NCBI GenBank assembly: GCA_902617025.1
Contig: CACMVB010000002.1
Coordinates: 1 to 64,000, forward strand
Direction of reading: 5' to 3'
Length of the DNA: 64,000 nucleotides
From: an uncultured Pelagibacteraceae bacterium
GTDB lineage: Bacteria; Pseudomonadota; Alphaproteobacteria; Pelagibacterales; Pelagibacteraceae
Both the position numbers and the translations under genes were made by a program. The notes beneath the pieces are model-generated. The model ran no database searches. It worked only from the letters and a program-made list of their open reading frames with translations, and was not told the origin of the DNA. Below, in pieces: positions 1 to 64,000 of this stretch. Position 1 is the stretch's first letter. Each line of letters starts with the position of its first letter.

Positions 1-647
1 TGTGAGTTATTATTATTAATTTCAATTTTAAAAAAAGTATCGGTATTGGGATTTGTATTTATCAGATTTACACCTTCAATAAAATTTTTTGAAATAATTC
101 TTTTTACTTTTAAGTTACATTGTTTAAAAATATTTTTAAGATTCTTTAAATCATTATTATCTATTAAAAAAAAAGATAACTCATGAGTGTAAAAGTTCCC
201 AAACAAACCAATGGGTAAATTTTTAATTTCTTTTTGATCAAGAAAAAACTTAGAATTGAAAATATGAAGCACTGATTTATTTTTTTCTATTTCTCCAATT
301 TTATTTTTGAGGGAGTTAAGTATGTAAATTATATTCTCTTTAACTAGTTGAGACCCATTTAAACGTTTATAACCTGAGAGGGCAATAACAGAGCACTCAA
401 AGTTATCTATCATGATCACTGCCTCTTTGAATGTAAAATTTAATTTTTGTTCTATTAAGTAAATATTCTTTTTAAAGTTATTTACAATTAGATCAAAGTC
501 AAAAATTTTATTGTTACTTATTCCCTCATTTATGATTTTATCTTTGTATAATACTTTAATATCATCATTTTCGATGTTTTCTAGAACAACAAATATTGTT
601 TCAAAATTATTTATTTCAATAAAAAGTTTTGGTGATTTAGTGCCCAT
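1..647 (-). CDS. ftsA: Cell division protein FtsA, partial (runs off left edge), divergent
   Basis: Manual reverse-strand translation starting MGTKSPKLFIEINNFETIFVVLENIEND..., with FtsA-like GYKRLNGSQL and VLHIFNSKFFLDQKEIKNLPIGLFGNF; directly downstream of ftsQ. Confidence 0.7.
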   Translation of the reverse strand, partial: MGTKSPKLFIEINNFETIFVVLENIENDDIKVLYKDKIINEGISNNKIFDFDLIVNNFKKNIYLIEQKLNFTFKEAVIMIDNFECSVIALSGYKRLNGSQLVKENIIYILNSLKNKIGEIEKNKSVLHIFNSKFFLDQKEIKNLPIGLFGNFYTHELSFFLIDNNDLKNLKNIFKQCNLKVKRIISKNFIEGVNLINTNPNTDTFFKIEINNNNS

Positions 648-650
648 TAT

Positions 651-1310
651 TTATTTTAAAATAAGTTGATTATTTATTCTATAATCAAAAATTTCGTATT
701 TTTCGAAATTTTTTTGATTTTTTATGCCTAAAAAATATTTAAGACTTTTTTCATAATTTTGATTAGGTAATTTAATTGTTTTATTATCAACTGTAATTAG
801 ATCCCATCTTTTAGACTCAAAAAAATTAAATTGTTTAATTGTTTCAATTGGAAAATTAATTTTTTTAAGTTGATTATAAAAAATTTTGAAGTTGTTTTTA
901 TCACCGAAAACTATTGGTAAATTTTGATAATTATTTAATTCTACAAAATTAATTAATTTGTCATCATTAGTATAATACTTTTTTTCTTTTTTATTTTGAA
1001 GTATAGCGATTGGTTGCCTCTCATAAATTTTAATCTTTATATTATTTGGGTAGATTTTTTTAAATTCAAAACTTTCAATAAAATCTATTTCTCCGATCTT
1101 TGAATTTATATCCTGTGAGTTAATCGAAAATATATTTGCTTCATACAAAAACGATAGTTTTTTTTTTAAAATTTTTTCATCAATTATTGAGTTATTTTCA
1201 ACTAAAATCTTTTTAATTGTAAATTTTGAATTTAGATTAAGTTTATCTTGAAAACTATAAGTGCTTAGTAACAAAAATAATACTAAAGCGATAAATAAAC
1301 GTTTATTCAT
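651..1310 (-). CDS. ftsQ: Cell division protein FtsQ (POTRA)
   Basis: N-terminal TM followed by FTIKKILVENNSIIDEKIL POTRA-like segment and IKIKIYERQPIAIL; between ddl and ftsA. Confidence 0.8.
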   Translation of the reverse strand: MNKRLFIALVLFLLLSTYSFQDKLNLNSKFTIKKILVENNSIIDEKILKKKLSFLYEANIFSINSQDINSKIGEIDFIESFEFKKIYPNNIKIKIYERQPIAILQNKKEKKYYTNDDKLINFVELNNYQNLPIVFGDKNNFKIFYNQLKKINFPIETIKQFNFFESKRWDLITVDNKTIKLPNQNYEKSLKYFLGIKNQKNFEKYEIFDYRINNQLILK

Positions 1311-2248
1311 CGATTTATGCTAGCATCTAACAAAATATTCTCAATCAAATCTGGGAAAGTAATTCCACAATAATTTGCTATTTCAGGTACTAAAGATAAA
1401 TTTGTCATCCCAGGTTGTGTATTTATTTCTAATAAATAAAACTTATTATTAAAAAATTTAAAATCTGCTCGTGAAACCCCCTTGCAACTTAAAACCTTAT
1501 GAGCTTTTTTTGCTAATTTTAAAACTTTGTTATAATCCTTTTTGTTTAATCTAGCTGGCATAATGTGTTTTGTTTTAGCAGCTTTCGTATATTTTGCTTT
1601 GTAATCATAAAATAATCTTTTTGGAATTAATTCTATAGCCCCAATAGCATTTTTATTAATTACTGCTGCTTGAATCTCTTGGCCTCCAATGTATTGCTCC
1701 ACTATAATTTCTCCGTAATAACCTAACAAATTATCAATTGATTTTTTCAAGTGATTTAAATTTTTAACTATTTTAACCCCAATACTTGATCCTTCATCAG
1801 TAGGTTTTACCACTAAAGGGAGTTTCATTTTTTTTTTTTTTATAATTTTTTTTAAATATTTTACGTTTTCTCTCTTTTTGAGTGAAAAATATTTTGGAGT
1901 TAAAATTTTATTTTTAATAAATATTTCTTTAGAAATAATTTTATTCATAGCGTTATAAGAACTTATAACCCCAGAGTGCGTATAAGGAATTCTTAAATAT
2001 TCAAAATAACTTTGGGCTACTCCATCTTCGCCGTCTTTACCATGTAAAGCATTAAAAATTACATCAATTTTTTTCTTATCAATTAAATTAAAGTTTTTAA
2101 ACTTAGGATCAAATTTAGATATAACATATTTTTTCTTTTTTAATGCCTTTATACATGCTTTACCGCTATCTAAACTAATCGCTCGTTCTCCAGAATTTCC
2201 GCCAAGCACTACAAGCACTCTTTTGAAAGGTAAATGTTTATTCACCAA
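1307..2248 (-). CDS. ddl: D-alanine--D-alanine ligase
   Basis: VLVVLGGNSGERAISLDSG, HGKDGEDG, KPTDEGSSIGV, LLEINTQPGMT motifs. Confidence 0.95.
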   Translation of the reverse strand: MVNKHLPFKRVLVVLGGNSGERAISLDSGKACIKALKKKKYVISKFDPKFKNFNLIDKKKIDVIFNALHGKDGEDGVAQSYFEYLRIPYTHSGVISSYNAMNKIISKEIFIKNKILTPKYFSLKKRENVKYLKKIIKKKKMKLPLVVKPTDEGSSIGVKIVKNLNHLKKSIDNLLGYYGEIIVEQYIGGQEIQAAVINKNAIGAIELIPKRLFYDYKAKYTKAAKTKHIMPARLNKKDYNKVLKLAKKAHKVLSCKGVSRADFKFFNNKFYLLEINTQPGMTNLSLVPEIANYCGITFPDLIENILLDASINR

Positions 2249-3143
2249 TAATTTTAATCTCTAATTCGAGATCAACTCCCATTTTTTTACTTACAGTATC
2301 CTTGACTCTTTTTATGAGTCTTTCAATATCAGCCGACTTTGCTTTACCGTTGTTAACAAAAAAGTTACAATGTTTTTCAGAAATTGAAGCATCACCTTCT
2401 GAAAATTTATCACAACCTGCATTTTTTATTATTTGCCAAACTTGTTTTTCTTCACCTATATTTTTGAATGTACTTCCACATGTTTTTATTTTACTTGGTT
2501 GAGCTAATTTTTTTTTTTCAATCAATTTTTTTTGTGTTTTTTCTATTACTTGCGGATTTTCTTTTTTTCCTCTCAATTTTACTGAAGTAATAATTGATCC
2601 TTCTGGTAGATTTGAACCTCTGTAAAAAAATTCTATTTCTTCAGACTTGATCTCTTTTTCTGTACAATTCTTAGTGTTGATTACTCTAATTGAGACTAAA
2701 ATTTTTGAAATATCGTTACCATAACATCCACTATTCATTATAACTGCTCCGCCTATAGAGCCAGGAATGCAAGACAAGAATTCCAAATTACCTATTCCCT
2801 TGTCTTTTGCAAAGTCTGAGATTTTTCTATCCAGTGCTGCAGCTCCAACTTCTAAAATATCATTATCTAGTAATCTAATATCTGTAAAACCTGATCCAAG
2901 CTTTATAACAACTCCTTTAATTCCTTTATCTCTGATAAGTGTGTTAGATCCTGCTCCAAGAATAGTTATATCTAGTTTATTTTTTTTATTATGAGTCAGA
3001 AATTCAATTAATTGTTTTTTATCTTTAGGTTTAAATAAATATTCAGCAGGTCCACCGAGATTAAACCAACTATAATTTGAAAGTTTCACATCTTTTGAAA
3101 TACTTGAATTGAGCTTATTTATTAATTCATCGTTGATTTTCAT
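2238..3143 (-). CDS. murB: UDP-N-acetylenolpyruvoylglucosamine reductase
   Basis: NYSWFNLGGPAEYL, LGAGSNTLIRD, CIPGSIGGAVIMNSGCYG, STFKN motifs. Confidence 0.95.
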   Translation of the reverse strand: MKINDELINKLNSSISKDVKLSNYSWFNLGGPAEYLFKPKDKKQLIEFLTHNKKNKLDITILGAGSNTLIRDKGIKGVVIKLGSGFTDIRLLDNDILEVGAAALDRKISDFAKDKGIGNLEFLSCIPGSIGGAVIMNSGCYGNDISKILVSIRVINTKNCTEKEIKSEEIEFFYRGSNLPEGSIITSVKLRGKKENPQVIEKTQKKLIEKKKLAQPSKIKTCGSTFKNIGEEKQVWQIIKNAGCDKFSEGDASISEKHCNFFVNNGKAKSADIERLIKRVKDTVSKKMGVDLELEIKIIGE

Positions 3144-4537
3144 AGTTCAGCTTTAAGTCCCCTCATATATTTTGATATTAAACCAGCGCCCATACCAATT
3201 ATAATTTCATCACTAGTTAGGTTCTTTTTAAAATATTTTTTTATTTCTTCAAAGTTTTTTATAATAATAACTTGGGTTTTTGAAAATTTAGAAATTAATT
3301 TTGCAAATTTAATTGAACTAAATTTTAGATTTTTTTTTTCACCAGCGGCATATAATGGACAAAGTAAAACTAAATTTGATTTTGTAAATGAATTAGCAAA
3401 TTCATTTTTTAAAGAAAACACTCTAGAATAACGATGTGGTTCAAAAACTGATATTATTTTTCTAGTTCTGTAAACATTTTTTACACCATCTAGGATGGAT
3501 TTAATCTCAGTCGGGTGGTGTGCATAATCATCATAAAAATCATTCTTACCTTTTTTAAATATTTTTGTCATTCTTCTTTGAACACCAGAAAAATTTTTTA
3601 ATGATTTTTTTATTATATTTTGACTTACACCAATATTTAAACAAACAGTTATAGCTGCCGCTGCATTTAAAACATTGTGTCTTCCAAGTAATTTGAGCTT
3701 TATATTTTTAATATTTTTATTTTTTTTATTAATATTTTTATAACTTAAATCAAAAATAGAATAATCAACATTATATCTAATATTAGAGATTTGATAGTCT
3801 GCATTCGAGCTTAGACCATAAGTCAAAATATTTTTATTTTTTATTTTACCTAATACCCTTTTTAAATTTTGACTATCTATACAAATTATTGATTTACCTG
3901 TTGGAGGAGTTTTTTCAATAAATTTAATAAATGAGTTTTCTAAGTTTTTAAAATTTTTATAATAATCAACATGCTCGTGATCTATGTTAGTTACAATTGA
4001 ATAGTTTATTGGAAATTTAAGAAAACTACCATCGGACTCATCTGCCTCTAATATTGCCCATTCCCCTCTACCTAATTTAGCATTGCTATTTAATGAATTA
4101 ATTACACCACCATTAACAATAGTTGGATCAAGTTTCTGATCAGATAGGATTTTTGAAACCAAAGAGGTTGTAGTCGTTTTTCCGTGTGAGCCTGTGATTA
4201 TTATATTTTTTTTAAGTGAAACTACATCCGCTAATACTTCTGCTCTTGAATAAATGGGAATTTTTTTTGATTTCGCAAATTTTAATTCAACATTATTTTT
4301 TTTAATAGCAGAAGATTTTACAAGAATTGTTGAATTTTTTATATTTTTTTTTGAATGGCCAAAAAAAACTTTAATGCCTCTTTTAACACAACTTAAGGTA
4401 TTTTTATTTTTATTATTATCACTTCCTTGTATCTTGAATCCCATATTGTTCATTATCTGGGCTAAACCACTCATCCCTATTCCACCAATTCCAACAAAGT
4501 GTATAACTTCTTTCTGGCCTAAATTAATTTTTCTCAT
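3140..4537 (-). CDS. murC: UDP-N-acetylmuramate--L-alanine ligase
   Basis: IHFVGIGGIGMSGLAQI, GSHGKTTTTSL, HHPTEI motifs. Confidence 0.96.
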   Translation of the reverse strand: MRKINLGQKEVIHFVGIGGIGMSGLAQIMNNMGFKIQGSDNNKNKNTLSCVKRGIKVFFGHSKKNIKNSTILVKSSAIKKNNVELKFAKSKKIPIYSRAEVLADVVSLKKNIIITGSHGKTTTTSLVSKILSDQKLDPTIVNGGVINSLNSNAKLGRGEWAILEADESDGSFLKFPINYSIVTNIDHEHVDYYKNFKNLENSFIKFIEKTPPTGKSIICIDSQNLKRVLGKIKNKNILTYGLSSNADYQISNIRYNVDYSIFDLSYKNINKKNKNIKNIKLKLLGRHNVLNAAAAITVCLNIGVSQNIIKKSLKNFSGVQRRMTKIFKKGKNDFYDDYAHHPTEIKSILDGVKNVYRTRKIISVFEPHRYSRVFSLKNEFANSFTKSNLVLLCPLYAAGEKKNLKFSSIKFAKLISKFSKTQVIIIKNFEEIKKYFKKNLTSDEIIIGMGAGLISKYMRGLKAEL

Positions 4538-5621
4538 TTATTATTTCTTTTAATATTTTGCTTATATTGTTGTAGACATTTTTGTCAGAATATTGACTTT
4601 GGCTAAGTAAAATTTTATTTATTTTTGTCTTTTCTCTATAGATTTCTAAAATAAGTTCAAACAACTTATTATTTAAATCTTTTTCCTCTACTAAAAATCC
4701 ATAATTTTTGTTTTTGTAATAAATGGCGTTTTTTAATTGATGGTTATCTGCAGAAGATGGTAAAGGAATTGATATAAAAGGAACGTTTACATTTGTAAGT
4801 TCAGCTAAAACAGACGATCCAGATCTAGTAATCGCTAAATTAACTTTTGAAAAAAAATCGAGAAGATTGTTTTTAAAATTGAATATTTCAAAATCAATTT
4901 TATTTTTTTTATAAAAAGATGATAATTGATCGTTTTGACTGGGTAAGCAATGTTGGTAAACTGTAATCGGAATACCTTGGTTAGAACATTTAAGAAAAAT
5001 TTCTGGAAGTGTCTCAGCAAAAATTCTTGCTGCTTGGCTGCCGCCAAGAACAAGCAAGTTGATTTTATAAGAAATTGAGACATTGGAATTCTTATTTTTA
5101 AAATTAATTATCTCTTTGTTTATGATATTTCCTAAAACATAAATTTTATCTAAATATTTTTGGGGAACTCCTTCTAACTCTTTATGAGATACTAATATTT
5201 TTTTAGAAAATGGAAGTAAATATTTGTTGGCCTTTCCAATTACTAAATTATTCTCGTAAATAATGTATTTTATTTTTAGAATACTTGCAGCAATACAAAC
5301 TGGAAAAGATGCATATCCACCCATACCGAAAATAATCGAGGGTCTATTGAATATTAAAAATATAAACGCAAATGTGATTGCATAGAAAATAAGAAAAAAA
5401 GAGATAAATAATTTTAAAATATTTTTTTTTACAAAAGGGAATGAGGGTAATATTGCAATATTTAAATAATCATTTTTTTTGATAAATTTATAACCTCTTT
5501 TGTCTGTTACAATATTTACATGATAGTTTTTTTCTAAAAGGTGTTTTGCCAAGTTTAAACCCGGAAATACATGACCGCCTGTTCCTCCTATAGCAATTAA
5601 TACTTTTATTTTTTTACTCAT
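4524..5621 (-). CDS. murG: Undecaprenyl-PP-MurNAc-pentapeptide-UDPGlcNAc GlcNAc transferase
   Basis: IAIGGTGGHVFPGL, GMGGYASFP, LGGSQAAR motifs. Confidence 0.95.
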   Translation of the reverse strand: MSKKIKVLIAIGGTGGHVFPGLNLAKHLLEKNYHVNIVTDKRGYKFIKKNDYLNIAILPSFPFVKKNILKLFISFFLIFYAITFAFIFLIFNRPSIIFGMGGYASFPVCIAASILKIKYIIYENNLVIGKANKYLLPFSKKILVSHKELEGVPQKYLDKIYVLGNIINKEIINFKNKNSNVSISYKINLLVLGGSQAARIFAETLPEIFLKCSNQGIPITVYQHCLPSQNDQLSSFYKKNKIDFEIFNFKNNLLDFFSKVNLAITRSGSSVLAELTNVNVPFISIPLPSSADNHQLKNAIYYKNKNYGFLVEEKDLNNKLFELILEIYREKTKINKILLSQSQYSDKNVYNNISKILKEIINEKN

Positions 5622-6741
5622 AAAGATAAGTATTATTTTTAGTATAATTTAAAATTACCCCTGCAAGTATAGCGCTACCAATTAAGGATGAACCTCCATA
5701 ACTTAGGAATGGCAAGGTCATACCTGTTGTTGGTATAAGACTAGTATTAACGCCAACGTGAATAAATGTTTGAAATATCAATAATGTAGCTAAAGAACAT
5801 AAAGAGATTTTAATGAGTTCATCTTCTTCATTAATGCAGTTTTTTATAATTCTGAAAGAAATATATAAAAATATTAATATAATAATGATTGAAATTATTG
5901 ATCCATATTCCTCAGAAATAATTGCTATTATATAATCGGTGTGGGCTTCAGGAACACTATCTTTTAAAATTCCCTCTCCCATGCCTTGTCCCCTAAGTCC
6001 ACCAAGCTTTATGGCATCTAGAGCAGACGATGATTGGAATTTGTCACCCTTGCTTGGGTCAATAAAAGAAACTAATCGATCAATTATATATCCAAATTTC
6101 TCAGGCATTGAAAATAGTAACAAACTTATAGAAAGAAGAAAAATTGAGATAAAAACTAATATATAAATTAAACTTACGCCTGATATAAAAACTGTAGTTA
6201 TCCATGTTCCGATAAGCAAAATAGTTTGCCCAAGATCAGGCTGATCAATTAAAAAAATGATTACTGAAGATAATAATAAAAAACTAAAAATATATTTTAT
6301 TTGAGATTTTTTTAGGCTTTTTAAAGTCAAAATTTGAACTGTAATTAAGATAAAAAAAGGTTTTAAAATTTCTATCGGTTGTAATCTAAAAAAATAAAAG
6401 TCAAGCCATCTTTTTGCTCCTTTAACTTCAACTCCCGCAATTGGAACTAAAGCAAGAGATATAAAAGACAAAATAAAGAGAGGAGTTACAAATTTTTTCA
6501 AAAGAGAAGTATCAATAATTGAAATTAAAATCATAATATTTAGAGCAAGGAAAGTGAATATTAGATGTTTTGAAAAGAAAAAATAATAATCTTTATTAAG
6601 TCTTTCACCAGCTAAAGAAGAAGTAGAGGAAAAAGAAAAAAATAAACCAAGAAAAAACAAAACTATAAAACAAAAAAAAATTTTTTTATCAATATTACGC
6701 CAATAATTTTTAAATTTAAGTTTAGATATATTTTCTTGCAT
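5614..6741 (-). CDS. ftsW: Lipid II polymerase/flippase-family division protein FtsW
   Basis: SEDS family: multi-TM, GAKRWLDF, QPDLGQT, PTTGMTLPFLSYGGSSL. Confidence 0.93.
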   Translation of the reverse strand: MQENISKLKFKNYWRNIDKKIFFCFIVLFFLGLFFSFSSTSSLAGERLNKDYYFFFSKHLIFTFLALNIMILISIIDTSLLKKFVTPLFILSFISLALVPIAGVEVKGAKRWLDFYFFRLQPIEILKPFFILITVQILTLKSLKKSQIKYIFSFLLLSSVIIFLIDQPDLGQTILLIGTWITTVFISGVSLIYILVFISIFLLSISLLLFSMPEKFGYIIDRLVSFIDPSKGDKFQSSSALDAIKLGGLRGQGMGEGILKDSVPEAHTDYIIAIISEEYGSIISIIIILIFLYISFRIIKNCINEEDELIKISLCSLATLLIFQTFIHVGVNTSLIPTTGMTLPFLSYGGSSLIGSAILAGVILNYTKNNTYLYE

Positions 6742-8008
6742 AATATTTACTTAGTTTTTTAAATTTTTCTCCCCTTTTTTCGAAATTTAAAAATTGGTCA
6801 AAAGATGCTGCGGCTGGGCTTAAAAGAATAAAGTTTTCTTTATGGCTAAATGATTTGATGTCTTTTAATATTTGAATTATGGAATTTTTTAAACTTTTAG
6901 TAATCATTAATTTAATCTTGTTTTTCAATTGATTTTTAAAAAAATTAATGTTTTCGCCAATAATATAGGATTTTATAATATTTTTTTTTAAACTTTTTAC
7001 ACGAAACTTGTCGTTTTTTTTTGGTAACCCTCCAACTATCCAATAAATATTTTTTGTATTTTTTAAAGCAAATTTTGCAGCCTCAAAAGTAGTTGCTTTT
7101 GAGTCATTAATAAAGGTACAATTATTTTGTTTTAAAAAGATTTCATATCTATGTGGTAAACCTTTAAAAGAATTAAGTGATTTACAAAATGATTTAAAAC
7201 TAATTTTGAGAAGTTTTGTAAAAGAGTAAACAAAAGACATGTTCTCGTCATTTATATCAAGCTTTAAATAAGAATTTTTTATGTAAGGTTTTATTTTTTT
7301 ATATTTATCTATGTTAGGAATATTTAACTTTCCTAAAAATCTTCTTTTTTTAAATTCGTATTTAAAGTTTTTATTTACAAAAGAGTATTGACTCTTTTTT
7401 TGTCTTTCAAAAATTTTGAATTTCGAATTTATGTAATTTCTAATGCTACCATGCCAGTCAATATGATCATTTGTTATATTTAATAATATAGCATAATCAG
7501 GGGAGATAAATTTTGAGTAAGCAAGTTGAAATGATGAAGCTTCAATTATAAGAAAATTATTTTTATTAACATTTAAATTTAATATGGGTGTGCCTATATT
7601 ACCGCCTAATAATGTTTTATAACCATTTTTTTTTAATACGTGATCTATAATTTTACAAGTCGTGGATTTGCCATTGGTTCCTGTAACAACGACACTTTTT
7701 GAAAAATTTTTTAATAAAAAAATTAAATCTAAGTCTGTAATAATCTTATTTTTATATTTTTTTAATTTATTTCTATTTTTAGACCCTTTTAAACTTATAC
7801 CAGGGCTCAAAACAATATGGTTAATTTCTTTAAGCGTTTTGTCCAAGTTTACTGGTCTTTTACTTTTGTACAGACGAAAATTTTTATCATCCCAGACTTT
7901 GTAATTTTTTATATTGTTTCTTTTAAAAAAATTTATTACTGACTTTCCTGTTAAGCCTAATCCATAAACTAAGAAAGAGTGGTTTTTAAAATTTTTTTTA
8001 GAGATCAT
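6722..8008 (-). CDS. murD: UDP-N-acetylmuramoylalanine--D-glutamate ligase
   Basis: LVYGLGLTGKSV, VTGTNGKSTTCKI, GLPHRYE, INDSKATTFEA. Confidence 0.95.
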   Translation of the reverse strand: MISKKNFKNHSFLVYGLGLTGKSVINFFKRNNIKNYKVWDDKNFRLYKSKRPVNLDKTLKEINHIVLSPGISLKGSKNRNKLKKYKNKIITDLDLIFLLKNFSKSVVVTGTNGKSTTCKIIDHVLKKNGYKTLLGGNIGTPILNLNVNKNNFLIIEASSFQLAYSKFISPDYAILLNITNDHIDWHGSIRNYINSKFKIFERQKKSQYSFVNKNFKYEFKKRRFLGKLNIPNIDKYKKIKPYIKNSYLKLDINDENMSFVYSFTKLLKISFKSFCKSLNSFKGLPHRYEIFLKQNNCTFINDSKATTFEAAKFALKNTKNIYWIVGGLPKKNDKFRVKSLKKNIIKSYIIGENINFFKNQLKNKIKLMITKSLKNSIIQILKDIKSFSHKENFILLSPAAASFDQFLNFEKRGEKFKKLSKYYARKYI

Positions 8009-8010
8009 GT

Positions 8011-9096
8011 TTACCTAAGTTTTAATGTCGCTAATCCCACTAAAGCTAAAATTATGGCTATGATCCAAAATCGAATAACAATTGTAGACTCCGCCCAACC
8101 TTTTTTTTCAAAATGATGGTGAATAGGAGCCATTTTGAAAATTCTTTTACCTGTCAACTTAAAAGAAAGAACCTGAATAATTACAGATACTGTTTCAAGC
8201 ACAAATAAACCTCCGACGATTGCTAAAACGATCTCATGTTTAACTATTATAGCTATTGCGGCAAGGGATCCCCCTAAGGAAAGCGACCCTGTATCACCCA
8301 TAAAAATTTTTGCTGGAGGGGCGTTGTACCATAAAAATCCTAAACAAGCTCCTACAATTGAACCACAAAAAATGGAGAGCTCTCCAACATCAGGAATATA
8401 TTGTATTTGAAGATATTCAGAAAAAATTGTGTTTCCAACGACATAAGAAATTAGCGTAAAGGATAAAGCTACTAGCATTACTGGTACAGTTGCGAGACCA
8501 TCAAGGCCATCTGTTAAATTTACAGCATTAGATGCCCCAATAATTACAAAAAGACCAAATGGAATAAAAAATAAGCCCATGTGCAAAATTAAATTTTTAA
8601 AAAAAGGGAAATATAAATCATATAGATATTCGTGATTAGAATATTTGATCAAAATAAATAAAGCTAAAGACCCAATAATTAGTTGTCCTATAAATTTGTA
8701 TTTCGACTTTAGACCGCTAGAGTTTTTAAGTTTAATTTTAAGGATATCATCGATCAAACCTAGACAACCAAGACTTAGTGAAACAAATACAAGCGTCCAA
8801 ACATATATATTTGCTAAGTCTGCCCAGAGCAAAGTACTAGTGATAATTCCTATAATTATTATTACTCCCCCCATTGTTGGTGTACCAGACTTTTTTATTA
8901 TATGATCTATAGGCCCATCTTGTCTTATAGGTCCAGTTATCATTTTTTCAGAAAAAATTTTTATTAAGGGTGCTCCAATTATAAATACTACTATCAACGA
9001 AGTTATTACAGATAATCCTGTCCTAAAAGTTAGATATCTAAATACATTGAAAAAAGAATATTGGTCAATTAGAGATGTAAAAAAATGAAATAGCAT
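8011..9096 (-). CDS. mraY: Phospho-N-acetylmuramoyl-pentapeptide-transferase
   Basis: SGTPTMGG, NLTDGLDGLA, FMGDTGSLSLGG, PIHHHFEKKGW. Confidence 0.97.
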   Translation of the reverse strand: MLFHFFTSLIDQYSFFNVFRYLTFRTGLSVITSLIVVFIIGAPLIKIFSEKMITGPIRQDGPIDHIIKKSGTPTMGGVIIIIGIITSTLLWADLANIYVWTLVFVSLSLGCLGLIDDILKIKLKNSSGLKSKYKFIGQLIIGSLALFILIKYSNHEYLYDLYFPFFKNLILHMGLFFIPFGLFVIIGASNAVNLTDGLDGLATVPVMLVALSFTLISYVVGNTIFSEYLQIQYIPDVGELSIFCGSIVGACLGFLWYNAPPAKIFMGDTGSLSLGGSLAAIAIIVKHEIVLAIVGGLFVLETVSVIIQVLSFKLTGKRIFKMAPIHHHFEKKGWAESTIVIRFWIIAIILALVGLATLKLR

Positions 9097-11853
9097 TTAA
9101 TAACCTTTTATCATTTTTTTGCAAAAATTATTTAAGCCAGTTGCGTTAGATCCTTTAATCATTAAATAATCATTATTAGATATAATATTACTTAAAGTAA
9201 AATCTATATCTTCATCCTGTTGAAAAATATTGCCACGTTTATGTTTGTGTATTTTTTTAAAGGTATCTAACGTTTTGTCGCCTTTAACAAATACTTTATC
9301 TATATCTGAATTGTTAATAACTCTTGATAGTCCTTCATGTAAAATTTTAGATTTTTTTCCTAACTCGAGCATATCTCCAAGTATTAGATATTTTTTAAAT
9401 TTTTCTTTTTTAATAGATTTGAAATTTTTAATTGCAGTTTTTACTGAAAGAGGATTAGCATTATAACTCTCATCGACTAATTTAAATTTTTTACTATACC
9501 TAGAAATAATATGAATTTTCCCTCTCCCTTCAATTGGGTCAACTTTTTTAAAACAATTAGATAATTTCTTTAAATCTAGATTTAATTCTTGAATTAGAGT
9601 TAACGATGCAAGAATATTGTAAATATTAATATTTTTGGTTTTTAGTCTCACATTACTATTTTTTACTTTAATATTTAAGAAATTATGACCTTTTCTTTTT
9701 AAAACTGAGGTAGGATAAACATCTGATTTTTTATTCAAACCAAAAGAAAGAATTTTTAAATTTTTAAATTTTGCTTTTTTTTCTAGAAATCTAAAATATT
9801 TATCATCTCGATTTAAAATTATTGTTCCATTTTTTTCAATATTTTCAATTATTTCTCCTTTTGCTTTAGCAATACCTCTCAAATTTTTAAAGTTTTCAAT
9901 ATGTGCCTCACCTATATTAGTAATAATAGCTATATGAGGCCTGATAAGTTTTGATAATTTATTTATCTCTCCACTTTTACTCATGCCTACTTCAAAAATA
10001 CCATATTTATGATCAACTCTTAACTGTGATAAACTTAATGGAACTCCTAAATAATTATTGTAAGATTTAGGGGAACTTAATGTATCTCCAAAATTTTGTA
10101 ATAATACTCTTAATAAACTTTTTAAAGAAGTTTTTCCTGCGCTACCTGTAATTGCTATTATTTTAGAATTAGTTCTACTCCTTTTCTTATAAGCAAACTT
10201 CTGTAAAAAATTTATTTCATTATCAACTTTAATAATCTTTTTGTTGTACTTTTTGTTTTTTCTGGAAGAAATTATAAATTTCGCGCCTTTTTTTAATGCA
10301 TGAGCCACATATTTATTACCATCATTTTTTTTACCTTTAATTGTGATAAATAAATCATTTTTTTTTACTAATCGGGAGTCTATAGAAAATCCATTAAATT
10401 TTTTAATATCTATATCTTTTTTAATTTCCGCAAGAATTTTTTTATTTTGAACTAAATTTGGATCCTTGTAAAAAAATTTTTTTAATTTTATATTTTTGAT
10501 TATTTTTTTATCTGAAATAAAAATTGTTTTATTTTTATAAATTTGCTCCTCTTCATGACCTTTTCCAGCTACTAAAATTATATCATTAGGGTCTGACTTA
10601 AGTATTGCTTCTTTTATCGCTTTTGCTCTATTACCTACGTTGAAGCAATTATTGCTTTTAATTTTGCCAATTATCTCTTTTCTAATCTTATTTGGATTTT
10701 CACTTCTTGGATTATCATCAGTAACAAAAAAATTTTTACAATACTTTTGTGCTATTTGCCCCATTAAAGGCCTTTTTTCATAATCTCGATCACCTCCACA
10801 CCCAAATACCAGCGAAATATTTTTACTATTATCTTTTAATAAAGCTTTTAATGATTTTTCTAAAGCATCAGGTGTGTGTGCAAAATCAACGTAAATTTTT
10901 CTTTTGCCTGGTAAAATTTTTACTAACTCTAATCTACCATTTACATTTTTAATCTTATTTAAGGTTCTAAAAATTTTTCGCTCTGTCAGTTTACATAATT
11001 TTGCAGCTAAAATTGCCATAGATAAATTTTTAATTTGAAATTCATTTAACTTAAGATTTCTTTTTTTTTTAATTTTTTCTTGGGTTGAGCTTATGTCAAT
11101 TAAACGTAGCTTCTTTTTTTTACAAATATTTTTTAACAAGGAATATTCTTTGAGTGATTTATCTGTTATAACTGTTTTGTTTTTAGACAATATGCTATTG
11201 AAGAGAAAAAGCTTTGCTTTTAAATATGAAAACATTGATTTATGATAATCTAAATGATCTTGACTAAAATTTGTAAAAATACCGGCTTTTATATTTAAAT
11301 TATTTATTCTTTTTTGATGAAGTCCATGACTAGACGCCTCAATGATTACGTTGTTAATTTTTTTTTTTTTTATTTTCTCTAGATTTTTATGCAACGAAAT
11401 AATATCTGGTGAAGTCAGATCAGATTTAATAATTTTTCCTTTTAATTTTATGCCTAATGTTCCAATAGACGCTACAGGAATATTATTCAAATTAAGAATT
11501 TGGTAAAATAGATCAGCAACAGAGGTTTTTCCATTCGTGCCGGTCACTGCAATTATATTATTTGGCTTTAATTTATAAAAAGATGATGTTATTTCACTTA
11601 ATAAGCGCTTTATATTAGAAGTTTTAATTACTAAAATTTTATTATTTATATATTTACATTTTTTTGAGCAAATAACAACTTCGGCACCTTTTGTAACAGC
11701 TTCTTTTATAAACTTTTCACCATTGGATTTATAACCTCTAATGGCAAAAAAAATAAATCCTTTTGAGATATTTTTGCTATTTATTGAAAGGCCTTTAATC
11801 CTCAATTTTTTTTTTTTCTCAGGTAGATTTTTAATTAGTTTTTTCAGTAACAT
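9097..11853 (-). CDS. murE-murF: Fused MurE (UDP-MurNAc-tripeptide synthetase)-MurF (UDP-MurNAc-pentapeptide synthetase)
   Basis: One uninterrupted 918-aa ORF with two Mur-ligase cores: VTGTNGKTSVADLF ... DNPRSENP (MurE) and ITGSAGKTSLKSLL ... DESYNANPLSVKTA (MurF). Confidence 0.93.
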   Translation of the reverse strand: MLLKKLIKNLPEKKKKLRIKGLSINSKNISKGFIFFAIRGYKSNGEKFIKEAVTKGAEVVICSKKCKYINNKILVIKTSNIKRLLSEITSSFYKLKPNNIIAVTGTNGKTSVADLFYQILNLNNIPVASIGTLGIKLKGKIIKSDLTSPDIISLHKNLEKIKKKKINNVIIEASSHGLHQKRINNLNIKAGIFTNFSQDHLDYHKSMFSYLKAKLFLFNSILSKNKTVITDKSLKEYSLLKNICKKKKLRLIDISSTQEKIKKKRNLKLNEFQIKNLSMAILAAKLCKLTERKIFRTLNKIKNVNGRLELVKILPGKRKIYVDFAHTPDALEKSLKALLKDNSKNISLVFGCGGDRDYEKRPLMGQIAQKYCKNFFVTDDNPRSENPNKIRKEIIGKIKSNNCFNVGNRAKAIKEAILKSDPNDIILVAGKGHEEEQIYKNKTIFISDKKIIKNIKLKKFFYKDPNLVQNKKILAEIKKDIDIKKFNGFSIDSRLVKKNDLFITIKGKKNDGNKYVAHALKKGAKFIISSRKNKKYNKKIIKVDNEINFLQKFAYKKRSRTNSKIIAITGSAGKTSLKSLLRVLLQNFGDTLSSPKSYNNYLGVPLSLSQLRVDHKYGIFEVGMSKSGEINKLSKLIRPHIAIITNIGEAHIENFKNLRGIAKAKGEIIENIEKNGTIILNRDDKYFRFLEKKAKFKNLKILSFGLNKKSDVYPTSVLKRKGHNFLNIKVKNSNVRLKTKNINIYNILASLTLIQELNLDLKKLSNCFKKVDPIEGRGKIHIISRYSKKFKLVDESYNANPLSVKTAIKNFKSIKKEKFKKYLILGDMLELGKKSKILHEGLSRVINNSDIDKVFVKGDKTLDTFKKIHKHKRGNIFQQDEDIDFTLSNIISNNDYLMIKGSNATGLNNFCKKMIKGY

Positions 11854-13561
11854 ATTGTTGATTAAAATCCTCGCTATTTATGGCTAAAATTGGTCCAATT
11901 TTTTTTATCATTTTGCCCGCGACGTATACTGAATTCCATCCAGCTTCATTTCTAGTGCCTTTAATATTCATACCTCTATAATTGTAAACAAGGTCTTTCG
12001 CCACTTGTGGATTCTCTAACATAACTAATAAAACGTATTTAGGTTTATGTGATGGAAAAATAGAGATAAATGTGTTGAGATTATTTTTTTTATCATAATA
12101 ATTTTGTGATGTTCCGGTCTTACCTCCTACCTGGTACCCATCTATATCAGCTAAACTTGCGGTACCCTCCTTTTCGGTGACTACTTTTCTGAGAATATTG
12201 TTCATGATATCACTTGTTTCTTTAGAAATGATTCTTTTGTGACTCTTTTCTTTATCTTTTTTTACAATACTTGGTTTAATCATTTTTCCACCATTAGCTA
12301 GAGCAGCATAAACTGTTGCGGCTTGTAATGGAGTAGTTGTAATTCCATGTCCAAAAGATACAGTTTCTAACTTACATTTATTCCATTCAAAATTAATTGG
12401 TTTACCAACTTCTTCTATTTCTAGCTCAGGGCTTTTAAGTAAATTTGAGTCGTTAATAAATTGTTTTAGTTTTTCTTTACCTATCTTTCTAGCAATTAAT
12501 AGAGTTCCTACGTTTGATGATCTTATTAAAATATCTTGGACTGAAAGTTTATCTGGAAAATTTTTAATATCTGAGATTTGATGCCTAGAACATTTGATTG
12601 AGTTAGGAATTTTATCAATTATAGTTTTTGGGGTAACAATATTATTTTCAATAGCAAGAGCAATTGTAAAAGTTTTAAATATTGATCCTAATTCATAGAC
12701 TCCCTTAGTAATTTTGTTCATATAGATTTTATCCTCTAAATGAGCTCTTTTATTAATGTCAAAGTTAGGAAGAGATACTAAAGATAAAATTTCTCCACTG
12801 TGAACGTCCATCAACAAAGAGCCTCCTCCAGTTGCACCAAAAGTTTCTATAGCTTCACTTAGCTCTTTGTTAACCAAATATTGAATATTTGTATCTAAAG
12901 TTAACTCTAAAGGATGTTTAGATAAATTTTTGTCTTTAAGCTCTTTATCAAAATACTTCTCTATACCTGAAATACCATAATTGTCGTAATCTACTTGGCC
13001 GACTAAGTGACTAAATAAGTTTGAATGAGTATAAATTCTAGACTGAAACGGCTCAAAAATTATCGCTTTTTCACCTAAGGCCCATAATTTTTCTTTTTCT
13101 TTTTGGCTTAAGCGTTTTTTTAAATAAAAATATTTCTCTTCATTCATTTTTTTTTTAATTTTATCAATTTGAAGTTCTTGGAAATGAAGTCTTAACTTTA
13201 TTATAAAGTTCTCTTTATTATTTACTAACTTTGGGTTTACAGCCGCATGAAAGGATTGAATATTTCTTGATATTATAGAACCATTTTTATCTGTTATATC
13301 TCTTCTTAATAGATTAGATTGTTGATAGGTATTTTCATTTTGAAATAGTTCAACTTTACTAAGAGATACATATATTATCTTTATGCTAAAAATTAATATT
13401 AAAGAAAAAAATAAAAAAAATAAAAGATATATTCTATCGTGTAAAAAATTTTTACTTTTGGAATATTTATTTTTTTTATTAGTTTCTAAATAATCTTCGA
13501 AGTAAAAACTAGTTTGATTTGGATTTAAAATATTTTTTTTTTTGTTTTTTCTCAATTTCAA
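11831..13561 (-). CDS. ftsI: Peptidoglycan transpeptidase FtsI/PBP3
   Basis: GSIFKTFT (SxxK), RSSNVGT (SxN), GGKTGTSQNY (KTG) in a 576-aa protein with N-terminal TM. Confidence 0.93.
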   Translation of the reverse strand: MKLRKNKKKNILNPNQTSFYFEDYLETNKKNKYSKSKNFLHDRIYLLFFLFFSLILIFSIKIIYVSLSKVELFQNENTYQQSNLLRRDITDKNGSIISRNIQSFHAAVNPKLVNNKENFIIKLRLHFQELQIDKIKKKMNEEKYFYLKKRLSQKEKEKLWALGEKAIIFEPFQSRIYTHSNLFSHLVGQVDYDNYGISGIEKYFDKELKDKNLSKHPLELTLDTNIQYLVNKELSEAIETFGATGGGSLLMDVHSGEILSLVSLPNFDINKRAHLEDKIYMNKITKGVYELGSIFKTFTIALAIENNIVTPKTIIDKIPNSIKCSRHQISDIKNFPDKLSVQDILIRSSNVGTLLIARKIGKEKLKQFINDSNLLKSPELEIEEVGKPINFEWNKCKLETVSFGHGITTTPLQAATVYAALANGGKMIKPSIVKKDKEKSHKRIISKETSDIMNNILRKVVTEKEGTASLADIDGYQVGGKTGTSQNYYDKKNNLNTFISIFPSHKPKYVLLVMLENPQVAKDLVYNYRGMNIKGTRNEAGWNSVYVAGKMIKKIGPILAINSEDFNQQYVTEKTN

Positions 13562-13878
13562 TCCTGGCTTACGTATTTATTTTGAAGATTATTAAAATTC
13601 GAGATGCTCAGAAAAATTTTTGAGTATTCCATTGGTAGATATTGCTCAATATCCAAATTTTTAATTCTTTTTTCTATCATTGATGGTGAAGTTAAGTAAA
13701 AATAATCAAGTTGGGACTCATTGAAATCTTTTTCTTGAAAATTTATTTTTTTATTCAATTGATCTATATTTTTTTCAATTTCTCTAGTTTCATTTTTAAT
13801 TACTGATGTTCCAAATAAAAGAGATGAAAAAATAAGTAGGGAAATAAATATTTTAATTTTAAACATAAATAGCCTCAA
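13558..13878 (-). CDS. ftsL: FtsL-like division protein
   Basis: 106 aa, N-terminal TM then coiled coil; located between rsmH and ftsI. Confidence 0.7.
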   Translation of the reverse strand: MRLFMFKIKIFISLLIFSSLLFGTSVIKNETREIEKNIDQLNKKINFQEKDFNESQLDYFYLTSPSMIEKRIKNLDIEQYLPMEYSKIFLSISNFNNLQNKYVSQD

Positions 13879-14869
13879 TATCTAAATATTTTTTAAACTT
13901 TTGTATGAAGCTTTTAGGATAAAAAAAATCTTTTTTATTTCTTATTGCAAATCTCAGTTTTGCAGAACGTGAAGGATTATTAATATTAATTTCTTTTTGT
14001 GAGGGTTTTAAGGCTTTATTATTATAATTTTCAAATAAAATAGAATTATCATTTACTTCCTCCGGAAAGTACCTTGACGGCTTTGATTTATTTTTTGAAA
14101 AATTACTAAAAAAATATTTTACTATCTTATCTTCTATTGAATGAAAGCTCACAATAATTATCTTTCCTCCAGGCTTTAAAAGCTTTGAAGCTTTAATAAT
14201 TCCATTTATAAGTTCTGTTATTTCTTTATTTACGTATATTCTTAACGCCTGAAAAGTCTTAGTGCTTGGATTTATTTTTGTGTAATAATTTTTTTTTTTA
14301 CTTTTCTCAATAATTTCTACTAGTTCATCTACTCTAGTAATTTTTTTTTGCGTTCTAGCTTTAACTATATTCCTCGCAATTTTTTTTGCATCTTTTTCTT
14401 CTCCTAAAACTTTAATTATTAAAGTTAACTGGTTTTCAGATAAATTATTAATAGCGTGTTGAGCGGAATTATCAGAAAGGCCCATAGTCATATCTAATTT
14501 TTCTTTAGACTTAAATGAAAATCCTCTTTTAAAATCTTGAAGTTGTATAGAAGAAAGGCCCAAATCAATTAAAATAACGTCTACATTATCTTTACAAACT
14601 TTTTCTAACTGACTGAATTTTAAATGATAAAATTTAAATCTATTTTTAAAATTTTTTTCCATCTTTCTGGCGATTGAAATTACGGCATCATCTCTGTCGA
14701 TACCTATCACTTTTGTTTTTGGAAAATCTAATAATGCTTTTGTATAGTTTCCACCTCCAAAGGTACAATCAATAAATACACCGCCTTTTTTTGGATTTGA
14801 AATTTCGATAATTTCACTCAACATCACTGGAAAATGGGTGAATTCCAGTGATGATATTTGAGTAGTCAT
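13859..14869 (-). CDS. rsmH: 16S rRNA (cytosine(1402)-N(4))-methyltransferase
   Basis: HFPVMLSEIIEI, FIDCTFGGGNYTKALL, IDLGLSSIQL, SFHSIEDKIVK. Confidence 0.95.
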   Translation of the reverse strand: MTTQISSLEFTHFPVMLSEIIEISNPKKGGVFIDCTFGGGNYTKALLDFPKTKVIGIDRDDAVISIARKMEKNFKNRFKFYHLKFSQLEKVCKDNVDVILIDLGLSSIQLQDFKRGFSFKSKEKLDMTMGLSDNSAQHAINNLSENQLTLIIKVLGEEKDAKKIARNIVKARTQKKITRVDELVEIIEKSKKKNYYTKINPSTKTFQALRIYVNKEITELINGIIKASKLLKPGGKIIIVSFHSIEDKIVKYFFSNFSKNKSKPSRYFPEEVNDNSILFENYNNKALKPSQKEININNPSRSAKLRFAIRNKKDFFYPKSFIQKFKKYLDIEAIYV

Positions 14870-14887
14870 TAATCTTCAATTTTGTCA

Positions 14888-16402
14888 TTAAAACTTTTGT
14901 CTTCTTAAAAAAGCAGGTATTTCAAAATCCTCGTCCTCATCATTATCTTGGTCAAACAATTCGGTAGAGTTAGTGTCAGTTATATTGTCTTTACTTTCGA
15001 GGTTCTCTTGTGAATGATCTTCTGCAAACAGTTTTGGTGTATTCTCCTCTTGCGTATTTTCTTTAAAATAATCCCCATATATTTTATTGGTATTCTCGAG
15101 TTTCATTTCAGGATTGTTTTCCATATAGGATGCACTTTCAATTGATACACCGGAAGGAATTTCATTTGTTAAACTTTGGTTTTTCAGTGACTCTTCTTGG
15201 GCAATTTTGATTTCTTCTTTACTTTCAAAACTATCTATAAGAGCGTTTTGCTCGTCGCTATTTTTTATTTCTAAACTTTCATCTAGTTTTAACGCTGTGG
15301 CACCGTCAATTGAGCTTGTGATATTATTATCAATGCTTTTAGCATTAAACAAAGTGTCTCCTTGACTAGGTCCACTATTAAAAAGCGAACTTTTACTGTT
15401 TGATGTGTTTACTAAGTTTAGATAAGGCTTTGAACCTGAGCCGTGAAGTGCAGTAGCTACTATAGAGACTCTTATCTTACCATTCATATTTTCATCTTTA
15501 ATTGCTCCAAAAATCAATTCTGCCTCTGGATCAACTTCTGCTCTAATTTTATTAACTGCCGCATCAACTTCGAAAAGTTTTATATCGCTTCCACCAGTAA
15601 TGTTCACTAGTAAACCTTTAGCTCCTTGTAATGTATATTCATCAATTAAAGGATTATTTAAAGCTAATTCAGTTGCAGACATAGCTCGATTTTCTCCATC
15701 AGCTTCGCCAGTTCCCATCATAGCTTTACCGCTTGAACTCATTACAGTCTCGACATCTGCAAAATCTAAATTTATCATTCCAGGTCTAACCATTAGGTCT
15801 GTAATACTTTGCACACCATGCTTTAAAACATCATTTGACAAATTAAAAGACTCTTCGAAACCAGTTGCCTCATTAGCAATTTTAAATAAATTTTGATTTG
15901 GCACCACAATCGTTGTGTCTAAATATTTTTTAAGCTCTTCGAGCCCTGCTACTGCTCTTCGCATTCGTTTAGGTCCCTCATAAGAAAAAGGTAGCGTGGT
16001 TACACCTACAGTGAGAATATTCATTTCTCTAGCAGCTCTAGCAATTACATGAGATGCTCCAGTACCTGTCCCACCTCCCATGCCCGAAGCAATAAAAACC
16101 ATATTGCTTCCTTGAATATAGTTTACTATTTCATTAATTGACTCATCAGCAGCAGCCTGACCAATATCATGTTTAGCTCCAGCACCTAATCCTTTAGTTA
16201 AATTCATTCCTATTTGTATTTTAGCATCTGCCTTGCTCATCTTTAAATCTTGTGCATCAGTGTTTACTGCAACGAATTCCACTCCTTGCATGCCAGCTTC
16301 TATCATCGCATTAATTGCGTTACCGCCTGCTCCGCCAACACCAATTACTAATATTCTTGGTTTCAATTCTCTCAGTTCGCCACCTCCAACATTTATACTC
16401 AT
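14888..16402 (-). CDS. ftsZ: Cell division protein FtsZ
   Basis: VIGVGGAGGNAINAMI, SGMGGGTGTGASHVIA, C-terminal peptide DFEIPAFLRRQKF. Confidence 0.97.
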   Translation of the reverse strand: MSINVGGGELRELKPRILVIGVGGAGGNAINAMIEAGMQGVEFVAVNTDAQDLKMSKADAKIQIGMNLTKGLGAGAKHDIGQAAADESINEIVNYIQGSNMVFIASGMGGGTGTGASHVIARAAREMNILTVGVTTLPFSYEGPKRMRRAVAGLEELKKYLDTTIVVPNQNLFKIANEATGFEESFNLSNDVLKHGVQSITDLMVRPGMINLDFADVETVMSSSGKAMMGTGEADGENRAMSATELALNNPLIDEYTLQGAKGLLVNITGGSDIKLFEVDAAVNKIRAEVDPEAELIFGAIKDENMNGKIRVSIVATALHGSGSKPYLNLVNTSNSKSSLFNSGPSQGDTLFNAKSIDNNITSSIDGATALKLDESLEIKNSDEQNALIDSFESKEEIKIAQEESLKNQSLTNEIPSGVSIESASYMENNPEMKLENTNKIYGDYFKENTQEENTPKLFAEDHSQENLESKDNITDTNSTELFDQDNDEDEDFEIPAFLRRQKF

Positions 16403-16416
16403 GACATCTCCCCTTT

Positions 16417-16863
16417 CTATTTATTTTCCCACTTTAAATTAGACCTGTTTTGAAAAGCTTTTTTTCTAGCAAATGATTTAAATTTTTCAAAATTTTTAGG
16501 TTCCCATATTTGGAATGTTTTACCGAGCCCAACAAATAAAATGTTATTTTTAATTTTAGCATGACCAAGTAATTTTTCAGATATCGAAACTCTTCCTTCG
16601 GTATCAAATTGCAAACTTTCACTTTCAGATAAAACCGAAGTAGCAAAATAATCTCTTTTTTCTTCAAAAGGATTTAAAGAGTCGATTGTATTAGATAATC
16701 TTTCAATCCTCTCTTGCGAACAAGCCTCTAGCGCAGAATGATTAAAAGAAGGATAACTAATAAATCCATTGTAACCTAATGAGTTTAAATAAGATCTAAA
16801 AGTTGCTGGCACAGAAACCCGACCTTTCTTGTCTATTTTGTTTTCGAAATTCGATAAAAACAT
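16417..16863 (-). CDS. mraZ: Transcriptional regulator MraZ
   Basis: FLSNFENKIDKKGRVSVPATFR; first gene of the dcw cluster. Confidence 0.95.
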   Translation of the reverse strand: MFLSNFENKIDKKGRVSVPATFRSYLNSLGYNGFISYPSFNHSALEACSQERIERLSNTIDSLNPFEEKRDYFATSVLSESESLQFDTEGRVSISEKLLGHAKIKNNILFVGLGKTFQIWEPKNFEKFKSFARKKAFQNRSNLKWENK

Positions 16864-16914
16864 TAGCTTTCAAAAATCCTTTTATTATAAAAATTTTCAA
16901 ATCACCCTCCATAA

Positions 16915-16939
16915 TGGGAATATATGGGATATTATGGGT
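16915..16939. promoter_or_regulatory. Candidate MraZ operator: three TGGGN repeats with 10-bp spacing
   Basis: TGGGA-ATATA-TGGGA-TATTA-TGGGT, TGGG starting at 16915, 16925 and 16935, ~50 bp upstream of the mraZ start. Confidence 0.75.
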
Positions 16940-17013
16940 TTTTAATGAATAGTCAATGAATTTGTATTTTTAGTTTAAGTACAAAAGTAGAACAATTATA
17001 TGGTGATTTTAAA

Positions 17014-17368
17014 GCCAGATAATCTGTAAGCCGGGTTCTGTCATTGAAGATTTCATTTCTCTAGGCCTAAAATTGCTTTTAAGCTCAAGCGGTTAACCCA
17101 GAAGACTAACTAAAGACTGTTTTTAGCAAAAAATGCAGTGTCTTCTCTATTTAACCTTGCTCCCAGTGGGGTTTGCCCTGCGTTTTTTGTTACCAAAAAA
17201 CCGGTAAGCTCTTACCTTACCTTTTCACCCTTGCCTTGATTAGGCGGTTTATTTTCTGTGGCACTATCCCTGAGGTCACCCTCGCCAGCCGTTAACTGGC
17301 ACTGTGTCCTTATGGAGCCCGGACTTTCCTCTATTAGAAAACTAATAGCGATAATCCAATTATCTGGC
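17014..17368 (-). ncRNA. rnpB: RNase P RNA
   Basis: Reverse strand has GGAAAGTCCGGGCTCC near the 5' end and AGAACCCGGCTTACAG at the 3' end; termini CCAGATAAT/ATTATCTGG pair (P1). Confidence 0.93.
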
Positions 17369-17413
17369 GAAAATCTTTTATTAAATTAACCTTAATAAAT
17401 CAAGCTTTTACGT

Positions 17414-18121
17414 TTAATTTATTAAAATATGGCTAATTTTATAGGTTTTGTAATCTATTTTACCTGTAATATTTTCTGGAAGAAAGTGTTGTTGAAAACA
17501 TCGAATTATTTTCTTATCGTTTTTACTCCTTTTTTTAAGGCTAAAATATCTATAACCAATTTTTTTTAAATTTTTAAAAAAAAGCTTCTCTTTTTTATCT
17601 AAATAAAAATTAATGCTCGTGCTATTAATTGAATACCATTTTCCTAGTTTATTCTTGCTTAATATTTTCCAAGGAAATTTTTCACCTGGGTCACCTTTTC
17701 TCAAGGGAGCAATATCTGAGTGCCCGAGAAAATTCTCTGCCTTAACTCTAAATTTTTTTTTTAAATACTTGCAAAGTGAGATTAGGCTATTAATTTGTTT
17801 TTTGGTAAACTTTTGGTATCCAAATTGATGTCCTTTATTCACTAATTCAATCCCGATCGAATGATTGTTTAAGTTAAGAAATTTTTTCCATTTAGACTTT
17901 CCTGCGTGCCATGCAACATTCTCGTCTTTTACCATTTGAGTGATATTACCTTTTCTATTAATGATATAATGACAACTTACCTTAGATTTTGGGTTTTTTA
18001 ATCTTTTCATTGATACAATTTCTGATTGCATACCTGTATAATGAATTATGACAAATTTGATGTCATTTTTTGATCTATTTTTTTTTGAGAAATTGGGAGA
18101 AAAGTCAAATTTTATCTTCAT
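17414..18121 (-). CDS. ampD: N-acetylmuramoyl-L-alanine amidase, AmpD-like
   Basis: VIIHYTGMQS, VSCHYIINRKGNITQMV, AWHAGKSKW, SIGIELVN, GHSDIAPLRKGDPGEKFPW. Confidence 0.88.
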   Translation of the reverse strand: MKIKFDFSPNFSKKNRSKNDIKFVIIHYTGMQSEIVSMKRLKNPKSKVSCHYIINRKGNITQMVKDENVAWHAGKSKWKKFLNLNNHSIGIELVNKGHQFGYQKFTKKQINSLISLCKYLKKKFRVKAENFLGHSDIAPLRKGDPGEKFPWKILSKNKLGKWYSINSTSINFYLDKKEKLFFKNLKKIGYRYFSLKKRSKNDKKIIRCFQQHFLPENITGKIDYKTYKISHILIN

Positions 18122-18212
18122 TATTCGATATTCGAACCTATTTATTACAAAATTTTAACTAATTTAAGTTATTATGTATAGATTATAAGCTAAAATTATA
18201 TATATAGCCATT

Positions 18213-18956
18213 ATGCATATTTTAAAAAGTTTAAAATTAATAATATATGTTTTTGCTATTATTTCGCTTCTTACGTCTAACTCTAAATCTACAGAGGAGT
18301 GTTTTGAAGGGACTAGTAGAGCAATTTTTAAATTTAATTTAGCTATTGATAACATTATTTTGGAACCGATAGCTAAAGGATATAGCAAGTTGCCGGATCC
18401 AATAAAAACTGGAACTGGAAATTTTACATCAAATATTAGTGTTTTGTTATCGATACCTAATAACTTGTTACAAGGTGATTTTAAAAAACTGGGTCACTCA
18501 ATTGGAAGTTTTGCAATAAATTCGACAGTAGGTATTTTAGGTTTTTTAAATCCTGCAGAAAAAATAGGGTTGAGTCCTTCGAAAGAGGATGTGGGTCAAA
18601 CTTTAGGTACTTATGGTTTCGGACCAGGTTGTTATTTAGTACTTCCAATTTTAGGGCCTTCTACAGCAAGGGACACTTTAGGTATATTAGCCGATACTTA
18701 TATTGATCCTTTTGCTCACGTTACGCTCAGAGAAAAAGAAATCTTTAGTACATCAGGAAACGCATTGGATTATTACTCAGTAAAAGCTACAGGTGTTGTA
18801 GATTTTAGAGCAGACAATATTAAAAATTTTGAAAGCTTAGAAAAAAATTCAATCGATCTTTATTCTTCATATAAAAGTATTTACCTGCAAGATAGAGAAA
18901 ATAAAATTAGTAATTCTGTTAATGAGCAAGATGAATGGGGAAGTTTAGACAATTAA
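18213..18956 (+). CDS. mlaA: MlaA/VacJ-family outer-membrane lipid asymmetry protein
   Basis: AIFKFNLAIDNIILEPIAKGYSKLPDP, GFLNPAEKIGL, DVGQTLGTYGFGPGCYLVLPILGPSTARDT. Confidence 0.9.
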   Translation: MHILKSLKLIIYVFAIISLLTSNSKSTEECFEGTSRAIFKFNLAIDNIILEPIAKGYSKLPDPIKTGTGNFTSNISVLLSIPNNLLQGDFKKLGHSIGSFAINSTVGILGFLNPAEKIGLSPSKEDVGQTLGTYGFGPGCYLVLPILGPSTARDTLGILADTYIDPFAHVTLREKEIFSTSGNALDYYSVKATGVVDFRADNIKNFESLEKNSIDLYSSYKSIYLQDRENKISNSVNEQDEWGSLDN

Positions 18957-18964
18957 AATATTTG

Positions 18965-19561
18965 ATGAAAAAAATAAGTATTTTTATTACTTTATTTATA
19001 GTTTTCAGCCATAGTATCTTATTAGCTTATAGTTCTGATCCTGCTGAGTTTGTGAATGAACTTGTTACTGAAGCTATAAGTAAACTATCAGATAAAAATC
19101 TTAATAAAGAGGAAAAATCATCTTTTATTGAAAAAGTTGCAAAAGAAAACGTCGATATAAATGCCCTTGGACTTTATACATTAGGGGAGTTAAGAAAAAC
19201 CTCTGATGAGACAATCATTGGTCAATATCAAAGATCCTTTGAAAAGTACTTTTTAAAAAGCCTTACTTCAAGGCTATCAGACTATTCTTCTAGTAAATTC
19301 GAAGTAGTAGGATACGACAAAAAAAGTTCAAATTATACTATAGTCAACTCTCAAATTATACCAGGAGACGGAAGTCCTAAAATAAAAATTGATTGGAGAA
19401 TTTATACTAAAAATCCAGATGTACCATTGATAAGAGATCTAATAGTTGAGGGTTTAAGTTTAGCAAGAACTCAAAAAGAGGAATTTGCATCAATCCTCAA
19501 TTCAAATAACAATGATATTAAAATACTTATAAGCAAACTCGAAGAATTTTTAAAAAAATAA
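18965..19561 (+). CDS. mlaC: MlaC/Ttg2D-family phospholipid-binding protein (likely start at internal ATG 18965)
   Basis: Signal peptide plus LGLYTLGELRKTSDETIIGQYQRSFEKYFLKSL; adjacent to mlaA. Confidence 0.82.
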   Translation: MKKISIFITLFIVFSHSILLAYSSDPAEFVNELVTEAISKLSDKNLNKEEKSSFIEKVAKENVDINALGLYTLGELRKTSDETIIGQYQRSFEKYFLKSLTSRLSDYSSSKFEVVGYDKKSSNYTIVNSQIIPGDGSPKIKIDWRIYTKNPDVPLIRDLIVEGLSLARTQKEEFASILNSNNNDIKILISKLEEFLKK

Positions 19562-19562
19562 T

Positions 19563-19639
19563 TGGTGGGCCCGCCAGGACTCGAACCTGGGACCAATACA
19601 TTATGAGTGTACTGCTCTAACCAACTGAGCTACAGGCCC
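19563..19639 (-). tRNA. tRNA with CAT anticodon (probably elongator Met; Ile2 not excluded), CCA encoded
   Basis: GGGCCTGTAGCTCAGTTGGTTAGAGCAGTACACTCATAATGTATTGGTCCCAGGTTCGAGTCCTGGCGGGCCCACCA; cloverleaf pairs. Confidence 0.95.
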
Positions 19640-19666
19640 GGTATAAACCTCTTATATCACAAATAA

Positions 19667-21529
19667 CTATTTTTCTAGGAAACTTTTTAATTGTTTTGAC
19701 CTACTAGGATGTTTAAGTTTTCTCAAAGCTTTTGCCTCTATTTGTCTAATTCTTTCCCTCGTAACTGAAAATTGGAGACCTACCTCTTCTAGAGTGTGGT
19801 CAGTATTCATACCTATTCCAAATCTCATTCTTAAAACTCTCTCTTCTCTTGGTGTAAGTGATGCTAAGATTTTTGTAGTTGACTCGCTCAAATTTGACTG
19901 AATTGCTGTATCAAGCGGTTGCAAAGCATTTTTATCCTCTATAAAATCACCCAAACTACTATCTTCCTCATCACCCACTGGAGTTTCAAGTGAGACAGGC
20001 TCTTTAGCGATTTTTAAAACTTTTCTAACTTTCTCTAGTGGCATTGCAAGTTTTTTAGATAATTCCTCTGGAGTGGGTTCTCTACCAAATTCACTCATTA
20101 TTTGTCTTTGAGTTCTTACTATCTTATTTATTGTTTCTATCATATGAACAGGGATCCTTATAGTTCTAGCTTGGTCAGCAATTGATCGCGTAATCGCCTG
20201 TCTGATCCACCAAGTAGCATATGTTGAAAATTTGTATCCCCTTCTGTATTCAAACTTATCAACTGCTTTCATTAAGCCTATATTTCCTTCTTGGATCAAG
20301 TCTAAAAATTGTAAGCCTCTATTAGTATATTTTTTAGCAATTGAAATAACTAATCTTAAATTAGCTTCGACCATTTCTTTTTTAGCTATTCTTGACTCTC
20401 TCTCTCCTTTTTGAATTCTACTAACTAGTTTTTTAAATTCACCAACTGATAAGCCAATCTTCTTACTAAACTCGACTAATCTATCTTTTATTTCCGCAAA
20501 ATCTTTTTTATATTTTTTGAAAAAAGCTTTCCATGTTGCATTTTCTTTTAAAAATGACTCGAACTTCGGATTGATTTCATTTCCAATATAATATTTTAAA
20601 AATTCTTCTCGAGAGATTTTATTATCCATTGCGAGTCTTAATAACACGCCTTCCAGAGAAACTATTTTTTTGTTTTCTTTATAATGTGATTGAACCAATT
20701 CTTCAACAACATGTGGGGCTAGTTGGAGATTTTTAAAATTATCAACTAAAATTTCTTGAATTTTTTTAAAGTTTTTATTTTTTGATACTGAAAGCTCTTT
20801 AGAGTCTAAAAGACACTCGAGTTTTTCAATTTGGTATTTTTTAAGTTTTGAATAGTTTTTATTCAAGGAGTCTAAAATATTTAATATCTTTGGCTTGATT
20901 TCTTCTTCCATTTTCGCCAAAGAAACGTTAAATTCGTCATCTTCATTTGTAGAATTTTCCTCAGTTTTATTTACTTCTTCTTCGTTTGGTTTACTAGAAG
21001 ATTTAGATTTTTTGTTAACTTTAGCATCTTCATCATCGTCTTGTGCCTCAAAGTCCTCGTAAGTTGAGTCAATATCTATTATATCCCTTACTAAAAGCTG
21101 ATTATTTTCTATTTCGTTTTTCCAATCATTAATTTTTTTTCCAACTATTGGGCTTTGCGTTAAAGCATTAATCATTACATCTTTTCCAGCTTCAATTCTT
21201 TTTGCTATAGCGATTTCTCCCTCTCTTGATAAAAGTTCAACACCTCCCATTTCTCTGAGATACATTCTTATTGGATCATCGCTTTTATCTGAAGTTTTTT
21301 CTTCGCTTGTTGTTGATGCTTCTTTTTTCTTATTGGATTGGAATTGTGATTTTTTTTCTACAAGAGTAATCTTTTCATCTACCAATATGATAAATGCTTT
21401 TTCTATATTCTCATTCGTTCCATTTCTTTTGCCTAAAGATTTTCCGAGTTCTTCGTAAGTGATAAATCCTCTATGTTTTCCTTTGTCTAGAAGTCTTTCA
21501 AACGATTTTGTTATAAGTTTTTCAGCCAT
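19667..21529 (-). CDS. rpoD: RNA polymerase primary sigma factor RpoD
   Basis: [59 protein letters not shown]; region 4 [17 protein letters not shown]. Confidence 0.97.
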
Positions 21530-21584
21530 ATGATATTGGAATTGTTTATATATAATGACAAAGTCAAAAAAATCTATACTTTTA

Positions 21585-23378
21585 TTATTCCCTATTTAAT
21601 TGGCTTTTAAGCTTTATTAATTCAGAATAAGAGTTTTCGTCCAAGTTGTTGATTAGTTTTTGCTCGAGAGATTCTATCTTTTTAAGATTTCCTTGATCCT
21701 TATGGTCTTGGATCAATTCATCCAATAAGTTTGAAACCTGATCTTCAGATTTATTTTTTATGATTATTTGGATATTTGAGTTTTCATTTATTTCCTCAAT
21801 TATTTTGTCATAAGTTATGTTAATTTTTGAATGAGTCTTAGCTTTATCGTTTCCTGTAGTGATTGAAGTTATAAAATCATTTTTTAAACTTTCATTTTTT
21901 TCTGCTAAAAACTTAATCTCGGATAACTCTTCTAGTTTTTTTAACGCTATCTCGAAATAATTCAGAATGATAAATAGAATTGAAAATTCAATAATTTGAA
22001 TTTTAGATAAATTTTTTGTTCTTTGATGCAAAATCTTTGTTTCTTTGAGGATCTTATGATCTTTTTTCTTTTTTAGTGATGAAAATTTATAATTATTTCT
22101 AGAAGTCTGGATAGGCGTCAATTTTTTTATTTTATCAAGAAAATCTTCCAAAACATATTTTTTTAAAGTTTCATCTTTTATAGAATATGATAATTTTTTC
22201 ATCTCTTTTTCAAATTTTGATACCTCGTATGGATTGTTTTGATCTATTAGATTTATTTGATGATTCCAAATAAATGATTGAATTACTTCTTTTTGTTTAA
22301 GCAAATTTAATAGTCCATCTTTGCCATTTTGATGAATAAAATCGTCAGGATCTTCACCATTCGGCATTATTGAAAAATAAATTTTATTATTTTCATTAAT
22401 GAAAGGAAATAATTTTTCACCAATTCTTAAAGCAGCTTTTTGCCCGCTTTCATCGCCGTCTAAACAAATAATAGGATTTGAAAAAAATTTCCAAATTAAA
22501 TTGATTTGTCTTTCAGTAATAGCTGTTCCTGAATTTGAAATAACATTTTTAAATCCGGATGAATAAACGCTAACTACATCCATGTAACCTTCAACAATTA
22601 AAACCTCATTAGTCTCAGACCTCAAATTTTTTGCTTTGTCCAAATTGAAAATCATACTTCCTTTTTTATAGAATTCAGTTTCTGGTGAATTGATATACTT
22701 TGCTGATTTACTATCTCGAATAATTCTTCCTCCAAAAGCTATCGTGTCTCCGGTGATGTTATTGACTGGGAAAATTATTCTTGAATTAAACCTATCGATA
22801 TATTTTCCGGTTTTTTCATTTTTGTAGTAAAGGCCTGTAAAGTTTATTTCCTCTTCAGAATATTTTTTAAGTAGATTTTCATAAAACGAGTTCTTCCAAG
22901 GCACGTAACCAAGTTTAAATTCTTGTATGATATCTTTTTTTAATCCTCTTTTAAGAAGGTAATCTAACGCCTCTTTGTTGTTATACTCAAAAAGTTGTTG
23001 ATTATAAAAATTTGAATAATCGCTGAATATATTTTTGTATGATTGAAATCTTAATTCTTTTTTTTGATCAAAATTAGAAAACCTATAAGGCTGCATACCA
23101 GCTTCAGCTGCCAGAGTTTTCACTGCTTCCCCAAAACCAACAGATTTTGTTTTCATAAGAAAGTCAAAAATATTCCCGTGTTCGCCCGTGCTAAAACAAT
23201 GATAAAACTCTTTTTCATCGTTGACAGTAAATGAGGGGGTTTTTTCATTTTTGAATGGAGAAAGTCCAATAAACTCTTTCCCTCTTTTTTTTAACTGAAC
23301 AGTTTTTCCGACAACTTGAGAAACTTTTAATCTAAGTTTTATTTCATTTAAATATTCTTTAGGGTATTTCATACTCAA
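21585..23378 (-). CDS. dnaG: DNA primase
   Basis: [39 protein letters not shown] (Toprim). Confidence 0.94.
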
Positions 23379-23830
23379 GTTAAAAGCCTTTTTAAAATTG
23401 CACTTACTTTCGAAAAATCTAAACTATCTGCATGTTTAGATTTTAAAACGCCCATTATTTTACCCATATCTTTCATTGAAGATGCGCTTACAGATTTTAT
23501 TGTTTCCTCACAAATTCTTTTAGTTTCATCTTCGCTAAATTGTTTTGGTAAAAATTTACTTATAACTTCTATTTCTCTATTTTCACTTTCTAAAAGCTCT
23601 ATGCGACCAGCTTTTTTGTAAACATCACAAGACTCATTTCTTTGTTTTATCATCTTTTTAAGTAATATGACGATATCGCTGTCTTTGATATCTGTCTGAC
23701 CTTTCGAGCGTCCAGCTATTTCTGCGTCTTTTATAGCTGAAACTACTAATCTTAAAGTTGGGTAAGTTTTTTTATCTTTTGCTTTTAGAGCCTCATTTAG
23801 CTTTTCTTCAATTAGTTTTTTTAGAGACAT
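23375..23830 (-). CDS. GatB/YqeY domain protein
   Basis: LRLVVSAIKDAEIAGR, IVILLKKMIKQRNESCDVYKKAGR, KDMGKIMGVLKSKHA. Confidence 0.9.
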   Translation of the reverse strand: MSLKKLIEEKLNEALKAKDKKTYPTLRLVVSAIKDAEIAGRSKGQTDIKDSDIVILLKKMIKQRNESCDVYKKAGRIELLESENREIEVISKFLPKQFSEDETKRICEETIKSVSASSMKDMGKIMGVLKSKHADSLDFSKVSAILKRLLT

Positions 23831-23879
23831 AATGAAAATATTTTAATCACAATTCTTATACAAAATAAAAAGAACTTTC

Positions 23880-23908
23880 TTGACGATTTTAGTTCTATTT
23901 CATATGTT
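23880..23908 (+). promoter_or_regulatory. Candidate sigma70-type promoter for carAB
   Basis: TTGACG - 17 nt - TATGTT in the yqeY/carA divergent gap. Confidence 0.45.
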
Positions 23909-23950
23909 GCGCAAAATCATGTTTATAAGTTTTTTACTTTAACTCATGAG

Positions 23951-25159
23951 TTGTATTTGAAGAAGTTTGGTCAAAATATAAACTCAAAAAAAAATCTTAG
24001 AAAGATCGATTCTACTGCTATTTTAGTTCTTCAAAACGGCAAATTTTTTAAAGGTATAGGATTAGGTCACAAGGGCACCGCAACTGGAGAAGTATGCTTT
24101 AATACTTCAATTACCGGTTACCAAGAGATAATTTCCGATCCTTCTTACGCAGACCAAATTATTAACTTTACATTTCCGCACGTAGGTAATGTAGGAACCA
24201 ATAAAGAAGATCACGAGTCTGATAAAATATGGACTAAAGGAGTAATTATTAACACTGAAATAACTAATCCATCAAATTACAGATCTTTAAAGCATTTAGA
24301 TCAATGGTTAAAAAAGAATAAGATAGTTGGAATAACCGGAATTGATACCAGAAGTCTAACAAATTACATTAGAGATGAAGGTGCTCCAAAGGGGACGATA
24401 TCCTTCTTTGATAAAAATAAACTAAATATAAAGAAACTTTTTAAAGTTACTAATAAATGGAGCGGTCTTAAAAACTTAGATTTGGCAATTCAAGTTACCA
24501 CTAAGAAAAATTATTTGTGGCAAGGTTTTAAGACTTGGAAAAAAGAGATTGGATATTTAAAAAATAAAAAAAAGTTATTGCATGTTATTGCGATCGACTA
24601 TGGAATTAAGAAAAATATTTTAAGATATTTTTCAGATTTTAATTGCAAAGTCACAATAGTATCATGTGAGACTAATGCAAAAGATATTCTTCAGCTTCAC
24701 CCTGATGGAATTTTTTTATCAAATGGGCCTGGGGATCCCGCAGCAACTGGGAAATATGCCATACCAATAATTCAAGACTTGATCAAAAAAAATTTACCAT
24801 TATTTGGTATTTGTTTAGGTCATCAAATACTTGCTTTAGCCCTTGGTGCAAAGACAGAAAAAATGAAATTAGGCCACAGAGGTGCTAACCATCCTGTTAA
24901 AAATTTAATTGAGGGCAATGTTGAAATTACAAGTCAGAATCACGGGTTCGAAGTAGTAAAAAAAGGTTTGCCAAAAAATATAAGAGTTACTCACCAGTCT
25001 TTATTCGACAATAGTATTGAAGGTATTGAATTAAAAAATAAACCTGTTTTCTCAGTTCAATATCACCCTGAGTCTAACCCTGGTCCTCAAGACAGTGTTT
25101 ATTTATTTGATAAATTTGTAAAGAGTATGAAAAAATATGCCAAAAAGAAAAGATATTAA
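23951..25159 (+). CDS. carA: Carbamoyl-phosphate synthase small subunit (TTG start)
   Basis: [44 protein letters not shown]. Confidence 0.95.
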
Positions 25160-28100
25160 AAAAATTTTAGTTGTAGGTGCTGGACCAATTATTATTGGAC
25201 AGGCTTGTGAGTTTGATTATTCAGGAACTCAAGCTTGCAAGGCTTTAAAAGATGAGGGTTTTAAAGTAATTCTAATTAATTCAAACCCAGCTACGATTAT
25301 GACGGATCCGGACATTGCAGATAAAACTTATATTGAACCTATAACAATAGAAGTTCTTGAAAAAATTCTAATCAAAGAAAAACCAGATGCAATTTTACCA
25401 ACAATGGGTGGTCAAACTGCATTAAATTTGGCAATGGAGGCAGAAAAAAAAGGGATTCTTAAAAAATATAAAATTGAACTTATAGGTGCTAATTCAATAG
25501 CGATATCTAATGCAGAGGATAGAAAAAAGTTCAGAAAAAATATGTTAGAGATTGGATTAGATCTTCCTAAATCGAAAATAATAAATAATGCAAATCAATC
25601 TTCCAAAGTATTAAAACAAATCGGTTTGCCAGCAATTATAAGACCAGCTTTTACTTTAGGTGGTTTGGGAGGAGGTATCGCCAAAAATAAAAAAGATTTT
25701 TTCAAGATAATAAAAAATGGTCTTCACGAGTCACCAGTTAATCAAGTCTTGGTAGAGGAGTGTTTAGAAGGTTGGAAAGAATTTGAGATGGAAGTTGTTA
25801 GAGATAAAAATGATAATTGTATTATTGTTTGCTCAATAGAAAATCTAGATCCAATGGGTATTCATACTGGTGACTCGGTTACTATCGCCCCAGCACTAAC
25901 TTTAACAGACAAAGAGTATCAAGTAATGAGAAATGCCTCTATAGCTTGCTTAAGAAAAATTGGTGTAGAAACTGGGGGATCAAATGTTCAATTTGCCATA
26001 AATCCGAAAAATGGAAGAATGGTAATTATTGAGATGAACCCTAGGGTTTCAAGATCATCAGCGCTTGCTTCCAAAGCAACAGGTTTTCCAATAGCTAAAG
26101 TTGCAGCGAAGTTAGCTGTTGGTTACACATTAGACGAATTAAAAAATGAAATTACGAAAGTTACACCTGCATCGTTTGAACCCACAATAGACTATGTGGT
26201 CACTAAAATTCCAAGATTTACTTTCGAAAAATTTTCCGCTTCAGCTGCAGTTTTAGGAACATCAATGAAATCAGTAGGAGAAGCAATGGCTATCGGAAGA
26301 AATTTCAAAGAGTCGCTTCAAAAAGCTTTGGTTTCTTTGGAAACAGGTTTTTCAGGATTAGACCAAATATTTAATTTAAATACAAAACAAATTAGAAAAA
26401 AACTTAGAGAAAATATTCCAAATAAGATTTTACTTGTTGGGGAAGCTATTAGAAAAAATATAAATTTAAAAGAAATAAATAAACTATCAAAAATTGATCC
26501 TTGGTTTTTAAATCAAATTAAAGAAATCGTAGAAAATGAAAATATAATAAAGAAAAAAGGTCTTCCTAAAAATTTTAATGAATTAAATTATATAAAGTCT
26601 ATTGGATTTTCTGACAAAAAATTATCTGAGCTTACAAATATTTCAGAGTCATTAATAAGAAAGAAAAGAGCTGCTTTAAAAGTTTTACCAGTTTATAAAA
26701 AGGTTGACACATGTGCTGCAGAATTTAAATCTTTCACTCCCTATATGTATTCTACTTATCAGAGAAATTTCTCTTCTAATTTAGAATGTGAGGCTGACCC
26801 TACTAACAAGAATAAGATTATAATACTTGGAGGGGGGCCAAACAGAATTGGTCAGGGTATAGAGTTTGATTATTGCTGTTGTCAAGCTAGTTTTGCTCTT
26901 AAGGAAGCTAAGTATGAAACTATAATGGTCAATTGTAATCCAGAAACTGTATCAACAGATTACGACACAAGTGACAGATTATATTTTGAACCTTTAATAG
27001 ATGAATATGTTTTCAATATAATAAAGAGAGAAAAATCAAAAGGTAATGTAAAAGGTGTCATTACTCAATTTGGAGGACAAACTCCAATTAAACTTGCAAA
27101 ATTTTTATACGAAAACAATCTTCCAATAATAGGAACTCAATACTCATCCATCGATCTTGCTGAAGACAGAGATAGATTTAGGAGTCTTTTAAATGAACTT
27201 AATTTAAAACAGGCTAAAAGTGGTATCGCTAGAACTTTTCCTCAAGCAATAAAAATTGCAGATAAAATTGGTTTGCCTCTAATGGTAAGGCCATCTTACG
27301 TTTTAGGTGGAAGAGCAATGGAGATTGTTCATGAAAAAAGGCAACTCAAAGACTTTATAAAAGAAGCATTTAAAGTCGCCGAAAAAAATCCAATTTTAAT
27401 TGATAAGTTTATTGATAATGCAATGGAGGTTGATGTTGACGCAATATCAGATGGTAAAAATGTTTTCGTAGCCGGTATTATGCAACACATTGAAGAGGCA
27501 GGGATACACTCAGGTGACTCGGCATGTAGTTTACCTCCTGTATCAATAAAATCTTTTTTAATAAAAGAAATTGAAAATCAAACAAAAAAATTAGCTTTAG
27601 CACTTAAAGTAAAAGGTTTCATGAATGTTCAATATGCAATTAAAAAGGATAAGATTTATGTAATTGAGGTTAATCCTAGAGCAAGTAGAACTGTGCCATT
27701 TGTTTCGAAAGCAAAAAATTTACCCCTCGCCAAGATAGCATCAAGAGTGATGGCGGGAGAAAAATTAACTAATTTTAATTTAAAAAGTAAAACAAAAGAT
27801 ATGTTTGCAGTAAAAGAGGCAGTATTTCCATTTAATAAATTCCCAAACAGCGATCTTTTACTTGGTCCTGAAATGAAATCAACAGGTGAAGTTATGGGTT
27901 TTGATAAAAATTTCGGGATGGCTTTTGCTAAGAGTCAAATTGCAGCCTCAAACTCTCTTCCTAAAAAAGGCTTAGCTTTTATCTCTTTAAAAAATAGTCA
28001 TAAAGAAGAGGGGGTGCAATTAGCAAAACAATTAATTAAATTAAATTTCACACTTTGTGGAACCGGAGGTACTGCCGATTATATTAGCAAACACGGGATT

Positions 28101-28361
28101 AAGTGCAAAAAAATTAATAAAGTAAATCAGGGATCCCCTCATATTGTTGATATTCTAAATACTAAAAAAATAGCATTAGTAATTAATACAGGTGGCGGTA
28201 ATAGTGAAGCTCAGTTGAGCGATGCGGTAGCTTTAAGAAGGGCTACGTTAGCTAACAAAGTTCCATATTGCACGAATATGTCGACAGCCAAGGTTTGTTT
28301 GGAAGGTATTAAATCTCTCAAATTGAAAGATATCAGCGTTACTTCTTTACAAGATCTTTAA
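25137..28361 (+). CDS. carB: Carbamoyl-phosphate synthase large subunit
   Basis: [26 protein letters not shown], duplicated ATP-grasp halves, MGS domain at C-terminus. Confidence 0.97.
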
Positions 28362-29023
28362 CTTTTAACTTTCCAATCAGTTTCAAATGTAACATAATTT
28401 ATTTGAATACATCTTCTCTCTTTTTTTATCTCTTTTTTTTCCATTCCATGCCAAGTGTTTGGTCCGCTGGTAAAGAAGTATCCATAATTATGTTTATAAG
28501 GAACTGTTTTAACTTTGTTCAATTTTGCGTCATAAAAATCAGTACCTAAATTCTCCGATTCATTGTGTAAATTAACAAAAACTATTGATGACATTAATTT
28601 TTCCTCAATATCGCAATGAGGCTTTAACCAAAAACCTTCTCTATCACAAATTACCTCTAGCCTTACATAAGAATTACTCAAATCTTTTCCAATTAATGAT
28701 CCAATCTTTTTATAAACATCAGGTGATCTTAATTCTTCTATAAATTTTGTTAAATTTGGAAATTGATTAGAGTTTTCTTTAGTTACATAACATCGAAGTT
28801 TTTTTGCTTTACCACCATCTTTAATTCCAGCTCGAAAGGCTCCCTCTCCTCCATCAAGAGCTCTTGTTCCATCATAATTTAAATTTTGTTTTCTAGGATC
28901 AGCTATCTCTGCACTACAGATCTCATCAATAGCATTTTGAGTCAGTGGCTGGTTGATTTCAAAATGTTTAAATGGATCGCTAAATAGTTTAGTTCTTTTT
29001 TCTAATGATTTAAATAATTCCAT
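28358..29023 (-). CDS. 2OG-Fe(II) oxygenase family protein
   Basis: HCDIEEK (HxD), distal [18 protein letters not shown]. Confidence 0.7.
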
Positions 29024-29963
29024 GTTTTTTCATTTTTGCTTTTACAATTGGAGCAATTCTGTTTACCTCATTTAAACTATTGTAACTCCAACTTTCAATC
29101 CTATCTTCTAATTCTCTTGTTATACCTAAATCTTTCAATTGTGAATAAAATTTTTTAAATCTTCCAGTTGGCTTAAAAGACTTCATCATGGCAATATAAA
29201 CGGGTTTTCCAGTGATCGCAGCCTCTGAAATCATTGACGTGGAGTCGCATGTTACAACTATATAATTTGAGATTGCTAGTGCAGAAAGATAGGCTTTTTT
29301 ATCAATATTTTTTACAACATGATGGTTAATGCTAAAGGTATTGAATGCTATTTTTAAAATATTTTCAGGTGTTCTATAAGAAGGAATTACAATAATTTTA
29401 AATTTATCTGGAGTAAATAATGTCTTAACTTTGTTAAAAAGTTCATGAATTTGTTTTTCTGAATAATTGTAATATTTATTCGGTCCCCCGATTATAAATG
29501 CAACTAGTTCTCTTCTCTTGTCTTTCTCAATTCCAAGATATTTTGAATTCTCATTAATTTCTTTTTTATTTAGATAATGAATAGCTCCTATTGTGTTGAT
29601 TATATTTTCTCCTTTTAAATTATCATGCTCTGGACTTACTATAAGGTCGAAATGTTCAAAAGAAACTTTGGGGTCTTGGACGTGAATATTAAAAATTTGA
29701 TTTCCTAATCTCTTTTTTAAAGCTATTGATGGTATCACACTTTTTCTTCCACAAGATATAATAACTTTACAATCACATACGAATTTATTTTTAACCAAGT
29801 TTTCTGATATCGGGCTGATTCTTGGTGGTATAAAATTCCAAAAAGATTTTAGTTCAATTTTTTGGTGTTTATAACTTAGGCCCAAAGCTTGAGCTAATCC
29901 CTCGACTTGACTAACCATGCCATGCATGCCTTGCGTTAAAAGAAGTGCTTTTAATTCTAACAT
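29010..29963 (-). CDS. Mitochondrial fission ELM1-like (DUF1022) family protein
   Basis: LLLTQGMHGMVSQVEGLAQALG, ISCGRKSVIPSIALK, HVQDPKVSFEHFDLIVSPEHD, TCDSTSMISEAAITGKPVY. Confidence 0.85.
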   Translation of the reverse strand: MLELKALLLTQGMHGMVSQVEGLAQALGLSYKHQKIELKSFWNFIPPRISPISENLVKNKFVCDCKVIISCGRKSVIPSIALKKRLGNQIFNIHVQDPKVSFEHFDLIVSPEHDNLKGENIINTIGAIHYLNKKEINENSKYLGIEKDKRRELVAFIIGGPNKYYNYSEKQIHELFNKVKTLFTPDKFKIIVIPSYRTPENILKIAFNTFSINHHVVKNIDKKAYLSALAISNYIVVTCDSTSMISEAAITGKPVYIAMMKSFKPTGRFKKFYSQLKDLGITRELEDRIESWSYNSLNEVNRIAPIVKAKMKKHGII

Positions 29964-29986
29964 TAGTTACTATATACCTTTACATA

Positions 29987-30937
29987 ATGAATAATAAATC
30001 AACAAAACACACAAAAGTGTTAATTCTTGGATCTGGCCCTGCTGGCTATACCGCAGCTATTTATGCGGCTAGGGCTATGCTTAAACCAATACTTGTTCAT
30101 GGCTCTCAACCTGGGGGACAATTAACTACCACTACAGATGTTGAAAATTACCCCGGATACTCGAAAGTGATTCAAGGACCATGGCTTATGGACGAAATGA
30201 AAGGCCAAGCAGAAGCTGTAGGTACAGAGATGATACAGGATCATATAAGTAAAGTTGACTTAACAAAAAAACCTTTTACAGCAACAGGTGATAGTGGCCA
30301 GGTTTATACTGCGGATAGTTTTATAATTTCAACAGGGGCACAAGCAAGATGGTTAAATTTAAAATCTGAACAGGAATTTAGAGGATTTGGAGTTTCAGCG
30401 TGTGCTACTTGCGATGGTTTTTTCTTTAAGGAAAAAGAGGTAGCAGTAGTTGGTGGAGGAAATGCTGCAGTTGAAGAAGCAATGTTTCTCACTAAATTTG
30501 CTTCAAAGGTTTATTTAATACATAGAAGAAATGAATTAAGAGCAGAAAAAATGCTTCAAGCAAAATTAAAAGCGAATAAAAAAATAGAAATTATATGGGA
30601 CACAGTAGTTGAAGATGTTATTGGTACTAAAGAGCCGAAAACTGTTAATGCATTAAAAATTAAAAATGTAAAAGATAATAAAGTTAAAGAGCTTAAAGTT
30701 GATGGTTTATTTATTGCCATAGGTCATGATCCAGCAACATCTTTGTTTAAAGATCAACTTAATATGGACAAAGAAGGGTATTTAATTACAAAACCTGACT
30801 CTACTGAAACAAATATTCCAGGAGTTTTTGCGGCTGGCGATGTAAAAGATAAAATTTTTAGACAAGCTGTTACTGCTGCTGGAATGGGTTGTATGTCGGC
30901 ACTTGAGGCTGAAAAATATCTATCGGAGATTAACTAA
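29987..30937 (+). CDS. trxB: Thioredoxin-disulfide reductase (ORF extends upstream to 29945)
   Basis: LGSGPAGYTAAIYAARA, CATCDGFF, GGGNAAVEEA, GVFAAGDV. Confidence 0.95.
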   Translation: MNNKSTKHTKVLILGSGPAGYTAAIYAARAMLKPILVHGSQPGGQLTTTTDVENYPGYSKVIQGPWLMDEMKGQAEAVGTEMIQDHISKVDLTKKPFTATGDSGQVYTADSFIISTGAQARWLNLKSEQEFRGFGVSACATCDGFFFKEKEVAVVGGGNAAVEEAMFLTKFASKVYLIHRRNELRAEKMLQAKLKANKKIEIIWDTVVEDVIGTKEPKTVNALKIKNVKDNKVKELKVDGLFIAIGHDPATSLFKDQLNMDKEGYLITKPDSTETNIPGVFAAGDVKDKIFRQAVTAAGMGCMSALEAEKYLSEIN

Positions 30938-32117
30938 GGTTTTCGCAAAAAGCTTTGATCCTGTCCATTGCTTTTTTTAAATTATCCATTGAAGTAGCGT
31001 AAGATATTCTAAAGTAACCGTCTAAACCAAAAGCAGAACCTTGAACTACAGCTACTTCAGCTTTTTCTAACAATTTTTCTACAAATTCTTTATCAGTTTT
31101 AAGTTTTGTTTTCTTATTAAGTAATTTTTTACAGTTTGGAAAAACATAAAAAGCTCCTTCGGGACTTAAACAGCTTATACCTTTTATATTATTTAAACTA
31201 TCAACAACAAAGTTTCTTCTTTCTTTAAAAGAATTTGATCTTTCTATAATAAAGTCTTGTGTTCCGTTTAAAGCTTCTACTGCAGCTGCTTGACTTATAG
31301 ATGTAGGATTACTAGTTGATTGGGATTGAATTTTAGCCATAGCTTTAATTATTTCTTTTGGACCTGCAGCATAACCAATTCTCCAGCCAGTCATTGAGTA
31401 AGATTTGCTCACTCCATTCATGGTTAAAGTTCTGCTTTTTAATTTTTCAATTTGCGCTATTGTAAAAAATTTAAAACCGTCATAAGTAATATGTTCGTAA
31501 ATATCATCGCTTAAAATATATAAATTTTTATATTTTATTAAAATCTTTGATAAAGCTATAATCTCATCTTTAGTATAACCAGAGCCTGTAGGGTTAGATG
31601 GAGAGTTTATAATTATCCACTTTGTTTTTTTTGAAACTGCTTTTGTTAATTTTTCAGGCGTTAATTTAAAATTATTTTTTTCATCACATTTAATTATTTT
31701 GGGCTTTCCCCCAGCTAACAAAACAATGTCAGGATAAGAAACCCAATAAGGAGCTGGAATAATTACCTCATCACCTTTGTTTATGGTTGCCATAAAAGCA
31801 TTATATAAAACTTGCTTGCCACCAGTTCCGACAGAAATTTGATCAAGACCGTATGATAAATCATTTTCTCTAGAAAATTTTGCTTGAATAGCTTTTTTTA
31901 ACGCTGGGGTTCCATCCACCGCAGTATATTTTGTATCGCCTTTTCTAATTGCTTCTATTGCTGCTTCTTTAATATTATCTGGGGTATCAAAATCAGGCTC
32001 TCCAGCTCCTAAACCTATTACATCCTTCCCGGCAGCTCTCATTTCCCTGGCTTTTGAGGTTACTGCTATCGTAGGTGACGGTTTTATACGTTTTAAACTA
32101 TTGGAAACTATGCTCAT
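30930..32117 (-). CDS. aspC: Class I PLP aminotransferase (aspartate aminotransferase-like)
   Basis: GLGAGEPDFDTPDNI, INSPSNPTGSGYT, SKSYSMTGWRIGYAAG, FRISYATS. Confidence 0.9.
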   Translation of the reverse strand: MSIVSNSLKRIKPSPTIAVTSKAREMRAAGKDVIGLGAGEPDFDTPDNIKEAAIEAIRKGDTKYTAVDGTPALKKAIQAKFSRENDLSYGLDQISVGTGGKQVLYNAFMATINKGDEVIIPAPYWVSYPDIVLLAGGKPKIIKCDEKNNFKLTPEKLTKAVSKKTKWIIINSPSNPTGSGYTKDEIIALSKILIKYKNLYILSDDIYEHITYDGFKFFTIAQIEKLKSRTLTMNGVSKSYSMTGWRIGYAAGPKEIIKAMAKIQSQSTSNPTSISQAAAVEALNGTQDFIIERSNSFKERRNFVVDSLNNIKGISCLSPEGAFYVFPNCKKLLNKKTKLKTDKEFVEKLLEKAEVAVVQGSAFGLDGYFRISYATSMDNLKKAMDRIKAFCENLS

Positions 32118-32155
32118 TGAAATTTATAATATAATTAATTTATTATTAACACAAA

Positions 32156-34327
32156 ATGCAAAATACTTATCAAGAAAAATTGGCTGACCTAGAAGTTAAT
32201 AACTCTAAAAAAATTAAGAAGTTAGAGGGAGGTATTAACTTTAAAATTAAAAGTGATTTTCAACCTAGCGGTGACCAACCAGAGGCTATTAAGCAAATAT
32301 TAAAAAACTTAAAAGATAACAAACAAGAACAAGTGCTTTTAGGGGTCACAGGATCGGGTAAAACTTTTACAATGGCAAAAGTTATCGAAAAGGCTAATAG
32401 ACCAGCTCTAATTCTAGCGCCAAACAAAACGTTAGCTGCCCAATTGTACGGAGAGTTTAAAAGTTTTTTTCCGGATAATGCTGTAGAATATTTCGTATCG
32501 TATTACGATTACTACACTCCAGAAGCATACGTTCCAAGATCTGATACTTATATAGAAAAAGAAGCCTCAATAAATGAACAAATTGATCGTATGAGACACT
32601 CGGCTACAAGATCTTTATTGGAAAGAGATGATGTAATTATTGTTGCGAGTGTATCATGTATTTATGGTTTAGGTTCTGTAGAAGCGTACTCGAAAATGAC
32701 AATTACTTTAAAAAAGAATTATGATTACGAGCGAGACGATTTAATTAGGGCATTTATAAACTTGCAGTATAAAAGAAATGATCAAAATTTTTTTAGAGGT
32801 ACTTTTAGGGTAAGAGGTGAAAATTTAGAAATCTTTCCATCACACTTAGAAGATAGAGCCTGGAGAATAAGCTTTAATTTAAATAAATTGGAAAAAATTG
32901 AAGAATTTGATCCGCTTACTGGAGATAAGACAAATGATTACTCAATTATTAAAATTTACGCCAATAGCCATTACATAACTCCTAAACCTACTATCGAGCA
33001 AGCAATAAGACAAATAAAATCTGAATTAGCTGAGACTTTAAAAAAACATAGAGAAAATAATAAACTTTTAGAAGAGCAGAGATTAAGAGAACGAACCAAG
33101 TTCGATTTAGAAATGATTGAAGCTACCGGAACTTGTGCTGGGATAGAAAATTATTCAAGATTTTTATCAGGAAGAAAAGCTGGTGAACCACCTCCTACTC
33201 TGTTTGAGTATTTTCCAGATAATGCAATTATATTTGTAGACGAAAGTCACGTAACAGTCCCTCAATTAAATGGAATGTATAAAGGTGACCGGACAAGAAA
33301 AAGTACGTTAGCCGAATACGGGTTTAGACTCCCTTCATGTATGGATAATAGACCTTTGAAATTTGAAGAGTGGGATTTAATGAGAACGCAAACTGTTTTT
33401 GTCTCTGCTACCCCAGGACCTTGGGAACTAAAACAAACAAGCAATAAATACATTGACCAAATCATTAGGCCAACAGGTTTAATAGACCCACCGGTTGAAA
33501 TAAGGCCAGCCAAAACTCAAGTTGACGATCTTATGCACGAGGCAAAAGAGATTGTAAAAAAAGGATATAGAGTTCTTGCTACAACGCTGACAAAAAAAAT
33601 GGCTGAAGATCTTACTGAGTACCTACACGAAAATGGTCTTAAAGTAAGATATATGCACTCTGACATTGATACTCTTGAAAGAATTGAGATCATAAGAGAT
33701 TTGAGAATGGGAGTGTTTGATATTCTTGTAGGAATTAATTTGTTGAGAGAAGGGTTAGATATTCCCGAATGTGCTTTGGTAGCAATTTTAGATGCTGATA
33801 AAGAGGGATTTTTAAGATCTGAAACTTCTTTAATTCAAACAATTGGAAGAGCAGCACGAAATGTTGATGGTAAAGTAATTTTATATGCTGATAAAATCAC
33901 GAAGAGTATTGAAAAAGCCATTAAGGAAACAGATAGGAGAAGAAATAAACAATTAGAATATAATAAGAAAAATGGAATAACTGCTGAGTCAGTTAAAAAA
34001 GAGATAAGTGATATCTTAGAGTCTGTTTACGAAAAAGATTACGTGAAAATAAGTGAGGGCTCAAATGTAGGCGGAAACTTAAAAAAACATCTGAAAGCTT
34101 TGAATAGAAAAATGAAAGAAGCTGCATCTAATTTAGAATTCGAAGAGGCAGCTAAACTAAGAGATGAAATGAGAAAATTAGAGGCGAGTGAACTTGAAAT
34201 TACTTTAAATCCAAAAATTTCCCAATATAATTTAAAAAGTAAGGTATACCCAAAAGGTAGATCAACTATGGGTATGCCGGGCACTAAACCAAGGAAAGCG
34301 ATAAAAAAATGGAAGCCAAAAAAATAA
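32156..34327 (+). CDS. uvrB: UvrABC system protein B
   Basis: [54 protein letters not shown]. Confidence 0.97.
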
Positions 34328-35064
34328 TAATCACTGGTGCAGCTACTAGAATAGGGTCTGCAATCGCAAAGAGTTTAGTTAACTTTAAAACAAAAATAGG
34401 TATTCACTATAATAAATCTAAAAGTAGCGCCTTAAAATTAAAAAAAGAATTAGAAGAACTTGGGGCTGAAGCATATTTGTTCAAAGCTGATTTAAATAAT
34501 TTAAAACAAACCCAAATTTTAATAAAAAAAGCCCATAAAACTATGAAAGGATTAGATTGTTTAATTAATAATGCTTCTATTTTTGAAAATGATAATCTTG
34601 AGAATTTTTCCGAAAAATCATTTTTAAAACATATAAATATAAATTTAAAAGCACCAGCAATCTTAACACAAAGTTTTAAAAAGCTAGTTAAAAATAAAGA
34701 AGGATGTATCATTAATATAATTGATCAAAGAGTTGAAAAATTAACTCCTTTTTTTTTCTCATACACTTTAAGTAAGTCTTCATTGGCCACTTTCACAAAA
34801 ACATCAGCCATGAAATTAGCACCTAATATAAGAGTAAATGGTATCTCACCTGGGCCAACTTTAAAAAACAAAAGACAATCCGAAGCGCATTTCAAAAAAC
34901 AATGGAAATCTACACTCTTAAGGAAAAAAGTAGACCTAGATAACATATGTAACGGGGTAAGGTTTTTTATTGAAAATAAAAGTATAACAGGAGAAATAAT
35001 AAATATCGATAGCGGGCAAAGACTTGCTTGGCAAACGCCAGATATTATTAATACAAAAGAATGA
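34309..35064 (+). CDS. SDR family oxidoreductase, pteridine reductase/FolM-like
   Basis: [45 protein letters not shown]; overlaps folB. Confidence 0.75.
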
Positions 35065-35456
35065 AAATAATTAAATTCAAAAAGAAAGAAAAATTTAAAT
35101 ATAAAAGAAAAGTAATTATAAAAGATTTAATTTTAAATATTTCGATAGGGATACATAATTTTGAGAAAAAAAAGAAGCAAAGAGTAAAATTTAATATTGA
35201 AATTTTAACTAATCCATATGTACTTCCTAATAATAAAGATTTAAATTCAATACTCAATTATGAGGAAATTGTTGGTAAAATTGAAAAAATTTCATATTTA
35301 AAACATCACGAGCTACTCGAAGATCTAGCAGAAAATATTTTTAATATGATATTTAAAAATAAACTTGTTAAAAAGATTAATCTTAAGATAGAGAAGTTAG
35401 ATATCTTAAAAAAAACTAAATCTGTTGGTATCGAAGTATCAAAATCAAAAGTATGA
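35061..35456 (+). CDS. folB: Dihydroneopterin aldolase family protein
   Basis: [57 protein letters not shown]. Confidence 0.8.
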
Positions 35457-37291
35457 TGAATAGTTTAGAATTAGGAAAAAAAGTAATTAAGGAAAAAATA
35501 CCGCTAATACCTAAAAACCCTGGCGTTTATAAAATGCTTAGTTCCACTGGTGAAATCCTTTATATTGGGAAAGCTAAAAACATACCAAATAGACTTAAAA
35601 GTTATGTCACTGAATCAAACCTTCCAATTAGAACTGAGAGAATGCTCTCACTCACACATAACCTTGAAACTACTACCACAAGTAATGAGAGCGAGGCTCT
35701 TCTATTAGAAGCAAATTTAATAAAAAAACATAAACCTCGTTACAACATTCTTTTGCGTGATGACAAATCTTTTCCTTATATTTATATTGGTAATAAAGAT
35801 AAGTGGCCACAACTTACAAAATTAAGAGGGAAAAAATCAAAAACTGGATACTATTTTGGTCCTTTTGCATCAATTGGATCTGCTAATTGGACAATAAAAA
35901 TTTTACAAAAAATTTTTCTTTTACGTGTTTGTGATGACACTGTTTTTAAAAATAGAGAGAGGCCGTGTATCCTTTACCAAATTAAAAGATGCTCAGCTCC
36001 GTGTGTTGGGCATATAAATGAAAAAGATTACGAGTCTACAGTAGCCGATGCTATTGATTTTATTTCTGGTAAATCTAGAAGAATTCAAAAAAATTTATCC
36101 AAAGAAATGGAAAAAGCTAGTAAAGAATTAGATTACGAAAAAGCTGCTGTAGCTAGGGACAGAATAAAAGCATTAACTCAAATCCAAACTTCTCAAAAAA
36201 TAAATCAAACAAACTTAACAGAGGCTGATGTTATTAGTATCTATAAAGAAACAGGAAAAACATGTGTCCAAGTGTTTTTTTTCAGGTCAAAACAAAACTG
36301 GGGCAATCAGGCTTTCTATCCAAAACATGATCCAGATGACAGTGTAGAAGATATAATTAGTTCTTTTATATCTCAATTTTATGAAAATAAAACTATTCCA
36401 AGACTTATATTGACTAATTGTGAAGTTAAGGACAAAAAACTTATTGAGAAAACATTCTCAGACAAGGATAAAAAAGATATTACTATTAAGCTTGCTAAAA
36501 GTAAAAATGAGATAAGTATTTCTAGTCTTGCAGAGAAAAATGCAAAACAATCTTTAAAACAAAAACTCATTCAATCTGATACTAACAATAATCTTATCGA
36601 AGAATTAGCATCTAAATTCAAAATTAATAACAACATTGATTTGATAGAGGTTTACGATAATAGCCACATTCAAGGATCTGACTCTGTCGGATCATTGATT
36701 TGTTTCAGTAATGAGGGTTTTGTTAAGAAAAGATACAGAAAATTTAATATTAAAGATGAAAAGGTAAAAAATGATGACTACGGTATGATGAAAGAAGTTT
36801 TATTTAGAAGATTTTCCAAAGCAATTAAGGAGAAATCTGGTTCATTATCATTACCGGATCTAATAATGATAGACGGTGGAAAAGGACAATACTCTGTATC
36901 TAGAGAAGTTCTTAATGAATTGGGATTACATGACTTGCCAATTTTAGCAGTGGCAAAGGGTAAAAAAAGAAATGCTGGAGAAGAAAAGATATATCATGAA
37001 AGTAAAGAGTATATTTTAGAAAAAAATGATCCATTATTATTTTTCATACAAAGACTAAGAGATGAAGCTCATCGATTTGCTATAAGCACTCACAGGGCTA
37101 AAAGAAAGAAAAATCTTAGCAAATCTTTATTAGATCAAATTCAAGGAATAGGAAGACAGAGAAAAAGAGCTTTATTAAATCATTTTGGTTCCGCACGAGC
37201 AGTTGAGTCTGCAAGCTTTGATGATTTGAAATCAGTTGAAGGAATAGAAGACAACATAGCAAAGAAAATATATGATTATTTTCACGAATAA
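35453..37291 (+). CDS. uvrC: UvrABC system protein C
   Basis: [46 protein letters not shown], HhH at C-terminus. Confidence 0.96.
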
Positions 37292-37876
37292 ATGAAATTA
37301 AAAATACCAAACATACTTACTATCGGTCGGATTATAATTGTTCCAATTTTTGTTATTACTTTTTTTATCCCTGGGTTTTTTGGAGATTTAATACCGTTCT
37401 TTTTATTTGTCTTAGCAAGTTTTACAGACTATTTGGATGGTTTATTAGCAAGATTTTTCAAAGAAGAATCTAAGTTAGGAGAACTTTTAGACCCTATAGC
37501 GGACAAAATACTTGTTGCCGCCGCACTAATATTGCTTGTAATGAATGGAACAATAAAAAACTATGAGGTCATAGCTGCAGTAATTATTTTAACCAGAGAG
37601 ATCTTAGTTTCAGGTTTAAGAGAATTTTTAGCAAAAGGAAAAATTACAATGCAGGTAACAAGCTTAGCAAAAATGAAAACTTTTATTCAAATGACTTCAA
37701 TTGCAATTTTACTTACTGGAGATATTGGAAATAAAATTATAAATTTTCAAGATTATAATGCACAAACAGTAGGAATTATTTTACTATGGTTATCTGCTTT
37801 TTTGACATTATATACAGGCTACGATTATCTTAGAAAAGGGATTGACCATGCGATTAATGAGGATAGTAAAGACTAA
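37292..37876 (+). CDS. pgsA: CDP-diacylglycerol--glycerol-3-phosphate 3-phosphatidyltransferase
   Basis: IPNILTIGRII, DYLDGLLARFFKEESKLGELLDPIADK (CDP-alcohol motif). Confidence 0.94.
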   Translation: MKLKIPNILTIGRIIIVPIFVITFFIPGFFGDLIPFFLFVLASFTDYLDGLLARFFKEESKLGELLDPIADKILVAAALILLVMNGTIKNYEVIAAVIILTREILVSGLREFLAKGKITMQVTSLAKMKTFIQMTSIAILLTGDIGNKIINFQDYNAQTVGIILLWLSAFLTLYTGYDYLRKGIDHAINEDSKD

Positions 37877-38760
37877 GCGGCAGTATCTTTTCTAACTAAT
37901 TTTTGATAATCATCATTTAAACTAGAAATTAAGTTACATACTTTGAATTTGTATTCATTAATTTGAGAAACAGGTGTAACTTCTGCTGCGGTGCCTGTCA
38001 AAAAACACCCAACAAATTCTTTCATTTCTTCTGGCTTTATTTTTCTTTCAATTACATTAATTCCTTTAGACTTTGCAATTTTTATTACTTCACGTCTAGT
38101 AATACCATCGAGAAAAGAGTCTGGCACTGGAGTATGGAGGTCATCATTTTTGCTTTTAAAAAATACATTTGCACCAGTGGCCTCTGCAATATTTCCTTCA
38201 TGATCTAACATTAATGAGTCTGTAAAACCTTCAGCTTCTGCTTCATGTTTAGAGAGGGTACAAATCATATATAACCCTGCTGCTTTGGTGTCCCAAGGAA
38301 TCGTGTTAGGCGCAGGTCGTCTCCAATTTGAGATATTAAGTTTAATACCTTTCAATTTTAACTGAGGATCAAAGTATGACCCCCATTCCCAAGTGGCAAT
38401 TGCTACATGTATTTTATTTCTTTGCGCTGATATAGCCATCATTTCACTTCCTCTCCATATTAGAGGTCTTACATAACCATTTTGTACTTTTTGAATATTA
38501 ACGATTTTTTTACAAGCGCTATTAATTTCGTCTTGACTATAAGGTACTTTTATTCCCATTCGTTTAGCTGAGTAAAATAATCTTTCGGTATGTTCCTCTA
38601 GTTTAAATATTTCACCATCATAAACTCTCTCGCCCTCAAAAACACAACTAGCATAGTGCAATCCGTGATTTAAAATATGAATATTTGCATCTTTCCAATC
38701 AACAGTCTCTCCATTAAACCAAATTTTTCCTGATCTCTTATCGTAAGGTATACTTTCCAT
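37873..38760 (-). CDS. ilvE: Branched-chain amino acid aminotransferase (ORF extends to 38835)
   Basis: GKIWFNGETVDWKDANIHILNHGLHYASCVFEGERVYDG, EATGANVFF, DGITRREVI. Confidence 0.92.
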   Translation of the reverse strand: MESIPYDKRSGKIWFNGETVDWKDANIHILNHGLHYASCVFEGERVYDGEIFKLEEHTERLFYSAKRMGIKVPYSQDEINSACKKIVNIQKVQNGYVRPLIWRGSEMMAISAQRNKIHVAIATWEWGSYFDPQLKLKGIKLNISNWRRPAPNTIPWDTKAAGLYMICTLSKHEAEAEGFTDSLMLDHEGNIAEATGANVFFKSKNDDLHTPVPDSFLDGITRREVIKIAKSKGINVIERKIKPEEMKEFVGCFLTGTAAEVTPVSQINEYKFKVCNLISSLNDDYQKLVRKDTAA

Positions 38761-38836
38761 TTGCAGTAAATATATAGATTTTTTTAAATTAAAAAAGTAT
38801 ATTCCAAATAAGGATAAGTCAATATAACTTACCATT

Positions 38837-39277
38837 ATGAAAGATTTACTTTATCTTAAAGATGATCAAATAAAAGAGTTCATTCAGCTACTTTATTACG
38901 CCTATAGGGAGACTTTTTCAGATCCTAGAGAGATTTTATCAAAGAAATTTTTTGGTCCTGCCCATTTGAGAGCATTAAACTTGATAGAGAGAAATCCTGG
39001 AATTAATTTGGGTGAACTAATATTTAAATTGAAAGTTACTAAACAAAGTCTAAATAGAGTTTTGCGTGATCTTATTAAATCAAAAATGATAAAGCAGATA
39101 CAAGATGAAAATGACACTAGAAAGAAAAATTTGTTTTTGGATAAGGAAGGAAAAATTTTTTTTGATACTGTTTATAATTCTCAAAAGAAAAGAATTTTTA
39201 ATGCTTTAAAAAATTCAAACTCCGACTCTGTAATAAAATTTAAAGATGTTTTAAAAAGAATAATTAATGGGAAATAG
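38837..39277 (+). CDS. MarR-family regulator (PetP-like)
   Basis: LRALNLIERNPGINLGELIFKLKVTKQSLNRVLRDLIKSKMI; directly upstream of an OmpR-type regulator. Confidence 0.78.
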   Translation: MKDLLYLKDDQIKEFIQLLYYAYRETFSDPREILSKKFFGPAHLRALNLIERNPGINLGELIFKLKVTKQSLNRVLRDLIKSKMIKQIQDENDTRKKNLFLDKEGKIFFDTVYNSQKKRIFNALKNSNSDSVIKFKDVLKRIINGK

Positions 39278-39944
39278 TAAAGTACATATTTTAATTGTTG
39301 ATGATGATGACAGAATTAGAAATCTTCTTAAAGATTTTTTATCTGAAAATAATTTTATCGTCTCAACAGCTGAAGATGCTGATGAAGCTAAGATAAAAAT
39401 TGGTTACTTAAAATTTGATTTAATAATCTTAGACGTAATGATGCCTGGTCAAAATGGATATGAATTGACAAGAGAAATAAGAAAAGATTTAAAAATTCCG
39501 ATAATTTTGTTAACAGCAAAAGGAGAAGTTGAAAATAGAATTAAAGGTTTGGAACTTGGTGCAGATGATTATCTGGGAAAACCTTTTGAACCTAAAGAAC
39601 TGTTGTTGAGAATAAAGAATATTATTAATAAGGGTGTAAAGTTAAAATTAAGTTCTAAATATAGTATTGGAAAAACAGAGATAGACCTTAATAAAATGAT
39701 AATTAAATTAGATGAAACTAGTAAAAAAATTAATAATGCTGAAAAAAAAGTACTTATTGAAATGCTTTCTAATCCGGGAAAAACTTTTTCAAGAGAAGAA
39801 ATTGGTAAAATTTCTGGAATAAAACAAGAAAGATCTATTGATGTCATGATAACAAGGTTGAGACAAAAGATAGAGGCCAATCCAAAAAATCCAAAATTTT
39901 TACAAACTATAAGGGGCTCAGGTTATGTTCTCTGGATTGAATAA
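39267..39944 (+). CDS. OmpR-family response regulator (PetR-like)
   Basis: ILIVDDDDRIRNLLKDFL, LIILDVMMPGQNGYEL, GADDYLGKPFEPKELLLR, wHTH C-terminus. Confidence 0.93.
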   Translation: MGNSKVHILIVDDDDRIRNLLKDFLSENNFIVSTAEDADEAKIKIGYLKFDLIILDVMMPGQNGYELTREIRKDLKIPIILLTAKGEVENRIKGLELGADDYLGKPFEPKELLLRIKNIINKGVKLKLSSKYSIGKTEIDLNKMIIKLDETSKKINNAEKKVLIEMLSNPGKTFSREEIGKISGIKQERSIDVMITRLRQKIEANPKNPKFLQTIRGSGYVLWIE

Positions 39945-41241
39945 ATTTATAAAAATAATTTTACCTAAAAGATTGTTTTATAGAGCTCTAATAATTGTTG
40001 CCGCTCCTACAATTATTCTTCAGATAATTATCACCGTTGTTTTTTATGATAGTATTTGGATAAAAGCTAATAAGAATACCGCAAGATCCTTAGTTGCACA
40101 GCTTAAGACTATTGAAGAAGTTTATAGAAATGATAAAAAAAACTTAGATTTTCTAACTGATAGCTATAAAAATAACTTTAACTTTGAAATTGGAATTAAT
40201 AAAGATCAATTTCCAAATATTACTGGTGAACGAAAGTTTAGTCCAATGGATAGATCTTTACGTAGAGAACTTAAATCATCATTTGGAAATAATAATTACT
40301 GGTTTAGTACTTCTAAATTTAAAAATGCAGTTGAGATTAAAATTAAATCAGATAATGAAGTTATTGAATTTTTAGTTCCTAAAGAAATGGTATCTACCTC
40401 TTCAGTGAGACTGTTCGTTTTATGGACAACTCTACCATCCATTGTTTTAATAATAATAGCTTTAATATTTTTAAAAAATCAAACTAGACCTCTAGTTAAG
40501 TTAGCTAAAGCAGCAGAAAAATTTGGAAAAGGAGATTACATAAATGATTTTATACCTTCAGGAGCACAGGAAATCAGAAAGGCATCATACGAATTCGATA
40601 GGATGGCAAAAAGAATTAATCGTCACTTAAATCAAAGATCAGAAATGTTATCAGGAATAAGTCATGATTTGAGAACTCCTTTAACACGATTGAAACTTCA
40701 ATTGGCTATGATTAATCAAAAAGATTTATCTGAAAAAATGTCTAAAGATATTGATGAAATGGAAAAAATGTTAAATGATTATCTGCAATTTGCAAAAACC
40801 CAATCTCAAGAAAAAACATCGAGGGTTGAGTTAAGTGAATTATTCAAAGAAATAAAAGACAACTTAAAAAATGATAATTTGGAAATATTACAGGAAAATA
40901 AAATTTTCTTGAATGCACGCCCATTAGCTTTAAAAAGATCATTTGAAAATATAATTCATAACGGTTTGACTTATGGTAAAAAAGTTATTGTAAAAATAGA
41001 AAAAAGTTTAAATAGAGCTGTTATAAATTTTGAAGATGATGGTCCTGGAATTCCTGAAGACCAGTACAAAAATGTTTTTAAACCATTTTTTAGATTAGAT
41101 AAAAGTAGAAGTTTAAATAAGTCTGGTGTTGGACTGGGTTTAGCTATTGTAGAGGATGTTATAAATTCTCATGGGGGAAGTATTCAATTAGGTAAAAGTA
41201 GAGTCAAAGGTTTAAAAGTCAAGATTTCTTTACCTTTTTAG
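39925..41241 (+). CDS. EnvZ-like sensor histidine kinase
   Basis: Two TMs, HAMP, GISHDLRTPLTRLKLQL, FEDDGPGIPEDQ, GVGLGLAIVEDVI. Confidence 0.93.
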   Translation: MFSGLNKFIKIILPKRLFYRALIIVAAPTIILQIIITVVFYDSIWIKANKNTARSLVAQLKTIEEVYRNDKKNLDFLTDSYKNNFNFEIGINKDQFPNITGERKFSPMDRSLRRELKSSFGNNNYWFSTSKFKNAVEIKIKSDNEVIEFLVPKEMVSTSSVRLFVLWTTLPSIVLIIIALIFLKNQTRPLVKLAKAAEKFGKGDYINDFIPSGAQEIRKASYEFDRMAKRINRHLNQRSEMLSGISHDLRTPLTRLKLQLAMINQKDLSEKMSKDIDEMEKMLNDYLQFAKTQSQEKTSRVELSELFKEIKDNLKNDNLEILQENKIFLNARPLALKRSFENIIHNGLTYGKKVIVKIEKSLNRAVINFEDDGPGIPEDQYKNVFKPFFRLDKSRSLNKSGVGLGLAIVEDVINSHGGSIQLGKSRVKGLKVKISLPF

Positions 41242-41464
41242 TTTTTTTGCGTTTTTGTAATTTTTTAATTATTGAGTCTTGTTTTTGAACAATTTTTTTT
41301 AATACTTCAAATTCTTCTCTTGAAACAAGATCCAACTTACTGATTATTTTATCCTTTTTAAATTTTAGATCGGTAGATAATTCTTTACGTATATCTTTAG
41401 AGGTCAAAATACCTCCTTCAATAAAAGAAGAAATAGTTTTCAAAATTTTTTCAGAATTACTCAT
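41219..41464 (-). CDS. ubiK: UbiK/BMFP-domain accessory protein
   Basis: 81 aa, LVSREEFEVLKKIVQKQDSIIKKLQKR C-terminal coiled coil typical of YqiC/UbiK. Confidence 0.7.
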   Translation of the reverse strand: MSNSEKILKTISSFIEGGILTSKDIRKELSTDLKFKKDKIISKLDLVSREEFEVLKKIVQKQDSIIKKLQKRKKTKKVKKS

Positions 41465-41515
41465 AACCTATCTTATTTGATAGGCATGTTAATTTCAAAT
41501 ATGATATGATAAATA

Positions 41516-42307
41516 ATGTTTATCCATAATTTAGACCCAATTTTATTTGATTTAGGGTTTATTGAACTAAGATGGTATTCATTAGCTTACATCTTCGGGA
41601 TTTTAATTGGTTGGTGGTATGGAAAAAAAATAATTATCCAAAAATCGGCAAATTTGGATAATAACTCTGAAGCAAGAGTTTTTGATGATCTAATTACTTA
41701 CTTAGTAATATCTATAATTATTGGAGGCAGGATTGGCTATGTAATTTTCTATAATTTTAATTACTACATCAATTACCCACTTGAAATTATTAAAATTTGG
41801 GAGGGTGGTATGTCTTTTCATGGTGCTTTAATTGGTATTATTTTGGGAACATATGTCTTCTCAAAAAAAAATAAAATAAAAGTGTTTTTTTTTTTAGATG
41901 TAATTGCTTGCGTTGCTCCAATGGGAATATTTCTTGGGCGTATTGCAAATTTTATAAATAGTGAACTCGTGGGAAAAGTAAGTAATATTCCATGGAGTGT
42001 AGTATTTCCGTTAATCGATGAAAGTCCAAGACATCCATCGCAAATATATGAAGCTTTACTTGAAGGAATTATATTATTCTATATTTTGAGATACGTAATT
42101 AATAGAAAGGGGTATAAAATCGGAAATTGCTCATGTGTTTTTTTGATTGTTTATGGGTTATTTAGAATTATCTCAGAATTATTTAGAGAACCTGATGCTC
42201 ATATAGGTTATTTATTTGGTTTAATGAGTACTGGAACATTTTTAAGTATAATTATGATTTTCTCTGGTCTGATATTATTCAATTTCTTAAAAAAAAATGA
42301 GAAGTAA
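41516..42307 (+). CDS. lgt: Prolipoprotein diacylglyceryl transferase
   Basis: LRWYSLAYIFGILIGWWYG, WEGGMSFHGALIG, GRIANFINSELVGK, RHPSQIYEALLEG. Confidence 0.96.
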   Translation: MFIHNLDPILFDLGFIELRWYSLAYIFGILIGWWYGKKIIIQKSANLDNNSEARVFDDLITYLVISIIIGGRIGYVIFYNFNYYINYPLEIIKIWEGGMSFHGALIGIILGTYVFSKKNKIKVFFFLDVIACVAPMGIFLGRIANFINSELVGKVSNIPWSVVFPLIDESPRHPSQIYEALLEGIILFYILRYVINRKGYKIGNCSCVFLIVYGLFRIISELFREPDAHIGYLFGLMSTGTFLSIIMIFSGLILFNFLKKNEK

Positions 42308-43358
42308 TTTAAGATTTTTCAAAAATTCAAAATCTTTACCGGTCGATAAATTTTTTTACAATGTTCTTTATGATAAAAAATTTGGTTATTATAATTCAAA
42401 ATTACCCTTTGGAGATAAAGGAGACTTTATAACAGCACCAAAAATCTCAAATTTATTTTCTGAAATGATAGGTATTTGGTTAGTTTCTACTTGGGAGAAT
42501 TATGGAAAACCAAACAGTTTTAAAATTGTAGAATTAGGACCTGGAGATGGTAGCTTAACTAAAATCCTTTTAAAGGTTTTTGAAAAGTTTCCTGAATTCA
42601 ATTCTATAAAAGACTTATATCTATTTGAAAAAAGTATTTTATTAAGAAAATTACAGAAAAAGAATATAGATAACAAGAAAGTAAAATGGATAAATAATTT
42701 AGATATAATTAAAAAGGGACCAATTATTTTTTTTGGAAATGAATTTTTTGATGCTATTCCAATTAAACAATTCAAACGTAGTAAAAAAGTACTTCTAGAA
42801 AAATATTTTGAAAAAAAAAATTCTAAAATCTTGGAGGTATATAAAAAAGCTTCCTCTAAAAATAAAAAGGTAATCAATTCATTTAAAACTTTGAATAATT
42901 TAAAATTTATTGAGTATCCTATGAAAGGTTTTTTTGAACTAAAAAGAATTATAAATAAAATTATTGATTTACAAGGGTGTCTCTTATTAATTGATTATGG
43001 TTATTTAGAACCAAATAACCTGAACACATTGCAATCAGTGATGAATCACAAAAAAAATCCTTTACTTAAAAATCTTGGAAAAGCAGATATCACCTCACAT
43101 GTAAATTTCTCTTTATTAAATGAGTTTTTGAAGAAAAATAATTTAAAAGTGAAAAAGATAATTTCTCAAAGAGAATTTTTGATTAATATGGGTATTGAAA
43201 AAAGAGCAGAGCTAGTAAGTAAAAAGATGAGGTTTTTAGATAAATCAAATATTTATTTAAGACTAAAAAGACTATTAAGCCCAAGTTTAATGGGAAGTTT
43301 ATTTAAAGTAAGTTTATCTTATAATTTTAAAAATAATGATTATTTTGGATTTAAATAA
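42297..43358 (+). CDS. MidA/NDUFAF7-family SAM-dependent methyltransferase
   Basis: GDKGDFITAPKISNLFSEMIGIW, KIVELGPGDGSL, GNEFFDAIPIKQF. Confidence 0.88.
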   Translation: MRSNLRFFKNSKSLPVDKFFYNVLYDKKFGYYNSKLPFGDKGDFITAPKISNLFSEMIGIWLVSTWENYGKPNSFKIVELGPGDGSLTKILLKVFEKFPEFNSIKDLYLFEKSILLRKLQKKNIDNKKVKWINNLDIIKKGPIIFFGNEFFDAIPIKQFKRSKKVLLEKYFEKKNSKILEVYKKASSKNKKVINSFKTLNNLKFIEYPMKGFFELKRIINKIIDLQGCLLLIDYGYLEPNNLNTLQSVMNHKKNPLLKNLGKADITSHVNFSLLNEFLKKNNLKVKKIISQREFLINMGIEKRAELVSKKMRFLDKSNIYLRLKRLLSPSLMGSLFKVSLSYNFKNNDYFGFK

Positions 43359-44110
43359 TGTTTTATTCAAAGAAATTAAAAAAATTTAAAGAGATTAATC
43401 ACTGTTTTTTTTCAAGGAATGGAGGAGTTTCCAAAGGTTTATATAGGAGTTTAAATTGTGGTAAAGGCTCAAAGGATAAAAAACAAAATATAAGCAAAAA
43501 TCTAAAAATTGTTTCAAAAAAAATGAAAGTTAACTCAAATAATATTATTTTGATGTATCAAACACATAGCAATAAAGTAATCCAAATAAATAAACACAAT
43601 ATAAAAAAACAAATTAATTCAGACTCAATAATAACAAAAATCAAAGGTTTTGCATTAGGAGTTGTTACAGCTGACTGTGTGCCTATTTTATTATTTGATT
43701 ATAAAAATAAGATTGTTGGATGTGTTCATGCTGGCTGGAAAGGAGCTTTAAAGGGAATAATTAAAAATACGATATCTAAAATAAGATCAATTAGTCCTAA
43801 TAATAAAATTTATGCTTGTATTGGACCATGTATTGGAAAAAAAAGTTATGAAGTGGATTTAGAATTTTATAAAAAATTTATTTTAAATTCAAAAAAAAAT
43901 AAAAGATATTTTTTTGATAAATCAGAACATAAAAAATTATTTGATTTGAGAAAATTTGTGACAGATAAGCTTATTGAGCAAAAAGTAAAAGTCGATCATG
44001 TAAATTACGATACTTTCACAGAATCTAGGAACTTTTTTAGCTATAGAAGGTCATCAATTTTTAAAGAGAAAGACTATGGAAGGTGTATATCGTTGATAAA
44101 GCTAAATTAG
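43358..44110 (+). CDS. pgeF: PgeF/YfiH-family polyphenol oxidase-like peptidoglycan editing factor
   Basis: MYQTHSNKVIQI, VTADCVPILLFD, GCVHAGWKGALKGI, ACIGPCIGKKSYEV. Confidence 0.92.
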   Translation: MFYSKKLKKFKEINHCFFSRNGGVSKGLYRSLNCGKGSKDKKQNISKNLKIVSKKMKVNSNNIILMYQTHSNKVIQINKHNIKKQINSDSIITKIKGFALGVVTADCVPILLFDYKNKIVGCVHAGWKGALKGIIKNTISKIRSISPNNKIYACIGPCIGKKSYEVDLEFYKKFILNSKKNKRYFFDKSEHKKLFDLRKFVTDKLIEQKVKVDHVNYDTFTESRNFFSYRRSSIFKEKDYGRCISLIKLN

Positions 44111-44158
44111 ATTAAATTTGAAAACTTTATTAAATAAATGTATAAATAATAACTTTTC

Positions 44159-45091
44159 ATGAAAATATTATCTGGAACTAGCAATTTAAAGCTTAGCAAA
44201 GATATTTCGAAGAATCTCAAACTTAAATTGATTAATACCAATATAAGAAGATTCGCAGATGGTGAAATCTATATTGAGATAAATGAGAACATTAGAGGAA
44301 ACAGCGTGTTTGTAATTCAATCAACTTCTAATCCTGCTAATGACAATATTATGGAACTTCTTTTAGTTATTGATGCTTTAAAAAGATCCTCTGCAAAAAC
44401 TATAACAGCCGTAATCCCATACTTTGGTTATGCTAGACAAGATAGAAAAGTCGCTCCAAGAACATCCATTTCGGCAAAAGTAGTTGCTAACTTAATTTCT
44501 AACGCTGGAGCTACAAGAGTAGTGACAGTAGATTTGCATGCTGGTCAAATCCAAGGTTTTTTTGATATGCCAGTTGATAATTTATATACTGCACCATTAT
44601 TTGCTAAATACATAAAAAAGAAATTAATTAATAAAAAACTTATTTGTGTTTCTCCAGATGTTGGCGGAGTAGCAAGAACAAGGGCTTTGGCAACAAGAAT
44701 TAAAGCAGATCTTGCAATTATAGATAAAAGAAGACCTGCGCCCGGAAAGTCTGAAGTAATGAATATTATAGGAGATGTTAAAAATAAAACTTGTATAATT
44801 GTAGACGATATTATCGACAGTGGTGGAACAATCGTAAATGCTGTGGACGCTCTCAAAAAAAAAGGTGCTAACGAAGTGTATGTATTTATAACTCATGCTG
44901 TACTCAGTGGAGACGCAGTTAAAAAAATTAAAACGTCCAAAATAAAAAAACTGATAATAACAGACACCATAGATAACGCTCAAAAAATTAAGAATAATAA
45001 TAAAATTGAGGTGCTATCCATTGCCTCATTAATGTCAGAAGCTATTAAAAGAATAGCTAATTCTAATTCTGTATCAGATTTATTCAATTAA
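44159..45091 (+). CDS. prs: Ribose-phosphate pyrophosphokinase
   Basis: RFADGEIYIEI, YFGYARQDRKVAPRTSISAK, DVGGVARTRALA, IVDDIIDSGGTI. Confidence 0.96.
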   Translation: MKILSGTSNLKLSKDISKNLKLKLINTNIRRFADGEIYIEINENIRGNSVFVIQSTSNPANDNIMELLLVIDALKRSSAKTITAVIPYFGYARQDRKVAPRTSISAKVVANLISNAGATRVVTVDLHAGQIQGFFDMPVDNLYTAPLFAKYIKKKLINKKLICVSPDVGGVARTRALATRIKADLAIIDKRRPAPGKSEVMNIIGDVKNKTCIIVDDIIDSGGTIVNAVDALKKKGANEVYVFITHAVLSGDAVKKIKTSKIKKLIITDTIDNAQKIKNNNKIEVLSIASLMSEAIKRIANSNSVSDLFN

Positions 45092-45140
45092 CACTTGTTT
45101 TAGTAGAGATCATGAGTTATATACCTTTTTTTATAAAATT

Positions 45141-45893
45141 ATGAGTAATCTTAAAGCAATAAAGAGAGAAAATCCGAGCGCTGGCTCAAATAATAAATTA
45201 CGTGCTGATGGCCTAATTCCAGCAATCTTATATGGAGGTAAGGATCCTAATCAGAATATTTCAGTCAGTAAAAAAGAAATATCTAATATAATTAATTCGG
45301 ATACCTTTTTATCAAAAGTTTTAGAGATAGAATTAGACGGCAAAAAAGAAAAAGTTATCCCAAGAGATGTTGCTTATCATGTTGTTTCAGAGGAACCAAT
45401 CCACATTGATTTTATGAGAATAGTTTCAGGCAAAAAAATTATTTTGGAAATACCAGTAAAATTTATAAATCATCCAGACTCACCTGGCTTAAAACGTGGG
45501 GGAGTTTTAAATATAGTAAGAAGAAAAGTTGAGCTTAAATGTCCAGCAGAAACTATCCCAGATGAAATTGTCGTTGATCTTACTGGAACTGATATTGGAA
45601 CAAGTATCAAGATTTCTTCAGTAAAGCTTCCTGAAAATGTAATTCCAACAATTACTGATCGTGATTTTGTTGTTGCCACTGTCGCGGCTCCAACTGTAAT
45701 TAAAGAACCTGAAAAACCAGCTGAAGAAGCTTCTGCTGAAGGAGCAGAAGGTGAGACACCAGCTGAAGGAGGAGACGTTGCAGCTAAAGATGGAGAGACA
45801 GGTAAAAAGGACGAAAAAACTAAAGAAGGGTCTGCCGAAAAAAAACCTGATGAGAAAAAACCTTCTGATAAAAAACCCACTGAGAAAAAATAA
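45141..45893 (+). CDS. rplY: 50S ribosomal protein L25/Ctc with long charged tail
   Basis: NKLRADGLIPAILYGG, HIDFMRI, VKFINHPDSPGLKRGGVLN; C-terminal E/A/K/P-rich extension. Confidence 0.93.
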   Translation: MSNLKAIKRENPSAGSNNKLRADGLIPAILYGGKDPNQNISVSKKEISNIINSDTFLSKVLEIELDGKKEKVIPRDVAYHVVSEEPIHIDFMRIVSGKKIILEIPVKFINHPDSPGLKRGGVLNIVRRKVELKCPAETIPDEIVVDLTGTDIGTSIKISSVKLPENVIPTITDRDFVVATVAAPTVIKEPEKPAEEASAEGAEGETPAEGGDVAAKDGETGKKDEKTKEGSAEKKPDEKKPSDKKPTEKK

Positions 45894-45898
45894 TCAAT

Positions 45899-46471
45899 AT
45901 GCTTTTACTTGTTGGATTAGGAAATCCAGGATCAAACTATACTAATACAAGACATAATATAGGATTTAAAATTATTGATGCAATAAATGCACATTTTAAA
46001 CTTTCCAAACAAAAACCAAAATTCAAAGGATTATTAACAACAGGCAACATAGAAGAAAAAAAGATTTATGCAATCAAGCCTCTTACTTTTATGAATAATT
46101 CAGGTACAGCTATCAAAGAACTTATTGATTATTTTAAAATAGATGCAAAAGATGTGATTGTTTTCCACGATGATATGGATATCGATTTTGGTAAAGTTAA
46201 AGCTAAATTTGGTGGTACCAGTGCAGGACATAATGGAATTGAGTCAATTGATAAATTTATTGGTAAGGACTACTCTAGAGTAAGAATTGGGATTGGCCAT
46301 CCTAAACAAAAAAAAAAGGTAAATAATCATGTTTTAGAAGACTTTAAAGAAGATGAAGAAGAAAAAATTCAAGAAATTACAGAAAATATAGTTAAACAAA
46401 TACCAACATTAATCGAAAAAAAAATAGACTTGTTCTCAAGTAAAGTTAATCAAAATCTTAATGGGATTTAA
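45899..46471 (+). CDS. pth: Peptidyl-tRNA hydrolase
   Basis: LLVGLGNPGSNYTNTRHNIGF, KPLTFMNNSG, HDDMDIDFGK, GTSAGHNGI. Confidence 0.96.
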   Translation: MLLLVGLGNPGSNYTNTRHNIGFKIIDAINAHFKLSKQKPKFKGLLTTGNIEEKKIYAIKPLTFMNNSGTAIKELIDYFKIDAKDVIVFHDDMDIDFGKVKAKFGGTSAGHNGIESIDKFIGKDYSRVRIGIGHPKQKKKVNNHVLEDFKEDEEEKIQEITENIVKQIPTLIEKKIDLFSSKVNQNLNGI

Positions 46472-47531
46472 ATGTGGTATTGTCGGATTGCCAAATGTGG
46501 GGAAATCTACTTTATTTAATGCACTCACGGCTTCAAAAAATGCAGAAGCTGCCAATTTTCCTTTTTGTACTATTGATCCAAATATTGGGGTAGTTGATGT
46601 AATTGACGAAAGGCTTGATCATCTTGCTAAGCTATCAAAATCAAAGAAAAAAATTTATACTAATATAACTTTTGTGGATATAGCTGGCTTAGTTAAAGGA
46701 GCATCAAAAGGTGAAGGATTAGGAAATAAATTTCTTTCACACATCAGAGAAGTCGATGCGATTATACATTTAGTCAGATGCTTTGACTCTGAAAAAATTA
46801 CCCATGTAAACTCTCAAATAGATCCTGCATCTGATCTTGAAACGATTAAAACTGAAATTATACTTTCAGATTTAGATGTGATTCAGAAAAAATTGGAAAA
46901 GAGTAAAAAAAAACTCCTTACTGAAACAGAGGAAAAAATATTAAAAGAAAAATTAAAAGATCTAAATAATGGAAAAGAGACAAAAATCAATAACGTAGAA
47001 GAAGAAAAATTTCTATCGCGTATTGGCTTACTTAGTGTCAAACCAAAAATTATAGTTTGTAATGTAGATGAAGAAAATTTAACTAAAGGAAACAACTATA
47101 CTCAACAGGTTAAAAATAAATATCCTAATGAAAAAGTAATTAATATTTGTGCTGATATTGAAGACCAACTATCAGGTTTAGATAAAGATGAAAAAGAAAA
47201 ATTTATGCAAGAAATTGGTCTTAATAAGACAGGTTTAAATAAACTTATAAAAGAAGGATATGATCTTTTAAACCTTGATACTTTTTTTACATCTGGGCCC
47301 GAAGAAAGTAGAGCATGGACTGTGAGACGAAATACATCTGCTCCAAAAGCTGCAAGTGTAATTCATACTGAATTTGAAAAAAAATTTATTAGAGCTGAAA
47401 CAGTTACATGTGAGGACTTTATTAAATATGGTAGTGCTGAAAAATGTAAAGAAAATGGAAAATTAAGAATTGAAGGCAAAGACTATATTGTGCAAGACGG
47501 AGATGTTTTATACTTCCGTGTCAATTCGTGA
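46461..47531 (+). CDS. ychF: Redox-regulated ATPase YchF
   Basis: GIVGLPNVGKSTLFNALT, FCTIDPNIG, FVDIAGLVKGASKGEGLGNKFL. Confidence 0.96.
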   Translation: MGFKCGIVGLPNVGKSTLFNALTASKNAEAANFPFCTIDPNIGVVDVIDERLDHLAKLSKSKKKIYTNITFVDIAGLVKGASKGEGLGNKFLSHIREVDAIIHLVRCFDSEKITHVNSQIDPASDLETIKTEIILSDLDVIQKKLEKSKKKLLTETEEKILKEKLKDLNNGKETKINNVEEEKFLSRIGLLSVKPKIIVCNVDEENLTKGNNYTQQVKNKYPNEKVINICADIEDQLSGLDKDEKEKFMQEIGLNKTGLNKLIKEGYDLLNLDTFFTSGPEESRAWTVRRNTSAPKAASVIHTEFEKKFIRAETVTCEDFIKYGSAEKCKENGKLRIEGKDYIVQDGDVLYFRVNS

Positions 47532-48290
47532 CCAAATCTTTTTCATGCTTAAATAAACTAAGATTGTTAAAAGTACCAAATAAATAATAACTTTTACTCC
47601 GGTCTTATGTCTTTCCTCAAGTTCAGGTTCTGCAGCCCAAGCTAAAAAAGTCGTCACATCCTTTGCCATTTGATCTATAGTTGAGTCTGTTCCGTCAGCA
47701 TACTCGACTAAACCATCCATCAAATTGTTAGGCATTTTAATCTTGTTACCAATCATATACTTATTATAGTAAACTCCGTCATCAAGTTTAACACCTGGCG
47801 GAGGGTCCTCATAACCAACTAATACAGAATATATGTAGTTTGCCCCTCCTTTTCTTGCTTTAACTAAAACTGACATGTCTGGTGGGTAAGCTCCACCGTT
47901 TGCTGCTGTTGCTGCTTGAACATTAGGGTACGGGCTTTTAAATTTATCTGAAGGTCTTCCTGGACGAGTGAACATTTCTCCTTGCGCGTCGGGCCCATCT
48001 TCAATCTCAAAACTAGCAGCAATAGCTTTAACTTCTTGCTCTGAAAACTCAGGTCCACCGGGTTCTCCTAGATTTCTGTAACTTAGATATTGCATGGAGT
48101 GGCAAGAGGCACATACTTCTTTATAAACTTGAAAACCTCTTTGTAATGATGCTCTATCAAAAGTTCCTGTTAAACCCTTAAAACTCCAGTCTACTTTTAT
48201 TGGGTCTACCATTTCGGCGCTTTGTAGTGGTTTAAATGAGATTAGTAATAAAAAAGGTAAAACGAATAATCTTGATTTAGACTTTATCAT
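47508..48290 (-). CDS. petC: Cytochrome c1
   Basis: [16 protein letters not shown] haem motif; C-terminal TM; adjacent to petB. Confidence 0.94.
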
Positions 48291-49536
48291 TAACCTTCCT
48301 AGCTATAGATGGTTCAGCGCCACCAGTTAAAACTGGTTCTGAAATGCTCATTGGAATTGGGTCGGTTTTCTCCAAATAACCAACAACTGGCATAACAACA
48401 ATGAAATGTAAGAAATAGTAAACAGTTCCTACTCTAGCTAATACTAAATAAACTCCCTCAGCTGGCATTGCGCCTACGTAACCAAGCATTAGAACGTCTA
48501 TTACTAATATCCAAAAGAACTGTCTATAAATCGGTCTAAAAACAGCCGATCTCACTTTTGATGTATCTAACCAAGGTAAAACAAAAAGAATAAAAATTGC
48601 ACTAAACATTAAAATTACCCCGCCTAATTTATCAGGGACAGATCTTAAAATTGCGTAAAATGGTAACAAATACCATTCAGGCACAATGTGAGCAGGTGTA
48701 ACTAATGGATTTGCAGGTATATAATTGTCTGAGTGTCCCAAAACGTTAGGAGTAAAAAATACAAATCCAGCAAATATGATCATAAAAACTAAAAGCGCGA
48801 AAGCGTCTTTAATTGTTATGTAAGGATGAAACGGCACTGTATCTTTAGACGGTTTCTTTATATCAATACCTACAGGGTTATTATTTCCCGGAACATGTAA
48901 AGCCCAAATGTGTAAAACTACTAATCCTAAAATTAAAAAAGGTATTAAATAATGTAAACTAAAAAATCTGTTTAGTGTTGGATTATCTACAGAATATGCT
49001 CCCCATAGCCAAGTCGTTATACTGTCTCCAACTAATGGTATCGCGCTAAATAAGTTAGTTATTACTGTAGCACCCCAGAAGCTCATTTGACCCCAAGGCA
49101 AAACATAACCCATGAAAGCTGCTGCCATCATTAATAAATAAATCATCAAACCAATTATCCAAATTACTTCTCTTGGTGATTTATATGATCCATAAAATAA
49201 AGATCTAAAAATGTGAATGTAAACTGCTAGGAAAAACATAGATGCACCATTGCTATGAATGTATCTAATTAACCATCCATAATTAACGTCTCTCATTATA
49301 TGTTCGACGCTTGCAAAAGCTAAATCTGCATGAGCGACGTAATGCATTGCTAAAACAATTCCTGTAACTATTTGAGTGATTAAACAAAAAGTTAAAATTC
49401 CACCGAAGGTCCACCAATAGTTTAGATTTTTAGGTGTTGGGTAATCTGTAAGGTGTGCTCCAAGAGTAAGTAATGGTAAACGATCGTTAAACCATTTTCC
49501 TGCTTTAGATTTAGGTGTATATTCGTGCTCACTCAT
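48277..49536 (-). CDS. petB: Cytochrome b of bc1 complex
   Basis: [65 protein letters not shown]. Confidence 0.97.
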
Positions 49537-49544
49537 AATTTTTT

Positions 49545-50066
49545 TTAACCAATCTTAATCGTATTACTGTCTACAAATTCAAATTTTGGTATTTCCATGT
49601 TTGTTGGAGCTGGTCCCTTTCTTATTCTGCCTGATACATCGTAATGTGAACCATGGCAAGGACAAAACCAACCATTAAAGTCCCCTTTATCTTTTAAAGG
49701 CACACATCCAAGATGTGTACAAACTCCTAACATGACTAACCATTCATCTTTGCCCTCTTTTACTCTATCTTCATCTTTTTGAGGATCAGGCAAATCGTCC
49801 AATTTTACTGCCCTGGCTTCAGCTATTTCTTCTGAAGTTCTTTTTTTTATAAATATTGGCTTTCCTCTCCATAAAACAGTAATAGATTTGCCAGGTTCTA
49901 TGCTACTAATGTCAACTTCTGTAGTTGCTAAAGCTTTTTGGGCTTTATCAGGATTCATTTGGTCAATCATTGGCCAAATAACGGCTCCAACTCCTACTGC
50001 TCCTACTGTATAACTGGCTGTAAATAAAAAATCTCTTCTGTTAACTTTTTTTTCTTCTTTGCTCAT
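49545..50066 (-). CDS. petA: Rieske iron-sulfur subunit of bc1 complex
   Basis: [16 protein letters not shown] and CPCHGSHYD. Confidence 0.96.
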
Positions 50067-50155
50067 TTATGTAAGTGCTTATAATATAATTATTAGATAA
50101 AACCATATTTTAAAGATTTCTAGGGTCAGAATGACACATAAATTAAGCTCAAATA

Positions 50156-50605
50156 ATGCACATAGTACTTTACAAACCTGATATCCCGCAAAATACTGCA
50201 GCAATAATAAGGCTAGGAGCCTGCCTGAATTTGAGTATTCACTTGATAGAACCATGTGGTTTTAATTTAAACGACAACAGGTTTAAAAGAGTGGTTATGG
50301 ATTACATTGGCTTAAGCAAGATTGTTCGGCACAATGGGTTTGAAGCATTCTTAAAAAAATACAAGAAATCAAGAATAGTTTTAATGACAACAAAAGCAAA
50401 AAAATTATATCATAAGTTTAAGTTTAAAAAAAATGATATGCTTTTATTTGGAAAAGAAAGTGCTGGAGTTCCAGAAGAAATACATCAAATGCTTAAAAAT
50501 AAAATAAAAATTCCTATGAACAAAAAAACTAGGTCTTTAAATATTGCAATGAGTGTTGCGATAGTAGCTGCAGAAGCTTTAAGGCAAAATAATTTACTTA
50601 AATGA
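50156..50605 (+). CDS. trmL: tRNA (cytidine(34)-2'-O)-methyltransferase
   Basis: IVLYKPDIPQNTAAIIRL, LLFGKESAGVPEE, SLNIAMSVAIVAAEALRQ. Confidence 0.92.
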   Translation: MHIVLYKPDIPQNTAAIIRLGACLNLSIHLIEPCGFNLNDNRFKRVVMDYIGLSKIVRHNGFEAFLKKYKKSRIVLMTTKAKKLYHKFKFKKNDMLLFGKESAGVPEEIHQMLKNKIKIPMNKKTRSLNIAMSVAIVAAEALRQNNLLK

Positions 50606-51426
50606 TTACACCCGACTTTAGAAAAAAAATGGCTGATAGCTGGTTTTCATATTTACAAATTCAAATTTGTAAAGAGTTTGAATACCTTGAAAAGAATAAA
50701 GTAAAATTCTCAAAAAGAGATTGGAGTAAAAACAAAAAAAATGAGGGTGGAGGAACTTCATTTCTTTTAACAAATGGGAAGATATTTGATAAAGTTGGCG
50801 TCAATAAATCTACCGTTTCAGGAATTTTTCCTAAAAGATTTAGGTCAAAGATATTAGGAGCTGAAAAAAAAGGTAAATATTGGGCTTCAGGAGTTTCTGT
50901 GGTAGCTCATATGAGAAACCCCAAAATGCCTGCAATACATTTTAACACTAGGTTTATAGTAACTTCTAAAGAGTGGTTTGGTGGAGGAATGGATGTAACA
51001 CCAAGTTATGAAGATATAAAAGAAAAAAAAATGATACACGATGAGTTAAAAAAAGTATGTATCCAAAATAAAAAAAATTATAAAAAATATAAAAAATGGT
51101 GTGACGAATATTTTTATTTACCACACAGGAAAGAAGCTAGAGGAATTGGCGGTATTTTTTTTGACTATGAAACTAAAGATTGGATTAAAAACTTTAAATT
51201 TGTAAGAGAACTTGGTCTTTCTTTTATAGATATTTCAAAAAAAATTATAAAGAAAAAAGAAAATTTAAAATGGACGAAAAAAGATAAAGAAAAACAGTTT
51301 CTCAAACGGGGAAGATATGTTGAGTTCAACCTTTTGTATGATAGAGGTACAAGGTTTGGATTAAACTCGGGAGGAAATATTGACTCAATATTAATGTCAC
51401 TTCCTCCTGAAGCAAGGTGGAAATAG
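50602..51426 (+). CDS. hemF: Oxygen-dependent coproporphyrinogen-III oxidase
   Basis: GGTSFLL, MPAIHFNTRF, WFGGGMDVTPSYE, FLKRGRYVEFNLLYDRGTRFGLNSGGNIDSILMSLPPEARW. Confidence 0.96.
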   Translation: MITPDFRKKMADSWFSYLQIQICKEFEYLEKNKVKFSKRDWSKNKKNEGGGTSFLLTNGKIFDKVGVNKSTVSGIFPKRFRSKILGAEKKGKYWASGVSVVAHMRNPKMPAIHFNTRFIVTSKEWFGGGMDVTPSYEDIKEKKMIHDELKKVCIQNKKNYKKYKKWCDEYFYLPHRKEARGIGGIFFDYETKDWIKNFKFVRELGLSFIDISKKIIKKKENLKWTKKDKEKQFLKRGRYVEFNLLYDRGTRFGLNSGGNIDSILMSLPPEARWK

Positions 51427-51905
51427 TCATGAAAAAAGAACCGATAACAGTAAGCGGTCTTCAAAATTTAAAAGCAGAATTAGAAGATCTCAAAAATATT
51501 CAGAGGCCAAAAATTGTTGAAGCAATAGCTGAAGCAAGATCTCATGGAGATTTAAAGGAGAACGCTGAATATCATGCAGCAAAAGAGCAACAAGCATTAA
51601 TCGAAAGCCGGGTAATTGCAATAAATGATATTATTGCTAGAGCAAATGTAGTTGACGTCACTAAAATAGAAAACGATGGAAAAGTTATTTTTGGATCAAC
51701 TGTAAAAGTTCAAGATTTAGCAACAGATAAAAAGATTTCTTATAGATTAGTAGGTCAGGATGAAGCAGATATTAAAAATAATTTAATTTTTTTTAAAAGT
51801 CCAATCGGGAAAGCTCTTATAGGTAAAAATAAGGGTGAAATGATAAGTGTATCAACACCATCTGGGGAGAGAAACTTTGAAATCCTTGATGTTGAATACA
51901 TCTAA
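51417..51905 (+). CDS. greA: Transcription elongation factor GreA
   Basis: EAIAEARSHGDLKENAEYHAAKEQQ, ISYRLVGQDEAD, SPIGKALIGK. Confidence 0.96.
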   Translation: MEIVMKKEPITVSGLQNLKAELEDLKNIQRPKIVEAIAEARSHGDLKENAEYHAAKEQQALIESRVIAINDIIARANVVDVTKIENDGKVIFGSTVKVQDLATDKKISYRLVGQDEADIKNNLIFFKSPIGKALIGKNKGEMISVSTPSGERNFEILDVEYI

Positions 51906-53164
51906 TTCGAATTTACTTTTATTATCTCATCGACTCTTTCATTTGAAATTTTAAAATTATTGTTTATCCACTCCCTCTCTAAAGTTTTTAAAACATTTCC
52001 TAACGTCTGTCCCTCCTGCATCCCTTTGTGCTTAAGAGTATCGCCATCTATTGGAAATACAGGCACTTTAATTTTTAAAATCCTATGAAGAGTTTTAGAA
52101 AAATCATTTACTTTCGCTTTTGAATTTATTGAAAAGTTGATTAAATTAAGAGCTATTAAATGATTTTTTCCATTTATATAAACATTTTTAATTAAATTTT
52201 TGTTAAAAAATTCTTTATCATTTTTGAGTTTTGTTAAATTTTCATTGAATTTCTTCAAGGTCTCCTTGATCTTATTAGATGTATTATATTTATGAGTAAA
52301 ATATTCATGATTTCCCTTTTCATCAATTAACATCACTGCTAACAAAATATCTAAGTGTGCTTCCGAGTATTGATATACCTTTTTTAGTCTTTCTAGTCTG
52401 TTCAAATACAAAAATTCGGGAAATGTCATTGAAAATATTTCCTTCAAATTGCTACTTTGATTAATTGTTAAAAAGTTTTTTAAACTTAAAATTTTGAGTA
52501 ATTCAATTAAAATTCTTTCTCTGGAGATTTTTTTAATACCGTCTAAATTTTGTTTAATCGCATTACTAGTTGTTGGCTCAACTACAATATCATACATAAC
52601 TTTAAATCTTACAAATCTGACGATTCTTAAATAATCCTCTTCTATTCTTTTTTGTGGGTCTCCAATAAACTTGATATTTTTATTTTTAAGATCAACTATA
52701 CCCATTTGAGGATCATAAAGTTTACCATTAGTATCCATGTAAATTGCATTTATTGTGAAATCTCTTCTCTCAGAGTCTTGTTGCCAATTATCAGTATACT
52801 CTACCTCTGCATGTCTTCCATCTGTTTTTATATCTTTTCTTAAGGTTGTTAATTCAACTTTGTGGTTTTCTGACACAATAGTAACGGTTCCATGTTTAGC
52901 TCCAGTATCGATAACTTTTAAATTTGTGTCTTTAAATTTTTCTTTGATCTGATCTGTTGTTAAAATCGTTGCAATATCAATATCGTCTATTTTTTCATTT
53001 GAGAGATATTTCCTCACACATCCGCCTACATATCTTGCAGCTACTTTATCTCTAGGAATATCCTCTTGTAATTTTTTGAAAATAAATTTTAAATCTTTGT
53101 TTCTGTAAAATGGAAAAATAATTCTCTTGATATTTTTTAAAAAATTAAAACTTAGATTAAGCAT
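51902..53164 (-). CDS. cca: CCA tRNA nucleotidyltransferase / poly(A) polymerase family
   Basis: RYVGGCVRKYLSNEKIDDIDIATI, RDFTINAIYMDTNGKLYDP, RIVRFVRF. Confidence 0.93.
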   Translation of the reverse strand: MLNLSFNFLKNIKRIIFPFYRNKDLKFIFKKLQEDIPRDKVAARYVGGCVRKYLSNEKIDDIDIATILTTDQIKEKFKDTNLKVIDTGAKHGTVTIVSENHKVELTTLRKDIKTDGRHAEVEYTDNWQQDSERRDFTINAIYMDTNGKLYDPQMGIVDLKNKNIKFIGDPQKRIEEDYLRIVRFVRFKVMYDIVVEPTTSNAIKQNLDGIKKISRERILIELLKILSLKNFLTINQSSNLKEIFSMTFPEFLYLNRLERLKKVYQYSEAHLDILLAVMLIDEKGNHEYFTHKYNTSNKIKETLKKFNENLTKLKNDKEFFNKNLIKNVYINGKNHLIALNLINFSINSKAKVNDFSKTLHRILKIKVPVFPIDGDTLKHKGMQEGQTLGNVLKTLEREWINNNFKISNERVDEIIKVNSN

Positions 53165-53171
53165 AAATCTA

Positions 53172-53245
53172 TGGCTGGGGCACTAGGATTCGAACCTAGG
53201 ATGGCGGTATCAAAAACCGCTGCCTTACCGCTTGGCTATGCCCCA
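53172..53245 (-). tRNA. tRNA-Gln (TTG), CCA encoded
   Basis: TGGGGCATAGCCAAGCGGTAAGGCAGCGGTTTTTGATACCGCCATCCTAGGTTCGAATCCTAGTGCCCCAGCCA. Confidence 0.96.
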
Positions 53246-53280
53246 ATTACAAGTGACTGATATATCATAATTAAATAGAT

Positions 53281-54120
53281 TTAAATACTTTTTGCAATTG
53301 AAAACCAAAATTTAGGGTATTTCCTTCTTAATTTTTTAAGTGCGACTAATGAACTATTTTTGTTAAGAAATAAACCATAACAAGCGGATCCTGAGCCTGT
53401 CATTCTTGAAAAATGACAACCTTTAATTTCGTGAATATTGGATATTAATTTTCCTAAAATTTTATGCTTTTTTTCAACAATGGATTGTAAATCATTTTTA
53501 GAATTTATAAGAAACTCAATGAAATTTTTTCTAACAGCTAAGTTTTTATTAAAAGTTTTTTTTAATTTTGAGTAATTTTTGACTTTTGCAAAGACGCTTT
53601 TAGTGGAGCTTTTTATCTTGGGAAAGATCAATAAAAAATGAAACTTATGTTTTTTCTTTAAATGGATAACGGACCTCAAATTTTTTTGATATCCCTGATT
53701 ATAAAAAAAAAGCCTTAAATCAGATCCAATTTCTTTTATAATTTTGCTTAATATCTTTTTATTTAAGTCTTTTTTTGTTAATTGCTTCAATAGTGTTGCA
53801 GCGTTACTTGTTCCTCCACCAAGGCCTGCAAAGACGGGAATTTTTTTAACTACTTTAACAGCATAATAGTCATTGATTATTTTATTTTTTCTCATTGCAT
53901 TTAAAACTTTTTTTACTGAATTATTAGATTTATTAACATCTTTTGAGAAAGGTCCAGTAAAAGAAACTTTATCAAAATTTTTATTTTTAATTTTTTTCAA
54001 AAATATTTTGTCATGTAGGTCAATAAGACAATAAATTGACTGGATATTATGAAGTCCACATTTAAGTCTTTTATTGACTGATAATGTTAAATTTATTTTT
54101 GCGTAAGACTTTAAGACCAT
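53281..54120 (-). CDS. ispE: 4-diphosphocytidyl-2-C-methyl-D-erythritol kinase
   Basis: KSYAKINLTLSV, KKIPVFAGLGGGTSNAATLL, SRMTGSGSACYGLF. Confidence 0.94.
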   Translation of the reverse strand: MVLKSYAKINLTLSVNKRLKCGLHNIQSIYCLIDLHDKIFLKKIKNKNFDKVSFTGPFSKDVNKSNNSVKKVLNAMRKNKIINDYYAVKVVKKIPVFAGLGGGTSNAATLLKQLTKKDLNKKILSKIIKEIGSDLRLFFYNQGYQKNLRSVIHLKKKHKFHFLLIFPKIKSSTKSVFAKVKNYSKLKKTFNKNLAVRKNFIEFLINSKNDLQSIVEKKHKILGKLISNIHEIKGCHFSRMTGSGSACYGLFLNKNSSLVALKKLRRKYPKFWFSIAKSI

Positions 54121-54124
54121 ACTT

Positions 54125-55825
54125 TTAAAGGCCTTTAATTAATTTTTGTTCAATTTTTTCCTTTAAATCTTTTTCTGACTTTTCAAGACTCAAAACATAG
54201 TTCCAATAATATCTAGCCTGAATTTCGTTACCATTTTGCCAAAGAACATCACCATAATGATCATTAACTATTGGATCTGCAGGCATTAATTTGACAGCAA
54301 GTTGAAGATATTTTTTTGACTCTTGATATCTCTTTAGTTTGTATAAAGCCCATCCAAGAGAGTCTATTATGTACGGGTCATTAGATTTTATTTTGTTTGC
54401 TTTTTCTAACATTTTTAAAGATTTTTCAATTTTTATACCTTTTTCTATCCAAGTGTATGCTAGATAATTAATGACATAAGCTTGATTGGGACTCGCTTCT
54501 AAAGATGCGAGAAGATCTTTTTCAGCTTTATCCCATTGTCCGTTTCTTTCATATGCAACACCTCTACTGTCAGTGACTTCGGGATAAATTGGATGTGTTG
54601 TATCTATTTTTTCTAAAACTTTTGTATAATATTTAATTGAGTCTGCGTACTGTTCATTATTTTTCAAAAATTCAGCATAATCATAAATTTCATAAATTCC
54701 TTTGGATGGAAGATTGTTGAAAGAATTTGTATATAGTTTAATTGCATCATCTTTTTTTTTCTCTTGTATTAAAATTCTAGAAATTTGTTTATTTGAATAC
54801 CACTCAAAAGCTTTTCCGTTCTTTCTTAACTTTTGATAAGTTTTTTTTGCACTTTTTAAATCCTCAATTTGATAAAAGTTTTCTGCTAAAAGCGTGTCAA
54901 ATGAGTAAAAATTTTTGTTTAAAAATTTTGAAAAATTTAGATAAAAATTTGAAGTTTGAAAATATGATTGTGAAGACAAAGCATTTGCGGCTATGTAAAG
55001 TAATTCTGCTACAATTTCTATCTTATTGCTGCAATTAAAGTCAGAGAAATTTTTTTGAAGATCTAAATTGACCTCATATTGATTGAGAATTAAATTTCTT
55101 GGATATTTATCTAAAGCTTTCTTTATAATTTTTCTAGCTTCAATTTTTTGTCCTTTATTATCTAAATGTCTTGCATAAAAATAGTTGTATCTAGAAAAAT
55201 CAGTTTTTTCGTTAGAAATAAGTTTATTAAAAAGAAGATCTGTATCTTTGCTGTTGAAATAACAATGTAAAAAAGTATTTTGAATCTTTTTTAAATTTTC
55301 AAATCTATTATCAAGTTGACTCAGTTTGAGCTTAGCCTCTTCTAAAGTGCTACCCTCCAAATCAGACCAAATATATAATGTATTTAAAATATAATTGTTT
55401 AAAACAGAAATTGAATTATATTTTTTTGCTTTAATAAAATATTTTTTAGCAAGATCATATTTAGAATTTTTGAGATAGTTTATTCCAAGGACAAAATCAC
55501 TTTCATAATTATTTCTTTTTTCTCTATTCAGTTTTTTTGCAAAATTAAAAGCTTGACTAAAATTTCCAGAATTAATTAAAGAATAAATATACTTTCTGGA
55601 GTAATTCGGATGGCTTTCTTCAAGTCCATCAAGCTTTTTAAAATACTGATAAGAGTCGGCATAATTGCTTTGATTTAAAAGCAAAATACCTGAAAAATAA
55701 TCAGCTATATTTTCTGCCTTGTTATATTTGTCCAAACTTTTTGCCTCAAGTGTGGAAAAAAAAATAAAAATAATGACAAATGTAATATGTCCTGTAATCT
55801 TACGTAATTTTTTACTTTCGAGCAT
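54125..55825 (-). CDS. TPR-repeat exported protein
   Basis: N-terminal signal/TM and multiple TPR-like units (e.g. DPYIIDSLGWALYKLKRYQESKKYLQLAVKLMPADPIVNDHYGDVLWQNG). Confidence 0.85.
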   Translation of the reverse strand: MLESKKLRKITGHITFVIIFIFFSTLEAKSLDKYNKAENIADYFSGILLLNQSNYADSYQYFKKLDGLEESHPNYSRKYIYSLINSGNFSQAFNFAKKLNREKRNNYESDFVLGINYLKNSKYDLAKKYFIKAKKYNSISVLNNYILNTLYIWSDLEGSTLEEAKLKLSQLDNRFENLKKIQNTFLHCYFNSKDTDLLFNKLISNEKTDFSRYNYFYARHLDNKGQKIEARKIIKKALDKYPRNLILNQYEVNLDLQKNFSDFNCSNKIEIVAELLYIAANALSSQSYFQTSNFYLNFSKFLNKNFYSFDTLLAENFYQIEDLKSAKKTYQKLRKNGKAFEWYSNKQISRILIQEKKKDDAIKLYTNSFNNLPSKGIYEIYDYAEFLKNNEQYADSIKYYTKVLEKIDTTHPIYPEVTDSRGVAYERNGQWDKAEKDLLASLEASPNQAYVINYLAYTWIEKGIKIEKSLKMLEKANKIKSNDPYIIDSLGWALYKLKRYQESKKYLQLAVKLMPADPIVNDHYGDVLWQNGNEIQARYYWNYVLSLEKSEKDLKEKIEQKLIKGL

Positions 55826-55828
55826 AAA

Positions 55829-56521
55829 ATGTTAAAAAATAATAAAATTAAATTAATAAAATTTTATAATTTTATAAATCATAATCTAATTTACAATAAT
55901 AAAGCAATCAATAGGTATAAAAAAGAGAATTATGAAATACCTGAAGATAAATTTAAAAGTTTAGAGCTTTTGAAAAAGTCTATTATGAATTTGAAAAAAT
56001 GTGATCTTAAGAAGAATGCTAAAAATATAGTTTTCAGTGATGGTAATCCCAAATCAAAAATAATGCTTATTGGAGAAGCGCCAGGTGCCAATGAGGATGA
56101 TGAGGGTTTACCTTTTGTGGGAAGGGCGGGAATGCTGTTGGATAAAATGCTAGCTGCTATAAATTTAGATAGAAAAAAAGTTTATATCTCTAATATTATA
56201 AATTATCGACCACCTGAAAATCGAAGACCTACGGATGAAGAAATTAAAAGATATTTGCCCTTCATCACAAAGCATATTGAAATAATTAATCCAAAAATAC
56301 TCGTTCTTCTTGGGAGTACTGCGATGAATGCACTTATTGGTAATGATGTGGTTATTTCAAAAATGAGGGGAAAGTGGATTAAAAAAGAATTTGGAAATTG
56401 TAAAACTTCAGTTATCATTACTTTTCACCCTGCGTTTTTAATGAGGCAGCCAGCCCAAAAAAAGATGTCTTGGATTGATTTAAAAATGATAAGAGATAAA
56501 AAAACTAACCTTAAAATTTAA
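55829..56521 (+). CDS. Uracil-DNA glycosylase, family-4-like
   Basis: MLIGEAPGANEDDEGLPFVGRAGMLLDKML, NYRPPENRRP, TFHPAFLMRQP. Confidence 0.9.
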   Translation: MLKNNKIKLIKFYNFINHNLIYNNKAINRYKKENYEIPEDKFKSLELLKKSIMNLKKCDLKKNAKNIVFSDGNPKSKIMLIGEAPGANEDDEGLPFVGRAGMLLDKMLAAINLDRKKVYISNIINYRPPENRRPTDEEIKRYLPFITKHIEIINPKILVLLGSTAMNALIGNDVVISKMRGKWIKKEFGNCKTSVIITFHPAFLMRQPAQKKMSWIDLKMIRDKKTNLKI

Positions 56522-57091
56522 TTGAAAGAGTTAATTACAGCAGGAGTTGATGAAGTTGGAAGAGGATGTCTTGCAGGGCCAGTTGTTTCTGCTGCTGTGA
56601 TATTCAAAAAAGGTATAGATTTAAGCCTTTTAAAAGACTCTAAGAAAATATCGTTCAACAAGCGGGAAAGAATTTCTGAACATATTAAATATAACTCTTA
56701 TTATTCAATAGGTATTGCATCCGTGAATGAAATTTTAAATCTTAATATTCTACAAGCATCACTTCTTTCTATGAAAAGAGCAATTGATCAATTAATCGTA
56801 AAACCAGGTTTGACTTTGATAGATGGAAACTTTGTTCCAAAAGGTTTAAAAAATTGTAAAGCAATAATCAATGGCGATGAAAAAATTAAAGTAATAAGTG
56901 CTGCATCTATAATTGCAAAAGTTTATAGAGATAACTTTATGATTAAATTATCAAAAAAATTTTCTAATTATGCTTGGGATAGAAACTTTGGTTACGGCAC
57001 AAAAGCTCATTTAGATGGTTTAAAAAAGTTTGGTGTTACTGCTCATCACAGAAAAGGTTTTAAACCTGTACACAAGATATTGTCCAGTTAA
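56522..57091 (+). CDS. rnhB: Ribonuclease HII (TTG start)
   Basis: AGVDEVGRGCLAGPVVSAAVI, DSKKISFNKRE, SAASIIAKVYRD. Confidence 0.95.
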   Translation: MKELITAGVDEVGRGCLAGPVVSAAVIFKKGIDLSLLKDSKKISFNKRERISEHIKYNSYYSIGIASVNEILNLNILQASLLSMKRAIDQLIVKPGLTLIDGNFVPKGLKNCKAIINGDEKIKVISAASIIAKVYRDNFMIKLSKKFSNYAWDRNFGYGTKAHLDGLKKFGVTAHHRKGFKPVHKILSS

Positions 57092-57142
57092 AATTCTCAA
57101 ACACAAGAAGATACAATTTTTTTCTAAAATGATTTGACCCTG

Positions 57143-57163
57143 GATTCAATTTAGAGTTGAATC
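57143..57163. promoter_or_regulatory. Inverted repeat carrying two GANTC sites upstream of ccrM
   Basis: GATTCAA-TTTAGAG-TTGAATC, ending 6 nt before the ccrM ATG. Confidence 0.7.
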
Positions 57164-57169
57164 AAGAAA

Positions 57170-58243
57170 ATGTTCAAATTTTGTAACCAAATTCTTAATG
57201 GTGACTGCTTAGAGGAATTAAAAAAAATTCCTGATAAAACCTTTGATTTAGTTTTTGCTGATCCACCCTATAACATGCAGATTGGTGAAAAATTAACTCG
57301 TCCAGACTCCTCAAAAGTAAATGGCGTTAACGATAAATGGGATCAATTTAATAGTTTTAATCATTATGATGACTTCTGTAAATCTTGGTTAAGCGAGTGT
57401 AAAAGAATTTTAAAGGATAATGGGTCTATATGGGTAATAGGATCTTATCATAATATTTTTAGATTAGGATACCACTTACAAAATTTGGGTTACTGGTTGT
57501 TAAATGATGTTATTTGGAGAAAAAATAATCCAATGCCTAATTTTAGAGGAACAAGATTTACCAATGCTCATGAAACTTTAATCTGGGCATCAAAAAGCAA
57601 AAAATCAAAATATACTTTTAATTATCAATCTCTTAAATGTTTAAATGATGATTTACAAATGAGATCGGACTGGAAATTGCCAATATGTAATGGAAAAGAG
57701 AGGTTGAAGAGAAATGGAAAAAAAATACACTCTACTCAAAAACCTGAGGCACTTCTTCATAGAATTATTTTAGCAACTACTAATAAAGGTGATACAGTGT
57801 TTGATCCTTTTCTAGGAACTGGCACTACCGCTGTTGTATCTAAAAAATTAGGTAGAAATTATTTTGGAATTGAAAAAGATAAAAAATACTTTGTTGCAGC
57901 AAAAGAAAGAATAAATAAAACCTCTAAAATAGCTGACGATTATCTTGATACTATTGAAAACATTAAATCAAAACCCAGAATACCTTTTGGTTCACTTGTA
58001 GAATTAGGGATAATTAAACCTGGAACTTCTTTGTTTGATCCTAAGAAAAAAATTAATGCAAAAATAATGGCTGATGGAAGTTTAAAATACAAGAATACTG
58101 AAGGATCAATACACAAAATCGCTGCAAAAATAATGGGTGCCGAAAGTTATAATGGTTGGACCTATTGGCATTATGATTTAAATGGATCATCTGTATTAAT
58201 TGATAACCTAAGACAAAAATTTATTTCAGAAAAACAAAGCTAA
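57170..58243 (+). CDS. ccrM: CcrM-type DNA adenine methyltransferase (GANTC)
   Basis: FADPPYNMQI, STQKPEALLHRIIL, FDPFLGTGTTAVVSKKLGR; C-terminal RAMA-like ESYNGWTYWHYDLNGS. Confidence 0.93.
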   Translation: MFKFCNQILNGDCLEELKKIPDKTFDLVFADPPYNMQIGEKLTRPDSSKVNGVNDKWDQFNSFNHYDDFCKSWLSECKRILKDNGSIWVIGSYHNIFRLGYHLQNLGYWLLNDVIWRKNNPMPNFRGTRFTNAHETLIWASKSKKSKYTFNYQSLKCLNDDLQMRSDWKLPICNGKERLKRNGKKIHSTQKPEALLHRIILATTNKGDTVFDPFLGTGTTAVVSKKLGRNYFGIEKDKKYFVAAKERINKTSKIADDYLDTIENIKSKPRIPFGSLVELGIIKPGTSLFDPKKKINAKIMADGSLKYKNTEGSIHKIAAKIMGAESYNGWTYWHYDLNGSSVLIDNLRQKFISEKQS

Positions 58244-59370
58244 CGTTTGTAGACCGTTCCTAAATAGGAGCCAATAAAGCTCTTTTTTTTAATCAGAAAT
58301 TTCATAAAAAAATTCCTAATCACTTGCATAATCGTACTGGAAAAATGAAAGACAAAAAAATTAAAATTTGATCTTCTTCTCACAATCTTTGCTCTTCTTA
58401 ATCTCTCTTGATAATAAGCTTTTTGAATATCTTCTTTGTCTTCCTTTATTAAGTTGAATAATTCATAAGCACTTTCTATCGATTGTCCTGCCCCTTGAGC
58501 TAGAGTTGGTAAGAAACCATTAAATGCATCTCCAATGTAAAAAACTTTGCTATTTGTAGACGGATGTATTTTAGTTGTAAAATATAACGGCCAAGATTTT
58601 AACTCACCTTCAAAAATTTTTTCTAAATCAGAATTTTGAGCAACGACTCTACTGACCAATGATTTAATATTATCAGGATCATATTTATTATCTCTTATTA
58701 TACAAACAAGATTAAGTTCCTTATTTTGATTTAACGGGTAAATCACGATATGGCAGTTTTTTCCCATCATGATACTTATTCTTTGTTCATCAATCTTCAA
58801 TTCAGATTTTGTTTTTAATATTGTTCTTAAGGCTATAGCTTTTTTAAATTTTGGCTCATTTTTTTTCTTTTCAAAAAAGGATCTTGTATTAGAAAATATA
58901 CCATCTGCACCCACAACTATATCAACAAGATCATTGGTATTATCATCAAATTTAATTAGAACTTTTCCTTTTAATTCAGAAACTTCTTTAATTTTTTTTC
59001 CAAATCTTAAGTGTTGTGTGTATACATTGTCCTTTAAAAATTCAATTAGAGTTGATCTTTGTAAAGTAGTATGCTTATTTTCTATTGTATTAAATTGTGT
59101 GAGATCTAATTCACAAATTTTTTTATTTTGAATATTGTAAAAATCAACTCCTATTGGATGGAAAATTTTATTATTATCTATTTTATCAAATCCAATAGTG
59201 TTTAAAATTTTTATGCTATTTGTTGAGAGTTGAATGCCATATCCTTCGTCGAGTGATAAGCTTTCTTGTTTTTCATACAGCATGAAGTCATAATCAGAAT
59301 TTTTTTTTATAAGATTCGCAAGTGTTAAACCTGCTATACCAGCTCCAATTATTGCTATTTTTTTTTTCAT
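58240..59370 (-). CDS. FAD-dependent monooxygenase (UbiH/salicylate-hydroxylase fold)
   Basis: IAIIGAGIAGLTLANLIKK, VGADGIFSNTR, YIGDAFNGFLPTLAQGAGQSIESAYEL. Confidence 0.85.
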   Translation of the reverse strand: MKKKIAIIGAGIAGLTLANLIKKNSDYDFMLYEKQESLSLDEGYGIQLSTNSIKILNTIGFDKIDNNKIFHPIGVDFYNIQNKKICELDLTQFNTIENKHTTLQRSTLIEFLKDNVYTQHLRFGKKIKEVSELKGKVLIKFDDNTNDLVDIVVGADGIFSNTRSFFEKKKNEPKFKKAIALRTILKTKSELKIDEQRISIMMGKNCHIVIYPLNQNKELNLVCIIRDNKYDPDNIKSLVSRVVAQNSDLEKIFEGELKSWPLYFTTKIHPSTNSKVFYIGDAFNGFLPTLAQGAGQSIESAYELFNLIKEDKEDIQKAYYQERLRRAKIVRRRSNFNFFVFHFSSTIMQVIRNFFMKFLIKKKSFIGSYLGTVYKR

Positions 59371-60371
59371 TAGAATAAAGTTGATACTTGTCTTAATATT
59401 TTTTTTGTAAAACTTGGAACAAATTCTTTATTACTTTTTAAGGAATACCAGTTATACTTAGGTGGAAGCTTATTTGAAAATTTATAATAAAGATTAATAT
59501 TTAATTTTAAATTTGAAATTGAATTTTTATAGTTTTTTAAAAATTTCCAATTCTGGTCCTGTTTAAAACTACTTGCTTCTTTAATCTCAGGTAAATTGAA
59601 ATTTTTCAAAAAACTGATTTGATTATTTTTTGTTAAAGCAATTTGTTTTTTTTTATTGATATAACAAAAAATGTTGAAATTTTTATTTTTAATCATTTTA
59701 TTTCTAATACTTCTGATTTTGTTATCAGATTTAAAATACTTACACGTTTTCTTCAAACAACAAGTAAGACAATTTGGGTCTTTTGGCTTACATATTAATG
59801 CACCAAATTCCATTAAAGCTTCAATAAAATCAGCGTTTCGTTTAGTGCTAAATAGTTTTTTTTTATTTTTTTCAATCAATAAATCGAATTTTATATTTTT
59901 TTCCTTGATGTTCAAATTTCTTGAAAACACTCTTTTTACATTTCCATCTATTGCAATTCTTGGCTCATCATAAACTAAGCCTAATAATGCATTTGCAGTA
60001 TAATCCCCTACTCCGGGAAGTTTTTTAACTTCAATTATAGAATTCGGTAATCTTGATTTGTGTTTTTTTACGAGAATCTTTGAACATGCTAAAAGGTTTC
60101 TTGCTCTTCTATAGTAACCAAGACCTTCCCACATTTTTAAGATTTCATTTTCGCTGCTTTTTGATAAAGCTTCAATAGTTTTGAATTTTTTTATAAATTT
60201 ATTAAAATACGGGATAACAGTTTTTACCTGAGTTTGTTGCAACATAAACTCACTTAATACTCGATAATACAGCTTTTTAGGTGACTTTTTGCCAACACGC
60301 CATGGTAAATTTCTTTTGCTATTATCATACCAAGCTAAAATGTTTTTTGGTAATGTCGAGTTTAAATGCAT
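59370..60371 (-). CDS. mutY: A/G-specific adenine glycosylase (ORF extends to 60407; likely start 60371)
   Basis: WYDNSKRNLPWR, SEFMLQQTQVKTVIPYFNKF, LPGVGDYTANALL, CKPKDPNCLTCCLKKTC Fe-S motif. Confidence 0.94.
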   Translation of the reverse strand: MHLNSTLPKNILAWYDNSKRNLPWRVGKKSPKKLYYRVLSEFMLQQTQVKTVIPYFNKFIKKFKTIEALSKSSENEILKMWEGLGYYRRARNLLACSKILVKKHKSRLPNSIIEVKKLPGVGDYTANALLGLVYDEPRIAIDGNVKRVFSRNLNIKEKNIKFDLLIEKNKKKLFSTKRNADFIEALMEFGALICKPKDPNCLTCCLKKTCKYFKSDNKIRSIRNKMIKNKNFNIFCYINKKKQIALTKNNQISFLKNFNLPEIKEASSFKQDQNWKFLKNYKNSISNLKLNINLYYKFSNKLPPKYNWYSLKSNKEFVPSFTKKILRQVSTLF

Positions 60372-60851
60372 AACAAAAATAATAATAAAACGCATACCTA
60401 CATACAAGGCTTGAGGCCTTTTTCAAGTTCAATTCCAAAGACACTTAAGAAACATCTTAGAAAAGGTGGTTATAACTATTCAAATATAGTTGATAATTGG
60501 ACTAAGATGATAAGTAAGGAAATATCTGATGCTTGCTATCCATTAAATGTAAAAATGGGAAAAGAAATGAAAGATGGCACATTAGTTCTTAATGTAATTC
60601 ATGGAAAAGAGCTTGATGTAGAATATAAAAAAAATGAAATTATTGATAAAATTAACAGTTTTTTTGGATATAATTGTATTAAACAAATTACTCTTAAAGT
60701 GATCTCTAATAAAATCATTGGACATAAAAAAATTTTATCTAAAATTAAAGATTCAAAACAAATTGATGAAAAAATGAAAAAAGTAGAAAATAATCAGCTT
60801 AAAAATTCTCTTAGTAATTTTTTAAAGGCATACAATGAAAGAAATAGTTAA
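60366..60851 (+). CDS. DciA-like DUF721 protein
   Basis: Small basic protein, GLRPFSSSIPKTLKKHLRKGGYNYSNIVDNWTKMISKEISDACYP and KQITLKV typical of DUF721/DciA. Confidence 0.75.
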   Translation: MHNKNNNKTHTYIQGLRPFSSSIPKTLKKHLRKGGYNYSNIVDNWTKMISKEISDACYPLNVKMGKEMKDGTLVLNVIHGKELDVEYKKNEIIDKINSFFGYNCIKQITLKVISNKIIGHKKILSKIKDSKQIDEKMKKVENNQLKNSLSNFLKAYNERNS

Positions 60852-61428
60852 GATATTTTATAAAACTTTGTTTTTATTTTTAGTAGTTTTTTCTGTTAAC
60901 GTTTATGGCAAAATTTTAAGTAGTGGAAATGTAAATGCTAAAGTAACAGTTAAAGTTTTTTCCTCTTTAACTTGCCCAGCTTGTGCTAATTTTCATTCGG
61001 AAATTTATTATGATTTAAAAAAAGATTTCATAGATACTGGATTAGTCAAATTTGAACATCATCCTTTCCCGTTAGACTTAGCAGCCCTAAATGCAGAAAT
61101 TATTTTAAGATGTGATAATAAAGATGAAAAAAAATTTGAACTCCTAGGTATGATATATAAAAAACAAAATTTATGGGCAGTTGGCTCTGATATAAATAGA
61201 ATAAATGAGTTAATTAAGAAAATTGGGTCGGAATTTAATATGAAAGATGAGAAAATGAGTAATTGTTTAAAAAATGATAGATCACAAGATGAAATATTAA
61301 ATCAAAGAATTGAAGCTCAGAAAAAATATAAAATTCAATCAACGCCAACAATATTTATAAATGAAAAAAAATATTCCGGCAAAGTTAATTATAAACAATT
61401 TAAAAAAGCTATAGAAAAAAATCTTTAA
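60835..61428 (+). CDS. DsbA-family thiol-disulfide oxidoreductase
   Basis: Signal peptide, VKVFSSLTCPACANFHSEI (CPAC), STPTIFINEKKYSG. Confidence 0.88.
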   Translation: MKEIVKIFYKTLFLFLVVFSVNVYGKILSSGNVNAKVTVKVFSSLTCPACANFHSEIYYDLKKDFIDTGLVKFEHHPFPLDLAALNAEIILRCDNKDEKKFELLGMIYKKQNLWAVGSDINRINELIKKIGSEFNMKDEKMSNCLKNDRSQDEILNQRIEAQKKYKIQSTPTIFINEKKYSGKVNYKQFKKAIEKNL

Positions 61429-63873
61429 ATGAAATTTAAAAATTTAGAAATATCAGGTTTTAAGTCCTTTTCTGAAAAAACTACAGTTCTTATCGAAAAG
61501 GGTCTCACAGGAATAGTCGGACCTAACGGATGTGGTAAGTCAAATATTGTTGAGGCGTTGAGATGGTGCATGGGAGAAAACTCAGCAAAAAGTATGAGAG
61601 GTTCAGGAATGGAAGATGTAATTTTTTCTGGTACTTCAAATAGACCGTCAAAAAATATTTCGGAGGTTTCTTTATTATTAGATAATTTGGAAAAAAATGG
61701 TCCATCCCAGTATAAAGAGTTTGATGAAATATCCATAAAAAGAAAAATTGAAAAAGACAAAGGCTCTAAATATTTTATAAATGAAAAAGAAGTTAGAGCC
61801 AGAGATGTGCAGACCTTTTTTGCTGATCTGTCCACGGGTGCACACTCTCCCTCGCTTATTAGTCAGGGAAGAATTGGTCAGCTAGTGACTGCAAAACCTA
61901 TTGAGAGAAAATCTATACTGGAGGAGGCAGCAGGTATTTCTGGAATTCATGCTAGACGACAAGAGGCTGAGGCAAGACTTACAGCAGCCGAAAATAATCT
62001 CAAACGTGCTGATGAATTAAAAAGACAGCAACAAAAACAGCTTGATAATTTGAAGAAACAAGCTGAAGAGGCTACAAGATATAAAGAAATATCAAGTCAA
62101 ATTAAAAAAATTGAAGCGGGTTTATATTATTTAAAAATTAAAGACATTGAAAAAGATAAAAAACAAATTCAAGAAAAGCTTAGCGAGCTTGAAGATGAAA
62201 TTAGCGCAATAAATATTGATTACAATCATAATAATACTTTACTTGAGGAGGAAAATAAAAAACTCGCTCCTTTAAGAGATAAAAGAATGGAGAGTGCTGC
62301 CACTCTTCAAAAATTAAATTTAGACATGACAAATCTTGTAGAAGAGGAGTCCAGGATAAAATCATTACAGGAAAAACTTGAAAAATCAATAAAAACTGTA
62401 GAATCCGACCTTGAAAGAGAGAAAAGCATATCTCTTGACGCAGACCTAAATGAAAAAAGAATTTCTAAAGAGAAAGAGGATCTTTTAAACACAGAAAATA
62501 AATTATTAGATGTTCAGTCTAATTCATCAAAAGAGCTTCAAATATCTAAGTCGGAGCTAAATAAATTGCAAAGTAATCTTGATGAGATGTTAGATCAAAT
62601 TGAAGATGATATAGATAATAACAAAAAACTCACTAAGGAAACTTTTAAAGATCTAAAAAAACTTGTTAAAAAAATTACTCTTTCTCAGGAAGAATATGCA
62701 GAGAAATATGGAAAAAATAAATCAATAGAAAGTGACTCAATTAAAAGAAAGGAAAGAATTAAAAATATTGATATAGAGTTAGAAAATTGGAGAAGTTTGA
62801 AAACTAACTCAAAAAAAATGATCTCTGAATTAAATGATAGGTCAAATAAAATTAAATTAGAAATTAATGAAAATCAGAAAAATCCTGAGAGAATCGCTAC
62901 TTCTAAAGGTCAAAATTTACAAAACTTAGAAAATATAAAAAAAAGAAATGAGGAAATTGAAGGTGAATTACTCGAAGCTGAAAAAAAATACAGTTTAATT
63001 AATGAAAATCTTAGAGAGATCCAGATTAAGCTTACTGATCTTAAGGAAAACAAAGCTCGAAACGAAGCAACAATAGAAGGAATTGAAAATAGAAAAAAAG
63101 ATCTTCTTTATTCAATTAAAAATGAGCTAAATATAGATAATGAGTCCTCTATTTTACCTCAGTCAGATTTAAGTGATACTGAAATAGAAAATTTTCCATC
63201 GATTGAAGAACAAACACAAAAAGTTGAAAAAACAAAAAAACAAAGAGAGTCTTTAGGATCAGTCAATCTAAGAGCTGACGAGGAGACTAAAAAATATGAA
63301 ACTGAAATTAAAAAAATGGAAGATGATAGAGCGGATTTATATTCAGCAATTGTAAAATTAAAATCTAGTATTGATGAATTAAATCAAAAAGGTCGAGAAC
63401 GTTTATTAGATGCTTTTACAAAAGTTAATAGGAAATTTAACGAGGTTTATACAAAATTATTTAATGGGGGGACTGCAAAGATTGAATTGGTTGACTCAGA
63501 CGATCCACTGGAAGCTGGTTTAGAAATGTTTGTTTCTCCTCCAGGAAAAAGACTTCAGTCTATAACATTGCTTTCAGGTGGCGAACAAGCTTTAACTGCT
63601 TTGTCTTTAGTGTTTGCAGTTTTTTTAGTTAATCCCTCTCCAATATGTGTACTAGACGAAGTTGATGCACCACTAGACGATGCGAATGTGACAAGATTTT
63701 GTGCTCTCTTAGATGAGCTCACAAAAATTACAAATACAAAATTTATAATTATTACTCATCATGCTTTGACTATGTCTAGAATGGATAGGCTTTACGGGGT
63801 AACCATGGCGGAGCAAGGAATAAGCCAGCTTGTGTCTGTCGATTTACAAAGGGCAGAAGAGCTTGTTGCATAA
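61429..63873 (+). CDS. smc: Chromosome segregation protein SMC, short form
   Basis: LEISGFKSFSEKT, GIVGPNGCGKSNIVEALRWCMGE, LLSGGEQALTALSL, VLDEVDAPLDDAN; 814 aa. Confidence 0.94.
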   Translation: MKFKNLEISGFKSFSEKTTVLIEKGLTGIVGPNGCGKSNIVEALRWCMGENSAKSMRGSGMEDVIFSGTSNRPSKNISEVSLLLDNLEKNGPSQYKEFDEISIKRKIEKDKGSKYFINEKEVRARDVQTFFADLSTGAHSPSLISQGRIGQLVTAKPIERKSILEEAAGISGIHARRQEAEARLTAAENNLKRADELKRQQQKQLDNLKKQAEEATRYKEISSQIKKIEAGLYYLKIKDIEKDKKQIQEKLSELEDEISAINIDYNHNNTLLEEENKKLAPLRDKRMESAATLQKLNLDMTNLVEEESRIKSLQEKLEKSIKTVESDLEREKSISLDADLNEKRISKEKEDLLNTENKLLDVQSNSSKELQISKSELNKLQSNLDEMLDQIEDDIDNNKKLTKETFKDLKKLVKKITLSQEEYAEKYGKNKSIESDSIKRKERIKNIDIELENWRSLKTNSKKMISELNDRSNKIKLEINENQKNPERIATSKGQNLQNLENIKKRNEEIEGELLEAEKKYSLINENLREIQIKLTDLKENKARNEATIEGIENRKKDLLYSIKNELNIDNESSILPQSDLSDTEIENFPSIEEQTQKVEKTKKQRESLGSVNLRADEETKKYETEIKKMEDDRADLYSAIVKLKSSIDELNQKGRERLLDAFTKVNRKFNEVYTKLFNGGTAKIELVDSDDPLEAGLEMFVSPPGKRLQSITLLSGGEQALTALSLVFAVFLVNPSPICVLDEVDAPLDDANVTRFCALLDELTKITNTKFIIITHHALTMSRMDRLYGVTMAEQGISQLVSVDLQRAEELVA

Positions 63874-63881
63874 TTGCTAAA

Positions 63882-64000
63882 ATGAAAATGCCTGAAGATT
63901 TCAAGACTCGCCTAAAAATTGCAAAATCTAAAATTAAATCAGAGTTGGACTCTGATAAGCAAAAACGTGCAACATTTATGGGCAATGCCTTTAAATTAGG
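63882..64000 (+). CDS. 5' end of small protein, possibly AtpI/AtpZ-like, truncated by window edge
   Basis: ATG at 63882: MKMPEDFKTRLKIAKSKIKSELDSDKQKRATFMGNAFKL...; open to window end; identity tentative. Confidence 0.4.
   Translation, partial: MKMPEDFKTRLKIAKSKIKSELDSDKQKRATFMGNAFKL

Follow-up and report, generated by a model that had tools for sequence, protein, structure and literature searches.

The stretch of DNA analysed here (the window) comprises 64,000 nucleotides from base 1 of contig C2 (G000:C2:1-64000) of an uncultured Pelagibacteraceae genome, which has been assembled to 1.04 Mb in 16 contigs and is 98.8% complete. Its left edge carries the beginning of ftsA, the gene of a normally ATP-binding relative of actin (Table 1). 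A first-pass annotation, made from the sequence alone, had read this frame as a partial FtsA whose two phosphate-binding loops were destroyed, and its coordinates and quoted peptides are all correct. The family assignment stands as well, as residues 14-188 match the NCBIfam FtsA model TIGR01174 (E=1e-15). The Pfam SHS2_FTSA match of the window protein is weak (E=0.0024), and this domain is matched in 57 of the 78 relatives. One detail has to be amended: the stretches GYKRLNGSQL and VLHIFNSKFFLD, described as FtsA-like 1C and 2A sequence, are indeed FtsA-like, but both lie in subdomain IC and neither in 2A. The window half-protein reaches 57.7 bits with TIGR01174, below the curated cut-off of 175.85, as are the scores of two full-length relatives from the same genus (94.2 and 121.8 bits).

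Table 1. Features of the window that bear on FtsA and its partners (window coordinates).
Feature	Position	Strand	Basis and remarks
ftsA, N-terminal 215 residues	3..647	-	TIGR01174 match; last 88 residues at G000:C4:3-266
ftsQ	651..1310	-	directly upstream of ftsA; Pfam POTRA_1 and FtsQ_DivIB_C; syntenic in relatives
Core of subdomain IC (SHS2), residues 117-151, conserved	195..299	-	Pfam, invariant columns
Former phosphate-1 loop, residues 11-16, EINNFE (canonical D-x-G-S/T-x-K)	600..617	-	alignment; beta-hairpin in the L036 model
Former phosphate-2 hairpin, residues 205-215, FFKIEINNNNS (canonical iDxGGGTT)	3..35	-	alignment; hairpin E204-210/E215-221 in the model
ftsZ, 510 aa, intact C-terminal FtsA-binding peptide DFEIPAFLRRQKF	14891..16420	-	

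With a profile of the relatives, the missing end of the gene (positions 309-396 of 398) was found at the start of contig C4, where lpxC comes after it. Given the N-terminal half on C2 and the C-terminal piece on C4, ftsA is whole in nature, except for an assembly gap of about 93 codons (some 280 bases between C2 and C4); a biological truncation was considered and rejected, the gene being cut by a contig end and its C-terminal piece opening contig C4. The order ftsQ-ftsA, the position of the gene in the dcw cluster, recurs in nearly all the loci examined, and the window gene is a true ftsA by descent and position (ftsQ-ftsA-lpxC). The ftsZ gene lies about 15 kb upstream of ftsA, heading the dcw cluster and not between ftsA and lpxC, with a similar spacing across the sampled Pelagibacteraceae. 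Between the two, a single 918-aa frame (9097-11853, minus strand) resembles, when read by eye, a MurE-MurF fusion.

An ftsA match is held by 45 of the 61 genomes of the window's genus (g1), the window's own included, many of the genomes being partial. Where the whole locus is available, the open frame counts 375-405 aa in nearly all genomes, and mostly 396-405. A scan of public genomes gave 80 loci, all from Pelagibacteraceae, Pelagibacterales or Candidatus Pelagibacter, which places the group in SAR11. One of these loci belongs to strain HIMB058, which we take to be a member of SAR11 subclade II. To compare the nucleotide pocket, we aligned the genus with 50 alphaproteobacterial FtsA, of which 30 are high-scoring canonical proteins, and tabulated the motifs over 82 other proteins of g1.

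The two phosphate loops are lost, as had been claimed. In this alignment, the canonical LD.G..K of phosphate-1 falls on LFIEIN in g1, and on LFIEINNFE in the window protein. The glycine of this loop is replaced in at least 80 of the 82 proteins (by N in 64, D in 9, S in 6, and Y in 1), and the lysine is mostly N or E. Since E. coli FtsA itself has a glutamate (E14) at the phosphate-1 acid, the exchange of D for E at this position is no damage (PMC10213515). At phosphate-2, the canonical iDmGgGtT gives way to xIxInxxxS, with iDmGgGtTs aligned on KIEINNNNS in the window protein. The aspartate persists in about 2 of 78 proteins, being otherwise K, E, Q, or N; the GGG is lost, a glycine occurring at its first position only, in 12/82; and the Ser/Thr is kept in 75/82. 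The GG of the adenosine motif TGG is kept in none of the 82 relatives, on which this motif was judged (in the window genome, this region lies before, or across, the beginning of the C4 fragment). The full-length relatives contain no intact DxG or DxGGGT at any position. As read from these alignments, the real damage is the loss of the phosphate-1 loop glycine and lysine, of DxGGGT, and of the adenosine GG.

The extent of this loss can be expressed as the retention of 11 pocket positions, compared with 87 other positions, conserved in at least 90% of canonical FtsA. Retention at the pocket amounts to 98.5% in canonical proteins, 62% in the long form of genus g4, 18% in g2, and 11% in g1, versus 97%, 29%, 30%, and 21%, respectively, at the other positions. 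The pocket has thus turned from the best-kept to the worst-kept part of FtsA in g1 and g2. At the former pocket positions, the residues are free mixtures of N, K, E, D, and S, and conservation is lower than in the remainder of the protein.

No second ftsA was found in the source genome, in which the whole-genome TIGR01174 search returned, apart from the ftsA locus, just two frames, of 353 and 646 aa. Both frames were considered as a canonical ftsA and rejected, the shorter being MreB (E=6e-140) and the longer DnaK (E=5e-278). The gene is single-copy.

What surrounds the pocket is better preserved. An AlphaFold2 model of a relative (locus L036 of AG-912-P19, 78-row alignment) gives a confident FtsA fold (pLDDT 86.1, pTM 0.82), whose leading 19 PDB matches are FtsA throughout (E as low as 8.8e-25), with PilM appearing from rank 20. 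The IC domain is kept in the genus. At the expected motif sites, the model has beta-hairpins (residues 5-24 and 204-221) and a beta-alpha unit (320-342), so that the predicted hairpins stand where the nucleotide loops should be. In subdomain IIB, R296, E299, and the D of a DISK motif are invariant in all 82 g1 proteins; for the window genome, the IIB residues are deduced from these relatives, because residues ~216-308 are missing from its assembly. R296 and E299 align with R301 and E304 of Thermotoga maritima FtsA, in the ..HARLREI.. helix, two residues which contact the FtsZ tail in PDB 4A2A. The C-terminal peptide of FtsZ predicted to bind FtsA (EDFEIPAFLRRQKF) is intact in every SAR11 genus examined, as EIPAFLRRQ or a close variant (RKQ in g2 and g3, EIPSFLRRQ in f2, the second family of the order). 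For the C-terminal helix of FtsA in the window genome, KKSIIARIFELF, the hydrophobic moment is 0.66, with a genus median of 0.68; random internal stretches have 0.48, and 6% of them attain the genus median. F392 is invariant in the relatives. The helix is called amphipathic from its sequence and hydrophobic moment only. Together with the invariant FtsZ-contact residues, its conservation supports the annotation's reading of the protein as a probable membrane tether that no longer binds ATP, a reading against which neither the full-length alignment nor the search for another ftsA has spoken.

The loss is graded across SAR11. The loci downstream of ftsQ were compared throughout the order. DIGSxK-like and DFGxxKT motifs persist in g5, g7, and g9. 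Genera g3 and g8 have lost part of phosphate-1 (ELGN, EIGN) but retain most of phosphate-2 and of the adenosine motif, and all three nucleotide motifs are lost in g2 and g1. In a tree of FtsZ, g1 and g2 are united in a single clade (support 100/99), and their nearest neighbours, with weak support, are g3 and g8. The family f2 displays a partial erosion of its own (DIRADK, DIQKNKT). Pocket loss is a character of a clade (g1 plus its sister genus g2), not a quirk of one genome, and it belongs to a broader reduction of FtsA across SAR11.

Genus g4 illustrates another form of reduction. In somewhat under half of the members sampled, FtsA has a long form that retains the pocket. In the remaining members, a halved FtsA of 222-245 aa directly follows ftsQ; IIA and IIB are removed, and IA-IC is joined straight to the C-terminal tail and amphipathic helix. 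All the aligned short forms share one breakpoint, and the long forms nest among the short ones in the FtsZ tree. The halved form may have had a single origin, followed by a transfer that brought back the long form, or several origins. Halved-form loci are L225, L229, L230, L211-L218, L224, L226, and L231. At locus L227 (G100), the frame after ftsQ is open for just 175 aa and begins about 160 bases late, and is possibly a frameshifted or further-shortened halved FtsA.

The most probable explanation is that the g1 protein, by descent a true FtsA, acts as a nucleotide-independent pseudo-actin adaptor between the membrane and FtsZ. Based on the alignments and the model, we infer that it no longer binds ATP, and that it would combine FtsZ binding and membrane binding with constitutive assembly. 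Domain IIB, with its R296/E299 helix, would still hold the conserved FtsZ C-terminal peptide, the C-terminal amphipathic helix would hold the membrane, and the IA-IC half would be free to contact later division proteins. In Vibrio FtsA, the IA-IC cleft binds FtsN (PMC7613929). Whether it governed polymerisation or release from the membrane, the ATP-dependent switch would be lost, or replaced by constitutive protein-only interactions. In E. coli, the phosphate-loop mutants FtsA(E14R) and FtsA(D210A) fail to complement (PMC10213515), so that a working ATP-less SAR11 FtsA must have compensating changes. With somewhat less assurance than the adaptor role in g1, SAR11 appears to have given up ATP-driven FtsA at least twice, by loop erosion in g1 and g2, and by excision of domain II in many g4 members.

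A different reading, which we consider unlikely, is that FtsA still binds ATP or another ligand via a pocket rebuilt outside the actin motifs. The model does retain both hairpins and, at the adenosine motif, the beta-alpha unit, polar residues rich in N, D, and E line the old cleft with the conserved S/T of phosphate-2, and an Asn at a glycine position can sometimes take the same backbone, which leaves room for weak or atypical nucleotide binding. Nevertheless, a new site should be conserved, whereas the positions of the former pocket drift, and the protein lacks the glycines that phosphate contact requires. More improbable still is an error of alignment or assembly, with intact motifs elsewhere in the protein or a canonical ftsA missed, which would be very surprising. 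The contig edge does cut the window gene, but both halves were located in the genome, the same motif losses recur in an uninterrupted gene on about 78 single-cell and metagenome contigs, and the whole-genome profile search gives, besides ftsA, only MreB and DnaK.

Finally, ftsA could be a decaying pseudogene or a dispensable relic, with another tether having taken over division. The many g4 members without domain II, FtsZ-binding IIB included, lend this idea some weight, as FtsA is clearly being reduced in SAR11. It nonetheless appears quite improbable for g1, where the frames remain open over their usual length in nearly all genomes with the whole locus, and where an alignment of 78 relatives has a mean column identity of 58% and 19 invariant residues. 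Among the closest pairs, dN is 0.02-0.15, dS 0.13-1.4, and dN/dS mostly 0.1-0.35, well below 1, so FtsA is under purifying selection. As for a replacement, neither SepF nor ZipA was found in 15 SAR11 genomes, and FtsA thus remains the expected tether. SPOR/FtsN-like candidates gave weak matches only.

Compared with the FtsA of E. coli, Vibrio maritimus, and T. maritima (7Q6D, 7Q6F, and 1E4F/4A2A/4A2B), the g1 protein has the same IA-IC-IIA-IIB fold, the R/E helix of IIB, the amphipathic helix, and the dcw site by ftsQ, but it is devoid of the phosphate-1, phosphate-2, and adenosine motifs and, unlike these canonical proteins, scores below the TIGR01174 cut-off. The FtsA of g5, g7, g9, and the long form of g4 are orthologous to it, at the same locus and with the same C-terminal helix, although they have D-x-G at phosphate-1, mostly D/E-x-G at phosphate-2, and the first adenosine G. 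The halved g4 protein is also an orthologue at the same locus, with the IC domain, the amphipathic helix, and the loss of phosphate-1 in common with g1, but its IIA and IIB are wholly deleted and the FtsZ-tail site is gone too. PilM (5EOU, 2YCH), an adaptor on a membrane-protein tail, has an FtsA-like fold with an IC domain; it differs in binding ATP and is a poorer fold match.

No prior report of nucleotide-site loss in SAR11 FtsA was found in the open-licence literature searched. E. coli FtsA depends on residues of its nucleotide site for function (PMC10213515), and current models of divisome activation give FtsA filaments a central place (PMC7613929). The present data suggest that a large branch of SAR11 divides without an ATP-switched FtsA. 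If this is true, abundant SAR11 cells, which are among the most numerous on Earth, run their FtsZ ring with a nucleotide-free FtsA or a half-FtsA, the latter of which could act through the IC domain and membrane helix alone. A natural, selected FtsA without a pocket, along with a lineage without domain II, would reveal which parts of FtsA are dispensable, and the purpose of its ATP would become testable by comparing orthologues, for which the stepwise series inside one order constitutes a set of ready-made intermediates.

Weak-scoring FtsA with partly eroded nucleotide motifs were also observed in other alphaproteobacterial families, at loci L285 (G229; e.g., SIGDIRT and NIDATTT) and L287 (G190). 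At L284, in a 0.9 Mb genome (G208), a 597-aa frame joins an FtsA-like N-terminal part to what appears, by eye, to be an in-frame ribulose-phosphate 3-epimerase domain.
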